The position numbers were made by a program, and so were the translations under genes. This document shows, piece by piece, positions 1 to 64,000 of a stretch of 64,000 nucleotides of DNA. The stretch is from contig NZ_AUHN01000006.1 of the NCBI RefSeq assembly GCF_000423205.1, positions 1 to 64,000 of the forward strand, given 5' to 3'. This DNA is from Jonesia quinghaiensis DSM 15701 (GTDB taxonomy: Bacteria; Actinomycetota; Actinomycetes; Actinomycetales; Cellulomonadaceae). Every line of letters begins with the position of its first letter. Position 1 is the first letter of the stretch. The notes under the pieces were generated by a model. That model saw only the letters and a list, made by a program, of their open reading frames with translations, was not told the origin of the DNA and made no database searches.

Positions 1-98
1 TGAAGGCACCCACCAGACCAGTGGGTTGATAGGCCGGATGTGGAAGCGAGGACTAACGACTCGTGGAGCTGACCGGTACTAATACGCCAACCACTAAC
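1..98 (+). rRNA. rrl: 23S ribosomal RNA, 3' end only
   Basis: The first ~98 bases carry the conserved 3' tail of bacterial 23S rRNA: the block ending in GAGCTGACCGGTACTAATA (about 66-84) precedes the final helix. The gene begins left of the window, so only its last domain is seen. The exact 3' end is an estimate. A C/A-rich spacer of about 118 nt with no tRNA separates it from the 5S gene, the usual 23S-5S order. Confidence 0.93.
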
Positions 99-216
99 AC
101 ACACACAAAACACGCAAGAACCCTGCTCATAAACACGTCCACTACCCGGTCCACAAACCACAACCCCAAACCACACCACACTCTTCCAGACACACGTGCT
201 TAAGGTTTCGACGATT

Positions 217-334
217 TTGCGGCTGTCACAGCGGCAGGGAAACGCCCGGTCCCATCCCGAACCCGGAAGCTAAGCCTGCCAGCGCCGATGGTACTGCACC
301 CGACAGGGTGTGGGAGAGTAGGACACAGCCGCAA
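217..334 (+). rRNA. rrf: 5S ribosomal RNA
   Basis: A 118-nt 5S rRNA. The ends form a perfect 10-bp helix I (TTGCGGCTGT at 217-226 with ACAGCCGCAA at 325-334). The conserved core CCCATCCCGAACCCGGAAG and the 3' block GGGAGAGTAGGACA are both present. It closes the rRNA operon and is followed at once by a strong hairpin. Confidence 0.96.
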
Positions 335-347
335 CCACACATCATGC

Positions 348-380
348 AGGGCCCCGAACACCACACGTGTTCGGGGCCCT
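348..380 (+). terminator. Terminator of the rRNA operon
   Basis: A perfect 14-bp GC-rich stem (348-361 with 367-380) and a 5-nt loop lie 13 nt after the 5S gene. No T-run follows, which is common for actinobacterial hairpin terminators. The stretch up to 555 holds no convincing gene. Confidence 0.8.
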
Positions 381-555
381 CACCATTACCCCCACGGTAG
401 ACAGGCACACAGTCATGTGCGCGACACCCAAGCCACGGCCACAGACCACTCCCGGGGAACCAAGAACCACAGGCAAGAACGTTGGTAACTGCCAGACGAG
501 ACACCGCTACGCGAGGCAACCACGCAATGGCGTAGTGATTCCCTAGAATGACAGC

Positions 556-1875
556 ATGACCTCTTCACGCCGGTACTCCAGCAGGCCACAATCTCGTGAC
601 GCTGATCGGCAAGGATCAACCACGACTCAAACTAAAACCAGTGGTGACGCGAATCTATTCTGGGGTCGAGGAGTCCTGGCAGGAGTGCAGGCCTTCCTCT
701 TTACAACTCTGTTAGTGATTATCCCTGTAGTTGCTACCGCAACAATATCGACCACCTTGATCGATCAAGACTCTGACCTTGGTTCAGCAAGCCTTGCAGG
801 CCTACGAGTCTGGTTACTTGCCCATGGATATGCGATCACATTGTCAGGTGTTGAGATCACCTTGATTCCACTAGGCATAACCTTAGCGGCGCTCCTCGCA
901 GCGCGCGCCTCAGCGCGTCGCACAGCGAATAGACACTGGCGTACGGGCCTGGCCTTCACCATGACGTACTTAGTTCTCACGCTTATCCCCGCCGTGACAC
1001 TAGGCGCTAGCGTGCCCACTTTCCTGCGTGGAACCGTGATGACGCTCCTATTTGCCGCCGGAGCATGGATGTTAGGAACACACCGGTCTCACACGCCGTT
1101 GATCTTGCCACAGCGACTCACCGAAATGATCCGATCAATCCCCTGGTGGATAAGGCACGCATGCCGCAGCGGAGCAATCATGATGGCAGGCGTAACGGTG
1201 GTGAGCTCGCTGATCGTTGCAGTATGGCTATTCGTCGGGCGCGACCCCATGGCACAAGTGCTCACACAGTGGTCGCTCGATGCACCTAGTGGCGCTGCCC
1301 TGGGATTAGCGCAGGCAGTATTCGTCCCCACACTTATTGCCTGGGCTGGAGCGTGGGTAACAGGTGGGGCATTCACTATCGGAGACTACGTCCACTACTC
1401 TCAACACGATGTCACACTAGGACCACTCCCAGCTTTCCCGATGCTGGCATCAATTCCCAGTGACGTCATGACACCAACGACGACGTGGGGGTTGGCAAGC
1501 ATCGTGGCGCTCTTTGCTGCGTGGACAGGGTGGCGTGCAGTCTCACGACTGAAATCTGCACGTCTCAGTACTATCGTGAGTATGCCGCTGGTAGCAGGGG
1601 CAGTTTCGCTCTTCCTCGCAGCAGCGGGGATTGTTCTCACGTCAGGTGCAGTTGGCCCAGGCGCTTTGCACCATGTTGGTATCGTTTTATGGCCTTCACT
1701 GGGTGCTTTAGCTCTTGTCTTGATCCCGGCTCACCTTGTGGGAGGTGTAGCTGGCGCACGACTTATTCGTCGTCACCTCAATGTACTGAGCGGGAGAAAA
1801 ACCCGGCAGGAAAGTACAACATCGACTGAGGAAGCTACACCGGTCTCACCGAGAACGCCCCAAAGTTCAGAATGA
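556..1875 (+). CDS. perM: PerM-like (DUF6350) polytopic membrane protein
   Basis: A 439-residue integral membrane protein with a polar N-terminal ~40 residues, about nine or ten hydrophobic segments, and a charged Ser/Thr/Glu-rich tail. It fits DUF6350, whose mycobacterial member PerM (Rv0955) is needed for cell division under stress and sits beside purN-purH, as here. The name rests on topology, length and synteny rather than on a motif. A -10-like TAGAAT lies at 544-549, only 6 nt before the ATG, and there is no clear ribosome binding site, so the mRNA may be leaderless. The neighbouring gene on the other strand ends 1 nt away, so the two converge. Confidence 0.72.
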   Translation: MTSSRRYSSRPQSRDADRQGSTTTQTKTSGDANLFWGRGVLAGVQAFLFTTLLVIIPVVATATISTTLIDQDSDLGSASLAGLRVWLLAHGYAITLSGVEITLIPLGITLAALLAARASARRTANRHWRTGLAFTMTYLVLTLIPAVTLGASVPTFLRGTVMTLLFAAGAWMLGTHRSHTPLILPQRLTEMIRSIPWWIRHACRSGAIMMAGVTVVSSLIVAVWLFVGRDPMAQVLTQWSLDAPSGAALGLAQAVFVPTLIAWAGAWVTGGAFTIGDYVHYSQHDVTLGPLPAFPMLASIPSDVMTPTTTWGLASIVALFAAWTGWRAVSRLKSARLSTIVSMPLVAGAVSLFLAAAGIVLTSGAVGPGALHHVGIVLWPSLGALALVLIPAHLVGGVAGARLIRRHLNVLSGRKTRQESTTSTEEATPVSPRTPQSSE

Positions 1876-1876
1876 A

Positions 1877-2380
1877 CTAGGGGGCACTAAAGCGACCGTA
1901 AAGCTCTGTGAGAGCGTCTCGGTACTCAGTTTCGCAAGAATTTTCAGCTTGGACAGTGAGCGCCTGTCGGTGGCACTCCTGATAGTCCATTTCGATGTCC
2001 CATCGTGTAACTGTCAACGCGACGGAAATCCCGAGAAACATTGTTAAACCAACCCCCAGCAACAAGGCGAAGCGCTGAAATGTTGACACCTTCCACCGGG
2101 TAGCCAGTCTGACCGTTCTAACACCCGCAAATACTCCCCACACGGCAAATCCCACGGCAGCCATCCTCAAGGGAAGCGGCAGCATGGTGGAAATGAGTGT
2201 CGCGAACATGAGGGTCGCGGTGAGGTACATCGATGAACTCAATGTTCGGTGCTGCTCAGGAGTGAGTTGTGGAACCTCAGGTGCTGGCTTCTGCGATGGA
2301 GGTGGTTGGTTGTCCTCCCCCTTTGTGCTGTTTTTCTCATGGTTTTCGTTGCCGGTCGGTGCACTGAACGGGTTCTTCAT
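1877..2380 (-). CDS. Hypothetical three-helix membrane protein
   Basis: A 167-residue protein I do not recognise. The first ~45 residues are polar and rich in Pro, Asn, Glu and Lys and probably cytosolic. Two closely spaced hydrophobic segments and a third follow. The C-terminal ~35 residues are acidic and carry two cysteines, probably outside the membrane. An upstream in-frame start at 2419 exists, but the ATG at 2380 is preferred because AGGTGAGGAAC precedes it at a workable distance. It is transcribed away from purN, sharing a ~100-bp upstream region, and converges with perM. No function can be assigned. Confidence 0.62.
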   Translation of the reverse strand: MKNPFSAPTGNENHEKNSTKGEDNQPPPSQKPAPEVPQLTPEQHRTLSSSMYLTATLMFATLISTMLPLPLRMAAVGFAVWGVFAGVRTVRLATRWKVSTFQRFALLLGVGLTMFLGISVALTVTRWDIEMDYQECHRQALTVQAENSCETEYRDALTELYGRFSAP

Positions 2381-2484
2381 GCCACTATTGTTCCTCACCT
2401 GGTGGACCTCACGGGACACTAGCCCTCAGCGAAGGTCCGATATCCTCAAGATGCCTCTTCAACAACGACCTGCCAGGAGTGACT

Positions 2485-3150
2485 ATGGTCCACCGTGCCC
2501 AGCCGCCCGCGCCTCACACACCGCACACTGACAACCAAAGGGCGAGCATCGTTGTCCTTGCGTCCGGGGGAGGAACCAACTTTCAGGCGCTTCTGAAAGC
2601 CCACAATGCACCCGGGTATGGGGCGCGTGTTACTGCCTTGGTGACAGACAATCCCACAGCTGGGGCGATCGCTATTGCCCGAGAACATGGCATCGCCACT
2701 GCGGTTGTTAGCCCACGAGACTTCACCGATCGCGCTGAGTGGAATGATGCCCTCACACAAACGGTCGCGGCTTTTTCTCCGGACTACGTTTTGTCGGCTG
2801 GTTTTATGCGCATCCTTGGCCCAACTTTCCTCGCGGCGTTCCCTCACAGAGTGTTAAATACCCACCCAGCGCTCCTTCCCGCCTTCCCTGGAGCCCATGG
2901 TGTAGCAGACGCACTGGCCTACGGCGTGAAAATTACTGGTTGCACGCTACACGTTGTTGATGAAGGTACCGACACCGGCCCCATCATTGCGCAGGCAAGT
3001 GTCCCCGTGTTGCCCCGTGACACTGAAAATGAACTCCATGAACGGATCAAACACGAAGAACGATTCTTAGTGGTGGAGTGGATGTCGCGGATCGGTCGTC
3101 ATGGATTGCGCGTGGATGGGCGATCAGTGACCTTGGGTGACGGTTACTGA
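2485..3150 (+). CDS. purN: Phosphoribosylglycinamide formyltransferase
   Basis: PurN moves the formyl group of 10-formyl-THF to GAR, the third step of purine synthesis, in the cytosol. The 221-residue protein has the phosphate-binding loop SGGGTNFQALL near the N-terminus and the catalytic block LNTHPALLPAFPG, with the Asn and His of the family. The partner Asp lies in GTDTGPII. An in-frame GTG at 2479 overlaps the ribosome binding site AGGAG (2475-2479), so the ATG at 2485 is the likelier start. purH follows but is separated by its own promoter and riboswitch, so purN is probably outside ZTP control. Confidence 0.95.
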   Translation: MVHRAQPPAPHTPHTDNQRASIVVLASGGGTNFQALLKAHNAPGYGARVTALVTDNPTAGAIAIAREHGIATAVVSPRDFTDRAEWNDALTQTVAAFSPDYVLSAGFMRILGPTFLAAFPHRVLNTHPALLPAFPGAHGVADALAYGVKITGCTLHVVDEGTDTGPIIAQASVPVLPRDTENELHERIKHEERFLVVEWMSRIGRHGLRVDGRSVTLGDGY

Positions 3151-3161
3151 CCGGGTACACT
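3133..3161 (+). promoter_or_regulatory. Candidate promoter for the purH leader
   Basis: TTGGGT (3133-3138) and TACACT (3156-3161) are spaced 17 nt apart and span the purN stop codon. Transcription would begin about where the ZTP aptamer starts. The assignment is by sequence only. Confidence 0.5.
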
Positions 3162-3164
3162 GAA

Positions 3165-3246
3165 CATGGCTGCGACTGGCGAGGGTGGATGACCACCGGG
3201 GAGTAGCCGCACTAACCTCACGTAGCGCCGTCCGCCTGGGTGCGAG
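3165..3246 (+). promoter_or_regulatory. ZTP (pfl) riboswitch upstream of purH
   Basis: The conserved pieces of the ZTP/ZMP aptamer occur in order: GGCTGCGACTGGCGAG, the hairpin GGTGGATGACCACC, GGGGAGTAGCC, then CCGTCCGCCTGGG. ZTP and ZMP build up when 10-formyl-THF is short, and the aptamer raises expression of folate and purine genes. It precedes purH, whose enzyme consumes ZMP (AICAR), which fits exactly. About 75 nt separate the aptamer from the purH start. I did not find an obvious terminator, so control may act on translation. A second copy precedes glyA. Confidence 0.93.
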
Positions 3247-3321
3247 GATCGAAATACCACCGCCATTGTGTCGTCTCACCGACACTGCCCGTGAATTCGA
3301 CAAGCTACGTTCGGAGATGCT

Positions 3322-4926
3322 GTGTCTGCTACATCCACCCCATCGACCCCTTTGCCCTCAGAGTCTCAACACCCCATCCGTCGGGCACTGATTTCCGTGT
3401 ACGACAAAACAGGACTCGCACAGTTTGCAGCGCAACTCCACGAACGCGGCGTTGAGATTGTGTCAACTGGTTCAACCGCTTCAACTATTGCTGGTGCAGG
3501 CATCCCAGTTACCGCCGTTGAGCAACTCACAGGTTTCCCCGAGTGCCTTGAAGGGCGTGTAAAGACGCTCCATCCACGAGTCCACGCGGGCATTCTTGCT
3601 GATTCGCGGAAAAAGGACCACCGTGACCAACTTGCAGAACTGGGCATTGAGCCATTTGATCTCGTGGTGGTTAACTTGTACCCCTTCAGTGCGACAGTGG
3701 CATTGGGGGCGACCCCTGATGAATGCGTTGAACAAATCGACATTGGCGGTCCGTCAATGGTTCGGGCTGCAGCAAAAAACCACCCCACAGTGTCGGTGGT
3801 TGTGGATCCGAACAGTTACGATGACGTGGTTTCAGCGGTAGACGCTGGAGGGTTCACGTTTGGACAACGTAAGCGTCTTGCAGCGGGGGCGTTTGCGCAC
3901 ACTGCTGCATATGATGTCGCTGTGTCTTCCTGGTTTGCTGCCCAGTATGCACCAGACGAACAGGCCGCAGAGGCGGGTGGCTTCCCAGATGTTGCTGGAG
4001 CGACATGGCAACGTGCTCAGACTTTGCGTTACGGGGAGAACCCGCACCAACCAGCTGCCCTTTTCCACAGTGTTGACGGCGGTGGGGTCGCTGGTGCTGA
4101 ACAACTGCACGGTAAAGAAATGAGTTACAACAACTACGTTGATGCCGATGCTGCTTGGCGTGCCGCATTTGACCACGATGAACCAGCAGTGGCAATTATC
4201 AAACACGCTAACCCATGCGGTATCGCTGTCGGGGCAGACATTGCCACCGCACACTTGCGTGCCCATGAGTGCGACCCAGTGTCGGCATTTGGTGGCGTCA
4301 TTGCGGCGAACCGTGCGATCAGTGCCGAGGCAGCCGAGCGTATCTCAACGATCTTTACTGAGGTCGTCATTGCTCCGGCTTATGAAGATGGTGCAGTGGA
4401 GATTCTCACGAAGAAGAAGAACATTCGCGTGTTGACGGCTCAGCCGCCTGTTGCCGGAACTCTGGAGGTCCGGCCTGTTTCTGGTGGAGTGCTTATGCAA
4501 CATCGTGATGACATTGATGCTGTTGGTGACGCCGCTGAACAGTGGACGTTAGCTGCTGGCTCTGGTGTTGATAGCGCAGTTCTCGCTGACCTTGAGTTTG
4601 CGTGGCGTGCTGTGCGGGCGGTGAAGTCGAACGCGATTCTCCTGGCCCGCGATGGGGCGTCAGTTGGGATCGGGATGGGGCAGGTTAATCGTGTTGATTC
4701 ATGCCGCCTTGCGGTGGAGCGGGCGGGAGAGGAGCGGGCGCGCGGGGCAGTCGCAGCGTCTGATGCATTTTTCCCGTTTGCCGATGGCTTGCAGGTGCTT
4801 CTCGATGCGGGGGTGACTGCCGTTGTTCAGCCGGGTGGTTCTGTGCGTGATGAAGAAGTGATCGCTGCCGCTGAGGCCGCAGGAATCAGCATGTATTTCA
4901 CGGAGACTCGCCATTTCGCCCACTGA
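3322..4926 (+). CDS. purH: Bifunctional AICAR formyltransferase / IMP cyclohydrolase
   Basis: PurH carries out the last two steps to IMP: formylation of AICAR with 10-formyl-THF, then ring closure. The 534-residue length is normal. The N-terminal MGS-like cyclohydrolase domain has [19 protein letters not shown] and NLYPF. The C-terminal transformylase domain has [13 protein letters not shown] and the catalytic KHANPCG motif. Translation starts at GTG 3322, with GGAG five bases upstream. The first ~20 residues are a Ser/Pro/Thr-rich extension typical of actinobacteria. Expression is expected to follow ZTP through the upstream riboswitch. Confidence 0.97.
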
Positions 4927-4978
4927 GCAGGGGAAATGGTGAACGCTTTGGGCTACCCCGGATTGACAATAGGGTAGT

Positions 4979-6400
4979 CTAGGACAGTGGTGTCTCTGCC
5001 CGGTGCGCGAGGGCAGAGACACCTTTGTCATTGGTGAGTGCAACATTCTTTAGTGGAATTGTTGGATCGGCGAAGGCTCGCGGGTCAATTGATATGGGCC
5101 CATTCCGGAATATTCGGCGGGCAGCTGAGGTGTCACGTGGTGAGTTAACAATCATGAGCGCTGTTGCAGCTCCGTTCGGTGAGAGCCAAGCTGCGAGCCA
5201 CGACGTTGGGCTAATCTCCCGGAAAATAACCTCATTGGCTAGATGTGGGACCCCAAACACATCGACGTGGTGCGCTCCTTGAGTGGAGAACACATGCGGC
5301 GTGGTAGATGCAGGCTGGGCGATGCCTAAGACATCGTGGGCGATACGCTCTGGGTCAGTGAGCGCAATGTTCCAGTGGCCTGGCATGATGTCTCCCCACG
5401 TGTTGTCATACCGGATGGCGCAGTCGCCAACAGCGTAGAGCCCAGCGAGGGTGTGCCCATGTTGATGGACGGCGCCGGTTGGGGTTGTGGTCAGTAATCC
5501 GTCTTCACGGGTGATGACAGGGCTGGAACCTTCTGGTGGTGTGGCGAGCCAGTGTGTTGCCGGGCGAACACCCACGGCGGTGATGACGACGTCGGCGGTT
5601 ACCGTGTTGGTGGTGCCAGCCTGGGTGTAGGTGACACATGTGCGGGTTGTGGCTGGCTGTTTGTTGACGCTGGTCACGATGGTGTTGCACTGGAGTGTTA
5701 CGTCGGGGTGTAGTGCACCTATTCGTTGCCCCACCGTTGGACCGAGTTGCCGCCACAGGGGGGAGGGGCCAGATTCCAGGACCGTTACCTGGTGTCCGTG
5801 GTGAGTAAGGTGACCAGCTAGTTCAAGTCCAATCCATCCTGCACCAATGATGACGATCGATGCCCCCTGTGAGGGTGCGTTGGTAGCAATGTGGTGAGAG
5901 TTGCTGACTTGCAGGTCGGCACTGGCATTCGTAATAGCGCTACGCAGACGTTCGGCGTCGTCCAGCGTGCGCATTGTGTGGACGTTTTCCCAACCGTTCG
6001 GCACGGTGGGCGTAGACCCAGTAGCGATGACGCAATGTGTTGCCGTAATAACGTGTCCGGTGTTGGTGGTGACTGCCCAACGGTCTGTGGCGTCAGTGTG
6101 TTGCGTGGGAGAGGTTGCCGGTGAGGTATCACGAGTGGTGATGGGCACTATTGTCTGAGCTGTTGTCCCTCGAAAAACATGATCAGCCACAGTTTCCACC
6201 GTGATGCCTAGTTCTTCTGAGAGCCATGCCGGTTGCTCCCGTGTGAGGAGTTCTTTGGACAACGGAGGCCTGTCATACGGCGGACTAGATTCTTGCGAAA
6301 CGACGGTGATGACGCCTTGATGCCCAGCATGACGTAGTGCGGCTGCGGTGCGGATGGCAGCTAGGCCACCACCAATGATGACAACGGATTCACGCTCCAT
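4979..6400 (-). CDS. FAD-dependent ferredoxin-reductase-type oxidoreductase
   Basis: A 473-residue flavoprotein of the family that passes electrons from NAD(P)H through FAD to a ferredoxin or rubredoxin (rhodocoxin or phenylpropionate-dioxygenase reductase type). The N-terminal FAD-binding fold has VVIIGGGLAAIRTA, then PPYDRPPLSKELL, a hallmark of this group. A second Rossmann motif, VIIGAGWIGLELA, binds NAD(P)H, and YAVGDCA marks the second FAD contact. A C-terminal reductase domain of about 80 residues follows. No ferredoxin, P450 or oxygenase gene lies nearby, so the partner is unknown. It is a single gene, transcribed away from the riboflavin operon that supplies its cofactor. Confidence 0.85.
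   Translation of the reverse strand: MERESVVIIGGGLAAIRTAAALRHAGHQGVITVVSQESSPPYDRPPLSKELLTREQPAWLSEELGITVETVADHVFRGTTAQTIVPITTRDTSPATSPTQHTDATDRWAVTTNTGHVITATHCVIATGSTPTVPNGWENVHTMRTLDDAERLRSAITNASADLQVSNSHHIATNAPSQGASIVIIGAGWIGLELAGHLTHHGHQVTVLESGPSPLWRQLGPTVGQRIGALHPDVTLQCNTIVTSVNKQPATTRTCVTYTQAGTTNTVTADVVITAVGVRPATHWLATPPEGSSPVITREDGLLTTTPTGAVHQHGHTLAGLYAVGDCAIRYDNTWGDIMPGHWNIALTDPERIAHDVLGIAQPASTTPHVFSTQGAHHVDVFGVPHLANEVIFREISPTSWLAAWLSPNGAATALMIVNSPRDTSAARRIFRNGPISIDPRAFADPTIPLKNVALTNDKGVSALAHRAETPLS
4989..5023 (+). terminator. Terminator after purH, inside the converging gene
   Basis: A perfect 13-bp stem (4989-5001 with 5011-5023) and a 9-nt loop are followed by TTT. It lies 62 nt after purH and overlaps the last codons of the convergent oxidoreductase gene, so it can stop both transcripts. 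Confidence 0.8.
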
Positions 6401-6504
6401 GGTTCGACTATATGACCCACCGTGGTGCCCTGGGGGACAGCATGACCCTCAGGTGATGAATGCCACCAATCGCGGAGGGGTGTGCATGCCATAATGAAGG
6501 AGAA

Positions 6505-6632
6505 ACGTTATTCCGGGGTCGGTGTAAGTCCGAACCGGCGGTTATAGCCCGCGACCCTGACACAGGTCACCGTGTCAGGTTGAATCAGTGAAATTCTGAT
6601 GCCGACAGTTAAAGTCTGGATGGGAGGAATAG
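6505..6632 (+). promoter_or_regulatory. FMN riboswitch (RFN element)
   Basis: The RFN consensus is nearly complete: ATTCCGGGGTCGGTG, AAGTCCGAACCGGCGGT, TAGCCCGCGACCC, TGAAATTCTGATGCCGACAG and AGTCTGGATGGGAG. It binds FMN and shuts down riboflavin genes when FMN is plentiful. A -10-like CATAAT at 6490-6495 would start transcription at its 5' edge. The downstream platform appears translational (see the hairpin at 6770-6802). The intergenic stretch 6401-6807 is thus mostly leader RNA. Confidence 0.97.
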
Positions 6633-6633
6633 C

Positions 6634-6659
6634 GTCGCTGCAGCGTACGCTGCAGCGAC
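6634..6659 (+). repeat. Perfect 26-bp palindrome after the FMN aptamer
   Basis: Positions 6634-6646 are the exact reverse complement of 6647-6659, with CTGCAG at the centre of each arm. In RNA the two arms would form a strong hairpin immediately after the aptamer. It is not followed by T residues, so it may be a spacer or switching helix rather than a terminator. As DNA it could also be a protein-binding site. Confidence 0.6.
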
Positions 6660-6769
6660 TGCGTGGACCGCTGAGTATCGGCGTATGCCGTTGCGCTGCT
6701 GGCGCCATGCAGTGAACGCTCGCTTTCGCGCACCCACGGGGTGTGTCGTTTAACGATGCGTTCGCTGAA

Positions 6770-6802
6770 CCTCCCATCACCCCTCTTGTGGGTGTGGGGA
6801 GG
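6770..6802 (+). promoter_or_regulatory. Hairpin sequestering the ribD ribosome binding site
   Basis: Positions 6770-6782 (starting CCTCCC) pair with 6790-6802 (ending GGGGAGG) over 13 bp with two central mismatches. The 3' arm is the Shine-Dalgarno sequence of ribD, whose ATG is at 6808. This is the expected OFF helix of a translation-controlling FMN riboswitch. Confidence 0.75.
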
Positions 6803-6807
6803 GAACG

Positions 6808-7872
6808 ATGGACACGCAGACCGTCCTTGATCGAGCGTGTGAACACGCGGCACTGGGGCCACGGGGTGCGAACCCGCTCGTTGGTGCCGTGCTCGTCGAG
6901 CATTCAACTGGGCGCAACGCCACGGGGTATCACCGAGGCCGTGGAACAGCCCACGCTGAAGTTGATGCGATCCGCAACGCGCAAGCGGCGAACCTCGAAC
7001 TGGCACAGTGCACCCTCTATGTCACTCTCGAACCATGCGCCCACCACGGCGTGACACCCCCCTGCACCCAAGCAATTCTTCAGGTGGGCATCCGACACGT
7101 CGTGTACGCGGTACCCGACCCAACCCCCACTGCGTCAGGTGGAGCGCACACCCTGCGTACGGCAGGCGTTGACGTCACGCATGTGCCGCATCGGCCCTCC
7201 CAAGTACTTAACGACCGGTGGTTGGTTGCACAACACGGTGGACGCCCATTCATCACAGCGAAAATAGCGCAAAGCCTCGATGGGTATGTCGCCGCTGCCG
7301 ATGGCACGTCCCAGTGGATTACTGGTGATGCTGCCCGCGCCCACGCCCACACACTGCGCCACACAGTGGACGCTATTGCGGTTGGAACCGGAACACTACT
7401 GCACGATGACCCCACCCTCACCGCACGGGCAACCTCCGATGGTCCGCAGCCTCTGCGTGTCCACATTGGCCTCACCCCCACCCCGGACACAGCGAAGGTG
7501 CGCGGCGATGGAAACTTCCTTCACCTGATGACGCGTAACCCCACTGAAGTCGCACACACACTAGCAACCCGCGGAATCCGGCATCTACTCATCGAAGGCG
7601 GACCGACTCTCATCGGTGCGTTCCTCCAAGCGAACCTCGTCGACGTACTTCAGGTCTACACAGCGCCACTCCTGCTCGGAGCAGGTACCTCCAGCGCGAA
7701 CCTGCCACAAGTCACCACACTTGCTCACGGCCTGCGGCTCACCCCAGATCCAACAACCCAACCGCAATGGCTTGGCACAGACCTACTTACCCACTACATC
7801 CCCAGTGCTCACGTGCAGTCCACCTCGCACAACACCACAGCAGCGCATGCATCAGGAGAATCCCATGTTTAG
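6808..7872 (+). CDS. ribD: Bifunctional riboflavin deaminase-reductase
   Basis: RibD deaminates the pyrimidine made from GTP and then reduces its ribosyl side chain, steps two and three of riboflavin synthesis. The 354-residue protein has an N-terminal cytidine-deaminase-like domain with zinc ligands in HAE and in the PCAHHG...PPC block. The C-terminal reductase domain starts at FITAKIAQSLDG and holds LLIEGGPTL. It is the first gene of the operon, preceded by the FMN riboswitch and a masked ribosome binding site. Its stop lies 8 nt inside ribE, so translation is probably coupled. Confidence 0.96.
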   Translation: MDTQTVLDRACEHAALGPRGANPLVGAVLVEHSTGRNATGYHRGRGTAHAEVDAIRNAQAANLELAQCTLYVTLEPCAHHGVTPPCTQAILQVGIRHVVYAVPDPTPTASGGAHTLRTAGVDVTHVPHRPSQVLNDRWLVAQHGGRPFITAKIAQSLDGYVAAADGTSQWITGDAARAHAHTLRHTVDAIAVGTGTLLHDDPTLTARATSDGPQPLRVHIGLTPTPDTAKVRGDGNFLHLMTRNPTEVAHTLATRGIRHLLIEGGPTLIGAFLQANLVDVLQVYTAPLLLGAGTSSANLPQVTTLAHGLRLTPDPTTQPQWLGTDLLTHYIPSAHVQSTSHNTTAAHASGESHV

Positions 7873-8503
7873 CGGCATCATCAGTGAACTCGGAACCATT
7901 GAGGAAGTGCACCTGCACAACGACAGTGCAACCCTCACCTTGAGCGCCACCCACACGTTAGAAGGGTTGCCGCCAGGGGGATCACTTGCCGTCAATGGTG
8001 TGTGCCTCACCGCTGTGCATGACGTGAACGCGCCGGGTGTTTTCACTGCAGAACTCATGGGAGAAACACTGCAACGCACAAACCTTGGTGCCGTGCGCCC
8101 CGGCGACACGGTCAACCTCGAACGGTGTGTCACAGCTGCCACCCACCTTGACGGGCACATCGTCCAAGGGCACATCGACACCACCGGCCACGTGACCCAC
8201 CGCACCGACCACGAAGAATGGACCACCCTGCGAGTATCACTACACCCGCAGTACGCGCCGCTCGTGGCTGAAAAGGGATCCATCGCCCTCAACGGGGTGT
8301 CACTGACGATCACCGCAGTAAGCGACCCAGGAGAAAGCCAACCCTGGTGCGAAGTAGGCCTCATCCCTACCACCATGGCCCAAACAAACTTGGGGCGAGC
8401 ATCCACCGGAACTGTGCTGAACATTGAAGTAGATGTCCTCGCGAAATACACCCAACGCCTTCTCGCTTTCGCTCCGAGCGCCCACCAGGAGAACGCATCA
8501 TGA
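7865..8503 (+). CDS. ribE: Riboflavin synthase, alpha chain
   Basis: Riboflavin synthase dismutates two 6,7-dimethyl-8-ribityllumazines into riboflavin and the pyrimidine precursor. The 212-residue protein has the expected two similar lumazine-binding halves: the first starts MFSGIISELGTIE and holds VNGVCLT, and the second holds LDGHIVQGHIDTTG and LNGVSLT. The frame is open far upstream, but ATG 7865 is the start: it opens the family's conserved N-terminus and CAGGAG lies 7 nt before it. It overlaps ribD by 8 nt and ribBA by 4 nt (ATGA). Confidence 0.96.
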   Translation: MFSGIISELGTIEEVHLHNDSATLTLSATHTLEGLPPGGSLAVNGVCLTAVHDVNAPGVFTAELMGETLQRTNLGAVRPGDTVNLERCVTAATHLDGHIVQGHIDTTGHVTHRTDHEEWTTLRVSLHPQYAPLVAEKGSIALNGVSLTITAVSDPGESQPWCEVGLIPTTMAQTNLGRASTGTVLNIEVDVLAKYTQRLLAFAPSAHQENAS

Positions 8504-9735
8504 CCTTGCAACTGCACCCCATTGACCTAGCCATCAGTCACATGAAGCGTGGCGGAATGGTCATCGTTGTCGACGACGCAGACCGTGAAAACGAAGCTGA
8601 CCTCATCATGGCCGCACAAGACGCCACCAGCGAAGACATCGCTTTCATGGTGCGACACACATCAGGAATGCTCTGCGCACCAATGACCGCTGAGCGGGCG
8701 GAACACCTTGACCTCCCACCCATGGTGATGAACAACCAAGACCCCAAACAAACGGCCTACACCATCACCTGCGACGCCACCCATGGCACCACAACAGGGA
8801 TCAGCGCAGCAGACCGCGCCGTGACACTACGTGTCCTCGCTGACCCAGCCACCAACCGCACAGACCTCAACCGACCAGGTCACGTCCTCCCACTCATCGC
8901 GGCACCAGATGGTGTCATGACACGCCGCGGCCACACCGAAGCTGCGGTCGACCTATGCCTGCTCGCCGACAAACACCCCGTAGGGGTCATCGCAGAACTC
9001 GTCAAAGACACCGGAGACATGATGCGCGGTGAGGACCTCATGGAGTTCTCCCGCACCCACGACCTCCCCATCATCTCCATCGCTGACCTCGTCACCTGGA
9101 GAGCCGCAACAAACCTGCTCGCCAACACCAACGCAGTGCCCCAACAAACACCACCCATCACCCTGCCCACCCCCAGAGGCAACTACACCGTGCACGCCTG
9201 GCGGTTCACCACAAACCACGGCGAAACCGTTGAACACCTCACCCTGTCCACATGGACCCCGGCCATGCACACCACCCCAGCAGTAAGAGTCCACTCAGAA
9301 TGCCTCACCGGAGACGTCTTCGGCTCATCACGCTGTGACTGCGGTGACCAACTAGCCGGAGCGCTGCACTACATCAACACAGTGCCAGGCATCGTGGTGT
9401 ACATGCGCGGACACGAAGGCCGAGGCATCGGCCTATTCGACAAAATTCGTGCCTACCACCTCCAAGACCAGGGATACGACACCGTCGACGCCAACACTGC
9501 ACTGGGGTTCGCACCCGACCAACGCACCTGGGAACACGCGGCCGCCATGCTCTCAGCTCTCGGAGCACACGACATCAACCTCCTCACCAACAACCCCGCA
9601 AAACGAACCGGGCTCGAACTACACGGCATGACCGTGAGCACAACAACAAGCATCGAACAGCCCCCAACACCCCACAACGAAACCTACCTGCGCACCAAAA
9701 AAATGCGCATGGACCACCAACTCAACAACGTCTAA
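8500..9735 (+). CDS. ribBA: Bifunctional DHBP synthase / GTP cyclohydrolase II
   Basis: This fusion makes both precursors: the N-terminal half turns ribulose 5-phosphate into 3,4-dihydroxy-2-butanone 4-phosphate and the C-terminal half opens GTP. The DHBP domain (about 1-200) has [13 protein letters not shown], with Asn for the usual Asp or Glu, and NRPGHVLPL with the catalytic His. The cyclohydrolase half has the zinc cysteines in [17 protein letters not shown] and [12 protein letters not shown]. At 411 residues the length is normal. ATG overlaps the ribE stop by 4 nt, so the operon is tightly coupled. Confidence 0.96.
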
Positions 9736-9748
9736 GGAGACAACTCTC

Positions 9749-10222
9749 ATGGCTGGACACGGAGCCCCCGACGCACACCTCACCCCCGTAACTCACACCA
9801 TGCGCGTCGCAATCATCGCTGCCCAATGGCACGAACAACTCATGACTCAACTCGTAGACTCAGCAACTCGCGCCGCTACCGATGCACACGTGGAGTACAC
9901 CGTGGTCCGCGTTCCCGGGACATTTGAGTTGCCCGTCGCTGCTGCTACGCTCGCAGACACTTATGACGCACTAGTGGTGCTTGGTGTGGTCATTCGGGGC
10001 GGAACGCCTCACTTTGACTACGTGTGCCAAGGCGTGACCCAAGGTATTACGACGGTGTCTGTGACCACGCGAACCCCCATTGGATTTGGTGTGTTGACTT
10101 GTGACACGGAAGAGCAAGCTATTGCGCGTGCTGGCGGCCCAGGGGCAGTGGAAGATAAAGGCTACGAGGCAGCATCAGCGGCGATCATGACCTGGCAAGA
10201 GTTGCGTAAAGTAGGGGTATGA
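9749..10222 (+). CDS. ribH: 6,7-dimethyl-8-ribityllumazine synthase
   Basis: Lumazine synthase condenses the RibBA and RibD products into the substrate of RibE and usually forms icosahedral shells. The 157-residue protein has [14 protein letters not shown] for ribityl binding and GGTPHFDYV with the catalytic His. AAGGAG precedes ATG 9749. The first ~50 codons are C-rich at the third position like ribD-ribBA, after which the gene becomes richer in G and T, an abrupt shift near 9900. The stop overlaps the next gene by 4 nt. Confidence 0.96.
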
Positions 10223-10524
10223 CTTCCACGCCGCCACCGGTTGACACCTCAAAAGAACTTTCGAGTCTCCGTACTGCTCTGATGTGGGTGGTCTTGGGGC
10301 TGGTTGCGGTGTGCACGCTCATCATTGCTTTGGTGAGCGCGCGCACTGGTGTTTATGCCATGTCTGGTTTGATCGGCCTCATCGGGTGTGCGCGTTTGGT
10401 GTTACCAGGTGCGCCTTTTGGTATCTCTGCACGTAGCCGCCTGTTTGATGTGGCGTGGTGCTGGGGTATCGCTGGCTCGTTGGCGTTTTTGGCGACCTCC
10501 TCGTCGGCGATGCAGTCGCTATAG
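10219..10524 (+). CDS. DUF3017 family small membrane protein
   Basis: A 101-residue protein with a short polar start and three hydrophobic segments, and a conserved LVLP...[11 protein letters not shown] loop between the second and third. This pattern fits DUF3017, a small actinobacterial membrane family of unknown role, often beside folate or TCA genes. It overlaps ribH by 4 nt, so it is the last gene of the riboflavin operon here. I cannot say whether it has anything to do with flavins; transport has not been shown for the family. Confidence 0.75.
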
Positions 10525-10568
10525 CAACTGCTCTGGATGTGTGCGTGAGTGTCCGCGGACAGAAAGTA

Positions 10569-10582
10569 TCTTGATATCAAGA
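10569..10582 (+). promoter_or_regulatory. 14-bp palindrome upstream of icd
   Basis: TCTTGATATCAAGA is a perfect palindrome 57 bp before the icd start, in a 114-bp intergenic stretch. It looks like a dimeric repressor site, but I cannot name the protein. Confidence 0.5.
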
Positions 10583-10638
10583 AATCGGCTAAAGTGGGGA
10601 CGGCAGATGTGAACCCCAGACCAAGGAGAGTTGCTCGC

Positions 10639-11859
10639 ATGGGCAAGATCAAGGTTGTTAATCCGGTCGTCGAACTCGATGGTGACGAGATGACCCGCAT
10701 CATCTGGCAGTTCATCAAGGACCGCCTCATCCACCCTTACCTCGACATTGATCTTAAGTACTACGATCTGTCGATCCAGCACCGTGATGCCACTGATGAC
10801 CAAGTCACCGTGGACGCAGCCAACGCCATTAAGCAGTACAACGTCGGTGTGAAGTGCGCGACTATCACTCCTGATGAAGCCCGTGTTGAGGAATTCGGCT
10901 TGAAGAAGATGTGGGTTTCCCCTAACGGGACAATCCGTAACATTCTTGGTGGTGTGGTCTTCCGTGAACCCATCATTATTTCCAACATTCCACGGCTCGT
11001 CCCTGGGTGGAACAAGCCCATCATCATTGGCCGTCACGCACACGGCGACCAGTACAAGTCCACCAACTTCAAGGTTCCTGGTCCGGGAAAAATCACCATG
11101 ACCTTTGAGCCAGCCGACGGCTCAGCGCCTCAGCAGTTTGAGGTAGTCACCATGCCTGAAGAGGGCGGCGTGGCGATGGGAATGTACAACTTCAACGAGT
11201 CCATCAAGGACTTCGCCCGGGCATCCTTCGCGTACGGGTTGCAGCGCAACTTCCCCGTGTATCTGTCCACAAAGAACACGATCCTTAAGGCCTACGACGG
11301 CCAGTTCAAGGACCTGTTCCAAGAGGTCTTCGACGCTGAGTACAAAGATCAGTTTGATGCCGCAGGCCTGACCTACGAGCACCGCCTCATCGATGACATG
11401 GTTGCTTCAGCCATGAAGTGGGAAGGCGGCTACGTCTGGGCATGCAAAAACTACGACGGCGACGTCCAATCTGACACCGTGGCACAGGGCTTCGGTTCCC
11501 TGGGTCTCATGACATCAGTACTGATGACCCCAGACGGCAAAACTGTCGAAGCAGAAGCAGCCCACGGCACAGTGACACGTCACTACCGCCAGCACCAGCA
11601 GGGCAAGCCAACGTCCACCAACCCCATTGCGTCAATCTTCGCGTGGACACGTGGTCTAATGCACCGCGGAAAGTTGGACAACACACCTGAGGTCATCGAG
11701 TTCGCTAAGACACTCGAAGATGTCGTCATCACAACCGTTGAGTCTGGCAAAATGACGAAGGACCTCGCTTTGCTCATTTCTAAGGAGCAAGAGTTCCTCA
11801 CCACGGAAGAGTTCCTCGCAGCTATTGACGAGAACCTTTCAGCACGCCTCGGAGCATAA
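10639..11859 (+). CDS. icd: NADP-dependent isocitrate dehydrogenase
   Basis: Converts isocitrate to 2-oxoglutarate with NADPH in the TCA cycle. The 406-residue protein is of the eukaryotic-like dimeric type: it starts [20 protein letters not shown], has [12 protein letters not shown], the metal-binding [11 protein letters not shown] and the NADP-binding [12 protein letters not shown]. The frame stays open to 10549, but AAGGAGAG at 10623-10630 and the conserved N-terminus fix ATG 10639. It stands alone between DUF3017 and a terminator. A palindrome upstream may be its operator. Confidence 0.96.
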
Positions 11860-11886
11860 GCTCACCCGCACGCAATCATGTGAATG

Positions 11887-11916
11887 GAGGGCACCCGCCA
11901 CATGGCGGGTGCCCTC
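11887..11916 (+). terminator. Terminator after icd
   Basis: A perfect 14-bp stem (11887-11900 with 11903-11916), ending in CTCTTGG, 27 nt after the icd stop. It also faces the end of the convergent TetR gene. Confidence 0.8.
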
Positions 11917-11924
11917 TTGGTGTG

Positions 11925-12695
11925 TCAAGATGCGGGCCGCGTCATAGATCTGATGAGCTCAGGGAGCAACCGGGCTATCAATGATCCATGACGTGGTGAT
12001 GGATCCGTGGCACTCGGCGACTGTGTGGGTTCCCGGCCAGCGTCAATGATGTCGTTGCGGGTTGAGCGCGCGGACAGTGCAACGATGAGTTCCACCAAGT
12101 CGGTTAACGAGCACACTGGGACAAGATTGAACGACTCCATAATGGCGTGGAGTATGTCGACCAACGCCGCATAGAACTGCGTTGAATCTTCTGCGAGGCT
12201 GCCAGCTGATTCGGGAAACCTGATCTCGTAGGTCGCAAATTCGTTCCACAGAAGGTAGCGCTCGCGGTCGCGGGGGAGTACCTGGAGCAGTATTTCTACC
12301 GCGCCGTCGATGGCGTTGGAGTGCGTTGGGCTCCAGGTGCTGAGCACGTTTTCGACGTTTTCTAGCATGCCGTGCCATTCGAGGCGCGCTACTTCAAAGA
12401 CGAAGTGGTCCATGTCGGTGAAGTTTGAATAAAACGCACCTCGGGTGAAACCTGCTTGCGAGGTGATGTCACCTACGGATGTTCCGGCAACGCCTCTATT
12501 AGCGATGAGTTCACGCCCTGCGGTAAGCAGGGCGGTCTGGGTGCTCGCGCGTCGGTCGGTGGGGGTGGAATGGCGCAGTTGGCGCACGGTGGCACGACGT
12601 GCAGAGAGATGCGCGGACATGCTGGTTGCTAGTGCTTGCCGGGCACTGTGGTTTCCTGTCTGCTCCATCACATCAGGATACAGGTGTGTCTTCAT
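11925..12695 (-). CDS. TetR family regulator, partner of the YhgE/Pip gene
   Basis: A 256-residue TetR-type repressor. The DNA-binding domain (about residues 50-100) reads TALLTAGRELIANRG, then TSVGDITSQAGFTRGAFYSNF. The C-terminal ligand domain is unrecognised. A basic ~45-residue extension precedes the helix-turn-helix. The start is uncertain: ATG 12695 and ATG 12668 both lack a clear ribosome binding site, and the frame runs open to 12866 across the operators. It is divergent from the YhgE/Pip gene at 12812, and inverted repeats lie between them. It probably represses itself and that gene. Confidence 0.85.
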   Translation of the reverse strand: MKTHLYPDVMEQTGNHSARQALATSMSAHLSARRATVRQLRHSTPTDRRASTQTALLTAGRELIANRGVAGTSVGDITSQAGFTRGAFYSNFTDMDHFVFEVARLEWHGMLENVENVLSTWSPTHSNAIDGAVEILLQVLPRDRERYLLWNEFATYEIRFPESAGSLAEDSTQFYAALVDILHAIMESFNLVPVCSLTDLVELIVALSARSTRNDIIDAGREPTQSPSATDPSPRHGSLIARLLPELIRSMTRPAS

Positions 12696-12760
12696 ATGTT
12701 GCCCACGACGGATACAGGTGTGTATCGTTTTGTTGAGTAGTTCGATACATACCTGTATCG
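12676..12760 (+). promoter_or_regulatory. Operator-like inverted repeats between TetR and YhgE genes
   Basis: Two inverted repeats share the half-site GATACA and a 4-nt spacer: 12711-12726 (GATACA-ggtg-TGTATC) and 12743-12760 (CGATACA-tacc-TGTATCG). A third, partial copy with the same left half (GGATACAGGTGTGT) lies at 12676-12689. They fill the space between the divergent genes, where a TetR dimer would be expected to bind. Confidence 0.75.
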
Positions 12761-12811
12761 AAGTGTGTTGTTGGACGATGCACGCACGCATCGAGAGATG
12801 GAAGTACCACC

Positions 12812-15451
12812 ATGAGCGCACCCAACGCGCCGCGCCGTATGCCGCACATGACACGCAGCACCACAATGAACTTCGTCATTTTGGCCATCATCGCGTGTAT
12901 CCCACTGATGTACGCCGGGCTCCTCAGCTTTGCCTACCAAGACCCAGTGGAAAACGTCTCGGACATGAAAGCGGCAGTCGTGAACCTCGACTCTGCATAC
13001 ACAACCACGCTGTCCACGGGCGACACCGAAACATTTGACCTGGGCGCTGAACTGGAAAACACCCTGACAGATCCAGCAGACGGCGAAGATGTTGGATTCA
13101 CCTGGAAGCCCATGACTGAAGACGAGGCGAAAAAAGCCCTGACTAGTGAAGACATCAGGGCGTACATGGTCATCCCAGAGAACTTCTCCGCAACAGCCGG
13201 GACCTTGGGAACGCCGCAGGCAGCAACCACACAACCGGTGAAACTCGACATCGTGACTGATGACTCCGTCAACTACCTGACCGGGACCATGGCGCGCACC
13301 GTAGCAGTGACTCTCCAAGATCGGTTATCAGCCCAAGCCGCTGACCAGTACATCAACACGGTGCTGGTGTCGATGACAAGTGTCCACGATGGTTTCAGTG
13401 AAGCGGCAGACGGGTCCAACACTCTTGCTGAAGGGGCCACAGATCTCCACGAGGGACTAGTAACGCTCGATGACGCACTGACCAGTGCACACGACGGTGC
13501 TGGCGAACTCGCAAACGGTGCCGGTGAACTCGCAAACGGCGCTGGTGATCTTGCGGCAGGAACTGGTGACCTGTCACAGGGCGCAACACGACTCTCTGGG
13601 GGCGTGGGCCAACTACACGCAGCCATTCCTGAACTCGCTGATGGTGCATCACAACTAGCAGGCGGGGTGGACAGTGCACACGACGGTGCAACTGCACTTG
13701 CCTCAGGTGCAACAACACTGCAAGACGGGGTAGGGCAGTACACCAAAGGCGTAGACAAACTCGCGGACGGTATCGCTACTCTCGCTGGTTCAGCAGACGG
13801 TTTACGCGACGGAGCTCAAGGCATCGACAAAGGAGCTGCGTCACTGAATAAAAAGTTAGGACAATATGCCGACGCCAGCGGCCAGTTCTCAGGGAAAGTA
13901 ACGCAACTATCTGCTGGGCAAGAAAAACTCGCAACAAGCGCATCAGCGCTCAACAATGCTGTGGGCGAACTCGCTGCACAGTGCACCGCAGCAGGCGGTG
14001 CAGCCCAGTTCTGCGCATCTCTCGACGAGGTCGCTCAGCAACACAACAACCTCGCTGATTCAGCCTCAACTCTGTCAACGAACAGCGCCGCCCTCAGTGG
14101 TGCCGCACAAGAACTCACAACATCAGCTGGGCAACTCGCTGAAGGATCAGCGGGATTAGCTACCGGGGCCAGCCAACTGTCGACAAGCATCGGGAAAATC
14201 TCTGATACCGCAGCAGATAAAACGGTGCTTGGAGCATTGAACTCAGCACAACAAGGAGCCGAAAAACTTAGCGACCAGTCCGGTGCACTACGCAAAGGTG
14301 TGAAGTCCCTCAGCGCAGGCGCAACCAGCCTGAGCGAAGGCACAAACACGCTGGCAACAGGTGCCCAAGCGTTAACCTCTGGACTCCCCACACTGACCGA
14401 TTCAGTGGGTCAACTCGACACCGGCGCTCGACACCTCGCCGCAGGTGCCAACAAAGCAGCCACAGGCGCCCAACAACTTGCAACAGGTGCTGGTGTACTC
14501 GCTGACGGGGCAAACACCCTCAATGGCGGTCTCGGCGAAATAGGGGAGGGAGCCAACGATGCGACGAACGGCGCGGAACAACTCGCAGACGGGTCAACAA
14601 ACCTCTGGGAAGCATTAAGTGACGGCGCCGAGCAGGTCCCAACATACACAGAACCCGAACAGCAGAGCATTGCAGAAACAGCATCAGCGATCGCCGATGT
14701 TTCCCCTGTGCGCCTCAACGCAGTCCACAACGCTGGTGCCGGGTTCGCCCCCATGTTTATGGCACTTTCCCTATGGATTGGTGGAATCGCTCTCTTCCTC
14801 GTCATGCCAGCACTTGACCGCCGACACTCCACTACAGAGAAATGGTGGATGAGCGCTACCCGTCCCATGGCCATTGCAGCTGTGGTTGGCGTCGTCCAGG
14901 CAACACTAGCCATGGTGCTCGTGAATACCCTTGTTGAACTGAACGCAGAAAACCTGTGGGGGCTTATAGCAATCGCAGTGCTGTCATCCTTGACGTTCAT
15001 CGCTGTGAACCAAGCGTGCGTTGCACTGCTCAGCTACCGAGGCAGGTTCGTCTCCCTCGTGCTGCTCATTGTGCAGATTACGGCGATGGGTGGAACGTTC
15101 CCCGTTGAAACCGCACCACAGTTCTTCCAAGACGTTCATGCACACCTGCCAATGACGTGGACCCAGTACGCCATCCGCGCGATGATCGCCGGCGAAGGTG
15201 TAGACGGAGCTATCACCCAGTGCCTACTCCACTTGGCTCTGTGGTTCAGTGTGGCTATTGCGCTGGTGTTTGTGAGTGCGTGGGTGCGTGCCGGGCGTCG
15301 TCCTCTAGCCCATGACAACGCAAACCTCGCCGACACACTTGACAGCGAAAATGCACCGTTTGGCACCGATGGTTTAGAGGTCGAGGACACCAACGACATC
15401 GATGAAGCAGTCGACACGCTAGTAGGTAGCGGGTCAGGGCGCCACGCCTGA
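12812..15451 (+). CDS. YhgE/Pip domain membrane protein
   Basis: An 879-residue protein of the YhgE/Pip (phage infection protein) family. One membrane segment lies near residues 20-40, followed by a large extracytoplasmic region and about five membrane helices at 650-830 of ABC-2 permease type. Residues ~190-610 consist of a degenerate 7-residue repeat of the type LA-GA-xLxxG (Gly, Ala, Asp rich), likely an extended helical stalk. Family roles include phage adsorption in lactococci and type VII or surface-related export; the function here is unknown. It is divergent from a TetR gene with shared operators, so it is probably inducible. Confidence 0.85.
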   Translation: MSAPNAPRRMPHMTRSTTMNFVILAIIACIPLMYAGLLSFAYQDPVENVSDMKAAVVNLDSAYTTTLSTGDTETFDLGAELENTLTDPADGEDVGFTWKPMTEDEAKKALTSEDIRAYMVIPENFSATAGTLGTPQAATTQPVKLDIVTDDSVNYLTGTMARTVAVTLQDRLSAQAADQYINTVLVSMTSVHDGFSEAADGSNTLAEGATDLHEGLVTLDDALTSAHDGAGELANGAGELANGAGDLAAGTGDLSQGATRLSGGVGQLHAAIPELADGASQLAGGVDSAHDGATALASGATTLQDGVGQYTKGVDKLADGIATLAGSADGLRDGAQGIDKGAASLNKKLGQYADASGQFSGKVTQLSAGQEKLATSASALNNAVGELAAQCTAAGGAAQFCASLDEVAQQHNNLADSASTLSTNSAALSGAAQELTTSAGQLAEGSAGLATGASQLSTSIGKISDTAADKTVLGALNSAQQGAEKLSDQSGALRKGVKSLSAGATSLSEGTNTLATGAQALTSGLPTLTDSVGQLDTGARHLAAGANKAATGAQQLATGAGVLADGANTLNGGLGEIGEGANDATNGAEQLADGSTNLWEALSDGAEQVPTYTEPEQQSIAETASAIADVSPVRLNAVHNAGAGFAPMFMALSLWIGGIALFLVMPALDRRHSTTEKWWMSATRPMAIAAVVGVVQATLAMVLVNTLVELNAENLWGLIAIAVLSSLTFIAVNQACVALLSYRGRFVSLVLLIVQITAMGGTFPVETAPQFFQDVHAHLPMTWTQYAIRAMIAGEGVDGAITQCLLHLALWFSVAIALVFVSAWVRAGRRPLAHDNANLADTLDSENAPFGTDGLEVEDTNDIDEAVDTLVGSGSGRHA
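13496..13558 (+). repeat. Three tandem 21-bp repeats in the YhgE/Pip gene
   Basis: Copies at 13496-13516, 13517-13537 and 13538-13558. The first two differ at two bases; the third is more diverged. Each encodes a GAGELAN-type heptad, so the stalk seems to have grown by local duplication and may vary in length between strains. Confidence 0.8.
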
Positions 15452-15545
15452 CCATAGACCAGCGTGTCCGATAGAGCGCAGAGTGCGCTGTGACACATAG
15501 GATGGGTGGAAGGCCGTAAGTCCCACCCATTCTAGGAGTAGCAGC

Positions 15546-16532
15546 GTGGCAACACCTCAGAACGTGACCATTACAGGAGGCGCAGGCCAGATCGGTTATG
15601 CCTTGGCTTTTCGGATCGCCAACGGAGAAGTTTTTGGCCCCGACGTGCCAGTAGCAATCAGGCTCCTTGAAATCCCCTCAGCGACACAAGCCGCTGAGGG
15701 GGTTGCCATGGAACTAGACGACTGTGCTTTCCCGCTATTGACCTCAGTGAACGTCTATGACGACACAACCGCGGCATTTGACGGCGTGAATGCCGCATTC
15801 CTTGTCGGAGCGAAACCGCGTAGCCAAGGAATGGAACGAGCGGACCTACTCACCGCCAATGCCGGAATCTTCGTCCCGCAAGGCAACGCCCTCAATGAGG
15901 GAGCCGCACATGATGTCCGTGTACTGGTAGTGGGCAACCCCGCAAACACCAACGCATGGATCACTGCGACAAACGCCCCAGACATCCCCCGAGACCGGTT
16001 CACTGCAATGACTCGTCTTGACCACACCCGAGCGCTTGCCCAACTAGCAGCCAAACTACATGTACCCACCGCCGACATCACGCGAGTAACAATCTGGGGA
16101 AACCACTCCGCCAAGCAATACCCCGATGTCAGCCACGCCCTCGTTGGGGACCGCAGTGTTACTGACCTGCTCAATGATGACCACTGGGTACAAGGAGAGT
16201 TCATCGACACCGTCGCCAAACGTGGGGCTGCCATCATTGCTGCTCGTGGTGCGTCCTCAGCGGCATCTGCCGCCAATGCGGCAGTGTGGCACATGCGTGA
16301 TTGGGTACAAGGAACACCAGCAGGGGATTGGACCTCCGTGGCTCTGCCATCAGACGGTTCATACAACGTGCCAGACGGCTTAGTGTCGTCATTCCCCGCG
16401 GTGAGCATCGATGGGACATGGCAGATCGTTCCAGGGCTCGACATCACCGAATTTTCCCGAGAAAAAATCGCCCTATCAGTCGAAGAACTCCTCAGCGAAC
16501 AACAAGCAGTGTCAGCGCTCGGCATCGGGTGA
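15546..16532 (+). CDS. mdh: Malate dehydrogenase
   Basis: NAD-dependent interconversion of malate and oxaloacetate in the TCA cycle. The 328-residue length and motifs fit the actinobacterial cytosolic type: [17 protein letters not shown] for [18 protein letters not shown] with substrate arginines, VGNPANTNA, and the catalytic His in [11 protein letters not shown]. The start is GTG 15546 with AGGAG at 15534-15538. A short hairpin (15502-15509 with 15523-15530) ends just before this ribosome binding site. The gene is monocistronic, 4 kb from icd. Confidence 0.96.
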
Positions 16533-16624
16533 CAGGCTGATAAATCAACAGGTAAAAGTGCCACGGCACACTGACGTGATCAGGAAGACTGGCTCCCGGT
16601 GATTTACCGGTAAAGTAGCGTGCT

Positions 16625-17926
16625 GTGCACACACCCCCACGCCGTAAGAGCCTTGTTTGGCATGTCGATTTTCGCCAACTATGGATCGCTGATGCGCTCA
16701 GCCAAGTAGGAGCCCAACTCACAGCTCTCGCACTACCAATTTACGCCGTGCAGTATCTCGGCGCCTCAGAGCTAGAGATGGGTTATCTCTCTTCCTCGCA
16801 AACAATCGCGTTCCTCATCCTTGGGTTGCCCGCCGGGGTGTGGGTTGACCGAATGCTTAAACGCTCAGTACTCATCTGGTCAGATGTTCTGCGAGCGTTA
16901 GTTCTTGGCGCTGTCGTCGCCTTCGCAGTAACAGGCAACGGCTCTATGGCGATGCTGTATATAGCTGGTGTCATCCTGTCAGTGGCGACCGTGTTCTTTG
17001 ACATCGCTCACCTGTCGTACCTTCCAGGGTTAGTGGGCCTCAAACACATCTCGGAAGGGAACACGAAACTTCAAGCAACCTACTCCATCGCCGCAGTTGC
17101 AGTGCCTGCGGTTGGCGGGTTGCTCCTTCGGGTTGTTTCAGCACCATTGCTTATCGCCGTCAACGTGGTGACTTATGTTGTGTCAGTGGTTTTCCTTGGG
17201 CGGATTCGCCACCGTGAACAACTTCCAGACCGTAGCCAACAGCTTCCGCTGTTGCCTGCAATCCGTGAAGGGCTCACATTCATTGTGACCACCCCACTAT
17301 TGAACCGCTTGGTGTTTGTCACAGCGGTTAGTGCCTTTTTCTCCACTATGGGCTGGGCGATGGTCACCTTCTATGTCCTGACCACGTTGGATTTGGGAGA
17401 AGGCGCGTTGGGGGTCATCATGTCCGCTTCAGCGGTGGGAGGAATCCTTGGTGCAATCTTCGCCCGCATGGCTACCGTGTGGATTGGTGAGGGGCGAATC
17501 ATTGCGTTGTCTGCGCTCGCAAGCCCGATCATGTTCGCGGGGATCCCTTTGGCTTGGCACCTGCGACACGAGTTGAACCCACAAATCACCTTGATTGTTG
17601 CGGGTTTCTTGATGCAAATTTCGGTGACTCTCTTCAACGTCGCCCAGGTGAGTTTCCGCCAGCGTCTGTGCCCGCCACACCTGTTGGGACGGATGAATGC
17701 ATCGTTTCGTTTTATTGTCTGGGGAACGATGCCGTTCGCCGGAGTTGTTGGCGGAATGATTGCACATCAGTTTGGTGTGGTCACGATGTTGTGGGTGGTT
17801 GTTATTGGTGAAATAGCGGCTGCGCTGCCCTTGGTGTTTTCCCGTTTTATGACGTTGCGTGAACTGCCTTCGACTGTGGTGGAGACGGTGGAAGACACCA
17901 CGGACCCCACCACAGACGAGCGTTAG
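16625..17926 (+). CDS. MFS transporter, MFS_3/EntS-like
   Basis: A 433-residue permease with about 11-12 hydrophobic segments. It starts with the WHVDFRQLWIADALSQVGAQLTALALP pattern (only partly quoted) and has the loop GVWVDRMLKR between helices 2 and 3, typical of the group containing enterobactin and macrolide exporters. The likely role is drug or siderophore efflux, but the substrate cannot be read from sequence. GTG 16625 is the best start, though no strong ribosome binding site precedes it. It converges with purU at a distance of only 4 nt. Confidence 0.83.
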   Translation: MHTPPRRKSLVWHVDFRQLWIADALSQVGAQLTALALPIYAVQYLGASELEMGYLSSSQTIAFLILGLPAGVWVDRMLKRSVLIWSDVLRALVLGAVVAFAVTGNGSMAMLYIAGVILSVATVFFDIAHLSYLPGLVGLKHISEGNTKLQATYSIAAVAVPAVGGLLLRVVSAPLLIAVNVVTYVVSVVFLGRIRHREQLPDRSQQLPLLPAIREGLTFIVTTPLLNRLVFVTAVSAFFSTMGWAMVTFYVLTTLDLGEGALGVIMSASAVGGILGAIFARMATVWIGEGRIIALSALASPIMFAGIPLAWHLRHELNPQITLIVAGFLMQISVTLFNVAQVSFRQRLCPPHLLGRMNASFRFIVWGTMPFAGVVGGMIAHQFGVVTMLWVVVIGEIAAALPLVFSRFMTLRELPSTVVETVEDTTDPTTDER

Positions 17927-17930
17927 GAAT

Positions 17931-18791
17931 CTAGCGGAAAACGACCGTTTTGTGGCCGTTCACGAGTACCCGATGCTGTGCGTGCCATGCCACTGCACGT
18001 GACAGGACGCGTCGCTCGACGTCTTGGCCCAGTGCGATGAATTCGTTGATGCTCATCTCATGGTCTACGCGTTCGATGTCTTGTTCGATGATGGGGCCTT
18101 CGTCGAGATCTGCGGTGACGTAGTGCGAGGTTGCACCAATGAGTTTGACACCGCGGTCGTGGGCGCGGTGGTAGGGCCGGGCGCCTTTGAAGGACGGTAA
18201 GAATGAGTGGTGAATGTTGATGACTCGCCCTTGTAGTTCACGGCACAGGCGATCGGAGAGGATCTGCATGTAGCGGGCGAGGACGACGAGCTCGGCCCGG
18301 GTTTCGTGCACGAGGTTGAGTAGTTCGTCCTCGGCCTGTTGTTTACTCTCTGCCGTGACGGGAATGTGGTGGAATGGCACACCGTAGAACGCTGCGAGGT
18401 CTTCTAAGTTGCGGTGGTTACCAACAACAGCGACGACCTCAATGGGGGAGCGCCCAGCACGCTGTTGAAAGAGGAGGTCATTGAGCGCGTGTGCAGCGGT
18501 TGAGACCATGATGATGGTGCGCACTTTGCGTCCAACGACGTCGAGGCTCCAGGTCCACTCAAAACGTGTGGCCAGTGGCTCGAGTGCGGTGGTGAGTTCC
18601 TCACGGCTTGCGGATGTCTCAACTTGAACCCGCATGAAAAAGAGATTTGTGTCTGGGTCCCCGAATTGTTTGGACTCGGTGATGTTTCCCCCGTGTTCCG
18701 CGATGGCCCCGGCAACTGCGTGGACGATTCCGGGGCGGTCAGGGCAAGACAGGGTCAGGACCCAGTGTTCTGAGGCAGGTTGGTGTGTCAC
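17931..18791 (-). CDS. purU: Formyltetrahydrofolate deformylase
   Basis: PurU hydrolyses 10-formyl-THF to formate and THF and so balances the one-carbon pool. The N-terminal ACT domain (CPDRPGIVHAVAGAIAEHGG) senses glycine or methionine in relatives. The catalytic domain is PurN-like with INIHHSFLPSFKGARPYH (Asn, His) and the Asp in ADLDEGPII. From GTG 18791 it is 286 residues, the usual length; the frame extends 13 codons upstream but those residues are not family-like. With purN, purH, glyA and folD it makes five 10-formyl-THF-linked genes in this window. Confidence 0.95.
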   Translation of the reverse strand: MTHQPASEHWVLTLSCPDRPGIVHAVAGAIAEHGGNITESKQFGDPDTNLFFMRVQVETSASREELTTALEPLATRFEWTWSLDVVGRKVRTIIMVSTAAHALNDLLFQQRAGRSPIEVVAVVGNHRNLEDLAAFYGVPFHHIPVTAESKQQAEDELLNLVHETRAELVVLARYMQILSDRLCRELQGRVINIHHSFLPSFKGARPYHRAHDRGVKLIGATSHYVTADLDEGPIIEQDIERVDHEMSINEFIALGQDVERRVLSRAVAWHAQHRVLVNGHKTVVFR

Positions 18792-18859
18792 ACGTCCAGA
18801 GTACTTCGCTCTGCGTGGACAGTGGCGCAAACGTCCACAAAGTCTGACACGATAGGGGC

Positions 18860-19342
18860 ATGAGTGAGAACGACATCACAATCGCACTGGTCGACATTGA
18901 GCACGCTGGTGAGCTACTCACGTTGCGTCGCGCAGCTTTTGTTACTGAAGCGCAAACCTATGGCGACCCAAATATTCCGCCCTTGACGCAAACACTTGGT
19001 GAGCTGAAAGAGGACCTGCGCCGCGAGGACGTTGTCACTCTTGGGGCGTGGCGTGGGCACCGACTTGTCGGGTCAGTGCGTGTGGAGCTTGAAGATGGTA
19101 AAGCTACGTTGGGCCGACTCGCGGTGGCCCCCGATCTCCAGGGGCGCGGTATTGGCACTCAGATGATGTTCGCTGTTCTGCCGCATCTCCCTGAGGAGAC
19201 CACCGAGATCTGGGTGTTTACTGGTAAAGACTCGAAGCACAATTTGGCCATGTACCAAGCTCAAGGCTACGAGCACCAGCACGATCAAGTTGCCGGTGAC
19301 CTCACGTATGCATACCTCCGGAAGATTCTCGGCGACCAATAA
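18860..19342 (+). CDS. GNAT family N-acetyltransferase
   Basis: A 160-residue acetyl-CoA-dependent acyltransferase of unknown substrate. Motif A is clear: LGRLAVAPDLQGRGIGTQMM (pantetheine-binding QGRGIG), and the C-terminal AMYQAQGYE is motif B. GGGG lies just before ATG 18860. It is divergent from purU and ends at a strong terminator. Nothing nearby suggests a substrate. Confidence 0.88.
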   Translation: MSENDITIALVDIEHAGELLTLRRAAFVTEAQTYGDPNIPPLTQTLGELKEDLRREDVVTLGAWRGHRLVGSVRVELEDGKATLGRLAVAPDLQGRGIGTQMMFAVLPHLPEETTEIWVFTGKDSKHNLAMYQAQGYEHQHDQVAGDLTYAYLRKILGDQ

Positions 19343-19364
19343 CCTCCTGCGGTACCCCGTCCTT

Positions 19365-19409
19365 AAACCACCTGAGAGAAGACGCCATGTCGTTGCTCTC
19401 AGGTGGTTT
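19365..19409 (+). terminator. Bidirectional terminator between GNAT and ABC genes
   Basis: A perfect 14-bp stem (19365-19378 with 19396-19409), A-rich on one side and T-rich on the other, between converging genes. Confidence 0.82.
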
Positions 19410-19414
19410 ATGCG

Positions 19415-20200
19415 TTATTGGAGTCCGCTGAGTGAATCCGTTGCCCCGGTGATGAGTGCTACGAGTTGCTCGTAGGACACGTCAGCGGTGTGGAATGTCC
19501 CAATGTTTTTCCCAAGGCGTAGCACAACGATTCGGTCGGCAACGGCTCGCACTTCGGCGAGGTTGTGGCTGACTAATACGACTCCCAGGCCTCGTTCGCG
19601 CAGGGATTCGATGAGATTCAAGACTTCAGCCGATTGGCTCACTGACAACGCTGAAGTGGGTTCATCGAGGAGGATAACTTTGGGGTTTCCCAACATGGTG
19701 CGAGCAATTGCAACGGATTGTTTTTGCCCCCCTGATAGTTGGGCAACGGGGGTGCGGATGCTTGGCATTCGGGCTTTGAGTTTGCGGAAGAGTGATGTGG
19801 CTTGTTCTTCCATCTCGTGTTCGTGGAGCAAGCCACTTGTGGTGAGTTCGCGGCCCAGAAACAAATTGTTGACGATGGTGAGGTTGTCAGATAACGCGAG
19901 ATCTTGGAAGACCGTTGCGATCCCAATGCTTTGCGCGGTGCTCGGAGAGTTGATCATGACATGTTCACCATCGAACGCGACATAACCTTCATCAGGTTGA
20001 TACACGCCTGCCAGTACCTTGACCAACGTTGATTTGCCAGAACCGTTGTCCCCAACGAGAGCGACAACTTCGCCGGGGAAAACGTCGAGGTCGACATGGG
20101 TTAACGCATGGACAGCGTTGAAACGTTTTGTCACATTCCGCAGTGAAATGATCGGCTTGGCCCGGTCGCGGGGAGTGGGACCGGATACAGCGTTGTTCAC
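19415..20200 (-). CDS. Sugar-type ABC transporter ATPase, single domain
   Basis: A 261-residue ATPase of the monosaccharide-importer kind (FrcA-like; half of RbsA/XylG). Visible motifs: Walker A GDNGSGKST, Q-loop FQDLAL, signature LSGGQKQ, Walker B VILLDEPTS and H-loop SHN. Energises uptake of a sugar through a permease with a binding protein, but neither gene is present in the flanking sequence. It overlaps the upstream ROK regulator by 4 nt and so is translated with it. Either the permease is elsewhere, or the ATPase serves several permeases. Confidence 0.88.
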   Translation of the reverse strand: MNNAVSGPTPRDRAKPIISLRNVTKRFNAVHALTHVDLDVFPGEVVALVGDNGSGKSTLVKVLAGVYQPDEGYVAFDGEHVMINSPSTAQSIGIATVFQDLALSDNLTIVNNLFLGRELTTSGLLHEHEMEEQATSLFRKLKARMPSIRTPVAQLSGGQKQSVAIARTMLGNPKVILLDEPTSALSVSQSAEVLNLIESLRERGLGVVLVSHNLAEVRAVADRIVVLRLGKNIGTFHTADVSYEQLVALITGATDSLSGLQ

Positions 20201-21468
20201 TGGTCCTCCGTGGGATCTGGTGTGTGTGTCAGCGGTGAGGGGCGTTGTTGTGTGGAATAGCCGTGAAGGAGATCGCTACGCTCCAGCGCGTAAGCGATCG
20301 TCCCGATGATCTCAGCGTCCCCAGCGAGGCTACCAGGGACAATGTGGATGGATTCTGCTGTGCTAGGTAGGGCGAATCGTTCGATTGTTTCACGGAGGGG
20401 GTCGAGCAGGATCGCCCCTGTTTTGGCGAGGTCACCGCCCACTACCACCCGTTCGGGGTTGAAGACATTGCAAAGGTTCGCGGCTGCGAGCCCAATCGCA
20501 CGCCCAGCATCGGCGATTGCGCGCATGCAGCCTAAGTCGCCATCACCGGCGTAACGCATCATGTCTTTCAGTGTCATCACACCGTGACTGACTCGAAGTG
20601 CTTCGAGTAGCACATTGCCACCGGCAACTGTTTCTAAGCAACCACGGTTTCCACAGCGACAAATTTGGCCGTCAGGGTCTGATGTGGTGTGCCCAAATTC
20701 GCCAGCGGAACCATTCGCTCCCCAAAACAGTTCCCCGCCAATGATTAAACCAGCGCCGATGCGTTGACCAACTTGGATGTACAAGGTGTGTTGCGCCCCT
20801 TGGGCAGCGCCATGGCGTAGCTCGCCCAGTGCACCCATGTTTGATGAGTTAGCGACGTAAACGGGTTTGTTGATGCGTTCAGCCATCACCTCCGAGACCG
20901 CGACGTTGTCCCAACCACGCAATATTCCAGGCGAACTAATCAACCCATTTGCTCGTTGCACAGGGGCTGGAAGCGCTACAGCAACACTCAATAATTCGCT
21001 GGATTCAGCATCGAATGTTTCAAGCATGTCGGCAATGAGGAGAGCTGCCCTATCCAACCCAGCATCTGCTCTGTGGTCTGTCCCCAACGGAAGCTGATGG
21101 TCGGCAAGTATGGTGCCTGCACTATCCGCCAAAGCGACCCGCATATGACGTAACCCGAACTGGACACCGCCAACCATTCCCGGTGTCCGAGCCAACGTGA
21201 CGTGCTGTGCTCGCCGACCACTGCGTGTACTAGGAGCAGTCTGGACCACGCCAAGGGTGGTGAGTTCTTTCACGATGTTTGACACGGAGGCAGCCGACAA
21301 GCCAGTAGCACCGGCGAGCTCAACCTGAGTTAGCCCGCCGAATTGTCTGATGGCTTCGACAATCCGCGCGCGATTGGATTCGCGAAGCGAAGACTGCGAC
21401 CCCGGTGTCGGCGGCTTTGCATTCACACTGTGAACTCTAGCGAAGGTCAGGGCACTGCGGATACTCAT
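20197..21468 (-). CDS. ROK family transcriptional regulator
   Basis: A 423-residue NagC/XylR-type repressor. The N-terminal winged helix reads RARIVEAIRQFGGLTQVELA with GLSAASVSNIVKEL as recognition part. The ROK domain follows, with the structural-zinc motif GEFGH...CRCGNRGCLE near residue 290. It senses a sugar or sugar phosphate. The start is uncertain: ATG 21468 is chosen, but a GTG near 21501 has comparable support. First gene of a two-gene operon with the ABC ATPase. It is divergent from the glyA leader. Confidence 0.9.
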   Translation of the reverse strand: MSIRSALTFARVHSVNAKPPTPGSQSSLRESNRARIVEAIRQFGGLTQVELAGATGLSAASVSNIVKELTTLGVVQTAPSTRSGRRAQHVTLARTPGMVGGVQFGLRHMRVALADSAGTILADHQLPLGTDHRADAGLDRAALLIADMLETFDAESSELLSVAVALPAPVQRANGLISSPGILRGWDNVAVSEVMAERINKPVYVANSSNMGALGELRHGAAQGAQHTLYIQVGQRIGAGLIIGGELFWGANGSAGEFGHTTSDPDGQICRCGNRGCLETVAGGNVLLEALRVSHGVMTLKDMMRYAGDGDLGCMRAIADAGRAIGLAAANLCNVFNPERVVVGGDLAKTGAILLDPLRETIERFALPSTAESIHIVPGSLAGDAEIIGTIAYALERSDLLHGYSTQQRPSPLTHTPDPTEDQ

Positions 21469-21583
21469 CGCCGTCTTCGTGCGCGTGTCGTGGGGCTCCT
21501 TCACCGTTCGCACACAGAAAACGTGTTCCACGTGAGCGGTGCCACTGTGTCGCGATCGGCCCCAATCCGCTAGACTCACAGAA

Positions 21584-21692
21584 GTGTCGCAACTGGCGTT
21601 TCCGCCCATGCTGTTCCAGCGTGGGTGAGTGGTGGGTCACCACCGGGGAGTGACACATATGCTTCGACCAAGGGTCGTCCGCCTGGGCCCGG
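21584..21692 (+). promoter_or_regulatory. ZTP (pfl) riboswitch upstream of glyA-folD
   Basis: The aptamer parts occur in order: GTGTCGCAACTGGCG, a short extra hairpin, GTGGTGGGTCACCACC, GGGGAGTG and GTCCGCCTGGGC. A -10-like TAGACT at 21570-21575 puts the transcript start at its 5' edge. The regulated genes make and interconvert one-carbon folates, the classic targets of this riboswitch. About 105 nt remain to the glyA start; no plain terminator was found there. It is longer than the purH copy because of the added hairpin between the conserved blocks. Confidence 0.92.
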
Positions 21693-21799
21693 TCACCACA
21701 CGGCGTGTGCGAGACCGGAAGCCTGTCTGTCTCCTGTGATCTCACGCGCCTCGTCAGTACTCGTAGCGTCGCGGCCCAGCCGCGAGGAGAAGGAGAATC

Positions 21800-23089
21800 A
21801 TGTCTATCACTGGTGATTCCGTGATGAACCAGGGCTTGGCGCAGGTCGACCCTGAGATTGCTGCTGTACTCGATGGTGAACTGGCGCGTCAGCGTGGGAC
21901 CCTCGAGATGATCGCGTCAGAGAACTTTGTCCCCCGGGCAGTACTGCAGGCGCAGGGCTCAGTTCTTACGAACAAATATGCTGAAGGCTACCCAGGTAAG
22001 CGCTACTACGGCGGCTGTGAACAAGTTGATGTCGCAGAGAGCCTAGCCATTGAACGCGCAAAGTCGCTGTTCGGAGCTCAGCACGCCAACGTTCAACCAC
22101 ACGCCGGAGCGCAAGCAAACGCCGCCGTGTTGCACGCATTGATCAACGCCGGTGACAAAATCATGGGCTTGAATCTCGCCCATGGTGGCCACCTTACCCA
22201 CGGCATGAAAATCAATTTCTCCGGCAAGCTCTACCAGGTAGCAGCATACGGAGTAGAAGAATCCACCTCGCGCATCGACATGGATAAAGTACGTGAACAA
22301 GCACTTGCCGAGCGCCCAGATGTTTTGATTGCGGGATGGTCCGCTTACCCCCGTCACATTGACTTTGCTGCTTTCCGATCCATCGCGGACGAGGTTGGCG
22401 CAAAGTTGTGGACGGACATGGCGCACTTTGCGGGTTTGGTGGCAGCTGATCTTCACCCCAGCCCAGTACCCCACTCCGATGTGGTGTCTTCGACAGTTCA
22501 CAAGACCATCGGTGGCCCGCGTTCTGGTTTCATTCTTTCTCGTGATGAGTGGGCGAAGAAAATTGATTCCGCAGTGTTCCCTGGCCAACAGGGTGGGCCG
22601 CTCATGCACGTGATTGCTGCGAAGGCTGTGGCCTTCAAAATTGCTGGTTCGCCTGAGTTTATTGAGCGCCAAGAACGCGTGTTGCGCGGTGCGAAGATCA
22701 TCGCTGAGCGCCTGACGCACGCAGATGTTTCCCAAGCAGGGGTCTCTGTTCTTACGGGTGGCACGGATGTTCACTTGGTTCTTGTTGATCTGCGCCACTC
22801 TGAACTTGATGGGCAGCAGGCTGAAGACCTCCTGCACACCGTGGGCATTACTGTGAACCGCAACGCAGTGCCATTTGACCCTCGTCCACCACGCGTCACC
22901 TCTGGGTTGCGTATTGGAACCCCAGCGTTGGCAGCACGAGGATTTGGTGACGCCGAATTTGCTGAGGTGGCAGAAATCATCGCAGCAGCACTCACCGCTG
23001 GGCAGGCCGCTGATGTGGACGCCTTGCGTGCCCGTGTTGACCGCCTTGCTGAGAGCTTCCCGCTATACCCAGAACTTCACCAGTACTGA
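21800..23089 (+). CDS. glyA: Serine hydroxymethyltransferase
   Basis: GlyA moves the serine hydroxymethyl group to THF, giving glycine and 5,10-methylene-THF, the main source of one-carbon units. The 429-residue protein has [33 protein letters not shown] and the PLP lysine (about K235) in [13 protein letters not shown]; the usual LRG is replaced by IGG. GAGGAGAAGGAGA precedes ATG 21800. folD starts 11 nt after its stop. Both are expected to respond to ZTP. Confidence 0.97.
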
Positions 23090-23099
23090 GGGGCCCGCC

Positions 23100-23990
23100 A
23101 TGACGGCAAAAATACTTGATGGAAAAGCAGCTGCCGCACAAATCAAAGAGCAACTCCGTGAACGCGTTGCTCGGCTGAGTGAGCACGGAGTGACACCAGG
23201 CTTGGGTACCTTGCTTGTAGGTAACGATCCAGGCTCAACGTGGTACGTGGCTGGAAAACACAAAGACTGCGCAGAAGTAGGAATCGCTTCGATTCGCGAG
23301 GATCTTCCTGCGGATGCCACGGAGTCAGACATCATTGCTGCAGTTGAGCGGCTCAACGCTGATCCAGCCTGTACCGGGTACATCGTGCAATTGCCATTAC
23401 CAGCGGGAATTGACACGAACCGTGTGTTGGAACTGATTAACCCAGAAAAGGATGCTGATGGCTTGCATCCAACAAACCTTGGTCGGTTAGTGCTCCGGGT
23501 TGCGGAGGACGTCAGTTCACCGTTGCCGTGCACCCCCGCAGGGATTATCGATCTCATCGAACGCCATGGTGTTTCATTGGCAGGTAAACACGTTGTTGTT
23601 GTTGGGCGTGGTACCACCGTTGGCCGGTCAATAGGTTTGCTCCTCACGCGTAAAGCGGTGAATGCAACGGTGACACTGACTCACACCGGAACAACGAACC
23701 TCCCCGACCTGTTGCGGCAGGCGGATGTGGTAATCGCTGCGGCTGGAGTCCCTGACATTGTCACTGCACGTGATGTGAAACCTGGAGCAGTATTGATCGA
23801 TGTTGGTGTTTCTCGCCGAATCGACCCAGACACCGGCAAATCGGTTGTTGTCGGTGATGTTGCGGCTGATGCCCGAGAAGTTGCGGGGTGGATATCACCA
23901 AATCCAGGCGGCGTTGGTCCGATGACTCGAGCGTTCCTGTTGGAAAACGTTGTGGCAACTGCTGAACGGCAAAACGGCATCACATTGTGA
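23100..23990 (+). CDS. folD: Methylene-THF dehydrogenase / methenyl-THF cyclohydrolase
   Basis: FolD converts the GlyA product to 10-formyl-THF, which PurN and PurH use. The 296-residue protein has the catalytic Tyr/Lys pair in [34 protein letters not shown], the NADP fold [13 protein letters not shown] and the C-terminal [16 protein letters not shown] precedes ATG 23100. The gene ends 23 nt before a strong terminator, so glyA-folD is a two-gene operon under the riboswitch. Confidence 0.97.
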
Positions 23991-24013
23991 CGTTTAGCAC
24001 CCGAGAGGCCATG

Positions 24014-24043
24014 ATGGCCCCTGCGCGCTTGCGCAGGGGCCAT
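24014..24043 (+). terminator. Terminator of glyA-folD
   Basis: A perfect 13-bp stem (24014-24026 with 24031-24043), tetraloop GCTT, followed by TTGTATT. Confidence 0.88.
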
Positions 24044-24049
24044 TTGTAT

Positions 24050-24421
24050 TCGCCCTTGTCACAGCGGCGTTTCGACCGTGTTGCTAACCCTTGTATTCGG
24101 TCACATGCGGGGCATGCTAGCCGACTGTGAGGTGTGTGACCAGTGCCACATGATGGGGACTTCAGCCTAGTGAAACCTACCCGGCTTACGGTGAGACGTG
24201 AGTGCTCAAAGTTCGTAGATTGTGTGGTGAAGCGCTTGACGAGAGCGGTTCAATGGCGTGACCGTTCGGAACTCGATGGCTAGCGAAAATTCGTATGAAC
24301 TTCGTAAAGGGTTCATATCTTCGTTGGCGCAGCGTCGCGCCCCATCAGTAAGTTCCACACCATAGCCCCACGCCCGCGAGGGGAATCCAACAGCACACAT
24401 CGTGCACAGCAAGGGAACAAT
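24050..24421 (+). other. Intergenic region before the nuclease gene, with an inverted repeat
   Basis: A 372-nt stretch without a convincing gene. The clearest structure is an inverted repeat TATGAAC (24294-24300) / GTTCATA (24311-24317) about 105 nt before the next ATG. GTTCA-like elements also occur near 24249 and 24273, resembling the half-sites of actinobacterial Pho boxes, but their spacing does not match the 11-bp direct-repeat consensus. The last ~100 nt are probably 5' leader. Confidence 0.45.
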
Positions 24422-27400
24422 ATGATGCACACACACCGTGCGCGCCGCAGAACGACGGCGACACTGCTCACCGGGGCGCTAGCAATAGCACCTCTGGTTT
24501 GGGCCCCCACCGCACTTGCAGCCAACGAGCAGATCACTCCCATTGCACAAATCCAAGGCACCGGGTCAGCCACACCACTAGCCGGTAAAAGTGTGACAAC
24601 ACGAGGAGTTGTTACAGCGGCATACCCAACAGGCGGATTCCGTGGATTTGTTATCCAAACTCCAGGGACTGGTGAAACTGTCCCCGAGGCGTCACACGCA
24701 GTTTTTGTTTACGCCAACTCCACCAACCTGCCAACACTGGGACAATACGTTGAGGTCACAGGCACTGCAGGAGAGTACAACGGGCTCACACAACTATCCC
24801 AACCCACCTGGACTGCCCTCGACGACGATGTCGAGGCACCAACACCTCTTGATATCGCGTGGCCAGAAACAAATGACGAGCGCGAGCAGCTGGAATCCAT
24901 GCTGTATCAACCATCCAGCTATGACTTCACTGTCAGCAACACTTACTCCACCAACCAGTATGGTGAAGTAGGACTTGCCTTCGGTGACACCCCACTGCGT
25001 CAACCCACGGATGTGGCACGCCCAGGAAGCGATAAAGCGGCTGCCATTCAAGCCGAAAACATCGCGAAATCTGTTGTGCTAGACGACGGTGCAACCACAA
25101 ACTTCTTCAGCACAAAGGCAGCAACTCCCCCCTACATCTCGCTCGACGAACCGTTTAGAGTGGGCGCGCCAGTCGTCTTTGATGAACCCGTCGTTGTTGA
25201 CTATCGCAACAACTTGTGGAAGCTCAACCCCACTGCGCAGGCACTACCTGGTGAGGAACCGGCATCAGCGAAAAACACGCGCACAGCTGGGCCAGACGCC
25301 AAAAGCTTGGGCGACGCTGACCTCACTGTCGCATCGTTTAATGTGTTGAACTACTTCACAACAACCGGGGAAGATTGGGCCGCGCAAGGAAACACCTGCA
25401 CAGCGTACTCAGACCGAGCTGGTACAAAAATTACCGTCAAATCTTGCTCAAACAACGGGCCCCGCGGTGCTTGGAATGATCAAAGTCTGACGCGCCAGCA
25501 AGACAAAATCGTGGCAGCGATCAACACACTTGACTCAGCTGTTGTGGGGTTGCTGGAAATCGAAAACTCCGCAGCGTTGGGGGAAGAACCCGACGAAGCA
25601 ACAGCCACACTTGTCGCTGCGTTAAACGCAGCTGCCGGCGAAGAGCGGTGGGACTACATTCGGTCCTCAACAGACCTGCCACCAGTGAACCAACAAGACG
25701 CCATCACTAATGCAGTGATCTACCAGCCCGCACTCGTCAGCCCACTTGGTGACTCACGCGCACTGGGTGATCAATCCGGTGACGGACAGCCGTTCAGCAA
25801 CGCTCGTGAACCGCTTGGACAGGCATTTACGCCAACAGATGATGGCGACCCCTTCTTCTTTGTGGTCAACCACTTCAAATCCAAGGGGTCAGCCGGACCA
25901 CTACCCGGTGACACAGACCAAGGAGACGGGCAAGGGTCATCGAACGCCTCACGGGTTGCTCAAGCAACCGCATTGCGCGACTGGGTTGAGTCAACGATCA
26001 CCTCTCTGTCAGCCGACACTGAACAAGACATCACCGACGTCGCCCTCACCGGTGACTTCAACTCCTACACTCAAGAAGACCCCATGCAGGTTTTCTATGA
26101 GGCGGGCTACACCAACTCAACACCTGAACTCAACGATGGAGAATACAGTTACTCATTCTCCGGACTAGCCGGGTCGCTTGACCACGTGTTGTTCAACGAG
26201 TCGTTCGCTGACCGCATCACCGGTGCGGACATCTGGAACATAAACTCCGGGGAATCCATTGCTCTGGAATACTCTCGGTACAACTATCACGGCACCGTGT
26301 TCTACGCTCCAGATGCCTACCGTTCATCAGACCACGACCCGGTTATTATCGGACTGAAAAATTCACGAGGTGGATCTGATCAGAAGTCAGTAGACATCAA
26401 CCTCCTTGATATCAATGACTTCCACGGCCGGATCGACAACAACACCGTGAAATTTGCCGGGACGGTAGAAGCGGCACGCGCCGAATACCCCGACTCGACC
26501 CTGTTCCTTTCCGCAGGAGACAACATCGGTGCTTCCGTGTTTGCTTCAGCAGTGCAGGACGACAAACCCACCCTTGATGTTTTGAACGCACTGGAGCTTG
26601 CGACCTCAGCAGTAGGAAACCACGAATTCGATGTGTCCTACGAGCACCTGACAACAACAGTTGAAGACTGGTCAGACTTTGACTACCTTGGCGCAAATGT
26701 CTACACCGCAGGCACTACGGAGCCTGCACTGAAAGAATATGCAGTCTTTGATGTATCTGGTGTCAGCGTAGGGGTTATCGGTGCTATCACCGAAGAAACA
26801 CCATCACTGGTCACCCCTGGTGGCATCGAAGCGATCGAGTTCGGCGACCCCGTCGAAGCAGTCAACCGCGTCGCTGAACAACTCACTGATGGCGATGACA
26901 GCAACGGCGAAGCAGATGTCCTTGTTGCGCTTTACCACGAAGGAGCAGGAGCAGGAACACCAGATGGCTCAGACCTTCCAGAAGAGATAGCAGCAGGCGG
27001 TGTGTTCGCTGACATCGCAACCAACACATCCCCAGAAGTCGCTGCGATCTTCACCGGGCACACTCACAAGCAGTACGCGTGGTTGGGCGACAACGGAGAC
27101 AAAGCACAACGTCCGATTATTCAGACTGGATCCTATGGTGAGCACATCGGACAAGCGGTACTGACAGTCGACACCACCACGGGCGAAGTCACCGAAGCGA
27201 CTGCAAAAAACATTGCCCGCTCCACAGTCGCCGACAATGAACTCATTGCGGCCTACCCACGGGTCGCCGAGGTGTCAAGCATCGTGACACAGGCACTCGA
27301 GTACGCCAAAGAGGTTGGTTCTCAACCAGTTGGCTCTGTCACCGCCGACATCACCACGGCATACACCGATGGAGAGTATGTTGACGGCGTATACACTGGC

Positions 27401-28921
27401 GGATCCCGTGACGATCGTGCCTCAGCGTCCACTTTGGGAACTGTTGTTGCAAACTCACTGCGTGACTCGCTGTCCACCCCAGAGCGTGGAGGCGCTGACT
27501 TTGGTGTGGTGAACCCAGGCGGCCTGCGGGCAGACCTGCTCTACGGCGATGACGGTGTCATCACCTACGCTGAAGCGAACGCGGTCCTGCCGTTTGTCAA
27601 TAACTTGTGGACAACCACGTTCACAGGCGCACAAGTCAAGACCATGCTTGAGCAGCAATGGCAACGCACATCAGCAGGTGACGTGCCAAGCCGCCCCTAC
27701 CTGCAACTAGGGCTGTCAGACAACGTCACCTATACCTTTGACGCATCACGCGACGAAGGGGACCGCATCACCTCTATCAGGATCAATGATGAAGAACTCG
27801 ACCCTGCCCGCGAGTACGTTGTAGGGACCTTCTCCTTCTTGGCGCAAGGTGGAGATAACTTCCACGTGTTCACGGAAGGTCAAGACACCAGAGACTCTGG
27901 ACTGATTGACCGGGAAGCGTGGATTGCCTACCTAGAAGACAACAAAGAGCTGTCCCCAAGTTTCGCGCGCCAAGGTGTTTCCGTCAGTTCTCTGCCGGGA
28001 GAACTGACACCAGGTGAAACAGTGACCACAACACTGTCACGTCTCAACATGACAAGCCTCGGCTCACCGGTGAACACGACATTGGCAGTCACATTTGATG
28101 GAGGCTCCCTCAACGAGCCAGTGACGGCAGGGGACGTTGACGTCACAACGGATGGCCAAGGAACAGCGAACGTCACCCTTGAGGTGCCCGATGCTGCTGC
28201 TGGTGCCACAGTGATGCGGTTTGTCGCTGACCCCAGCGGAACCACAGTGACTCTGCCAGTGACCGTGGCAGAAGGAACCGCACCAGAACCCGAGTTCTCT
28301 ACCCGAACTACCTTCACTGCGGGTACATCAATTGCTGGAGCCGACACAAAAATCAAGGTGAAGGTCACTGCAACCGCACCAAAAGGTAGCAAGGGCTCAA
28401 GCAAAAAACCCGGAAAGCCATTCGGAACCGTCACCTTCATGGAAGGTGACACAAAACTCGGAACGGCACGTGTGAAGAATGGCAAAGTCACCACCAGCAT
28501 CGTTCTCGATGCCGGACGCCATGCAGTCACGGCAACCTTCACCCCAGACGACACAGAACGCTACGGAGAATCAACGTCAAAGGTCGTGAAAATTAAGACC
28601 TCAAAGGCGCGTAGTGATGTGCAAACAAAGCTCGACACAACGCGGGTGACGCTGCCGGACACAGCTACCGTCAGCATTAAGGTCATCGCAAAGAAGCAGG
28701 CAGCTGCCCCGGAAGGGGCGGTCATGATCTACAGCGGACGTGACCAAATCGCTGAAGGAGTGCTCGTGCCTGGGAAAAAATCAACCAGTACGGTGGACAT
28801 CGAACTAGTTGATCTACCAGCCGGGACATACCGTGACCTTGTTGCGGTATACCCAGGCAATGACAACACGTCACGCTCGACGGAAACCATCCGAACCTTA
28901 ACGGTTCGTTCGGCACGGTAG
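24422..28921 (+). CDS. Secreted ExeM/NucH nuclease fused to UshA-type 5'-nucleotidase
   Basis: A 1499-residue exported enzyme. A signal peptide ends near residue 33 (cleavage after TALA). Then come an OB-fold region (~37-130), and an endonuclease/exonuclease/phosphatase domain (~298-650) with VASFNVLNYF, LLEIEN, TGDFNSY and SSDHDPV. A metallophosphatase domain (~658-960) with DINDFHGR, SAGDNIGAS, VGNHEFD and GHTHKQY follows, then the 5'-nucleotidase C domain (~1000-1170) and Ig-like repeats (~1200-1499). It should cut extracellular DNA and strip phosphate from the nucleotides. No LPXTG motif or anchor is visible, so it is probably released or held by its Ig domains. Confidence 0.92.
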   Translation: MMHTHRARRRTTATLLTGALAIAPLVWAPTALAANEQITPIAQIQGTGSATPLAGKSVTTRGVVTAAYPTGGFRGFVIQTPGTGETVPEASHAVFVYANSTNLPTLGQYVEVTGTAGEYNGLTQLSQPTWTALDDDVEAPTPLDIAWPETNDEREQLESMLYQPSSYDFTVSNTYSTNQYGEVGLAFGDTPLRQPTDVARPGSDKAAAIQAENIAKSVVLDDGATTNFFSTKAATPPYISLDEPFRVGAPVVFDEPVVVDYRNNLWKLNPTAQALPGEEPASAKNTRTAGPDAKSLGDADLTVASFNVLNYFTTTGEDWAAQGNTCTAYSDRAGTKITVKSCSNNGPRGAWNDQSLTRQQDKIVAAINTLDSAVVGLLEIENSAALGEEPDEATATLVAALNAAAGEERWDYIRSSTDLPPVNQQDAITNAVIYQPALVSPLGDSRALGDQSGDGQPFSNAREPLGQAFTPTDDGDPFFFVVNHFKSKGSAGPLPGDTDQGDGQGSSNASRVAQATALRDWVESTITSLSADTEQDITDVALTGDFNSYTQEDPMQVFYEAGYTNSTPELNDGEYSYSFSGLAGSLDHVLFNESFADRITGADIWNINSGESIALEYSRYNYHGTVFYAPDAYRSSDHDPVIIGLKNSRGGSDQKSVDINLLDINDFHGRIDNNTVKFAGTVEAARAEYPDSTLFLSAGDNIGASVFASAVQDDKPTLDVLNALELATSAVGNHEFDVSYEHLTTTVEDWSDFDYLGANVYTAGTTEPALKEYAVFDVSGVSVGVIGAITEETPSLVTPGGIEAIEFGDPVEAVNRVAEQLTDGDDSNGEADVLVALYHEGAGAGTPDGSDLPEEIAAGGVFADIATNTSPEVAAIFTGHTHKQYAWLGDNGDKAQRPIIQTGSYGEHIGQAVLTVDTTTGEVTEATAKNIARSTVADNELIAAYPRVAEVSSIVTQALEYAKEVGSQPVGSVTADITTAYTDGEYVDGVYTGGSRDDRASASTLGTVVANSLRDSLSTPERGGADFGVVNPGGLRADLLYGDDGVITYAEANAVLPFVNNLWTTTFTGAQVKTMLEQQWQRTSAGDVPSRPYLQLGLSDNVTYTFDASRDEGDRITSIRINDEELDPAREYVVGTFSFLAQGGDNFHVFTEGQDTRDSGLIDREAWIAYLEDNKELSPSFARQGVSVSSLPGELTPGETVTTTLSRLNMTSLGSPVNTTLAVTFDGGSLNEPVTAGDVDVTTDGQGTANVTLEVPDAAAGATVMRFVADPSGTTVTLPVTVAEGTAPEPEFSTRTTFTAGTSIAGADTKIKVKVTATAPKGSKGSSKKPGKPFGTVTFMEGDTKLGTARVKNGKVTTSIVLDAGRHAVTATFTPDDTERYGESTSKVVKIKTSKARSDVQTKLDTTRVTLPDTATVSIKVIAKKQAAAPEGAVMIYSGRDQIAEGVLVPGKKSTSTVDIELVDLPAGTYRDLVAVYPGNDNTSRSTETIRTLTVRSAR

Positions 28922-28961
28922 TGTCTCCACCCCTTAAGGGGGCATGACACCATCGTGTGAC

Positions 28962-29008
28962 AAGAACGTGCGGCGGCAACGGTAGTTTCGTTGCCGCCGC
29001 ACGTTCTT
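28962..29008 (+). terminator. Strong terminator after the nuclease gene
   Basis: A perfect 19-bp stem (28962-28980 with 28990-29008) with a 9-nt loop, then TCGTT. A small palindrome CCCCTTAAGGGG lies just before it. Confidence 0.88.
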
Positions 29009-29081
29009 CGTTATCGGGGTAGGTACAGTGCAGAATGACGTGCGTTTGCCCGTCATCGTCTGTCTAAGACATGATGGCCAC

Positions 29082-29891
29082 ATGCTTACCATCGCAACAG
29101 TGAACGTCAACGGAATTCGAGCGGCTTGGCGTAAAGGCATGCCGCAGTGGTTGGATGCAACACAACCTGATCTCCTGCTATTGCAGGAAGTCCGTGCAAC
29201 GGATGACATCATCAAAGATCTGTTTGGCCCAACCTGGACAGTTATGCACCAAGCCTGTGACATTAAAGGACGTGCCGGTGTTGCGATCGCAACGCGCCTA
29301 CCTGTGCAAGCAGTGCGCATCGGACTAGGAGCGGGGGAGCCAGAAGTCCCCGTGGATACAGGGCGGTGGATTGAAGCAGATATTTCCCTCGCCAACGGCG
29401 AAACCTTGACCGCAGTGTCTGCATATATCCACTCGGGCACAGCAGGAACCCCAAAAATGGATGAAAAGTATGCCTACCTTGAACGAGTCACAGCCCGCCT
29501 CGCTGACATTCGGGCAAGCGGTGCCTACGGGTTAGTTGGTGGTGACATCAACATCGCTCACACGAACAACGACATCAAAAACTGGCGTGGAAACAAAAAA
29601 TCCGCCGGGTTCTTACCCGAGGAGCGCGCCTACCTCGACCAGTGGTTCGATGCAGGTTGGCATGACACCCACCGCGAACTCGTGGGTGAGCAAGAAGGTC
29701 CCTACACCTGGTGGTCAAACCGCGGGCAAGCCTTCGACAATGATTCAGGGTGGCGGATTGACTACCACCTCACCACCCCCGAGCTATTTGCTCTAGCCTC
29801 TCACGCACGGGTGGATCGGGCAGCGTCGTATGACGCGAGGTGGTCAGACCACGCCCCCCTGCTCATCGATTACGACCTCACAACGGCGTAA
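29082..29891 (+). CDS. xth: Exodeoxyribonuclease III
   Basis: XthA-type AP endonuclease and 3'-5' exonuclease of base excision repair. The 269-residue protein begins MLTIATVNVNGIRAAWRKG and has LLQEVRA with the metal Glu, GGDINIAHTNNDI, and the C-terminal SDHAPLLIDY with the catalytic Asp-His. The frame is open to 29028, but the family N-terminus fits ATG 29082. Its last 14 nt overlap the convergent mrp gene. Confidence 0.93.
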   Translation: MLTIATVNVNGIRAAWRKGMPQWLDATQPDLLLLQEVRATDDIIKDLFGPTWTVMHQACDIKGRAGVAIATRLPVQAVRIGLGAGEPEVPVDTGRWIEADISLANGETLTAVSAYIHSGTAGTPKMDEKYAYLERVTARLADIRASGAYGLVGGDINIAHTNNDIKNWRGNKKSAGFLPEERAYLDQWFDAGWHDTHRELVGEQEGPYTWWSNRGQAFDNDSGWRIDYHLTTPELFALASHARVDRAASYDARWSDHAPLLIDYDLTTA

Positions 29892-31023
29892 CGTTCAGGC
29901 GCATCCCTGACAATCCTCGTTCCCGATGCGCAAGGCCCCTGGCGATGTCCCGCAGTGCGACAGCTGCGGGAACATCGGGGTGGGCGAGAACGACGGGGAC
30001 ACCATTATCTCCATCTTCGCGCAGGTTGACGTCAAGTGGAATGTGCCCCAGTAGCGGGACATCACTTCCGCTGAGCGCGGTCAGTGAGTCGGCAACTTGT
30101 TGCCCCCCACCGCTGCCAAAGAGTTCCAAACGTGTGCCATCTGGCTGCTCTAGCCACGCCATGTTTTCGATGACACCAACAAGGCGCTGGCGTGTCTGCA
30201 GTGCGATGGAACCAGCACGTTCAGCTACTTCAGAAGCAGCGAGTTGTGGGGTGGTGACGGTGAGAATTTCACTGTGGGGGAGTAGCTGAGCCACTGAAAT
30301 CGCAATGTCACCGGTTCCCGGCGGAAGGTCAAGCAAAAGCACGTCAAGGTCTCCCCAATACACATCAGTGAGGAACTGCTCTAGCGCTCGGTGAAGCATC
30401 GGCCCGCGCCACACAACCGGTTGCCCCGCTGGGACAAACATGCCAATGGAAACAACCTTGACCTCGTGGGCGATAGGCGGCAGCAGCATGGAATCCACTT
30501 TGGTGGGAAGCCCGCGTGCACCCAGAAGGCGCGGGATAGAAAAACCGTAGATGTCGGCGTCAATGACACCAACCTTGACCCCGTCGGCGGCCAGCGCAGC
30601 CGCAAGATTAGCAGTGACTGTGGATTTCCCAACCCCGCCCTTACCAGAGGCGATAGCGTACACCTTGGTCAACGAGCCCGGCTGAGTAAAGGGGATAACT
30701 GGAGTTGCTGAACCACGCAGGAGAATACGCAACTCTTCACGTTGCTGCTGGGTCATAGCGCCCAACTCCACTGCAACCGAATGCACGCCTTCAACCTGGC
30801 TGACCGCGTCAACAATCCGAGACTCAATGGTTGACTTCATGGGGCAGCCCTCAGTGGTGAGGTCAATGCCAATCACTGCATGGTACCCCTGTTCTTGTTC
30901 AACAAGTTCCACCGAGCGCACCATGTTCAACTCGGTAATGGGGCGCCGGATTTCGGGGTCAATGACGTTTTTCAGAGCGTGATGGATCTGGGCGGTGAGG
31001 TCGGAACGTTGCGTGGTCGACAT
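29878..31023 (-). CDS. mrp: Mrp/ApbC family iron-sulfur carrier ATPase
   Basis: A 381-residue P-loop ATPase thought to carry Fe-S clusters. The N-terminal MIP18/DUF59 domain has IDPEIRRPITEL and TEGCPMK. The ATPase has the deviant Walker A SGKGGVGKST, DADIYGFSIPRLLG and LDLPPGTGD. The cluster-binding CxxC of E. coli Mrp, expected after ENM, is absent: the segment reads AWLEQPDGTRLELFGSGGG. From memory the mycobacterial Mrp also lacks it. Followed upstream by DUF1003 and MgtE_N/CBS genes, an order shared with M. tuberculosis. Confidence 0.92.
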   Translation of the reverse strand: MSTTQRSDLTAQIHHALKNVIDPEIRRPITELNMVRSVELVEQEQGYHAVIGIDLTTEGCPMKSTIESRIVDAVSQVEGVHSVAVELGAMTQQQREELRILLRGSATPVIPFTQPGSLTKVYAIASGKGGVGKSTVTANLAAALAADGVKVGVIDADIYGFSIPRLLGARGLPTKVDSMLLPPIAHEVKVVSIGMFVPAGQPVVWRGPMLHRALEQFLTDVYWGDLDVLLLDLPPGTGDIAISVAQLLPHSEILTVTTPQLAASEVAERAGSIALQTRQRLVGVIENMAWLEQPDGTRLELFGSGGGQQVADSLTALSGSDVPLLGHIPLDVNLREDGDNGVPVVLAHPDVPAAVALRDIARGLAHRERGLSGMRLNVTPL

Positions 31024-31047
31024 GTGCCCCAGTCTAGTCAGAGACTG

Positions 31048-31593
31048 TCAGGTGTTTGTAGGTGGATTGTCCTGCGAAGATGCATCCCCCGTGCCATTGC
31101 CTGCTGACTCGGCTGCTGTACGCTGCAGTTCCTCGAACAGGCCTCGAAGTTCCGAGCGAACAAAATCACGGGTAGCGACCTCACCCATCGCGATGCGTAG
31201 TGACGCCATCTCCCGAGCCAAATATTCGGTGTCAGCAAGGTTGCGTTCCGCGCGTTGCCGGTCCTGCTCAGCTGAGACCCGGTCACGATCGGCTTGACGG
31301 TTTTGGGCAAGCAAAATCAAGGGAGCGGAATACGAGGCTTGAATGGAGAGCATCAATGTGAGGGCGGTGAACCCATTTGCTGCCTTATCGAACCGGAGAT
31401 CTTGAGGACCGATTGTGTTCCACAGGAGCCAAATCACACAAAACAGTGTCATGTAAAGAAGGAACTTTGGGGTCCCCATAAATCTGGCGATCGTTTCTGC
31501 GACTTGCCCGAAAGAGTCTTCATTCCCGCGAGTCTTTGGGCGAGACCACAATGTCCGTCTCACTTCACGGGGGGTGTCGAGGCGTTCAGCCAT
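31048..31593 (-). CDS. DUF1003 membrane protein
   Basis: A 181-residue protein with two membrane segments (~45-65 and ~75-100), the conserved FDKAANGFTALTLMLSIQAS between them and QNRQADRDR after them. A coiled-coil-like charged C-terminal part follows. This is the DUF1003 pattern; its function is unknown. Its ATG lies 8 nt inside the end of the MgtE_N/CBS gene, so translation is coupled and a joint role in magnesium or membrane homeostasis is possible but unproven. Confidence 0.85.
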   Translation of the reverse strand: MAERLDTPREVRRTLWSRPKTRGNEDSFGQVAETIARFMGTPKFLLYMTLFCVIWLLWNTIGPQDLRFDKAANGFTALTLMLSIQASYSAPLILLAQNRQADRDRVSAEQDRQRAERNLADTEYLAREMASLRIAMGEVATRDFVRSELRGLFEELQRTAAESAGNGTGDASSQDNPPTNT

Positions 31594-32914
31594 GGATGTC
31601 GCCCTCCTTTTCGTCGGTCAATGTGGTGTGTGGGCGCTCACGCCAATCGTCGGGGAGCATGTGGTCAAGAATGTCATCAACGGACACCACGCCCAGTAGT
31701 CGACGTTCACTGTCGAGCACAGGCAGTGCCATCGCGTTGTAGGCGGCGAAGAGGCGAGCGACATGACCTAAGCGGGCATCTGTTGTGACGTGTTCGATGT
31801 CCGTATCTAAAACGGAACCCACAGGTGAGTGCGGAGGCTCACGCAGCAGACGTTGGAAGTGCGCGACCCCTAAGAACCTGCCGGTGGGAGTCTCCAAGGG
31901 GGGACGGACGACAAAAACTGTCGACGCGAGAGCAGGGTGAAGGTCGCGGCGTCTAATGTGCGCCAGTGCAAGGGCAATAGGGGTTTCGGGAGCAAGAATG
32001 ACCGGTTCAGTGGTCATCATCCCGCCAGCAGTGTTCTCGTCGTATGACAACAACCGGCGCACGTCTTTTGCCTCTTCGGGCTCCATGGCTTCCAGGAGCT
32101 CCGCGGCTTGATCGTCGGGGAGTTCGTGAAGGAGGTCTGCGGCATCGTCTGGTTGCATGACTTCGAGAACGTCCGCGGCGCGTTCAGTTTCTAATGCTGA
32201 CAGGATGGCAACCTGGTCGTCTTCGGGAAGTTCCTCAAGCACGTCAGCAAGTCGTTCGTTATCCAGAGCCGCGGCGACTTCGAGTCGACGCACATCTCCA
32301 AGTTCATGGAGTAGATCAGCGAGGTCGGCTGGCTTCATGTCAGCGTGCGCGGCGAGCAACGATGCGGCACCCTGTTCAACGCTGGTGTATTCCAACCCCT
32401 GCACGGCACTGACGTCAACAATGAACGTTTCACCGCGTCGCCGTAGTAAGCCACCTTGACGTCCGACTCCACGACGGACGAACACCCGAGAGATGTTCCA
32501 GTCGCCGGTCCGGGTCTTCTCTAGGGCGACATCTTCAATGAGCGCCTCGCCCGAACCGTCTTTGAGGGTGACTCTGCGGTCGAGGAGTTCGCCTAGCACC
32601 AAAGTTTCGGTGGCGCGTTGCTCGAATCGACGCATATTGAGTAGCCCAGTAGATATCACTTGGCCAGCGTCAATAGACGTGATGCGAGTTAAGGGGAGGA
32701 ATACGCGCCGCTTACCGGGCACTTCCACCACCAGGCCTACAGCGCGGGGAGCGCGTGTGAGCCGCAGCAGGACAACAACGTCACGAACTCGCCCAACCTG
32801 ATCCCCCAAGGGGTCAAAGACGGGAGTGCCGGCAAGTTTGGCGACGAAGACTTGAGTACTGATGCTGCTCACGTACTTAAGGGTACGCAAGATCTGCTGT
32901 TCGTACCTGCGCAT
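31586..32914 (-). CDS. MgtE N-domain/CBS protein without transporter domain
   Basis: A 442-residue cytosolic protein. PRC-barrel-like segments (LAGTPVFDPLGDQVGRVRDVVV and a second one) come first, then an MgtE_N superhelical domain (~200-300) of repeated LLHELPDDQAAELLE units, then two CBS motifs. The magnesium channel part of MgtE is missing. The form matches Rv1232c-type proteins, presumably a Mg or nucleotide sensor. ATG 32914 is chosen for the AGGA 6 nt before it; a GTG at 32872 is the alternative. First gene of the MgtE_N-DUF1003-mrp run. Confidence 0.86.
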   Translation of the reverse strand: MRRYEQQILRTLKYVSSISTQVFVAKLAGTPVFDPLGDQVGRVRDVVVLLRLTRAPRAVGLVVEVPGKRRVFLPLTRITSIDAGQVISTGLLNMRRFEQRATETLVLGELLDRRVTLKDGSGEALIEDVALEKTRTGDWNISRVFVRRGVGRQGGLLRRRGETFIVDVSAVQGLEYTSVEQGAASLLAAHADMKPADLADLLHELGDVRRLEVAAALDNERLADVLEELPEDDQVAILSALETERAADVLEVMQPDDAADLLHELPDDQAAELLEAMEPEEAKDVRRLLSYDENTAGGMMTTEPVILAPETPIALALAHIRRRDLHPALASTVFVVRPPLETPTGRFLGVAHFQRLLREPPHSPVGSVLDTDIEHVTTDARLGHVARLFAAYNAMALPVLDSERRLLGVVSVDDILDHMLPDDWRERPHTTLTDEKEGDIHG

Positions 32915-33042
32915 CCACGTTCCTGTGATGAACCGTGGTGTGGATCGCACAGGAGTGTGAAGAGAGTACGCCGTCAGCAAACAAGGAGAGGTGCCCTACG
33001 TCTTCTCAGGACTTTCCCACTGAGGTGGGGAAGAATAGTGCC

Positions 33043-33978
33043 ATGAGCATGATGAAGCCCGCAGCACCTCCGAAGGTTCCCACCATGCCGCGTGGAGAAC
33101 CCATCGCGGTGTACTCGACTTACCTCAAAGCGCAGAAAGCGGTTGACGCTCTCTCGGATGCCGGGTTCGCAGTACAGCACGTCACCATTGTTGGCCATGA
33201 CCTGCACATGGTGGAACGAGTTACTGGGCGTTTGACCTACCCGCGTGTAGCTGCCGCAGGGTTTGCCTCCGGTGCATGGTTCGGTTTATTTGTCGGGTTG
33301 CTCTTGTCGCTGTTCTCCCCGAACGGTAATAGCTTCGCAATCTTTGCTGCGATTGTTATCGGTGGAGCATTTGGCCTGTTGTTCTCAGTGTTGTCCTATG
33401 CGCTCACTGGGGGTAAACGGGACTTCACATCACAGAGTCAAATCGTGGCAGCGCGCTACGTGTTGCTGTGCTCAGGTGAAGTGTCAGGAAAAGCGCTGAA
33501 CATCTTGCGGGAAAAACAAGTCACCGGTGACGTTGCTGGGCCCGGTGGCGCCGCAGCGATAAGCGTGCCGATGCCCGTTGCACACCAACAAGCACCACCC
33601 ATGGGAACTGCATCGCCACACGTCGGCAACACTGAGCCAGGAGTTCCGGGAAACGATCACTCTGCGACGTCACCCTCAGCACCAGCAGACAACGCAGCTC
33701 CTGCGGGCCCACCGCGTACCTACGGTGAGGCAATCGATGCTGCTCGCCGTCAAGAAGCAGTTCGCCAAGCAGCCGCGCACCACACTGGAACTGCTACAGT
33801 TCCGCACGCAGAATCCGCACCGCGAGGCGGCGAAACATCGGGCGACCAATCGGACACGCCAGAAGCCGAACAGGACGCCCCACACGGAGCAAACAGCACA
33901 CCGCCGCAGGCCGATGACACGCAACACAATGCGGCGGCCAGTGAGAACAAAAAGGAAAACCCTTTCCGCGCTCCCTAA
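33043..33978 (+). CDS. General stress protein 17M-like membrane protein
   Basis: A 311-residue protein. Residues ~15-55 form the YflT/general-stress-17M-like domain (IAVYSTYLKAQKAVDALSDAG). Two hydrophobic segments (~70-120) follow, then a C-terminal half of low complexity rich in Ala, Pro, Gln, His and Glu that is probably unfolded. It is divergent from the MgtE_N/CBS gene, as the Rv1232c-Rv1234 region would predict. ATG 33043 fits the domain start; the frame is open further upstream. Confidence 0.8.
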   Translation: MSMMKPAAPPKVPTMPRGEPIAVYSTYLKAQKAVDALSDAGFAVQHVTIVGHDLHMVERVTGRLTYPRVAAAGFASGAWFGLFVGLLLSLFSPNGNSFAIFAAIVIGGAFGLLFSVLSYALTGGKRDFTSQSQIVAARYVLLCSGEVSGKALNILREKQVTGDVAGPGGAAAISVPMPVAHQQAPPMGTASPHVGNTEPGVPGNDHSATSPSAPADNAAPAGPPRTYGEAIDAARRQEAVRQAAAHHTGTATVPHAESAPRGGETSGDQSDTPEAEQDAPHGANSTPPQADDTQHNAAASENKKENPFRAP

Positions 33979-34016
33979 CCGCCGCATGGTGGCGATGACA
34001 AGCTGTAGCGATCAGG

Positions 34017-35561
34017 CTAAGACAGCAGGCTAGCCATCCACTCTTCGACATCCTCAGGTGTTCGCGGGAGCGCGGCACTGAGATTCTCATTGCCGTCCGC
34101 AGTCACCAGAACATCATCTTCAATACGCACCCCAATGCCGCGGTATTCCGCGGGGACAGTCAAGTCGTCAGCCTTGAAGTACAAGCCTGGTTCAATGGTG
34201 AAGACCATCCCAGGTTCCAGTACCCCGTCGACGTACATGTCACGGCGAGCCTGAGCGCAGTCATGGACATCAAGACCGAGGTGGTGGCTGGTGCCGTGCA
34301 CCATCCACCGACGGTGCTGCTGTCCCTCAGGGGTGAGAGACTCTTCAGCTGACACAGGGAGAAGCCCCCACTGCTCAAGGCGCGCAGCGATAACGCGCAT
34401 CGCGGCGGCGTGAACATCAGAGAACCGTGCCCCAGGAACAGCAGCCACAAACGCTGCATCCGCTGCGTCAAGAACAGCCTGGTATACCTTGCGCTGAGTG
34501 TCCGTGAACGTACCGTCAACAGGAAGGGTGCGGGTGACATCGGCGGTGTACAGGGATTCCACCTCTACCCCCGCATCGATGAGCACCAACTCGCCGGCGC
34601 GTACTGCACCGTCATTGGTAATCCAGTGCAGTGTCGTTGCGTGCTCGCCTGAGGCGGCAATTGTCTCGTACCCCACGGTGTTGCCTTCAAGGCGCGCATG
34701 CGCCCCAAAAACCGTTTCGATAACCCGTTCACCACGCTGGTGCTTCACCGCACGCGGGAGGTTGCGAACAACCTCGTGGAAACCTTCAATGGACTGGTTG
34801 ACCGCTTCGCGAAGTTCTGCGATTTCCCACTCGTCTTTCACCAGACGAATTTCGGAAAGCGCCTCGAGCAGCTCAGCATCAAGGTCTGCGGTCGATTCAC
34901 CGGCAAGCCCAGCCTGCTCTCGCAGCATCTCGACTAGTGACTCAACACCGGCGTCTACCTCCGGAATAATCCGCAAGGACACGTGTCCTTCGCCAAGGTC
35001 TTTCGCCAAAACATCGGACAACGTATCAATGTGAACAGCGCGAATGCCCGTCACCTTCGTCACATCATCCAACGTTGGACGGGCGCCTACCCAAAACTCA
35101 CCGTAGCGGGCGTCAGCATAAAACTCTTCCGAATCACGATCTGCCAACGGGCGCACAAACAGTAGTGCTTCGTGCCCGGCAGAAGCGCCATCGAAGCCTA
35201 CCTGTGGGTCAAGAACAAGCACAGCGTCTGGCTCTTGATCCGTACCAAACCCAGTCAGATGCGCAAAAGCGCTGTGTGGTCGGAAGCGGTAGTCGGTGTC
35301 ATTCGAGCGGACTTTCAACGCGCCAGCAGGGATCACAAGGCGTTCACCAGGGAAACGAGCACTCACGGCTTCACGGCGTGCCGGGGTGTATGCGGCGAAG
35401 GGGCCAGGGACCGCGCCAAGGTCACTGCGGGGTGCCCACCCCGATGTCATAAACTCTTTGAACTTTTCAGAATTGGGGCGGTGTGAACGGTTGTTCACAC
35501 GGTCCTTGATGTCTGACTCTGCAGGATCGGCGGATTGCGCCGGGGAATTGTCCGTAACCAT
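34017..35561 (-). CDS. pepP: Xaa-Pro aminopeptidase (aminopeptidase P)
   Basis: A 514-residue M24 metallopeptidase that removes N-terminal residues preceding proline. The N-terminal creatinase-like domain (YRFRPHSAFAHLTGFG) is followed by the pita-bread domain with all five metal ligands: DAGVE, TADVTRT, HGTSHHLGLDVHD, TIEPGLY and RIEDDVLV. The first ~50 residues are a polar extension. ATG 35561 has GGGAAG upstream; a GTG at 35585 is possible. It is divergent from the PHP gene. Confidence 0.93.
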   Translation of the reverse strand: MVTDNSPAQSADPAESDIKDRVNNRSHRPNSEKFKEFMTSGWAPRSDLGAVPGPFAAYTPARREAVSARFPGERLVIPAGALKVRSNDTDYRFRPHSAFAHLTGFGTDQEPDAVLVLDPQVGFDGASAGHEALLFVRPLADRDSEEFYADARYGEFWVGARPTLDDVTKVTGIRAVHIDTLSDVLAKDLGEGHVSLRIIPEVDAGVESLVEMLREQAGLAGESTADLDAELLEALSEIRLVKDEWEIAELREAVNQSIEGFHEVVRNLPRAVKHQRGERVIETVFGAHARLEGNTVGYETIAASGEHATTLHWITNDGAVRAGELVLIDAGVEVESLYTADVTRTLPVDGTFTDTQRKVYQAVLDAADAAFVAAVPGARFSDVHAAAMRVIAARLEQWGLLPVSAEESLTPEGQQHRRWMVHGTSHHLGLDVHDCAQARRDMYVDGVLEPGMVFTIEPGLYFKADDLTVPAEYRGIGVRIEDDVLVTADGNENLSAALPRTPEDVEEWMASLLS

Positions 35562-35638
35562 ACTTCCCAGTCTCTCACTGAGCACGCCTCATCGCCCAGC
35601 CCGTCAAGACACGAGGTGGCGAGCCGTATATTGGAAGG

Positions 35639-36481
35639 ATGCGTATCGACCTTCACACCCACTCCACTGTCTCTGACGGAACGACAAGCCCTGCGCAGGT
35701 TGTTGCTCAAGCAGCCGCTGAAGGACTGGACGTCATTGCTTTGACAGACCACGACTCGACACTGGGATGGGAAGAAGCAACGAGCGAAGCACGCGCACAG
35801 GACATCATCTTGGTTCCTGGAGCTGAAATATCCGCCCGATGCGGCGGCATATCCGTGCATGTTCTGTCTTATTTGCACGACCCAGACAACCCGGCGATGA
35901 GAGAACACGAACGGCGAGTCCAAGAAGCCCGCCGCGATCGAGCCCGCATCATGGTTGATCGACTTGCTCAAGACCACCCCATCACATGGGACGACGTTAT
36001 TGAGCAAACCAAACCTGGAACGACCATTGGGCGCCCGCATCTGGCTGATGCACTTGTTCGCGCGGGAATCGTTACGGACCGCAGTGAAGCGTTCGATACG
36101 TTGCTATGGACCGGAAGTCCCTATTACGTGCATCACTATGCTCCTGAAGCGGTGACTGCCGTTGAGATGATCTGTGCTGCTGGGGGAGTGGCAGTTTTTG
36201 CGCACCCTGGGGCCAGTGCACGAGGCGCCGTTGTCGCTGATACCGTGATCGAGGATATGATCTCAGCTGGACTGCATGGGTTGGAGATCCACCATCGTGA
36301 TAACCCACCCCATGAGCGCACCCGCCTGACCGGCATTGCGCAACGTCACGGAGTATTGGTGACGGGGTCTAGCGACTTCCACGGGGACGGCAAACCTAAC
36401 CGTCTTGGAGAGAACACCACCACCCTTGAGGTGTTCCAGAGCATTGAGGAGCTGGGCGTGACGCCAGTGGTACGACCGTGA
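35639..36481 (+). CDS. PHP domain phosphoesterase (TrpH/RNase AM-like)
   Basis: A 280-residue metal-dependent phosphoesterase. The PHP motifs are intact: DLHTHSTVSDG, LTDHDS, GAEIS, HPGA, and SSDFHG with the late Asp/His. Relatives include YciV/TrpH, which act as 5'-3' exoribonucleases or 3',5'-bisphosphate nucleotidases, so RNA turnover or nucleotide recycling is likely. Its stop overlaps the marC start by 4 nt, a pairing I recall in many actinobacteria. Confidence 0.88.
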   Translation: MRIDLHTHSTVSDGTTSPAQVVAQAAAEGLDVIALTDHDSTLGWEEATSEARAQDIILVPGAEISARCGGISVHVLSYLHDPDNPAMREHERRVQEARRDRARIMVDRLAQDHPITWDDVIEQTKPGTTIGRPHLADALVRAGIVTDRSEAFDTLLWTGSPYYVHHYAPEAVTAVEMICAAGGVAVFAHPGASARGAVVADTVIEDMISAGLHGLEIHHRDNPPHERTRLTGIAQRHGVLVTGSSDFHGDGKPNRLGENTTTLEVFQSIEELGVTPVVRP

Positions 36482-37110
36482 GCGACTTCATGGACATTCG
36501 CCTCTTCATTGAGGTTTACGTGACGCTCTTTGTCATTATGGACCCGCCAGGAACTGTTCCAATCTTTTTGGGGCTCACCGGTTCGATGACCGCGAAACAG
36601 CGGGCTGGTGCTGCACGCACCGCGATTTTTGTCGCCGCCGGTGTGATCTTGGCGTTTGCTGCTTTTGGCCAGCAACTCCTTACCTACATGCACATATCCA
36701 TCCCTGCGTTACAAGCATCGGGTGGGCTTTTGCTCCTCCTCATTGCGATGCAACTCCTCACCGGAAAAATGGAGGAAGCCGCTGAGAGCCCAGCAAACAA
36801 AAACGTCAACGTGGCGCTGGTTCCGTTAGGTACTCCGCTTCTTGCTGGCCCGGGCGCCATCGTTGCTTCGATGCTCTTTGTGCAGCGTGCCAGCGACGCC
36901 ACCGATTGGCTTGCTCTAGCACTTGGGTTCCTTGCGATTTGCATCACGCTGTGGGCGTCGATGCGGTTCGCCGGAGTTATTCACAAGCTGTTGGGCGAAT
37001 CAGGAACAATTTTGGTGACGCGTATTGCAGGGCTTTTGCTTGCGGCGATCGCGGTTCAACTTATTGCCGATGCCGTGATCGCGTTCGTGCGCGGGGCGAT
37101 GGCAACGTAA
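36478..37110 (+). CDS. MarC family integral membrane protein
   Basis: A 210-residue protein with six hydrophobic segments and the family pattern VTLFVIMDPPGTVPIFLGLT near the N-terminus and PLGTPLLAGPGAI in the middle. MarC proteins are often labelled NAAT transporters, but their substrate is unproven; E. coli MarC is not the antibiotic-resistance factor it was named for. GTG 36478 overlaps the PHP gene stop by 4 nt. Confidence 0.88.
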   Translation: MSDFMDIRLFIEVYVTLFVIMDPPGTVPIFLGLTGSMTAKQRAGAARTAIFVAAGVILAFAAFGQQLLTYMHISIPALQASGGLLLLLIAMQLLTGKMEEAAESPANKNVNVALVPLGTPLLAGPGAIVASMLFVQRASDATDWLALALGFLAICITLWASMRFAGVIHKLLGESGTILVTRIAGLLLAAIAVQLIADAVIAFVRGAMAT

Positions 37111-37211
37111 CACACCAATAGCGTGGTAGGTGGGGAGAAGTCCCGCTGTTAAGTCTGATGCTCTCGCGACATAGTCTGTTCAAGAGCATCTGCTGATAGG
37201 GAGGCCCGCCA

Positions 37212-37901
37212 ATGCCCCACCTCACCGCGAAACACACTCGAATAGTTGCTGCCGTCATGTGCGCCGTTCTCATTGGGTCGGTGGTTGTGTGGCATGCGAT
37301 GGCCCGTTCAGCAGTTGGGCAGATGTCTATTTCCGCGGATTACACACGCTACGACTCTCTTGAAGATGCCCATGATGCTTCTGACGTGATTGTGGTAGCA
37401 AGCGTTGTGGATTCTCGGGTTGAACTGCTCCCACCTGGCGCGGTGAAGGCCTCTCGCGGGAGTACTGGACGCGGCGTGTCAACATCAGCTGACACCGGGG
37501 CTCGTCTTGTCGCAACAGTGCACCGGGTGCAGGTGTCTGACGTAGTCCATGGAAGCACCGTTCGTGGCGGCGACATCATTGAGGTGAGCCAGATCGGTGG
37601 GTTCCACAATGGGGTGACCTATCAGGACGCCAGCACCACGCTCCTGACAGAACTTGGTCACCAAGTGGTGCTCCTGTTGGAAACCACCAGCGAGGATATG
37701 TACACCCCGATCAACCCCATTGAAGGGGTTTTTGAGGAACGTGGCGGCCTACTTGTTCCGGTGAATGAATCAGTGGCCCCGGATTTTCGGGGAATGACTG
37801 TCGATTTCCTTTCCCACCACCTTTGCGTTGCAGCGTTTGGTTGTAGAGCGAAAACGCTAGGTTATTCCTGTGCGGCCTTTTGTTCAGTGCCAGCAACCTG
37901 A
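37212..37901 (+). CDS. Hypothetical exported or membrane-anchored protein
   Basis: A 229-residue protein I do not recognise. A signal-anchor spans residues ~8-28. The rest is soluble and should lie outside the membrane: HDASDVIVVASVVDSR, a Gly/Ser/Thr linker near 78-95, and VVHGSTVRGGDIIEV, reminiscent of small beta-rich domains. GGGAGG precedes ATG 37212. The last 40 nt overlap the convergent helicase gene and encode a Cys-rich tail of different character (CVAAFGCRAKTLGYSC), which suggests the original stop was lost. Confidence 0.65.
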   Translation: MPHLTAKHTRIVAAVMCAVLIGSVVVWHAMARSAVGQMSISADYTRYDSLEDAHDASDVIVVASVVDSRVELLPPGAVKASRGSTGRGVSTSADTGARLVATVHRVQVSDVVHGSTVRGGDIIEVSQIGGFHNGVTYQDASTTLLTELGHQVVLLLETTSEDMYTPINPIEGVFEERGGLLVPVNESVAPDFRGMTVDFLSHHLCVAAFGCRAKTLGYSCAAFCSVPAT

Positions 37902-39526
37902 GTGTTGTCAGATCCGTTTGAACGACGACGCCGTTGGCGGTTACGGCGGGGACGTTCGCCACCTGACTTCTCCGCGGCGGGGGTGCGAACGTCAACAGCA
38001 CCTTGGGAGTCACCGTCACTGTTTGCGGTCACCGGTGACGCAACAACAGTTGATGCTGCATTGTCCTCGCTTGCCCGGCGGCGGGTGCGGGGGCGCCGAG
38101 GTGATCGCTCTGCTGAGTCGTCAGATGAACCACGGGAAGATTCATCGCGTGGTGGGCGACGATTGCCGCCTACCTGGGCGGGGCGCGCCCCTTTGTCCTC
38201 ACGGCGTGGCGTTGGTGTGCGTTTTCCGGTTTCACCAACGTCTTCAAGGTCTTCGGCTGCGAGTCCAGCTCGGGTACGCATGCCCTGAGGTAGCCGTCCC
38301 TTGGTTCCTTCAGGGATGTCAAGGTCTGTGAAGAGGTGTGGTGAACTGGAATATGTCTCGAGGGGCTCAGGGATGCCGAGCTCAAGAGCTTTGTTGATGA
38401 GGGTCCACACGTGCAAGTCATCCCAGTCAACAAAGGTGACTGCTGTTCCCTTGTTGCCTGCGCGACCAGTGCGGCCGGTTCGGTGCAGATACACCTTGGC
38501 ATCTTCAGGAACCTGGTAGTTGATGACGTGGGTGACGTTCTCGACGTCAATGCCACGCGCTGCTACGTCGGTTGCGACGAGGATGTCGACCTTCCCGTTG
38601 CGGAAAGCGCGTAGTGCTTGTTCGCGGGCGCCTTGTCCAAGGTCACCGTGCAGAGCGCCTGCAGCAAATCCGCGTTCCGTGAGTTCTTCAGCGACCTTCG
38701 CAGCTGTGCGTTTGGTGCGAGTAAAGATGACTGAGAGTCCGCGGCCACGGGATTGCAGGATCCGAGCGATCATCTCCATTTTGTCCATGGGGTGAGCGCG
38801 GAAAACAACCTGTTTGATGTTCTTCACGGTGGACCCGGCGTCTTCTGGGTCCTGAGCGCGAATGTGGGTTGGTTGTGTCATGTAGCGGCGTGCCATTGCC
38901 ACCACGGCGCCTGGCATTGTTGCTGAGAACAGCATCATTTGGCGCACGGCTGGTGTCTGGGCAAGGATTTTCTCAACGTCAGGGAGGAACCCAAGGTCAA
39001 GCATTTCGTCGGCTTCGTCAAGCACAATGACCTGGGCCCGCATCAGTGTGAGGTGACGTTGTTTGAGCATGTCGATCATGCGCCCTGGGGTGCCAACAAT
39101 GACCTCAGCTCCACGTTTCAGTGACTCAATTTGTGGCTCATAGGCGCGCCCGCCATAGAGCTGAACAATACGGACGGAACGTTTTGTGGAGGCGATTTCG
39201 AGGTCTTTGGCGACCTGTACTGCTAACTCACGGGTTGGGACAATCACCAACGCCTGTGGTTTGCCGGGGGCTGGAAGTTCGTCAAAGCCTGGCTCATCTG
39301 GGGCAATAACTTTGTTGAGCAGGGGAAGTCCGAAGCCCAGTGTTTTACCGGTTCCAGTTTTCGCCTGACCGATGATGTCATGCCCAGATAGGGCAACAGG
39401 CAAGGTGAGTGCCTGAATGGGGAAGGGGGAGACGATGCCTGCTATGGCGAGCGCCTCAACGATGTCGGGGCGGATATTGAAATCCGCGAAACTTTTTTCG
39501 ATCTCAGTGTGAGAGGACGTGGTCAC
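37862..39526 (-). CDS. DEAD-box RNA helicase, RhlE-like
   Basis: A 554-residue ATP-dependent RNA helicase. The Q motif near residue 37 (PFPIQ), Walker A AKTGTGKT (55-62), PTRELA, VLDEADEMLDLGF, SAT, and HRTGRTGRAG are intact. The C-terminal ~110 residues are rich in Arg, Ser and Glu, an RNA-binding tail. It should unwind RNA in ribosome assembly or mRNA decay. The start is GTG 39526 with GAGG nearby. M. tuberculosis has rhlE (Rv3211) next to a ferritin-like gene, as here. Confidence 0.92.
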   Translation of the reverse strand: MTTSSHTEIEKSFADFNIRPDIVEALAIAGIVSPFPIQALTLPVALSGHDIIGQAKTGTGKTLGFGLPLLNKVIAPDEPGFDELPAPGKPQALVIVPTRELAVQVAKDLEIASTKRSVRIVQLYGGRAYEPQIESLKRGAEVIVGTPGRMIDMLKQRHLTLMRAQVIVLDEADEMLDLGFLPDVEKILAQTPAVRQMMLFSATMPGAVVAMARRYMTQPTHIRAQDPEDAGSTVKNIKQVVFRAHPMDKMEMIARILQSRGRGLSVIFTRTKRTAAKVAEELTERGFAAGALHGDLGQGAREQALRAFRNGKVDILVATDVAARGIDVENVTHVINYQVPEDAKVYLHRTGRTGRAGNKGTAVTFVDWDDLHVWTLINKALELGIPEPLETYSSSPHLFTDLDIPEGTKGRLPQGMRTRAGLAAEDLEDVGETGKRTPTPRREDKGARPAQVGGNRRPPRDESSRGSSDDSAERSPRRPRTRRRASEDNAASTVVASPVTANSDGDSQGAVDVRTPAAEKSGGERPRRNRQRRRRSNGSDNTQVAGTEQKAAQE

Positions 39527-39884
39527 TTTGCCTCGTGTCGTGCGTCAGGGCGGTGCCGCGCGGCCGAAAATGACCTGCCGATGCTTCGGCTCGTCGATCA
39601 GACCGGGCACTGCGCCGGTGGTGGCAGCCGAACGTGTATGTGCAGGCCGCAGGTGGTGGCAGGCGCTGTGGCCCGCTACATCGCTGATTTTTCAGCTGGC
39701 ATCACCCGTGGCAGTACTGTCAAGTGTCGTGACGAACGGGCAACCTATGTACAGGGCAAGTGTAACGCCGTGTGTATGGAAATGTTTGTATTGGTGATCT
39801 GCGGCACGTTGCCGAGGGGTTGGTGACACGCGAAACCGTGGCTTGACGGCGTTGGGGTGGGGTTCACGCCGTTATCCTTAAAAG
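39527..39884. other. Intergenic region between divergent helicase and ferritin-like genes
   Basis: 358 nt with no credible gene: open frames here have no ribosome binding site and no familiar residues. The length suggests a long 5' leader for the RNA helicase, which is common for cold- or stress-controlled DEAD-box genes. I see no known riboswitch. TCCTTAAAAG lies directly before the ferritin-like start. Confidence 0.4.
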
Positions 39885-40601
39885 GTGTCTTATGAGCCAG
39901 CAACCACAGCGACCGACCGCGGGGACAGTGATGTCACCGAACTTCTCGGTCTCTTGGCCTATACCCAGTTGTCAGCAGCCCTGCGTCATGCGCAAGATGC
40001 AGCGTTGACCACCCACCTGTCACGGCGTCTTGCGTGCGCTGAATTATCAGCACAATCTCATGCGCACTTCACCATGATCTGTGAGCACATTGATCATATT
40101 GGTGGGGACTCGTTGAATCTTCTACGTCGGTACAACGGTGCTTTTGATGAGTATGAACAGCGCACTGCTGCTGATTCATGGCATGAGCGAATTGTGAAGG
40201 GGTACGTGGGGCATACGGTTGCCATTGATTTTTGCCGTATTGCCATTGTTGCTGCCCCAGCGGCCACTCGCACGTTTGTTGAGACGCTGCTGACAGATAT
40301 TCATGCCCAAGATGTTGCCGTTGACATTTTGCGCGCGAAGACCCAAGAAGATGCCACTTTCGCGTCGCGGTTGGCGCTGTGGGCACGTCGGATCGTGGGT
40401 GAAGCGTTGAACCAGGTTCAATCCATTGTGACCAGAGAACCGGCACTTGCGCGTCTGGTGACTAAAGGGGCGGAGCAGGCTGGCTTCCTTGCTCAGCCTG
40501 ATAGTGAGATGGACGCTAACCGTCAAGAAATGTCCTGGTTGTATTCCCAGCTCACTGCTGAGCACTCTCGGCGGATGGATCGAGTGGGTTTGGCTGCCTA
40601 A
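39885..40601 (+). CDS. Ferritin-like fold protein of the MiaE/DUF class
   Basis: A 238-residue, mainly helical protein. ELLGLLAYTQLSAALRHAQDAAL followed by E...H pairs (AELSAQSHAHF, CEHIDHIGG, and DIHAQDV) is the layout of ferritin-like proteins, with candidate di-iron ligands Glu and His in the four helices. Its place next to the DEAD helicase and DUF3107 matches the Rv3210c region. The substrate is unknown; relatives include tRNA-modifying hydroxylases. Start is GTG 39885. Confidence 0.72.
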   Translation: MSYEPATTATDRGDSDVTELLGLLAYTQLSAALRHAQDAALTTHLSRRLACAELSAQSHAHFTMICEHIDHIGGDSLNLLRRYNGAFDEYEQRTAADSWHERIVKGYVGHTVAIDFCRIAIVAAPAATRTFVETLLTDIHAQDVAVDILRAKTQEDATFASRLALWARRIVGEALNQVQSIVTREPALARLVTKGAEQAGFLAQPDSEMDANRQEMSWLYSQLTAEHSRRMDRVGLAA

Positions 40602-40655
40602 GTCGGGCATGTCATGGCAGATTTCTGCCTTCATGATGCATGAGGGGTGAACATG

Positions 40656-40692
40656 GTGATGCCCGCCCCTCATGGCGAGGGGCGGGCATCAC
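40656..40692 (+). terminator. Bidirectional terminator
   Basis: A perfect 16-bp stem (40656-40671 with 40677-40692), 5-nt loop, between the ferritin-like gene and the converging DUF3107 gene. No T-run follows. Confidence 0.8.
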
Positions 40693-40712
40693 TATGGCTT
40701 GGGGGCTACCGC

Positions 40713-40937
40713 TTAGAACTGTGCGAAGCCGACCTTGCGCTTGTCGGTGTCACCGAACTCAACGTAGGCAATGGATGCCCCAGGGATGATGACTGTGCGT
40801 CCCTTGGTGGTGGTCAGTGACAGGGGAGCTCCGTCGCGTAGCGCGTCCGAGACCTGTGCAGTGAGGTCAGCGGTCTTGAGGTCAGTTTCAAAAGTAACCT
40901 CACGGGTGAGGTTCTGAATACCGATCGTTACCTGCAT
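40713..40937 (-). CDS. DUF3107 family protein (TB9.4-like)
   Basis: A 74-residue protein, MQVTIGIQNLTREVTFET..., ending TDKRKVGFAQF. The pattern of a short beta-alpha protein with GRTVIIPGASIAYVEFG and a conserved VGF C-terminus is that of DUF3107, an actinobacterial family of unknown role (Rv3208A/TB9.4). The frame runs open upstream, but ATG 40937 starts the conserved part. It lies next to a TetR gene, as in mycobacteria. Confidence 0.85.
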   Translation of the reverse strand: MQVTIGIQNLTREVTFETDLKTADLTAQVSDALRDGAPLSLTTTKGRTVIIPGASIAYVEFGDTDKRKVGFAQF

Positions 40938-41040
40938 CGTTGTCTGCTTTCTGTTCCGGGGCCAGGCTGCGTGAGCTTGCGCTAGTGGCCGCTCACTTAT
41001 GACACACATCTTAGGTCGCGTGTGCCTGTGGTGGCGCCCT

Positions 41041-41697
41041 TCAGGGGGTTTTGCCCTCACGGCGTAACATTCCTTGAATTCCATACCAGGCGAACCTGGC
41101 GAGCAGGTCAACGTGAGCGTCCCGATCAAGGTAGGGGGTAGCGGTGTGTAATGCATCAACTGCTGCGTGGCGGGCTAAGGCGGTGGCGCATCGTGCAACG
41201 GTGAAAGCGTCAGCCTCGCTGAGGTCTGTGAGGTCGCGCAAGCGGCGGGCCACGAGATGGGCGATAACAGTGTTGGGTTCTTCGACTCGTTCGCGTACTG
41301 TGTCGTCGCGGGTGACATCAGATTCAAAGAGTAGCGATGCCGCCATGCCCGTTTCTGAGGCAAAAATGACGTAGGCCCCCATGATGGAACTGACGACCTG
41401 GAGACCCAATGTTTGGGCGGCGGGAGACAGCGGAGAAGATTCATCAACGACGTAGGGGGCACTAGGTGTGTCGTGATGGTGCAACGCAGCCTCAACGGCT
41501 TGCACGAGGGCGTGGGAACGTTCGTCAATGATCGCGAGATAGAGATCAAGTTTTGATGGGAAATGCCGGTACAAGATGGGTTTTGACACGGCAGCTGCTT
41601 CAGCGATGTCGTCCATGCTGATGTGGTGGAATCCGTGGGCTGCAAACATTGCCTGCGCATGCACAAGGAGTTGGGCGCGGCGGTCCTGTTTGCTCAT
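41041..41697 (-). CDS. TetR family transcriptional regulator
   Basis: A 218-residue repressor. The helix-turn-helix is MDDIAEAAAVSKPILYRHFPSK near residues 27-50; the C-terminal domain is helical with no known ligand. It is the counterpart of Rv3208. ATG 41697 gives the usual MSKQDRRAQLL start. An upstream ATG at 41769 has CAGGAG close to it and would add 24 residues. It is divergent from adnB by only ~85 nt, so it may control adnAB, DUF3107 or itself. Confidence 0.87.
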   Translation of the reverse strand: MSKQDRRAQLLVHAQAMFAAHGFHHISMDDIAEAAAVSKPILYRHFPSKLDLYLAIIDERSHALVQAVEAALHHHDTPSAPYVVDESSPLSPAAQTLGLQVVSSIMGAYVIFASETGMAASLLFESDVTRDDTVRERVEEPNTVIAHLVARRLRDLTDLSEADAFTVARCATALARHAAVDALHTATPYLDRDAHVDLLARFAWYGIQGMLRREGKTP

Positions 41698-41782
41698 CCG
41701 CCTGCGGTGGGGTTGCGCAGGATTGATGCTCACCAGACCACAGTACGGTGATTCCACATGAGAAGACATAGGCTCCTGCATC

Positions 41783-44700
41783 GTGGACAAGGTGTGGGAT
41801 GGTTCCATAGATGTCACAGGCGCATGGTTCCATGAAGGCGTGCACATTGACCTCGACCCCACCCAGTATGAGGCGCAACAAGCTTTCTTGGACAACAACA
41901 CCCCCATTGTGGTCATTGGCGCCCCCGGGACAGGTAAAACCCGACTCATCACCGCCTGCGCTTTAGCTGCGCTACGCCAAGGCGTAGCGCCAGAGAAAGT
42001 TTTGGTCCTCACTGCAAGCCGTGAATCAGCGGGGCGGCTGCGCAATGTCATCACGCAGCAAGCGAACACTGCTATCCGAGGCACCATAGCGCGCACGGCA
42101 CCAGCATTAGCGTTCTCTATCCTGAGTTCCTACGCCGCAGCGCAGCGCCGCCCTGCGCCACGGCTCATCACCGGACCAGAACAAGACACCATTTTGGCCA
42201 CGATTCTTGGGGGACACGCCGATGGGCTTGTTCCTGCGGCAGGCTGGCCAGCAAGCATCCCAGAAGACGCAGTGACCTTACGAGGCTTCCGGGACGAGCT
42301 TCGTGACCTTTTCATGCGTGTCAGCGAGCACGGCCTGACCGCTAGTGAACTGCGTGAACTGGGAAAACGCAACCAACGTCAAGAGTGGGTCGCAGCCGCA
42401 ACCATTCTGGAGGAATACCAATGGGTTACCCGGCTATCGGCCGCAACACCAGATATCGGTGAACGGTATGACCCGGCAGGCATCGTCGCTGCCGGTGCTC
42501 ACACGTTAGCAACGTGGGACGGACCCAACCGGCCGACTTTCGATGCCGTTCTCGTTGACGACTACCACGAAGCAACTGCCGCAACCGTGGCGTTGGTCAG
42601 TCAGCTCCACGCCGATGGCGCTAAAATCCTGCTGGCCGGAGACCCCGACCTCACCGGACAGGGCTTCCGTGGGGCTTCCCCGCGCTACCTAGCCCATGCC
42701 ACAACAACAGACAACAGCCCGGGCAGCTTTGGCGCCACACGAATCATCCTGCCAACCGTGTGGCGGGGCAACACCGAATTGCGCACAGCAGTGACAAGAG
42801 TGACGCAAAGTATCGCCAGTGCTGGGGTGGTAGCGCACCGGACAGCACAAACAGCCGATGCGCCCCAACCACTGTCAGCATCACAAGACAAACCATCCGT
42901 GCGTGGGTGCGTCATACCCTCCCGCCATGTGGAAGAAGCATTCATTGCCCGCACACTGCGTGCATGGCACCTCTACGACCACAAACCGTGGGCTGATATG
43001 GCAATCATTGCTCGCTCAGCCGGAGAGCTGCACCGACTACGCCGCGCCTTGGATGCTGCCTCAATTCCCGTAGCAGTCCTTGGTACAGACGTTGCGCTAC
43101 GCGACGAACCAGCAGTACGCGCCTTGCTTGACGTGATCTATACAGCTGCCGGCGAGGAACTAACCATCGACCGTGCACTGTCCCTCATCACCAGCGTGTA
43201 CACCGGTGCTGACAGCATCCAACTACGGCGACTGCGCAGAGCTCTCCGCGCTGACGAGCTTACCGAAGGCGGCGAAAGAACCTCAGATGAGCTGATCCTT
43301 GAGGTCCTCAACAACGCGCACACTATGGCACCACAGACCGCTCCTACTCGCCTCGGGAACCTGCGCCACAATCGCGAACTCGCCCCGCTAGGCATAATCT
43401 CCACCATGATTGCTGCGGCACGCCAAGCAATGGACATCGAGCACTCCGATGCCCAAACCGTGCTGTGGGCAACCTGGGACGCTGCAGCCGTCGCAGACAC
43501 ATGGCGAGCCATTGCACTGTCGGACTCTCCCGCAGCACCGCGGGCACACCAAGACCTCGATGCAGTCATGGCACTCTTTAGAGCGGCAGAAACCCACGTA
43601 GACCGCATGCCTGACGCGCGCATCGTACCGTTTGCGACCTTCATTGACTCCCAAGACCTCCCCGCAGACTCACTGGCAATCCGGCAAAACCCACGCGATG
43701 TCGTCTCACTGGTCACCCCACAAGGCGCAGCTGGCAGAGAATGGGACAACGTCATCGTCACTGCGCTGCAAGACGGCACGTGGCCTAACCTCACGCTACG
43801 AGACACCCTGCTTGGTTCCCTCCACCTTGTGGACGTGCTCAATGGGCGTGACGGCACAACCGACCTGTCCACCGCCCGGCGGGACGTACTGTACGACGAA
43901 CTCCGCTCCTTCACTGCAGCGATTTCTCGGGCGAAAAGCACCCTCGTGCTCACCGCCGTTCATGATGACACCATCATGCCCTCACCCTTTTTGCACCTCG
44001 TGGACCCTGAGCCTGACACACCAGACCTCACGCAGGCAGGTGCCCCACTAGACACCCGTGGGTTAGTGACAATGATCCGCAGCGAACTATACGACGCTTT
44101 GAGCAGCGATAACACTGAGAAAGCGCATCAAGCTGCGCACCTCCTAGCGCGCCTCAACACCCGAAAAGCCGGCGCCGCGAATCCGGCCACCTGGTATCAA
44201 GCGCACGCTATATCCACCGAAGAAGACCTCTTCGTTTCCCACGACCTCGTACCCGTATCACCATCACGAGTAGACGCTGCTGCAACCTGCTCACTGCGCT
44301 GGGCACTAGAAACCTCCGGTGGGCAACCAGCCTCTGGTCTCAGCCAAAACATCGGGAACATCATTCACGACATCGCAGCACACGCACCGTGGGGAACCCA
44401 CCAGGAATACCGTGAAATGCTCAACGAACGATGGTCCCAACTACGCCTCTCCGACGGGTGGCCAGCCCGCCGGCTACGCGCCCACGCAGAGCACATGCTC
44501 GAAAAACTCGCTGCCTACACTCAAAAAACCCGCCACGACGTCACGAAAATCCTTGTCGAACACCCCTTTGATCTCACCATTGCAGGCGCACGACTACGGG
44601 GCTCCATCGACCGGGTTGAGATCCTCCACGACGGCCGTGCCCGCATCGTTGACCTCAAAACAGGAACGTCAGTACCTAGCCAACAAGACACCGAAGCTAA

Positions 44701-44989
44701 CCCCCAACTCGGCATCTACCAACTAGCAGTTCTCAACGGCGCGGTCCCAGAAGTCACCACAACCTCAGGTGCACACCTGCTCTACATCGCGAACAACACC
44801 AAAACCCCATCACTACGTAACCAAGCACCCGTCGACAACCCCGACGACAACTGGGCAACCGAACTCATCGCCGACACCGTCACCACTCTTCGCTCCCACG
44901 AATTCACCGCACAACGCAACACCATGTGTGACCACTGTCCCGTCCGATTCACCTGCCCACTGCGCCCCGAGGGAAGGCACCTGACATGA
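41783..44989 (+). CDS. adnB: AdnB-like helicase-nuclease subunit
   Basis: A 1068-residue subunit of AdnAB, the actinobacterial motor-nuclease that resects double-strand breaks. The UvrD-type motor has Walker A GAPGTGKT (~47-54) and motif II as LVDDYHE instead of the usual DEYQ. The C-terminal PD-(D/E)XK nuclease has RGSIDRVE and IVDLKTGT. An Fe-S staple is formed by a Cys near 836 (AAATCSLRW) and CDHCPVRFTC at ~1049-1058. The order adnB then adnA is that of Rv3202c-Rv3201c. It overlaps adnA by 4 nt. GTG 41783 is a weak start. Confidence 0.9.
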   Translation: MDKVWDGSIDVTGAWFHEGVHIDLDPTQYEAQQAFLDNNTPIVVIGAPGTGKTRLITACALAALRQGVAPEKVLVLTASRESAGRLRNVITQQANTAIRGTIARTAPALAFSILSSYAAAQRRPAPRLITGPEQDTILATILGGHADGLVPAAGWPASIPEDAVTLRGFRDELRDLFMRVSEHGLTASELRELGKRNQRQEWVAAATILEEYQWVTRLSAATPDIGERYDPAGIVAAGAHTLATWDGPNRPTFDAVLVDDYHEATAATVALVSQLHADGAKILLAGDPDLTGQGFRGASPRYLAHATTTDNSPGSFGATRIILPTVWRGNTELRTAVTRVTQSIASAGVVAHRTAQTADAPQPLSASQDKPSVRGCVIPSRHVEEAFIARTLRAWHLYDHKPWADMAIIARSAGELHRLRRALDAASIPVAVLGTDVALRDEPAVRALLDVIYTAAGEELTIDRALSLITSVYTGADSIQLRRLRRALRADELTEGGERTSDELILEVLNNAHTMAPQTAPTRLGNLRHNRELAPLGIISTMIAAARQAMDIEHSDAQTVLWATWDAAAVADTWRAIALSDSPAAPRAHQDLDAVMALFRAAETHVDRMPDARIVPFATFIDSQDLPADSLAIRQNPRDVVSLVTPQGAAGREWDNVIVTALQDGTWPNLTLRDTLLGSLHLVDVLNGRDGTTDLSTARRDVLYDELRSFTAAISRAKSTLVLTAVHDDTIMPSPFLHLVDPEPDTPDLTQAGAPLDTRGLVTMIRSELYDALSSDNTEKAHQAAHLLARLNTRKAGAANPATWYQAHAISTEEDLFVSHDLVPVSPSRVDAAATCSLRWALETSGGQPASGLSQNIGNIIHDIAAHAPWGTHQEYREMLNERWSQLRLSDGWPARRLRAHAEHMLEKLAAYTQKTRHDVTKILVEHPFDLTIAGARLRGSIDRVEILHDGRARIVDLKTGTSVPSQQDTEANPQLGIYQLAVLNGAVPEVTTTSGAHLLYIANNTKTPSLRNQAPVDNPDDNWATELIADTVTTLRSHEFTAQRNTMCDHCPVRFTCPLRPEGRHLT

Positions 44990-47900
44990 CACAACCCCCA
45001 ACACCAACCCTCAGCGCACACGACATATCCCAGCTCCTCAACCAACCACCACCCACCCCAGAGCAAGCGGCAATCATCGAAAGTCCACTGGAATCGCTCC
45101 TGGTCATAGCTGGCGCAGGCTCCGGGAAAACCGAAACAATGTCTGCCCGAGTCGTATGGCTCATAGCAAACGGGCTCGTTGAACCCCAAAAAATCCTCGG
45201 CCTCACCTTCACCCGGAAAGCCGCAGGAGAACTTGCCGAACGTATCCGCACCCGGCTCACTCAACTCGCCCACGCCACTGGCCGGGAAAACACCCACGCA
45301 CTCGACGTCCTCGACCGCCCAACTATTTCGACATACAACTCATACGCGGCAAGCATCGTCACCGAACACGGTCTGCGCATCGGACGAGAACCTGGCGCAC
45401 GGCTCCTCAGCGAAGCCAGTTCATGGGCCATGGCCTCAGCAATTGTCGAGAGATGGCACAGTGATTTAGACACCGAAAACGCTGTCACCACCATCACTGA
45501 GGCAGTACTACAACTCGCCGGTGAAACAGCCGAGCACCTGCTGACTATTGACGAAGCGCGCGCAGCCCTCGACCACCTCATCGAACCCCTCCAAGACCTA
45601 CCGGTCCGCGGGCGCGCCATGAAATCGGACGTCCTCAAACTCGGGCGGACACTGGCACTCCGACGCCAAATCCTGGACCTCGTTGAGGAATACCACACCA
45701 CCAAGCGCCGCACAGACTCCATGGACTTCTCCGACCAAGTCGCCCTCGCCGCCCAACTCGCCATGACCCACCCCATTGTTGGCGCAGGAGAGCGAGAACG
45801 ATTTTCCGTCGTCCTCCTCGACGAATACCAAGACACGTCCTACGCCCAAATTCAGCTCCTCAAAGCACTCTTTGGCCGCGAACACCCCGTGACCGCTGTA
45901 GGCGACCCCAACCAATCGATCTACGGGTGGCGAGGAGCAAGCGCCTCAGGGCTCGCCCGGTTCCCCACAGACTTCCCCACAACCGGAGGGCGGCGCGCAG
46001 CAATCGCCAACCTGACAACATCGTGGCGCAATGATGTAGCAATACTTGATGCCGCGAACGTCACCGCAGCACCCTTAGCGCACGACTCAGTCATCGACAT
46101 TTCGCCCCTACAACCCCGCCCCGGCGCAGGGCACGGGACAGTCACCGTTGGATACTCACTGACCGCCCATGACGAAGCAGACGCTATTGCGCAGTACCTT
46201 AAAGAACACTTCGTCCCAGGCGCCACCACCGCAGCGGTCCTCTGCCGAGCACGAAAACAATTCGCCCTCCTCGAGGAACGACTACGTGCGGCAGGCCTAC
46301 CAGTTGAAGTTGTCGGACTCGGAGGACTACTCAACACCCCCGAAATCGTCGATATCGTGTCACTACTAGAAGTCGTCCACGACCCATCCCGCGGCGACTC
46401 CCTCATGCGGTTACTGACCGGGCCACGCTTCCACCTCGGTGCAATGGACCTCTACACGTTAGGTGTATATGCCCGCCACCTCGCGAGAAACGCAGGAAGG
46501 AACAACGCACACGGCGCAACCGAAGCCGCTGAAGAACGTTCCATCATCGACGCCCTAGCCCAACTGCCCGCTGCGAGTTGGACAGCGTCAAGCGGAGAAA
46601 GTTTCAGTGCCGCCGGCCACGCCCGCCTCGTGTCTCTGTCACAACTCATTGACCAGCTACGGCGCCAGACATACCTTCCACTTCCCGACCTCGTGGATAC
46701 GGTGGAGCGGGCACTAGGCTTGGACGTCGAAGTTGCCCTGAAAGCGCGCCAACAGCGCTCGCAGCATGGGGCTATTGACCCGATCGATCCCTGGGGGCGC
46801 GCACACCTTGATGCCTTTCGATCAGTGGTCTCAGACTTTGCCGCTCACGCTGTGCACCCCACGTTGGGTGCAGTGTTGGCGTGGTTACACGATGCGCGAG
46901 TACGTGAACGCGGACTTGATCGTCCAACGGGACATAGCAACCCGCACGCCGTGCAGCTCATTACAGTGCACGCCTCTAAAGGGCTCGAATGGGACATCGT
47001 TGCTGTCCCAGGGTTGAGCGATGGCGTCTTTCCTTCAACAGCAGCGACGAAAGAAAGCGGCCCGAGAGATTCGGGATGGATCAGTTCGCTGGGCACTTTA
47101 CCCTTTTCGATGCGTGGAGATGCACGCGACTTACCGGAACTTGATATCAGCGCAGCCGACGACGACGCAGATTTGCTCGCACTTATTGACGATTTTAAGA
47201 GTCGTTGCGGGGAATACCAGGTTGCTGAAGAACGACGCCTCGCCTATGTTGCTTTCACTCGGGCACGGGCTGCACTGTTTGTTTCGGGGGCCTGGTGGCG
47301 GTCGGGAAAAAACCCACAACCCCCTTCCCCTTTCCTGACAGAATTGTTGAACCACACAGGCGTGGCTCACGCCGATGTGGTGACAGACCCGGGGACAGAG
47401 AATCCCGCACCCCAAGAATCAGAAACAGCTCTCTGGCCGTTGCAAGCAGTGGATGACATTGTTGCGCGCAGTGCAGAACTTGTCGCCCACCATTCGCAGG
47501 TTCTCGCAGCGCACAGCGCTGATTCTGAGGAACGGGATAGTAAGCCGCTTATTTCTGCTGAAGGTATTGACCTCACAAGCCTTGCGGAACTGTTAGAAGC
47601 AGAGCAGCAACAACGAACGGGGGATAGCCCAACGTTCCCCGATCATTTGTCGGTGTCAGCTCTTGTTGAACTCTCAGCAGATGCCTCTGCCTATCTCATG
47701 CAGTATCGCCGCCCGGTCCCGCGACGACCATCAATCCAGTCCCGGCGAGGAACCACGTTTCATTTATGGGTTGAGCAGTTTTACGGGACAACTGCGCTGT
47801 TCGATATGGAGGACCTCAGCGAGTTTGATGCTGAGGCTAGTGAAGAAGATCTCTCCTTGGATGCACTACAAGCAACGTTTGAAGCGTCCATGTGGGCTAC

Positions 47901-48249
47901 CCGCACCCCGCGCGAGTTGGAAGCAAACATCGATGTGGTGCTAGCAGGGACCGTGGTGAGAGCGCGCATTGACGCTGTTTTTGATGACCCGGCAACAGGC
48001 GGTGTGGTCGTTGTTGACTGGAAAACAGGTAGGGCACCTCAGGATGCAACCCAGCGCCGACATCGTGAAGTGCAACTTGCTGTGTACCGCCTTGCCTGGG
48101 CGACGTGGTCAGGTATGCCGCTGGAGAAAGTCTCAGCCGCGTTTTACTACGTAGCTGAAGATCTCACTGTGACCCCTGAGGTGCTGATGAGTAAAGAAGA
48201 CATCGAAGGCCTTATTCGTTCGGCAGCTGGTGGGCCAATATCTGGGTGA
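44986..48249 (+). CDS. adnA: AdnA-like helicase-nuclease subunit
   Basis: A 1087-residue partner of AdnB. Motor motifs: Walker A GAGSGKTE (~42-49), TFTRKAAGEL, LLDEYQDTS, GDPNQSIYGWRGA, VHASKGLEWD and AFTRAR. The C-terminal RecB-type nuclease has RARIDAVFDD and VVDWKTG; no Fe-S cysteines are seen here. With AdnB it should process DNA ends for recombination. Codon use shifts near 46740 from C/A-rich to G/T-rich third positions. It converges with the phosphotransferase-like gene. Confidence 0.9.
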   Translation: MTQPPTPTLSAHDISQLLNQPPPTPEQAAIIESPLESLLVIAGAGSGKTETMSARVVWLIANGLVEPQKILGLTFTRKAAGELAERIRTRLTQLAHATGRENTHALDVLDRPTISTYNSYAASIVTEHGLRIGREPGARLLSEASSWAMASAIVERWHSDLDTENAVTTITEAVLQLAGETAEHLLTIDEARAALDHLIEPLQDLPVRGRAMKSDVLKLGRTLALRRQILDLVEEYHTTKRRTDSMDFSDQVALAAQLAMTHPIVGAGERERFSVVLLDEYQDTSYAQIQLLKALFGREHPVTAVGDPNQSIYGWRGASASGLARFPTDFPTTGGRRAAIANLTTSWRNDVAILDAANVTAAPLAHDSVIDISPLQPRPGAGHGTVTVGYSLTAHDEADAIAQYLKEHFVPGATTAAVLCRARKQFALLEERLRAAGLPVEVVGLGGLLNTPEIVDIVSLLEVVHDPSRGDSLMRLLTGPRFHLGAMDLYTLGVYARHLARNAGRNNAHGATEAAEERSIIDALAQLPAASWTASSGESFSAAGHARLVSLSQLIDQLRRQTYLPLPDLVDTVERALGLDVEVALKARQQRSQHGAIDPIDPWGRAHLDAFRSVVSDFAAHAVHPTLGAVLAWLHDARVRERGLDRPTGHSNPHAVQLITVHASKGLEWDIVAVPGLSDGVFPSTAATKESGPRDSGWISSLGTLPFSMRGDARDLPELDISAADDDADLLALIDDFKSRCGEYQVAEERRLAYVAFTRARAALFVSGAWWRSGKNPQPPSPFLTELLNHTGVAHADVVTDPGTENPAPQESETALWPLQAVDDIVARSAELVAHHSQVLAAHSADSEERDSKPLISAEGIDLTSLAELLEAEQQQRTGDSPTFPDHLSVSALVELSADASAYLMQYRRPVPRRPSIQSRRGTTFHLWVEQFYGTTALFDMEDLSEFDAEASEEDLSLDALQATFEASMWATRTPRELEANIDVVLAGTVVRARIDAVFDDPATGGVVVVDWKTGRAPQDATQRRHREVQLAVYRLAWATWSGMPLEKVSAAFYYVAEDLTVTPEVLMSKEDIEGLIRSAAGGPISG

Positions 48250-48275
48250 CCCTCCCTGAAGCGCTCCTGGGCTGC

Positions 48276-49589
48276 TTAGGTGTTCGTCTCAGGTGAGCGG
48301 TCGGGGCGAGGTGCCTTCACCTGGGAGAATGCCACGGTTGGAGTGTCAGCGTAGGGCTGTGGGGGGCGCCGGTGAGTGTAGTCCGGAATCACCAGGTCTG
48401 TGAGTGTAGCCCAGGCGTCGTCTGTCGGGGCGGTGTCTGATGTTGGGGCTTCAGCAGATGAGGCTGGTGTGAAGAACAGCGGTATGCCACCGGTTTCGGC
48501 GATGGGTGCTCGCCGTGGGTCTTGAGGTGCATCAACCGTTGGTGTTGCGCCTGTCGGGATAGCATTGTGGCCCGTAGCGGGCGATACCCCTGGGGTGATG
48601 GGGCCAGTGTCGCCAATGATGCGTTGTTTGCCGCGTTGAGGCACGGTAGAAGCTCCTTGGGTGACAGTGAATCGTTCATCGCCATCGAGAGCTACTTCAA
48701 GGTCGTAGAGCATTTCTTTTGCGTCAGCAATGACATCGTTGGCTCCGGTGCGAACACCGTGCAGCAGCCATTGTGCGAGGGCGAATTCGCTGGAGAAAGC
48801 CGCTCGGTCCATAAGGTGACGGTCTGCGCTCTCTGCGACGCGTAGGTTGTAAGCCTCGATGATCGATTCGAGGCAATCTGCAGGGGCCGCGGCGGTGAGC
48901 CAGGCGAGATCGTCGGCGGGGTCTCCACCTGTTACTGCGTCCCAATCAACGAGGCCTGAGACTTGCCCGTGCGCCATGATGACGCTGTCTTGCGATAGCT
49001 GAGTGTGCGTCACTACTGGTCTGAAGTGCCATAGGGCAACATTTTCTAGGGCTGATTCCCACCGGCGGAGAAGGGTGGGGGAGACCATGCCAGTTGCGGC
49101 GGCTTCGTCAAGTTCTGCTAGCCGACGTTCTCTGTGTTCTTGAGCGGTGTAGACCGGTAGGTTGCAGTCTTCGATGATGTTGAGCGGGAGTGAGTGTACC
49201 GCCGCTATTGCTCGCCCGAGTGACGCTGCAGCCCCTGGTCCAGGGCGCATGCGCTCAAGGACGAGGGGGTTGCCGCTGACACGTGGGTAGACAACAGCGC
49301 GTCCACCGTCAATGAGCGGCGCAGACCCTGCGATGCGTGGCACAACAAATGGCAGTTCACCGGAGTCAACGCTTGCGGCGATGCGGCTGAGGAAAGCTAC
49401 TTCAGCTTCGAGTTTCGCCCCTGCTGCGGAATCTTGGGGGATGCGCACCACCCATTGTCGGGTCTCGGAGTCAACGGCAACAGCAGCGAGATACCCATCT
49501 GCTGCGCGGATGGGGAAGGCGTGCCAGACGTCAAGGCCTGGTACGGCCACTGTTGCAAGGGCCGCGAGAGAAAGGGGTGAAGAGCGCAC
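48276..49589 (-). CDS. APH/choline-kinase-fold protein with altered catalytic loop
   Basis: A 437-residue protein: the first ~300 residues have the aminoglycoside/macrolide phosphotransferase fold, with TRQWVVRIPQD (nucleotide-binding Lys replaced by Arg) and the second metal motif GLVDWDAVTGGDPADDLAWL. The catalytic loop, normally HGDLHPGN, reads HTQLSQDS, so the catalytic Asp and the metal Asn are lost. The C-terminal ~130 residues are Pro/Thr-rich and disordered. It may bind a nucleotide or drug without phosphorylating it. It lies among DNA repair genes and 3 kb from whiB7. The start is GTG 49589. Confidence 0.75.
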   Translation of the reverse strand: MRSSPLSLAALATVAVPGLDVWHAFPIRAADGYLAAVAVDSETRQWVVRIPQDSAAGAKLEAEVAFLSRIAASVDSGELPFVVPRIAGSAPLIDGGRAVVYPRVSGNPLVLERMRPGPGAAASLGRAIAAVHSLPLNIIEDCNLPVYTAQEHRERRLAELDEAAATGMVSPTLLRRWESALENVALWHFRPVVTHTQLSQDSVIMAHGQVSGLVDWDAVTGGDPADDLAWLTAAAPADCLESIIEAYNLRVAESADRHLMDRAAFSSEFALAQWLLHGVRTGANDVIADAKEMLYDLEVALDGDERFTVTQGASTVPQRGKQRIIGDTGPITPGVSPATGHNAIPTGATPTVDAPQDPRRAPIAETGGIPLFFTPASSAEAPTSDTAPTDDAWATLTDLVIPDYTHRRPPQPYADTPTVAFSQVKAPRPDRSPETNT

Positions 49590-49646
49590 ACACCTAGGGT
49601 AATGGCAATGGTGATTCCTGCACGGTAGCGCCGGGCGGGCAGTGCG

Positions 49647-49937
49647 TTATTGGGTGGGATCTTCTTGTGTTGCCGAGGCTAGTTGTGCTTTGACGTCCTG
49701 TAGTGATGGGTTAGTCAGGGCGCTTCCGTCGGGGAAAACGAGGGTTGGTACCACACGGTTGCCGCCGTTGACAGCTTCAACGTATTCGGCGGTTCCGGGG
49801 ACCTCTTCAACGTTTATTTCTTCGTAGCCGATGCCAGCAGAGTCAAGTTGTGTTTTCAACCGGCGGCAGTAACCACACCATGTTGTTGAATACATGATGA
49901 CGTTGCCGGGTTGAGGGATGTGCGGTGCTGATGTCAC
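49647..49937 (-). CDS. mrx1: Mycoredoxin (glutaredoxin-like)
   Basis: A 96-residue thioredoxin-fold protein with the CGYC active site (C21-C24 in STTWCGYC) and VVPTLVFPDGS with the cis-Pro. This fits mycoredoxin-1, which reduces mycothiol-mixed disulfides. AAGGAG precedes GTG 49937. It is divergent from uvrD2, as Rv3198A is beside Rv3198c in M. tuberculosis. Confidence 0.9.
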   Translation of the reverse strand: MTSAPHIPQPGNVIMYSTTWCGYCRRLKTQLDSAGIGYEEINVEEVPGTAEYVEAVNGGNRVVPTLVFPDGSALTNPSLQDVKAQLASATQEDPTQ

Positions 49938-50066
49938 GGTGTCTCCTTGTAGGACTGGCGTGTCGCAGATGGGCGGGTGCGGGGATCCGCGGACTGTGGC
50001 ATGCACAACGTCGTGTTGCTTGTGCATATTCCCAGTGTGTCACTTGCACCTGACACAATGGGGTCG

Positions 50067-52076
50067 ATGTCCAGTGATCCTCAAGAAATTCTCGATGCCC
50101 TCGACCCGGACCAGCGCGAGGTCGCCATGGCCTTAACTGGGCCGGTGTGTGTGCTGGCTGGCGCTGGGACGGGGAAAACTCGCGCCATCACTCACCGCAT
50201 AGCGTACGGGGTACGCACTGGCATGTATGTGCCTACTTCTGTGCTCGCTGTGACATTTACTGCGCGCGCGGCGGGGGAGATGCGTGTCCGGTTGCGGGAC
50301 CTTGGGGTTCAGGGGGTGCAGGCCCGGACGTTCCACGCTGCAGCGTTGAAGCAGCTGGGCTATTTTTGGCCGAAGGTTGTGGGAGGGCCGCCTCCGCAGA
50401 TTGTCGAGTACAAAGCTCGAATTGTTGCTCAGGCAGCTACTCGTTTGGGGCTAGAGGCGGACCGTGTGACCGTGCGAGACCTTGCCTCGGAGGTGGAGTG
50501 GAGCAAGGTATCAATGGTCAGCGCGGCTGATTATGAAAAGGCTGCGACAGCTATTGGACGCCCAGCCCCAGCGGGTTTTGACCACAAAACAATCGCACGG
50601 CTGCTTGATAGTTATGAGGAAGTCAAAGAGCTTGGTGGGGTCATTGACTTTGAAGATGTTCTTCTCTTGTTGGGAGGTATTCTTCAGGACCGCACCGATG
50701 TTGCCCGTCAGGTGCGCGACCAGTATCGCCGGTTTGTGGTGGATGAGTATCAGGACGTGTCACCGTTACAGCAGTTTGTCCTTGACCAGTGGCTGGGTGA
50801 TCGACGTGAGTTATGTGTTGTTGGTGATCCAAGCCAGACGATTTACTCGTTCACCGGGGCAACCCCGCATCATCTTTTGAGTTTTGGGCAGCGGTACCGG
50901 GATGCCACAACGATTCGGCTGATCCGCGATTATCGGTCCACTCCGCAGATCGTCACGATGGCGAATCGGTTGTTGACCACCGCATCGGACAAACACCGTT
51001 TCCCTGTGCTTGATTTGCAGTCTCAGCGTGAGTCTGGTGCGGAAGTGTCTTGTGTGGTTTTCGCTGACGATGCGCGTGAAGCTGCCGGAATATCTGAACG
51101 GATCGCACGGGTCATTGCTCAGGGCGTAGCACCGCGCGATATCGCAGTGCTATATCGCACCAACTCTCAGTCTCAGGCGTTTGAGGAGGCTTTGGCCGCT
51201 GTTGGTGTGAGTTTCCAGGTGCGCGGTGGGGAACGGTTCTTCTCGCGTAAAGATGTGAGATCAGCACTTCTTATGTTGAAAGGTGCTGCTCGCTCAGCAC
51301 CTGATGATGTCTCACCAGCACAGGCAATTGAGGATGTTTTGCGCACAGCAGGGTGGTCCTCTACTGCGCCGCAGGCCCGTGGTGCAGCACGTGAACGTTG
51401 GGAAGCGTTGAATGCTGTGTGGGAGTTGACGCAAAGCTTGGGTGAGCAAGGCTTGGGATTGACGGAAATAGTTGGTGAACTTGATGAGCGTGCTCGCCAT
51501 CAACATGCACCAACTGTTGACTCAGTGACGTTAGCGTCACTGCACGCCGCGAAGGGCTTGGAGTGGTCGCATGTGTACTTGGCCGGGTTGAGCGAAGGGC
51601 TTATGCCAATTTCCTTGGCTCAGACGCCAGAGGCGGTCGCTGAAGAACGGCGGTTGCTGTATGTCGGGATCACCCGAGCTCAACATCAGTTGACGTTGTC
51701 GTATTCGCAGTCGCGTTCTGGAACTGGGCGAACCGCACGGCAAGTGAGTCGTTTTCTCGCCCCATTGTGGACAGGCCCACGCGATACTTCTCAGAAGCCT
51801 CAGCGGGGTGTGAGTGATCAGCGCGTCCCGCGTCCTCGTCGTGGAGAGATGCATGGAGAACTATTTGTGGAGTTACGGTCGTGGCGGAGCCAGTGGGCTG
51901 CGCAACACGATGTCGAAGACCACATGGTTGTCCCGACTACGGTGTTGCGCGCTTTAGCCACTCAACGCCCCGCAACGTGGGAGGCTTTTGTATCGACTCG
52001 TGGGGTCGGGCAAGAGCGTGCTGTGGCGTGGGGGGAGGAGGCTTTCGACATCATCCGAAAGTATGGACCTTCGTGA
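50067..52076 (+). CDS. uvrD2: UvrD2-type DNA helicase with HRDC domain
   Basis: A 669-residue SF1A helicase. Walker A GAGTGKT (~31-38), TFTARAAGEM, VVDEYQDVSPLQ, GDPSQTIYSFTGA, LHAAKGLEW and VGITRAQHQLT are intact. The C-terminal ~70 residues are an HRDC domain (VLRALATQRPATWEAFVSTRGVG). The tetracysteine motif that joins motor and HRDC in mycobacterial UvrD2 is missing: the linker has no Cys. ATG 50067 is chosen (GGGG nearby); ATG 50058 is possible. whiB7 lies directly downstream in the same direction, but with its own promoter. Confidence 0.9.
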   Translation: MSSDPQEILDALDPDQREVAMALTGPVCVLAGAGTGKTRAITHRIAYGVRTGMYVPTSVLAVTFTARAAGEMRVRLRDLGVQGVQARTFHAAALKQLGYFWPKVVGGPPPQIVEYKARIVAQAATRLGLEADRVTVRDLASEVEWSKVSMVSAADYEKAATAIGRPAPAGFDHKTIARLLDSYEEVKELGGVIDFEDVLLLLGGILQDRTDVARQVRDQYRRFVVDEYQDVSPLQQFVLDQWLGDRRELCVVGDPSQTIYSFTGATPHHLLSFGQRYRDATTIRLIRDYRSTPQIVTMANRLLTTASDKHRFPVLDLQSQRESGAEVSCVVFADDAREAAGISERIARVIAQGVAPRDIAVLYRTNSQSQAFEEALAAVGVSFQVRGGERFFSRKDVRSALLMLKGAARSAPDDVSPAQAIEDVLRTAGWSSTAPQARGAARERWEALNAVWELTQSLGEQGLGLTEIVGELDERARHQHAPTVDSVTLASLHAAKGLEWSHVYLAGLSEGLMPISLAQTPEAVAEERRLLYVGITRAQHQLTLSYSQSRSGTGRTARQVSRFLAPLWTGPRDTSQKPQRGVSDQRVPRPRRGEMHGELFVELRSWRSQWAAQHDVEDHMVVPTTVLRALATQRPATWEAFVSTRGVGQERAVAWGEEAFDIIRKYGPS

Positions 52077-52081
52077 TGGTG

Positions 52082-52129
52082 AAAAAAGTTCGTAAAAAAA
52101 GTTGCCTTGCTCACGAGCGGGCACATAAT
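52082..52129 (+). promoter_or_regulatory. WhiB7-type autoregulated promoter
   Basis: TTGCCT (52102-52107) and CATAAT (52124-52129) are 16 nt apart. An A/T-rich block (52082-52100, with runs of A) touches the -35. WhiB7 works with the primary sigma factor and uses its AT-hook to bind such a block just upstream of the -35, so positive autoregulation is expected. It lies 5 nt after uvrD2. Confidence 0.78.
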
Positions 52130-52199
52130 GTTGATTCTGTCAGTGAAAACGCGGCGTAGCGCGAAAGCGTGAGCCCTCAGCGATGGGAGGTGGAACGAA

Positions 52200-52343
52200 G
52201 TGAAAAACATGAATCTAGCGGCTATTGGATTGCCGCTCAACGATCAACGCTTCCGTTCCGGCTTCGATATGACCCATCGCTGGGAGCGTCCACAGGGTTT
52301 AACTTCTGTGGCTCCGCGGACTGACATCGGCTTACACAGGTAG
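52200..52343 (+). CDS. 47-codon leader ORF of whiB7
   Basis: A short ORF with a good ribosome binding site (GGGAGG at 52185-52190, 9 nt before GTG 52200) and stop TAG at 52341-52343. The peptide begins MKNMNLAAIGLPLNDQRF and contains HRWERPQG and the ending TDIGLHR. whiB7 leaders in other actinobacteria contain such ORFs. The last codons, 52312-52328, form one arm of the antiterminator, so ribosome position on this ORF can set the fate of the transcript. Confidence 0.82.
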   Translation: MKNMNLAAIGLPLNDQRFRSGFDMTHRWERPQGLTSVAPRTDIGLHR

Positions 52344-52405
52344 CGACAGGGATTGTCGTTTCACTGAGCTAAACCTGCTTTCGAGCAGATGTCATCACCG
52401 CGGAG
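52312..52405 (+). promoter_or_regulatory. Antiterminator pairing in the whiB7 leader
   Basis: 52312-52319 (CTCCGCGG) pairs with 52398-52405 (CCGCGGAG), and 52322-52328 (TGACATC) with 52388-52394 (GATGTCA): 15 bp around a small internal loop. The left arm lies in the leader ORF; the right arm is the left half of the terminator. Two little hairpins (52344-52358 and about 52375-52388) fill the gap between the arms. Confidence 0.75.
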
Positions 52406-52434
52406 GCCCACAGGGATCCGCGGTTTCGTGTTTT
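52397..52434 (+). terminator. Attenuator (intrinsic terminator) upstream of whiB7
   Basis: An 8-bp stem ACCGCGGA (52397-52404) / TCCGCGGT (52417-52424) with a 12-nt loop is followed by TTCGTGTTTT. It lies 92 nt before whiB7 and is mutually exclusive with the antiterminator. Confidence 0.78.
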
Positions 52435-52525
52435 GTGCACACTTTCTTGGTTGTCAGGTCAAGGCAACCAGACTGGCGCGTATCCCTCAACATTCAGATC
52501 ATTTGGGATATAACTGGAGGAAATT

Positions 52526-52906
52526 GTGCGATTAGCGGCGATGCTCGATGTCATGGAGACTGGAGCAACTGCCATCGTTTCACTTGGTCAGCACACTACT
52601 GCGCGTGTATCTACGCCGGGAGCTGCACCACTGACACACGATGAGAAAGGGGTCTTCAACGACCTCGTCCAAGCTCTCGTTCCTTGCCGTAACGACGACC
52701 CAGAACTGTGGTTCGCTGAGCAAGCAGGCGCCATTGAGCAGGCCAAAGCACTGTGCCAGCAGTGTCCTTTGGTTGCAGCTTGCCTACAAGGAGCGCTCGA
52801 CCGTGAAGAACCATGGGGAGTATGGGGCGGCGAAGTTTTTGTCGACGGGGCCATTGTCGCCCGCAAGCGTGGCCGCGGGCGGCCACGTAAATCAGAGGCT
52901 GCGTGA
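52526..52906 (+). CDS. whiB7: Transcriptional regulator WhiB7
   Basis: A 126-residue [4Fe-4S] WhiB protein that switches on intrinsic resistance to ribosome-targeting drugs. Cluster cysteines are C54, C77, C80 and C86 (CQQC-x5-C). The G(V/I)WGG turn is at 98-102 and the C-terminal AT-hook RGRPR at 117-121, specific for WhiB7. GTG 52526 follows GGAGG by 5 nt. It is controlled by a long leader (52130-52525) with a leader ORF and an attenuator. Likely targets such as efflux pumps (for example the MFS gene at 16.6 kb) are possible but not shown. Confidence 0.95.
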   Translation: MRLAAMLDVMETGATAIVSLGQHTTARVSTPGAAPLTHDEKGVFNDLVQALVPCRNDDPELWFAEQAGAIEQAKALCQQCPLVAACLQGALDREEPWGVWGGEVFVDGAIVARKRGRGRPRKSEAA

Positions 52907-52941
52907 CATGAGCCTCACATCACCTGTACGCGCTAACCAGA

Positions 52942-52984
52942 ACACGGCGCCGGCCGTTATCGCCGGCGCCGTGTCGCTTTTTCT
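52942..52984 (+). terminator. Terminator after whiB7
   Basis: A perfect 13-bp stem ACACGGCGCCGGC (52942-52954) with 52962-52974, then CGCTTTTTCTC, a good intrinsic terminator 35 nt after whiB7. Confidence 0.88.
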
Positions 52985-53047
52985 CGGCACTTTCAGGGGC
53001 AAGTCCCTGCCTGTGTTACCCACATGATGAACGGCAGGCGCACAGTG

Positions 53048-54016
53048 TCACAGCGGGGTATCTCCTTGGCACCAACAACTTTCTTGCGCTGACCATGGCA
53101 CCTCAACTACCCGCCGCGATGCGTTGAAAACATGCACCACATGGTGTGTCGTCGCTGGCTGCAAACCATCAAGGTAGCTCACAACGTCGTGAGCGGTTAT
53201 GGCACAAGCAATCCGCGATGTCGTCACAGACAACGCCGCGTCAGTGGCATCGTCATGCAAGCCGGCGTCGTGTGTAATGTTCCCACCTAAAGACTGGACG
53301 CAGCAGTCTAAACACCCGGTGACACCCGGAATGATGAGCGGCCCGATAGTGACTCCACGATCAGTTTCCCGCACAGGTATATGCGTTAGACCTTGAGCCC
53401 ACAACACTGCTGCAGACAACATGTCGATGTCTTGTCCGGCCTGGACAAGCGTGATGTCAGCAGGCGTATTCTCTCCACGAATCGTTGCGCGATGTTCCTG
53501 CCGGAGAAATTGAGCTGCACCGGCAGCACGGCTGAGCTGAGGCGGGAAAATCTTTGAGAGCGATTCTGCGTTGAGCGGCGGGCGAGGATCATCAATAATG
53601 AATTGCTCAACCCCCAACGTCCTGCATTCAGCGAGGATAGCCACCGTGAGGGGAGTGACTCCCCGGACTGCGATGACAGCGCGTTGCCGCTTGCGCTTGA
53701 GGGCAGGGTCGGGGTTACCACGATGAGCCAAGATGTCAGGGGGCGCAGGCGCTGAGTCACTGGCCAATGAACCGGGTGTGGTTAGGTGATGTGACACTGA
53801 ACCTAGTGTGAGGACCCCAGCATCATGAAGGGAAGCAATGATACTCCTGGCTTCATCTGGAGGTTCAATTCTCTGGTCGCCGGTAGCAAGATTCTGTAAC
53901 CACTGCTCTGTGGAATGATCAAGGCCATCAAAGGACAAAGCAGCGCCATTTTCTGTATAGAAGTGTGCTGTGCCATGAGTGGGGAAAGTCAGGGTCGCTT
54001 CGGGTGCAAGATGCAT
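53048..54016 (-). CDS. TOMM leader-peptide-binding / E1-like protein, orphan
   Basis: A 322-residue protein. The N-terminal ~80 residues look like a winged-helix peptide-binding (RRE-like) domain. A Rossmann-like ThiF/E1 core follows (QRAVIAVRGVTPLTVAILAECRTLG in part), then CLDCCVQSLGG, and a C-terminal CWC giving a possible Zn site of four cysteines. This is the cyclodehydratase/TOMM partner family found as a lone gene in many actinobacteria. No precursor peptide, YcaO or dehydrogenase is present nearby. It is divergent from the M48 peptidase-like gene. Confidence 0.72.
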   Translation of the reverse strand: MHLAPEATLTFPTHGTAHFYTENGAALSFDGLDHSTEQWLQNLATGDQRIEPPDEARSIIASLHDAGVLTLGSVSHHLTTPGSLASDSAPAPPDILAHRGNPDPALKRKRQRAVIAVRGVTPLTVAILAECRTLGVEQFIIDDPRPPLNAESLSKIFPPQLSRAAGAAQFLRQEHRATIRGENTPADITLVQAGQDIDMLSAAVLWAQGLTHIPVRETDRGVTIGPLIIPGVTGCLDCCVQSLGGNITHDAGLHDDATDAALSVTTSRIACAITAHDVVSYLDGLQPATTHHVVHVFNASRRVVEVPWSAQESCWCQGDTPL

Positions 54017-54145
54017 GTTCTAAGCCTGTCAGGCAGGCCGCGTAAGTCTGGAGTTATCCACAGGTCCGCAGTATTATGCGCGAGAGGTGAGTCCAACAGA
54101 GTTTCGTTGCTCACATTTCCCAGACTTTTTCGCTATGGTGTGAGT

Positions 54146-54733
54146 ATGTCAGAACGGGCTCGCCAGGCGCCCGCCAAGGTGGCGGGCTCACAGGTGAGCC
54201 CTGAACCCACTATGGATACTGCTGGGCGCGTCGAAGTGCGCCGGTCAGCACGCCGTAAATCGACGGTAAGCGCTTACCGAGAAGGAGACACCACCGTTGT
54301 CTCCATCCCCGCCCGATTCACCGCCCGCCAAGAGCGTGAATGGGTAACAAAGATGGTTGCCCGGCTCGACGACAAAGAAGCACGCCGCCGCCCCAGCGAT
54401 ACCGAACTCATGGCTCGTGCCCAGGAACTCAGTGCCCAATACCTTGACGGAAAAGCTCAACCAACGTCAGTTCGGTGGGTAGACAATCAAGAACGCCGTT
54501 GGGGATCTTGCACAATGCCAGAGGCCAGCATCAGGATCTCCCGAAGAGTGCGAGGCCTACCGGCGTGGGTGATCGACTACGTGCTGCTCCACGAACTCGG
54601 ACACATTATTGTCCCAACCCACGGCCCAGAATTTTGGGAACTCATGGCCAGATACCCGCGAACTGACAGAGCACAAGGCTTCCTAGAGGGGCTATCGTTT
54701 GCTCAGGACACAGCGCACTCACCAGACGAATAA
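54146..54733 (+). CDS. M48/YgjP-type (DUF45) metallopeptidase
   Basis: A 195-residue protein with RRWGSC near residues 118-122, HELGH (H149-E150-H153) and a third ligand in PTHGPEFW near residue 159. This WGSC...HELxH...HxxxFW layout is the YgjP/SprT-like zinc peptidase family (DUF45). The N-terminal ~40 residues are charged. Its substrate is unknown. ATG 54146 has a weak ribosome binding site. It is followed by a terminator shared with the DUF2342 gene. Confidence 0.87.
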   Translation: MSERARQAPAKVAGSQVSPEPTMDTAGRVEVRRSARRKSTVSAYREGDTTVVSIPARFTARQEREWVTKMVARLDDKEARRRPSDTELMARAQELSAQYLDGKAQPTSVRWVDNQERRWGSCTMPEASIRISRRVRGLPAWVIDYVLLHELGHIIVPTHGPEFWELMARYPRTDRAQGFLEGLSFAQDTAHSPDE

Positions 54734-54792
54734 CAACCAACGGAGCGTTCCTCACCGTGTGTAATGCGGTGAGGAACGCTCCGTTGGTTGTT
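54732..54792 (+). terminator. Long bidirectional terminator
   Basis: A perfect ~26-bp stem (54732-54757 with 54767-54792) with a 9-nt loop, the longest in the window. It lies at the stop codon of the M48-like gene and 14 nt from the convergent DUF2342 gene. Confidence 0.9.
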
Positions 54793-54806
54793 GTCGCATG
54801 GATTTG

Positions 54807-56348
54807 TTAACGATCTGATGGGCTTTCAGACGAGGGAGCGTCACCCTGATCATCATCAGGAGCATCATCGGAGTGAGAATCAGAAGAGGACTCGCCAGCG
54901 TTCCGCTCCGCTTCACTGAAAATCTCAGCTAACGCCGCATCAAGATCACTCATCGATTCACTGGTGTTCTCACGGCCCGATAAGAACCCTGCAGGGTCAT
55001 CAAGATCCACAGCAGTGGGTAGTAAGTCGGGGTGTTCCCACACGTTCTCACGCTCGTCCAACCCACGGTCACGGGTGATTGCAGCCCATAACGCTGCCGC
55101 ATCACGCAAACGCCGCGGGCGCAGTTCCAGCCCAATGAGCGCAGCGAAAGTTTGCTCAGCAGGCCCACCTGCCGCGCGCCTACGCCGGATCATCTCACTC
55201 AGTGCAATAGTTCCCGGCAGGTGAGGAAGAGCTGCCGCTGTGACAACCTCATCAACCCATCCTTCAATGAGTGCAAGAGTTGTTTCCAAACGGCCAAGGG
55301 TTTCCTGCTGCTCTGGTGTGGACTGAATGCTAAACACCCCAGAACCAAGAGCTTCCTGCAAAGCCTCAGTGTTCGTTGGATCAATATCCCGCATTGAACC
55401 TTCCAACGCATCCATATCAATCGTGATGCCACGCGCATAAGCATTGATCAGGCCATACACATGGGATTGCAACCACGGCACGTGAGCAAACAACCTAGCA
55501 TGCGCACTCTCACGCAACGCTAAGAACAAACGAACTTCATCAACTGGAACATCCAGTCCTTCAGCAAAATGCTCAATATTTGCAGGCAACAGCGCAGTCA
55601 CACGTTCAGACGTCAACGGAACACCGATATCGCCCGTACCAAAAACCTCACGAGACAACGTCCCTGCCGCAGTACCAACCTGCATACCAAACACCGCGGC
55701 ACCAATCTGATGCATCAACTTCTCCGGAGTGAAGCCACCTTCCCCCAACAAACCGCTCATCGAATCAGGCATCCCTGGAACTCCAGAGATTTGGAAAGCA
55801 ATCGGATCAGACTGGCCATCAGAGGTGTCCGGTAAAGAATCCTTCAAAATCTTCGCCAACGCATCGGCCACAGAACGTGCAATCGGCTCAGCAAGCGACT
55901 GCCACGCAGGTAGCGTCAACTCCACCCACTGAGAACGATCCAGGGCCTTCGCCTGGGACCCTGAGGGGCCAAACGACGTCGCAGCATCAAGCCATAACTC
56001 AGCAACACTCAACGCCTGCGTCACAGCCCGCTCCTGTGCGGGAACAATAGAGGGATCACCCTGGGAACGCGCAGCCTGCCGCGCAACATCATGGGCAACA
56101 TCAGAATTCACCGCGCCACCAGAAGAGTTCTCCAACATGCGGCGCACTTGATCAAGCAAAGGCGCCAACGCTGCTGGATCCTGCGGCAAACCGGACAACG
56201 GCATCGACGAGGGATCAATACCCCGCTCGCGCATCTCGCGAATAACATCATCAGCCTGATCGCCTAGGAAAGACCGTAACATCTCTTCCCACTGCGCCGA
56301 TGGATTGTCGTCGGGGGTGCCGGGATTTCCGGGAGGGTTAGAACTCAT
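54807..56348 (-). CDS. DUF2342 zinc-dependent metalloprotease-like protein
   Basis: A 513-residue protein of the DUF2342/F420-associated family. The core ALRESAHARLFAHVPWL is the family's conserved block (residues ~295-311). A Glu/Asp/Pro-rich beginning and a long acidic C-terminus (Asp, Glu, Ser) flank it. The family is called metalloprotease by weak similarity; the usual HExxH is not visible here. ATG 56348 has GGAG six nt upstream, better than 56378. It is divergent from the epimerase, and corresponds to Rv3195. Confidence 0.82.
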   Translation of the reverse strand: MSSNPPGNPGTPDDNPSAQWEEMLRSFLGDQADDVIREMRERGIDPSSMPLSGLPQDPAALAPLLDQVRRMLENSSGGAVNSDVAHDVARQAARSQGDPSIVPAQERAVTQALSVAELWLDAATSFGPSGSQAKALDRSQWVELTLPAWQSLAEPIARSVADALAKILKDSLPDTSDGQSDPIAFQISGVPGMPDSMSGLLGEGGFTPEKLMHQIGAAVFGMQVGTAAGTLSREVFGTGDIGVPLTSERVTALLPANIEHFAEGLDVPVDEVRLFLALRESAHARLFAHVPWLQSHVYGLINAYARGITIDMDALEGSMRDIDPTNTEALQEALGSGVFSIQSTPEQQETLGRLETTLALIEGWVDEVVTAAALPHLPGTIALSEMIRRRRAAGGPAEQTFAALIGLELRPRRLRDAAALWAAITRDRGLDERENVWEHPDLLPTAVDLDDPAGFLSGRENTSESMSDLDAALAEIFSEAERNAGESSSDSHSDDAPDDDQGDAPSSESPSDR

Positions 56349-56429
56349 GGGGTCTCCAAGGACGCAGATGACGGACAATGCCTAGACTTAACCGTAGCGA
56401 CTTTTCTTCACCAGCGGGGGGCCAACACG

Positions 56430-57551
56430 TTGCCTGACCAAACAGTTCACTCACAGCGCACGACTGACCACACTCATACGGTCATCGGCGTTGTCGGTGA
56501 TGCGCCAACCGCACGGGCCGTCCGCAACGCACTCAACGCCACCGCCATCGCAGAACACGTCATGACAGCCCACCGGTTCGCCGGATTCGATGCAGTGGTA
56601 GTCGCGGCATACTCCGCAGACTTCGGTACACGCCAACTCCGCGACGCCGAAACCCGAGCCCATGACCTGCGAGATCGCGCTTTCCGTGACGTTTACGACG
56701 CAGCTGTGTGCGGCGTCGAAAGAATCGTTATTTTGTCCTCAGCAATGATGTACGGCACGTCACTACACCACCCCAGTACGCCCCCAGACACAACCCGCCA
56801 CCCCGTACTGCCACCCCAACAACGCACAGACACTCGCTACGAAGACACCTCACCCATTGCCCCACCCGTCACCGGATTCGCCGGAGACATCGCGATATAC
56901 GAAGAAGCCTTCACCCAAGCATATGAATCACTGCCTCAGGGCATTGCGCGACCTCGGGTGACAATATTGCGCCCCGCAGCACTTGCCGGTGGTGACACAG
57001 ATACTTTGGTGACCCGCCACTTCGAAGCCCCTCGACTGCTGGTGATTAAAGGAGTGCCACGCCGCTGGCAGTTCTGCCACGTTGATGACCTCGCAGCGGC
57101 AGTCAGCGCTGCAGTAGAGCACCGCCTGGATGGAGCACTAACAGTCGGCGCTGTGACGCGAGATGCTCAGGGGCACCACCCCGATGAAGCAACCAGCAGC
57201 GACGTTGCGCGCCGCTCTGGACATCGGCTCATCGAATTATCTGAGGCTGCCGCATTTGGAACAGCAGAACGCCTCCACCGAGTTGGTGTGCTCCCGGCTC
57301 CCTCCAGTGATCTTTCCTTTGCGGTGTACCCGTGGGTTGTGTACCCGCAACGGCTTCTCGATGTTGGGTGGCGTCCGCGCTACACGACACTTGATTGCGT
57401 TGACACCATTACCGCTCAGGTGCGTGGCCGGTTGGGGGTGGGTGGTCGCCGGTTTGCCGGGCGAGATGCGGCTGCCTTGGGTGCAGCGGGAGCTGCTGTA
57501 GCAGCTTTGGCGACCGCTGCGATCTGGAAGCAAGCCAGAGGTGGACGGTAG
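56430..57551 (+). CDS. NAD-dependent epimerase/dehydratase family protein
   Basis: A 373-residue extended-SDR-like protein. IGVVGDAPTARAVRNAL replaces the usual GxxGxxG, and VERIVILSSAMMYG holds the Ser/Tyr region of the family; the Lys partner is not certain. The segment FCHVDDLAAAV is typical of epimerases that bind a sugar nucleotide. A C-terminal ~25-residue hydrophobic stretch (AALGAAGAAVAALATAAIW) may anchor it. The start is TTG 56430, with six G's 8 nt before. Substrate unknown. Confidence 0.75.
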   Translation: MPDQTVHSQRTTDHTHTVIGVVGDAPTARAVRNALNATAIAEHVMTAHRFAGFDAVVVAAYSADFGTRQLRDAETRAHDLRDRAFRDVYDAAVCGVERIVILSSAMMYGTSLHHPSTPPDTTRHPVLPPQQRTDTRYEDTSPIAPPVTGFAGDIAIYEEAFTQAYESLPQGIARPRVTILRPAALAGGDTDTLVTRHFEAPRLLVIKGVPRRWQFCHVDDLAAAVSAAVEHRLDGALTVGAVTRDAQGHHPDEATSSDVARRSGHRLIELSEAAAFGTAERLHRVGVLPAPSSDLSFAVYPWVVYPQRLLDVGWRPRYTTLDCVDTITAQVRGRLGVGGRRFAGRDAAALGAAGAAVAALATAAIWKQARGGR

Positions 57552-57629
57552 GCAGTAGGCGGGACATTGTGGGCAGGTATCTCGGTATGCGCACAGGAAA
57601 CACCCAGTCAGGTGGGATAGAACGGTGGG

Positions 57630-58706
57630 GTGAGTCAGAACCAGCCAGATGCCCGCCCCACCTCCCGCCGCAACGTCACGTTCGCTGTGTCCACACTGGT
57701 TACCGCCCTGCTGGTGGCGGCGTTGATGTGGGTGCCATCTCCCTACGTTGTGCGCACGCCCGGTCCGACAAAGGACGTGTTGGGTGAGGTGAACTCGCGC
57801 CCATTGATTTCGATTTCCGGTGAAGATACCTTCGACCCCAGTGGGGAGTTGCTCCTCACGACTGTCGGGGTTCAAGGTGGCCCCTCTGCTTCCGTCTCAT
57901 TTGCTCAGGTCATCCAAGGATGGCTAGACCCGAAACGGGCCGTCTATCCCGTGGAAACTGTGTACCCCCCTGAATCAACACAAGAGGAAATCGAGACAGT
58001 AAACACGGCCCTGATGGTCACCTCACAGGAGAACGCCACCTACGCCGCGCTGTCTCAATTAGGGTATTCAGTACCAACAACTCTTGCTATTCAAGAGGTT
58101 CTTGAAGAATCAGAAGCGACCGGTACTCTGCAGTCCGGTGATGTGTTGGTTTCCCTCAATGGCCAAGCAACTGACACCTATGAGTCATTGGTTGCTCAAC
58201 TTGATGCAATGGCTGGTGGGGATGAGGTTGACGTTGTTGTGGAGCGAGACGGTGAGCTTGTCTCTGCTCGTTTCCCAACCATTGCCTCGAGCACCTCTGA
58301 GGGCGCCCGCCTTGGCCTGACGCTTGACATCACCTTTGATTTTCCCGTGGATGTAGACATTGAGATTGACAACATTGGTGGTCCCAGCGCAGGAATGATC
58401 TTCGCGCTGGGGATCATGGACATGATGACGTCAGAAGATGAGCTCAACGGAGAGAAAATTGCGGGCACGGGCACGATGGACACAACCGGTCAGGTTGGGG
58501 CCATCGGGGGAATCAGGCAAAAACTGAACGGCGCAGTACGCGATGGAGCGTCCTACTTTTTAGCCCCTGCCAGCAACTGCGAAGAGGTTGTGGGGTACAT
58601 CCCTGAAGGGCTGGACGTCATTGCTGTCGACACCCTTAGTAGTGCGTGGGACGCAGTCCAAGCTATCGGCGCCGGTGACACCTCTGAATTAACTCGATGC
58701 CAATAA
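57630..58706 (+). CDS. PDZ-domain Lon-type protease (YlbL-like)
   Basis: A 358-residue membrane-anchored serine protease. A signal anchor at ~18-35 is followed by an extracytoplasmic PDZ domain (~135-215; GTLQSGDVLVSLNG). The Lon-fold C-terminal domain has the catalytic Ser in GGPSAG (S253) and the Lys in GGIRQKLNGA (K298), the Ser-Lys dyad. It is the counterpart of Rv3194c and shares the neighbourhood of UPF0182. Likely processes envelope proteins. GTG 57630 is the start. Confidence 0.9.
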   Translation: MSQNQPDARPTSRRNVTFAVSTLVTALLVAALMWVPSPYVVRTPGPTKDVLGEVNSRPLISISGEDTFDPSGELLLTTVGVQGGPSASVSFAQVIQGWLDPKRAVYPVETVYPPESTQEEIETVNTALMVTSQENATYAALSQLGYSVPTTLAIQEVLEESEATGTLQSGDVLVSLNGQATDTYESLVAQLDAMAGGDEVDVVVERDGELVSARFPTIASSTSEGARLGLTLDITFDFPVDVDIEIDNIGGPSAGMIFALGIMDMMTSEDELNGEKIAGTGTMDTTGQVGAIGGIRQKLNGAVRDGASYFLAPASNCEEVVGYIPEGLDVIAVDTLSSAWDAVQAIGAGDTSELTRCQ

Positions 58707-58707
58707 A

Positions 58708-58738
58708 GATGGCCCAGTGTTGGTAACACCAGGCCATC
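58708..58738 (+). terminator. Hairpin between convergent genes
   Basis: GATGGCC (58708-58714) pairs with GGCCATC (58732-58738), and an inner GTGTT/AACAC stem extends it. It lies 2 nt after the PDZ-Lon stop and is a probable bidirectional terminator. Confidence 0.65.
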
Positions 58739-58765
58739 GAAGGTCGCTGCGATATGGGTAACGCA

Positions 58766-59338
58766 CTACACCACGACATCTGCCAGTGTTGATCTCACTG
58801 CATCAACGAGTCCTGGAACCAGAGTTGGCCCATGCGCCACGTCAAGGTCATCGTCATTATCACGAGTGCGGATCGCACACCAGGACGGACCAGAGCGCAA
58901 AGCGCCTACCGCCATTCGCACATCCTGTCGTTCTGGGTGGGACGTAATGTAGGCAAGCGCAGCGGTGGGATCTTCAGGGATCTCCTCCTCAGCAGTCGGA
59001 GGGAGAATGAACCGTTCGGTGACTACTGCGCAACCAGCGACAGTCGGTGGGAAAACAATCGAACCGAGAAGTTCCTCTAACGAATCCACTGCGGGAAGGT
59101 TCTCCTGTTCCACCGAGGTGAGATGGTGAGGGTCACGAGCCGCAGCGTCGAGCGCCGATTGGGGGAGTTGGGATGCCACGTCAGGGTCAGCGGCGATGGC
59201 ATCACGTGTTGAAATTAACGCAAAAAGACGGATGTCACCGTCCCATCCAGCGCGAGCAACATGTCGTTCGATCTCCGACACAGCATCAGCAAGTGCGGCA
59301 ACGTCTGCAGGCAGGTCAGAGGCATGGGGGCGATTCAT
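58766..59338 (-). CDS. PPA1309 family protein
   Basis: A 190-residue protein with no membrane segment. DGDIRLFALISTRDAIAADPDVASQLP, TSVEQENLP, FPPTVAGCAVVTER and EDPTAALAYITSHPERQDVRM (partly quoted) fit the PPA1309 family, an actinobacterial protein of unknown function that lies by the UPF0182/PDZ pair. It is divergent from UPF0182. No ligand or active site is visible. Confidence 0.82.
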   Translation of the reverse strand: MNRPHASDLPADVAALADAVSEIERHVARAGWDGDIRLFALISTRDAIAADPDVASQLPQSALDAAARDPHHLTSVEQENLPAVDSLEELLGSIVFPPTVAGCAVVTERFILPPTAEEEIPEDPTAALAYITSHPERQDVRMAVGALRSGPSWCAIRTRDNDDDLDVAHGPTLVPGLVDAVRSTLADVVV

Positions 59339-59406
59339 AGAACAAGGATGACATGGCGCGAAGAAGTTCGCGTCCTCCGCGCGTCTGACATCTGTGAAGG
59401 ATCTGT

Positions 59407-59433
59407 GGGAACCTTTAAGACATGGTCAGAGTT
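59407..59433 (+). promoter_or_regulatory. Candidate SigR/SigH-type promoter of UPF0182
   Basis: GGGAAC (59407-59412) and GTT (59431-59433), 18 nt apart, match the ECF pattern GGGAAT-N18-GTT of thiol-stress sigma factors. The CDS starts ~52 nt later. Short motifs arise by chance, so this is only a lead. Confidence 0.4.
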
Positions 59434-59492
59434 GATCTCTGTGAAGACAATCATCTGACGGTCCACGGATCATCAAGGAGCGAGGAAGCACT

Positions 59493-62400
59493 GTGGCATT
59501 TGCCGCCCAACCACGCAAACAAGCCCCCAAGTCGTCGAGAAAAATAAATCCGCTAGCGGTCACGATCACTGCGGCTGGTGTCCTCATCGCCGCAATTTTC
59601 CTTGCCGCTCAATACTGGACTGAGGTTCTCTGGTTCCAGTCGCTGGGTTATCAGCAAATCCTGTTCACAGAGTGGGGCACTCGTATTGTGCTGTTCTCTA
59701 TTGGGTTCACGTTGATGTCCCTGCCGGTGTATCTTTCCCTATTCTTGGCGTACCGCAATAGGCCCATCTACGCACCATCGACACCTGAGCAGGCGACTCT
59801 CGATCAATATCGAGAGGCCATCGAACCGCTACGCAAAGTTGTGATGGTCGGCGCGCCATTGGCCATCGGGTTCTTTGCCGGGTTAGCGTTCCAAGCGCAA
59901 TGGGACACAGTGCAACTGTGGCTCAATGCCAGCGACTTTGGAGTTACGGACCCAGAGTTCTTCCGTGACTACTCGTTCTACGTCTTTACACTGCCTGTGC
60001 TTCGTTTCCTCGCCAACTTCCTCATGGCAATTTTTATTGTCAGCGGAATCGGCGCACTCCTGACTCACTACCTTTACGGTGGAGTGACCTTAGGCATGGA
60101 GGGGCGCTCCTCGAGCGCCACGAAGACAGCACGCATCCAACTGTCACTCATTGCAGCTGGTGTCGTCTTAGTGATGGGCGTGAACTACTGGTTGGACCGC
60201 TACAGTGTTCTCCTGAAATCGGGAGACCGTTTTGATGGGGCAACCTACGCGGATGTCAACGCTGTCGTCCCGGCAAAAGCCATCATGGCCGGGGTCGCAG
60301 TCCTTGTGGCACTCATGTTTATCTTGACAGCTATTCGAGGCAACTGGCGGCTCCCCGCTACCGGTGTGGGCCTGATGATTGTCTCTGCTGTTGCTATTGG
60401 AACGGTGTACCCCTCAATAATTGACCGGTTCCAAGTAGACCCCAACCGGCAGCAATTAGAGTCACCATTTATTCAACGCAACATTGACGCTACGCGCTTT
60501 GCATTCGGCCTCGATAACATCGAAGTAGAACCCTACGAGGCGAAACAAGTGGCGGAAACTAATGCACTCCGTGAAGATGCTGACACCACAGCGTCAATTC
60601 GTCTTCTTGACCCCACGATTGTTAGCCCTTCGTTCAGGCAGTTGCAGCAGCAGCGTGGGTACTACGCTTTCTCCGAAAATCTGTCTGTAGACCGCTATGA
60701 CATCGACGGGGAAAGCCGGGACACCGTTATCGCAGTGCGTGAACTTGACCTTCGAGGTCTGAGCGACAACCAACGAAACTGGGTCAACGACCACACGGTC
60801 TACACGCACGGGTATGGAATTGTTGCTGCCTACGGTAACCAGATTGGTAACGACGGGCGCCCGGCATTCTTTGAGGGGTCTATCCCCACTGAAGGTGCCC
60901 TGACAGACATGAATGATGAGCCATACGAACCGCGCATCTACTTCAGCCCACAAGCACCTGAATACTCCATTGTGGGAGCTGAAGAAGGCGCGCAACCTCG
61001 CGAACTTGACTACCCCACAGATGACGGCACGGGGCAAGTGAACTACACCTTCCCCACAAGTGAAACAACAGTTGGCCCATCAGTGGGTAATCTGTGGAAC
61101 AAATTGCTTTACGCGATTCGGTTCCAAGCTGAGCAAATTGTGCTGTCAGACTTGGTCAATGAAGAGTCACAGATCATTTATGAACGTGACCCGGCAGACC
61201 GTGTCAAAAAAGTAGCGCCCTTCCTCACCCTAGATAACCGCGTCTACCCTGCAGTGGTCGATGGTCGCGTTGTGTGGATCTTGGACGGTTACACCACAAG
61301 CAACGACTTGCCATACTCCACCTCGGAGGCATTGGACGAGGCCACAGCAACAGCAGTGGGCGGCGGAGTGCAAGCACTGCTCCCACAAGAGGTCAACTAC
61401 ATTCGTAACTCTGTGAAAGTCACTGTTGATGCATACAGCGGTGAAGTCACCTTGTACGAATGGGACACACAAGACCCCATTCTCAAGGCGTGGCAGAACG
61501 TTTTCCCTGACACGATCAAGCCAATCGATGACATCTCATCGGATCTGATGAGCCACATTCGATACCCAGAAGACCTGTTCAAGGTGCAGCGGACGCTACT
61601 AACCCGCTACCACGTGGACACAGCAGAAGAGTTCTTCTCTGGTCAAGACTTCTGGCGAGTACCTGAGGACCCATCAGCAGCGCAAGCCGTCGACGGCTTG
61701 CGCCCCGCGCAACCTCCGTACTACTTGACCTTGCAAATGCCAGGTCAGCAGGAGTCTGCGTTCTCATTGTCTACCTCCTTTATCGCAGGTGGCACCAATG
61801 ACAGAAACGTTCTCACGGGTTACCTTGCAGCAAATGCCGAAGCGGGGAACGTTGCCGGGAAACCAAACGAGGACTTCGGGAAACTCAGGCTCCTTGAGCT
61901 ACCGCGTGGATCGATTGTTCCTGGTCCAGGACAGGTGCAAAACAACTTCTCCTCAGACTCTGGGATCGCCCAGCAACTCACGTTGCTGAAAAACAACCAG
62001 ACTGATGTCGTGAACGGTAACCTGCTCACGCTCCCTGTTGGAGGTGGGTTGCTTTACGTGCAACCGGTCTATGTCCAAGCAGCATCTGGTACACAGTTCC
62101 CGCTTTTGCGTAAGGTGCTTGTTTCCTTCGGTGACAGGGTAGAAATTGCTGACACTCTCGATGAAGCCTTGGACTCTGTCTTCGGTGGAGAGTCGGGTGC
62201 CACCGCCGGTGACGCTGAAGTAGCAGAAGACGACATCGACATCGATGATTCAGCCATTGATGAACCGGCTGCGCCAGGTGGCGCCGATGGTGACGGCGAT
62301 GGTGAGCAACCAGCAGAGCCAACGCAAGAACCAACGGATTCAACTCCAAGTGAGGAGCCAACGCAGGAGCCAACAGACGCGACACCGCCAGCCGGTGATG

Positions 62401-62567
62401 CAGACTTGCGTGCCCAACTGGATACAGCACTGCAAGACGCACGCAAAGCCATGGAGGACTCCCAAAAGGCTCTGACAGATGGTGACTTCGCTGCTTACGG
62501 TGAAGCCCAGGATCGCCTGCAAGACGCTGTTGAACGAGCGGTTGCTGCTGAAGATGCACTTGAGTAG
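59493..62567 (+). CDS. UPF0182 family large membrane protein
   Basis: A 1024-residue protein with about seven membrane helices in the first ~330 residues (YWTEVLWFQSLGYQQI is the family signature) and a large extracytoplasmic domain. The C-terminal tail (~900-970) is acidic with short repeats of EPTQEPTD, then a coiled helix rich in Ala, Asp and Gln. The function is unknown; the family is conserved across actinobacteria (Rv3193c). GTG 59493 has AAGGAG upstream. Confidence 0.92.
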   Translation: MAFAAQPRKQAPKSSRKINPLAVTITAAGVLIAAIFLAAQYWTEVLWFQSLGYQQILFTEWGTRIVLFSIGFTLMSLPVYLSLFLAYRNRPIYAPSTPEQATLDQYREAIEPLRKVVMVGAPLAIGFFAGLAFQAQWDTVQLWLNASDFGVTDPEFFRDYSFYVFTLPVLRFLANFLMAIFIVSGIGALLTHYLYGGVTLGMEGRSSSATKTARIQLSLIAAGVVLVMGVNYWLDRYSVLLKSGDRFDGATYADVNAVVPAKAIMAGVAVLVALMFILTAIRGNWRLPATGVGLMIVSAVAIGTVYPSIIDRFQVDPNRQQLESPFIQRNIDATRFAFGLDNIEVEPYEAKQVAETNALREDADTTASIRLLDPTIVSPSFRQLQQQRGYYAFSENLSVDRYDIDGESRDTVIAVRELDLRGLSDNQRNWVNDHTVYTHGYGIVAAYGNQIGNDGRPAFFEGSIPTEGALTDMNDEPYEPRIYFSPQAPEYSIVGAEEGAQPRELDYPTDDGTGQVNYTFPTSETTVGPSVGNLWNKLLYAIRFQAEQIVLSDLVNEESQIIYERDPADRVKKVAPFLTLDNRVYPAVVDGRVVWILDGYTTSNDLPYSTSEALDEATATAVGGGVQALLPQEVNYIRNSVKVTVDAYSGEVTLYEWDTQDPILKAWQNVFPDTIKPIDDISSDLMSHIRYPEDLFKVQRTLLTRYHVDTAEEFFSGQDFWRVPEDPSAAQAVDGLRPAQPPYYLTLQMPGQQESAFSLSTSFIAGGTNDRNVLTGYLAANAEAGNVAGKPNEDFGKLRLLELPRGSIVPGPGQVQNNFSSDSGIAQQLTLLKNNQTDVVNGNLLTLPVGGGLLYVQPVYVQAASGTQFPLLRKVLVSFGDRVEIADTLDEALDSVFGGESGATAGDAEVAEDDIDIDDSAIDEPAAPGGADGDGDGEQPAEPTQEPTDSTPSEEPTQEPTDATPPAGDADLRAQLDTALQDARKAMEDSQKALTDGDFAAYGEAQDRLQDAVERAVAAEDALE

Positions 62568-62595
62568 CACGCGCATCTGACTCACAAGGTCGATG

Positions 62596-62633
62596 AAGAG
62601 GGTGGTCACCGCACATGTGGTGACCACCCTCTT
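62596..62633 (+). terminator. Terminator after UPF0182
   Basis: A perfect 15-bp stem (62596-62610 with 62619-62633), 8-nt loop, ending in CTCTTT. Confidence 0.85.
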
Positions 62634-62771
62634 TGCCGTGGGCACACAAGGACACAGGGACGTCTGTCACCGTGAGGTGGTGGGAAAACACGTAGACTTC
62701 ACAGTGGAAAACACGACTTGCCTGACCATCGGGGCTCAGGTGATAACTCGACAGAAGTGGAACTGCATCAG

Positions 62772-63770
62772 ATGAGCAATGCGTCAACCGACAACACTGT
62801 GGTGACCAGTGAGTTGGACTCTCTTCCCACCTATGTACTCACACATGGCGCGAGCGGTTCGCGCGTAGTTATCGCTCGCCGCGGAGCGACTGTCCTATCG
62901 TGGGCTGCCCCCTGGAAAGGGGAGATGGGGGACTTCATGGAAGGGTTCATCTCCGAAGAAGACTTCACCGGCCAAGCAGGTATGCGTAACGGTTTGCTCT
63001 TCCCCTTCGCCAATAGGCTCCGCGACGCCTCATACACGTGGGATGGCGTCACCTACACAGTGCCGATGCAGTGCGCCGGTGACCCAGAAACCATCCACGG
63101 TTTTGTTCGCCTCCACGACTGGGAGCTCGTTGCGTCTGAACTTGACTCTCCAGAAGCGGCGAGACTCACTTTCACGTATTCAATCCGAGAAGGCGAGTAC
63201 GAGTGGTACCCCTTCTCGCTGGACATTGCAGTGACCTATGAATTGACTGCCACCTCATTGAACGTGTCTTTCGCATACAAGAATGTCGGCACCTCCGATG
63301 CCCCCGCGAACTTTGGGTGGCACCCGTACTACAAGATCCCAGGGCACGACGTCATTGATGACCTTGCGCTGCGGGTTCCCGCACACACCCAGGTGGAAAC
63401 TGATGAAGCCCTCATTCCGCTACCAGGCGACGCTGCGTATTCACCGCTGCCTGGGGAGCTATGGCACGAGACCCTCGAAGATGTTCACTACGACACCGCC
63501 TTCGCTGACCTTGTAGCCGACGGCGACGGCATTGTGCGCACCTACCTCACCGAGGGGGACAGGGGCGCAGGGCTCTCCCTGTGGCAAGAACGTGGGACGG
63601 TGTTGGTGTACACGGAAGGTAAGTTTCCGCACTACCGTGGCTCCATCGCCATTGAACCAGTTGAGTCAACAACGGATGCGTTTAACCGTGAAGACCGCGA
63701 TGCAGAGGTGCGTCTAGCGCCTGGTGCAGAGCGGATATTCCGCTTTGGGGCAACGGTTATCGGAGAGTAA
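62772..63770 (+). CDS. Aldose 1-epimerase family protein
   Basis: A 332-residue beta-sandwich mutarotase. NGLLFPFANRLRDASYTW, the catalytic-His block ETIHGFVRLHDW, NFGWHPYYK and the catalytic Glu in IAIEPVESTTDAFN are the GalM family marks. It should interconvert alpha and beta anomers of a hexose. ATG 62772 is preferred to an upstream TTG at 62718 because the added residues look non-coding, though its ribosome binding site is poor. It is a lone gene between a terminator and the tRNA. Confidence 0.88.
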   Translation: MSNASTDNTVVTSELDSLPTYVLTHGASGSRVVIARRGATVLSWAAPWKGEMGDFMEGFISEEDFTGQAGMRNGLLFPFANRLRDASYTWDGVTYTVPMQCAGDPETIHGFVRLHDWELVASELDSPEAARLTFTYSIREGEYEWYPFSLDIAVTYELTATSLNVSFAYKNVGTSDAPANFGWHPYYKIPGHDVIDDLALRVPAHTQVETDEALIPLPGDAAYSPLPGELWHETLEDVHYDTAFADLVADGDGIVRTYLTEGDRGAGLSLWQERGTVLVYTEGKFPHYRGSIAIEPVESTTDAFNREDRDAEVRLAPGAERIFRFGATVIGE

Positions 63771-63881
63771 ACAGGACGCGTTTTCGCTGGTGGTGTGAGT
63801 CACAGAGGTGAGGATCACACCGCCAGCGGCTCGTTCTCGATTGATTGCGAAGGCCCAACGTGCCTATAGTGGTCAAGCCGA

Positions 63882-63955
63882 CGCGGGGTGGAGCAGTTCG
63901 GTAGCTCGCCGGGCTCATAACCCGGAGGTCGCAGGTTCAAATCCTGTCCCCGCTA
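63882..63955 (+). tRNA. Initiator tRNA-fMet (CAT)
   Basis: A 74-nt tRNA with anticodon CAT at 63916-63918, three G-C pairs in the anticodon stem (GGG/CCC), and no Watson-Crick pair at 1-72 (C and T), the marks of an initiator. The T-arm reads GCAGGTTCAAATCCTGT. CCA is not encoded: the genome continues CGA. Downstream, 63958-63985 holds a weak GAGAA/TTCTC hairpin. Confidence 0.95.
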
Positions 63956-64000
63956 CGAAAGAGAATTTGTTTGCGGTTCTCTCACGAATGAAAGTTCGTG

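Follow-up and report, generated by a model that had tools for sequence, protein, structure and literature searches.

The whiB7 leader region of Jonesia quinghaiensis

The whiB7 gene of Jonesia quinghaiensis DSM 15701 lies on the forward strand of the window (the whole 64,000-nt stretch of DNA that was analysed), where it is preceded by a UvrD/HRDC helicase gene and by a leader region containing a probable promoter, an upstream open reading frame (uORF) and a predicted intrinsic terminator (Table 1). The predicted WhiB protein has no match in NCBIfam, but its EPWGVWGG turn, which is common to all 70 loci collected from relatives, and its C-terminal GRGRPRK AT-hook identify the gene as whiB7, in agreement with the preliminary description of this DNA, which had called it whiB7. 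No second copy of the leader was found in the same genome, so that it is single-copy, and the leader has no curated Rfam family match at gathering score and no plausible match at E<=1. Elsewhere in the window, two ZMP/ZTP riboswitches score above the gathering threshold (3162-3248 and 21579-21695), and an FMN riboswitch is found at 6505-6635 (101 bits).

A promoter scan identifies TTGCCT-16-CATAAT as a sigma-70-like match ahead of the leader. Together with its AT-rich element this promoter resembles WhiB7-activated promoters in sequence, and its WhiB7 dependence is putative. The AT-rich plus GTTG element is also visible in the relatives L002, L005, L014 and L015. A strict WhiB7-promoter pattern matched only once elsewhere in the genome, equal to the reversed-pattern control, and missed the promoter of the window itself; it was set aside as uninformative. 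Downstream, the GGAGGTGG context of the Shine-Dalgarno sequence is shared with L002, L005 and L006, and the uORFs of the window (52200-52214), L002 and L006 all begin with MKNMN. An MxxM start is frequent more generally, with 12 of 40 uORFs carrying Met at codon 4 (relatives including L002, L006, L031, L034, L039 and L043), which may represent a second start or simply an A-rich, unstructured initiation region.

The two arms of the antiterminator form 8 + 7 = 15 Watson-Crick pairs with an AC/UCA internal loop between them. Bases 52398-52404 are common to this helix and to the terminator, and the two folds are thus mutually exclusive. The anatomy given in the preliminary description, namely a 47-codon ORF whose end pairs over 15 bp with an arm that is also the left half of a terminator at 52397-52424, is confirmed, with every coordinate correct when checked against the sequence. 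Two elements were absent from it: an apical extension that carries the antiterminator across the stop codon (~52330-52345 with 52369-52386), and the local hairpin directly upstream of the left arm. This hairpin contains CCACAGGG, which occurs again as CCCACAGGG in the terminator loop (52407-52415), and CUGUGG at 52306-52311 could also pair with 52408-52413 to produce a longer antiterminator core. A generic terminator scan, which considers loops of 3-8 nt only, misses the hairpin at 52397-52424.

Table 1. Features of the whiB7 leader region (positions are those of the window).
Feature	Position	Strand	Details
UvrD/HRDC helicase gene	49977-52076		Upstream neighbour of the leader region
Probable promoter of the whiB7 leader	52094-52131	+	AT-rich AAAAAAAGTTG directly overlapping the -35
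Promoter -35	52102-52107		TTGCCT, from sequence
Promoter -10	52124-52129		CATAAT; alternative TAATGT at 52126-52131
Shine-Dalgarno of leader ORF	52186-52190	+	GGAGG, 9 nt before GTG
Leader ORF (uORF)	52200-52343	+	47 codons; GTG start at 52200, TAG stop at 52341-52343
Local hairpin	52290-52311	+	CCACAG...CUGUGG, directly 5' of left arm; seen in MFE folds
Antiterminator left arm	52312-52328	+	CUCCGCGG-AC-UGACAUC; core CUCCGCGG 52312-52319, outer UGACAUC 52322-52328
Antiterminator right arm	52388-52405	+	GAUGUCA-UCA-CCGCGGAG; core CCGCGGAG 52398-52405, also the terminator 5' arm
Predicted intrinsic terminator hairpin	52397-52424	+	ACCGCGGAGGCCCACAGGGAUCCGCGGU; 8 bp, ACCGCGGA...UCCGCGGU
Terminator tail	52425-52436	+	UUCGUGUUUUGU, U-rich but interrupted
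whiB7, regulated gene	52526-52906	+	126 aa; Pfam WhiB PF02467, E 3.7e-16

Mutually exclusive folds and their response to a ribosome mask

The duplex between the right arm and the upstream leader is considerably stronger than expected by chance (-27.0 kcal/mol versus -16.5 +/- 2.6 kcal/mol for dinucleotide shuffles, of which 1 in 2000 was as good). The minimum free energy fold of 52195-52440 includes the 15-bp helix and reaches -92.5 kcal/mol (z -3.3, with none of 200 shuffles as stable), and the fold of 52290-52435 is likewise more stable than shuffles (z -3.75). Folded alone, 52344-52435 adopts the terminator, with a total energy that is not unusual (z -1.06).

In an equilibrium model, 52195-52440 was folded with a 30-nt ribosome mask placed at successive codons of the uORF. 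With no ribosome, the antiterminator core has a probability of 0.90 and the terminator of 0.08. The antiterminator remains at 0.90-0.98 when the P-site is at codons 2, 5, 15, 30 and 33, while the terminator takes over, at 0.98-1.00, for codons 35 to 47. The switch predicted in the preliminary description for an ORF that is either covered or free is therefore obtained on folding this segment, with the antiterminator usually dominant when the P-site is at or before codon 33 and the terminator dominant from codon 35 to the stop. Three positions depart from this pattern: the antiterminator falls to 0.78 at codon 10, to 0.10 at codon 20, where the terminator is favoured (0.90), and to 0.54 at codon 25, where the outcome is mixed via alternative 5' pairing. 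A likely cause is competition, within this equilibrium model, from 5' sequence that has been freed. As the transcript lengthens, the core helix is already at 0.99 once the RNA ends at 52405, where the terminator 3' arm is not yet transcribed.

When the stop codon occupies its A site, the ribosome masks ~52323-52352, that is, the last 6 nt of the left arm together with the apical part, whereas the core at 52312-52319 is masked only by ribosomes a few codons before the stop (P-site at ~codons 35-45). The proposal that a ribosome finishing the ORF covers the left arm thus holds for only 6 nt of the arm at the stop codon itself; since the masked fold still gives 0.98 terminator at this position, the conclusion that a finished ORF leads to the terminator stands.

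Conserved layout and covariation in relatives

All 99 genomes searched contained a WhiB match; the 70 whiB7-type loci were collected, and 80 named loci were taken from GTDB genomes. In most relatives the uORF occupies the same place and the terminator hairpin is near-identical, close to GGCCGCGGAGUCC...GGACCCGCGGCC and followed by a U-rich tail, and in most leaders of the family a left arm such as GACUCCGC lies within the uORF end. The commonest distances from the beginning of the left-arm core to the uORF stop are 25 and 28 nt, and the window has 29 nt; these distances come from a search that ignores the stop, because the anchored hinge test described below gave a bonus to cores near the stop. 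The spacer between stop and terminator is 50-63 nt in the window, J. denitrificans and two neighbours, versus about 10-30 nt elsewhere. No clear left-arm core was seen at the expected place in L010, L020, L026, L039, L042 and L057. Six members of the family or order (L029, L032, L058, L060, L061 and L065) have no CCGCGG-type terminator before whiB7 and could rely on another terminator or have none.

The uORF appears to be a translated frame without evident selection on its peptide. In 11 pairs of leaders with at least 86% identity, 9 indels fall inside the uORF versus 41 outside it (wider alignments are gappy), which, together with the Shine-Dalgarno sequence and the stop spacing, supports translation of the frame. 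Nine close pairs show no codon-position bias in their substitutions (56/56/66), and the peptide diverges fast both within and across genera; its sequence is thus not conserved, which makes an arrest peptide unlikely. This bears directly on drug-programmed nascent-peptide arrest of the erm/cat type, in which a specific motif stalls the ribosome and only that position antiterminates. Macrolide-type arrest leaders do exist elsewhere, and the recurring MKNMN start would be compatible with such a motif; however, neither the codon-position test nor the comparison of peptides across genera finds the conserved leader peptide of this class, in the masked folds, stalling at most positions ahead of codon 34 is enough to switch the structure, and known whiB7 leaders answer many drug classes as well as amino-acid starvation (PMC11550727). 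We therefore regard arrest of this type as very unlikely.

A four-segment attenuator of the trp type, in which a 1:2 protector hairpin would make untranslated leaders terminate and only stalls in segment 1 induce, appears more improbable still. A CGCGGAGG-like stretch does occur ~35 nt upstream of the left arm in L015, L017, L034 and L047, but across 56 leaders the left arm pairs with upstream sequence only as well as it does in shuffles (mean z 0.01; window z -0.5), which argues against any general protector hairpin sequestering the left arm, and the fold without a ribosome is the antiterminator rather than the terminator.

Pairing of the antiterminator arms is supported by comparison between leaders. 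When the 20 nt preceding the terminator (the hinge partner) were exchanged between leaders, the antiterminator averaged -28.4 for cognate versus -23.3 for swapped partners (permutation z -14, 0/20000), and the hinge likewise exceeds shuffles (mean z -2.3). A second test concerned R[7], a base paired only in the antiterminator, with the left arm anchored on the uORF stop and on the four bases opposite near-invariant positions of the right arm; the anchor ignores the tested base and therefore does not select for pairing. A left-arm partner for R[7] is present in 72 of 84 leaders versus 43.6 +/- 3.2 after permutation (0/5000), and C-G, G-C, U-A and G-U pairs are all used: C-G in the family of the window, G-C and G-U in Pseudonocardia and Streptosporangiaceae, and U-A in others. 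Compensation can extend to all three strands, as in L005, where left arm, right arm and terminator 3' arm read CUUUGC/GCGAAG/CUCGC, and in L040, L041 and L052 (CUCCAC/GUGGAG/CCAC), which count as one event because they belong to one genus. As the sequences are related, the independent covariation events are few. A free-register duplex test of single leaders was weak (15 of 63 at p<=0.05) and was replaced by these anchored tests. Covariation, on which the preliminary description had staked its reading beforehand, is thus found, both for the hinge and for R[7].

The least probable reading treats the structures as incidental, or the hairpin as a constitutive terminator or pause site, with regulation residing solely at the WhiB7-responsive promoter: a WhiB7-type element does precede the leader, but antiterminator-specific covariation, the preference for cognate partners and the conserved stop-to-arm spacing all speak against it.

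Proposed mechanism and relation to known attenuators

Taken together, we suggest that the whiB7 leader is a ribosome-mediated transcription attenuator, with a probability of about 0.9. RNA polymerase would start at about 52136 and a ribosome would translate the 47-codon leader. A ribosome keeping pace into the last ~13 codons or to the stop would mask the left arm and the apical extension, leaving the right arm to pair downstream into the hairpin at 52397-52424, and transcription would end before whiB7. If the ribosome were instead held before about codon 34, by a drug or by amino-acid shortage, or never loaded, the arms would pair as soon as 52405 was transcribed, ahead of the terminator 3' arm, and whiB7 would be read. 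Such a sensor would respond to how far the ribosome has advanced, not to any particular nascent peptide. From this we infer that the RNA terminates and antiterminates in vivo, that drugs induce the gene and that WhiB7 activates its own expression, and antibiotic induction of Jonesia whiB7 would follow by analogy with its known counterparts. More tentatively, the free peptide, the lack of a protector hairpin and the constrained stop-to-core distance (25 or 28 nt in most cases, with similar values across several actinobacterial orders) may point to a position-blind sensor of ribosome progress, in which it is the terminating ribosome that normally keeps whiB7 off; of this we are less than evenly persuaded.

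Several classes of attenuator share parts of this design. The ilvB1/trp-type attenuators (PMC13236596) likewise combine a leader ORF with exclusive terminator and antiterminator folds and a ribosome at the stop that masks the antiterminator, but the Jonesia leader, unlike these, has neither a noted run of regulatory codons nor a detectable 1:2 protector hairpin. The leaders of ARE-ABCF genes (are5sc, tiaA; PMC12421871) also couple a uORF to a premature terminator that is opened by ribosome-targeting drugs; their uORFs, however, span 3-9 codons and rely on start-codon stalling, whereas that of Jonesia is 47 codons long and holds the left arm in its last third.

The closest counterparts are the whiB7/wblC leaders themselves. 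That a leader ORF controls whiB7 in other actinobacteria, as the preliminary description had noted, is borne out by the literature: full translation of the uORF leads to the terminator and disturbed translation to the antiterminator (PMC11550727, PMC9618640, PMC13393426), with early evidence from Dinan 2014 (PMC4128351) and an attenuator described for Streptomyces coelicolor and mycobacteria by Lee, Lee & Roe 2022 (doi 10.1111/mmi.14834), as cited in PMC11550727, PMC9618640 and PMC13393426. The Jonesia leader has the corresponding parts: a whiB7 gene, a uORF with a Shine-Dalgarno sequence, a predicted Rho-independent terminator and an exclusive antiterminator arm within the uORF. As described in the citing papers, the Streptomyces and mycobacterial systems share with Jonesia the same gene, a uORF bearing a Shine-Dalgarno sequence and a terminator between uORF and gene, and their antitermination upon disrupted uORF translation, as a broad response to translation stress, is predicted for the Jonesia leader as well; the antiterminators are compared here by description. 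The known cases are backed by experiment, whereas the Jonesia leader is known from sequence alone, and it differs from most relatives of its family in a stop-to-terminator spacer of 54 nt, versus about 19 nt, and a long antiterminator apex.

With this mechanism on record for whiB7/wblC, the Jonesia leader adds to a known kind. Covariation, cognate pairing and stop-to-arm spacing provide comparative support for a mechanism studied mostly in Streptomyces and mycobacteria and extend it to Jonesia and its relatives, including Cellulomonas-related genera, and alignments of whiB7 leaders could seed an Rfam family of their own. A leader that senses general ribosome progress would account for the response of whiB7 to many unrelated translation inhibitors.
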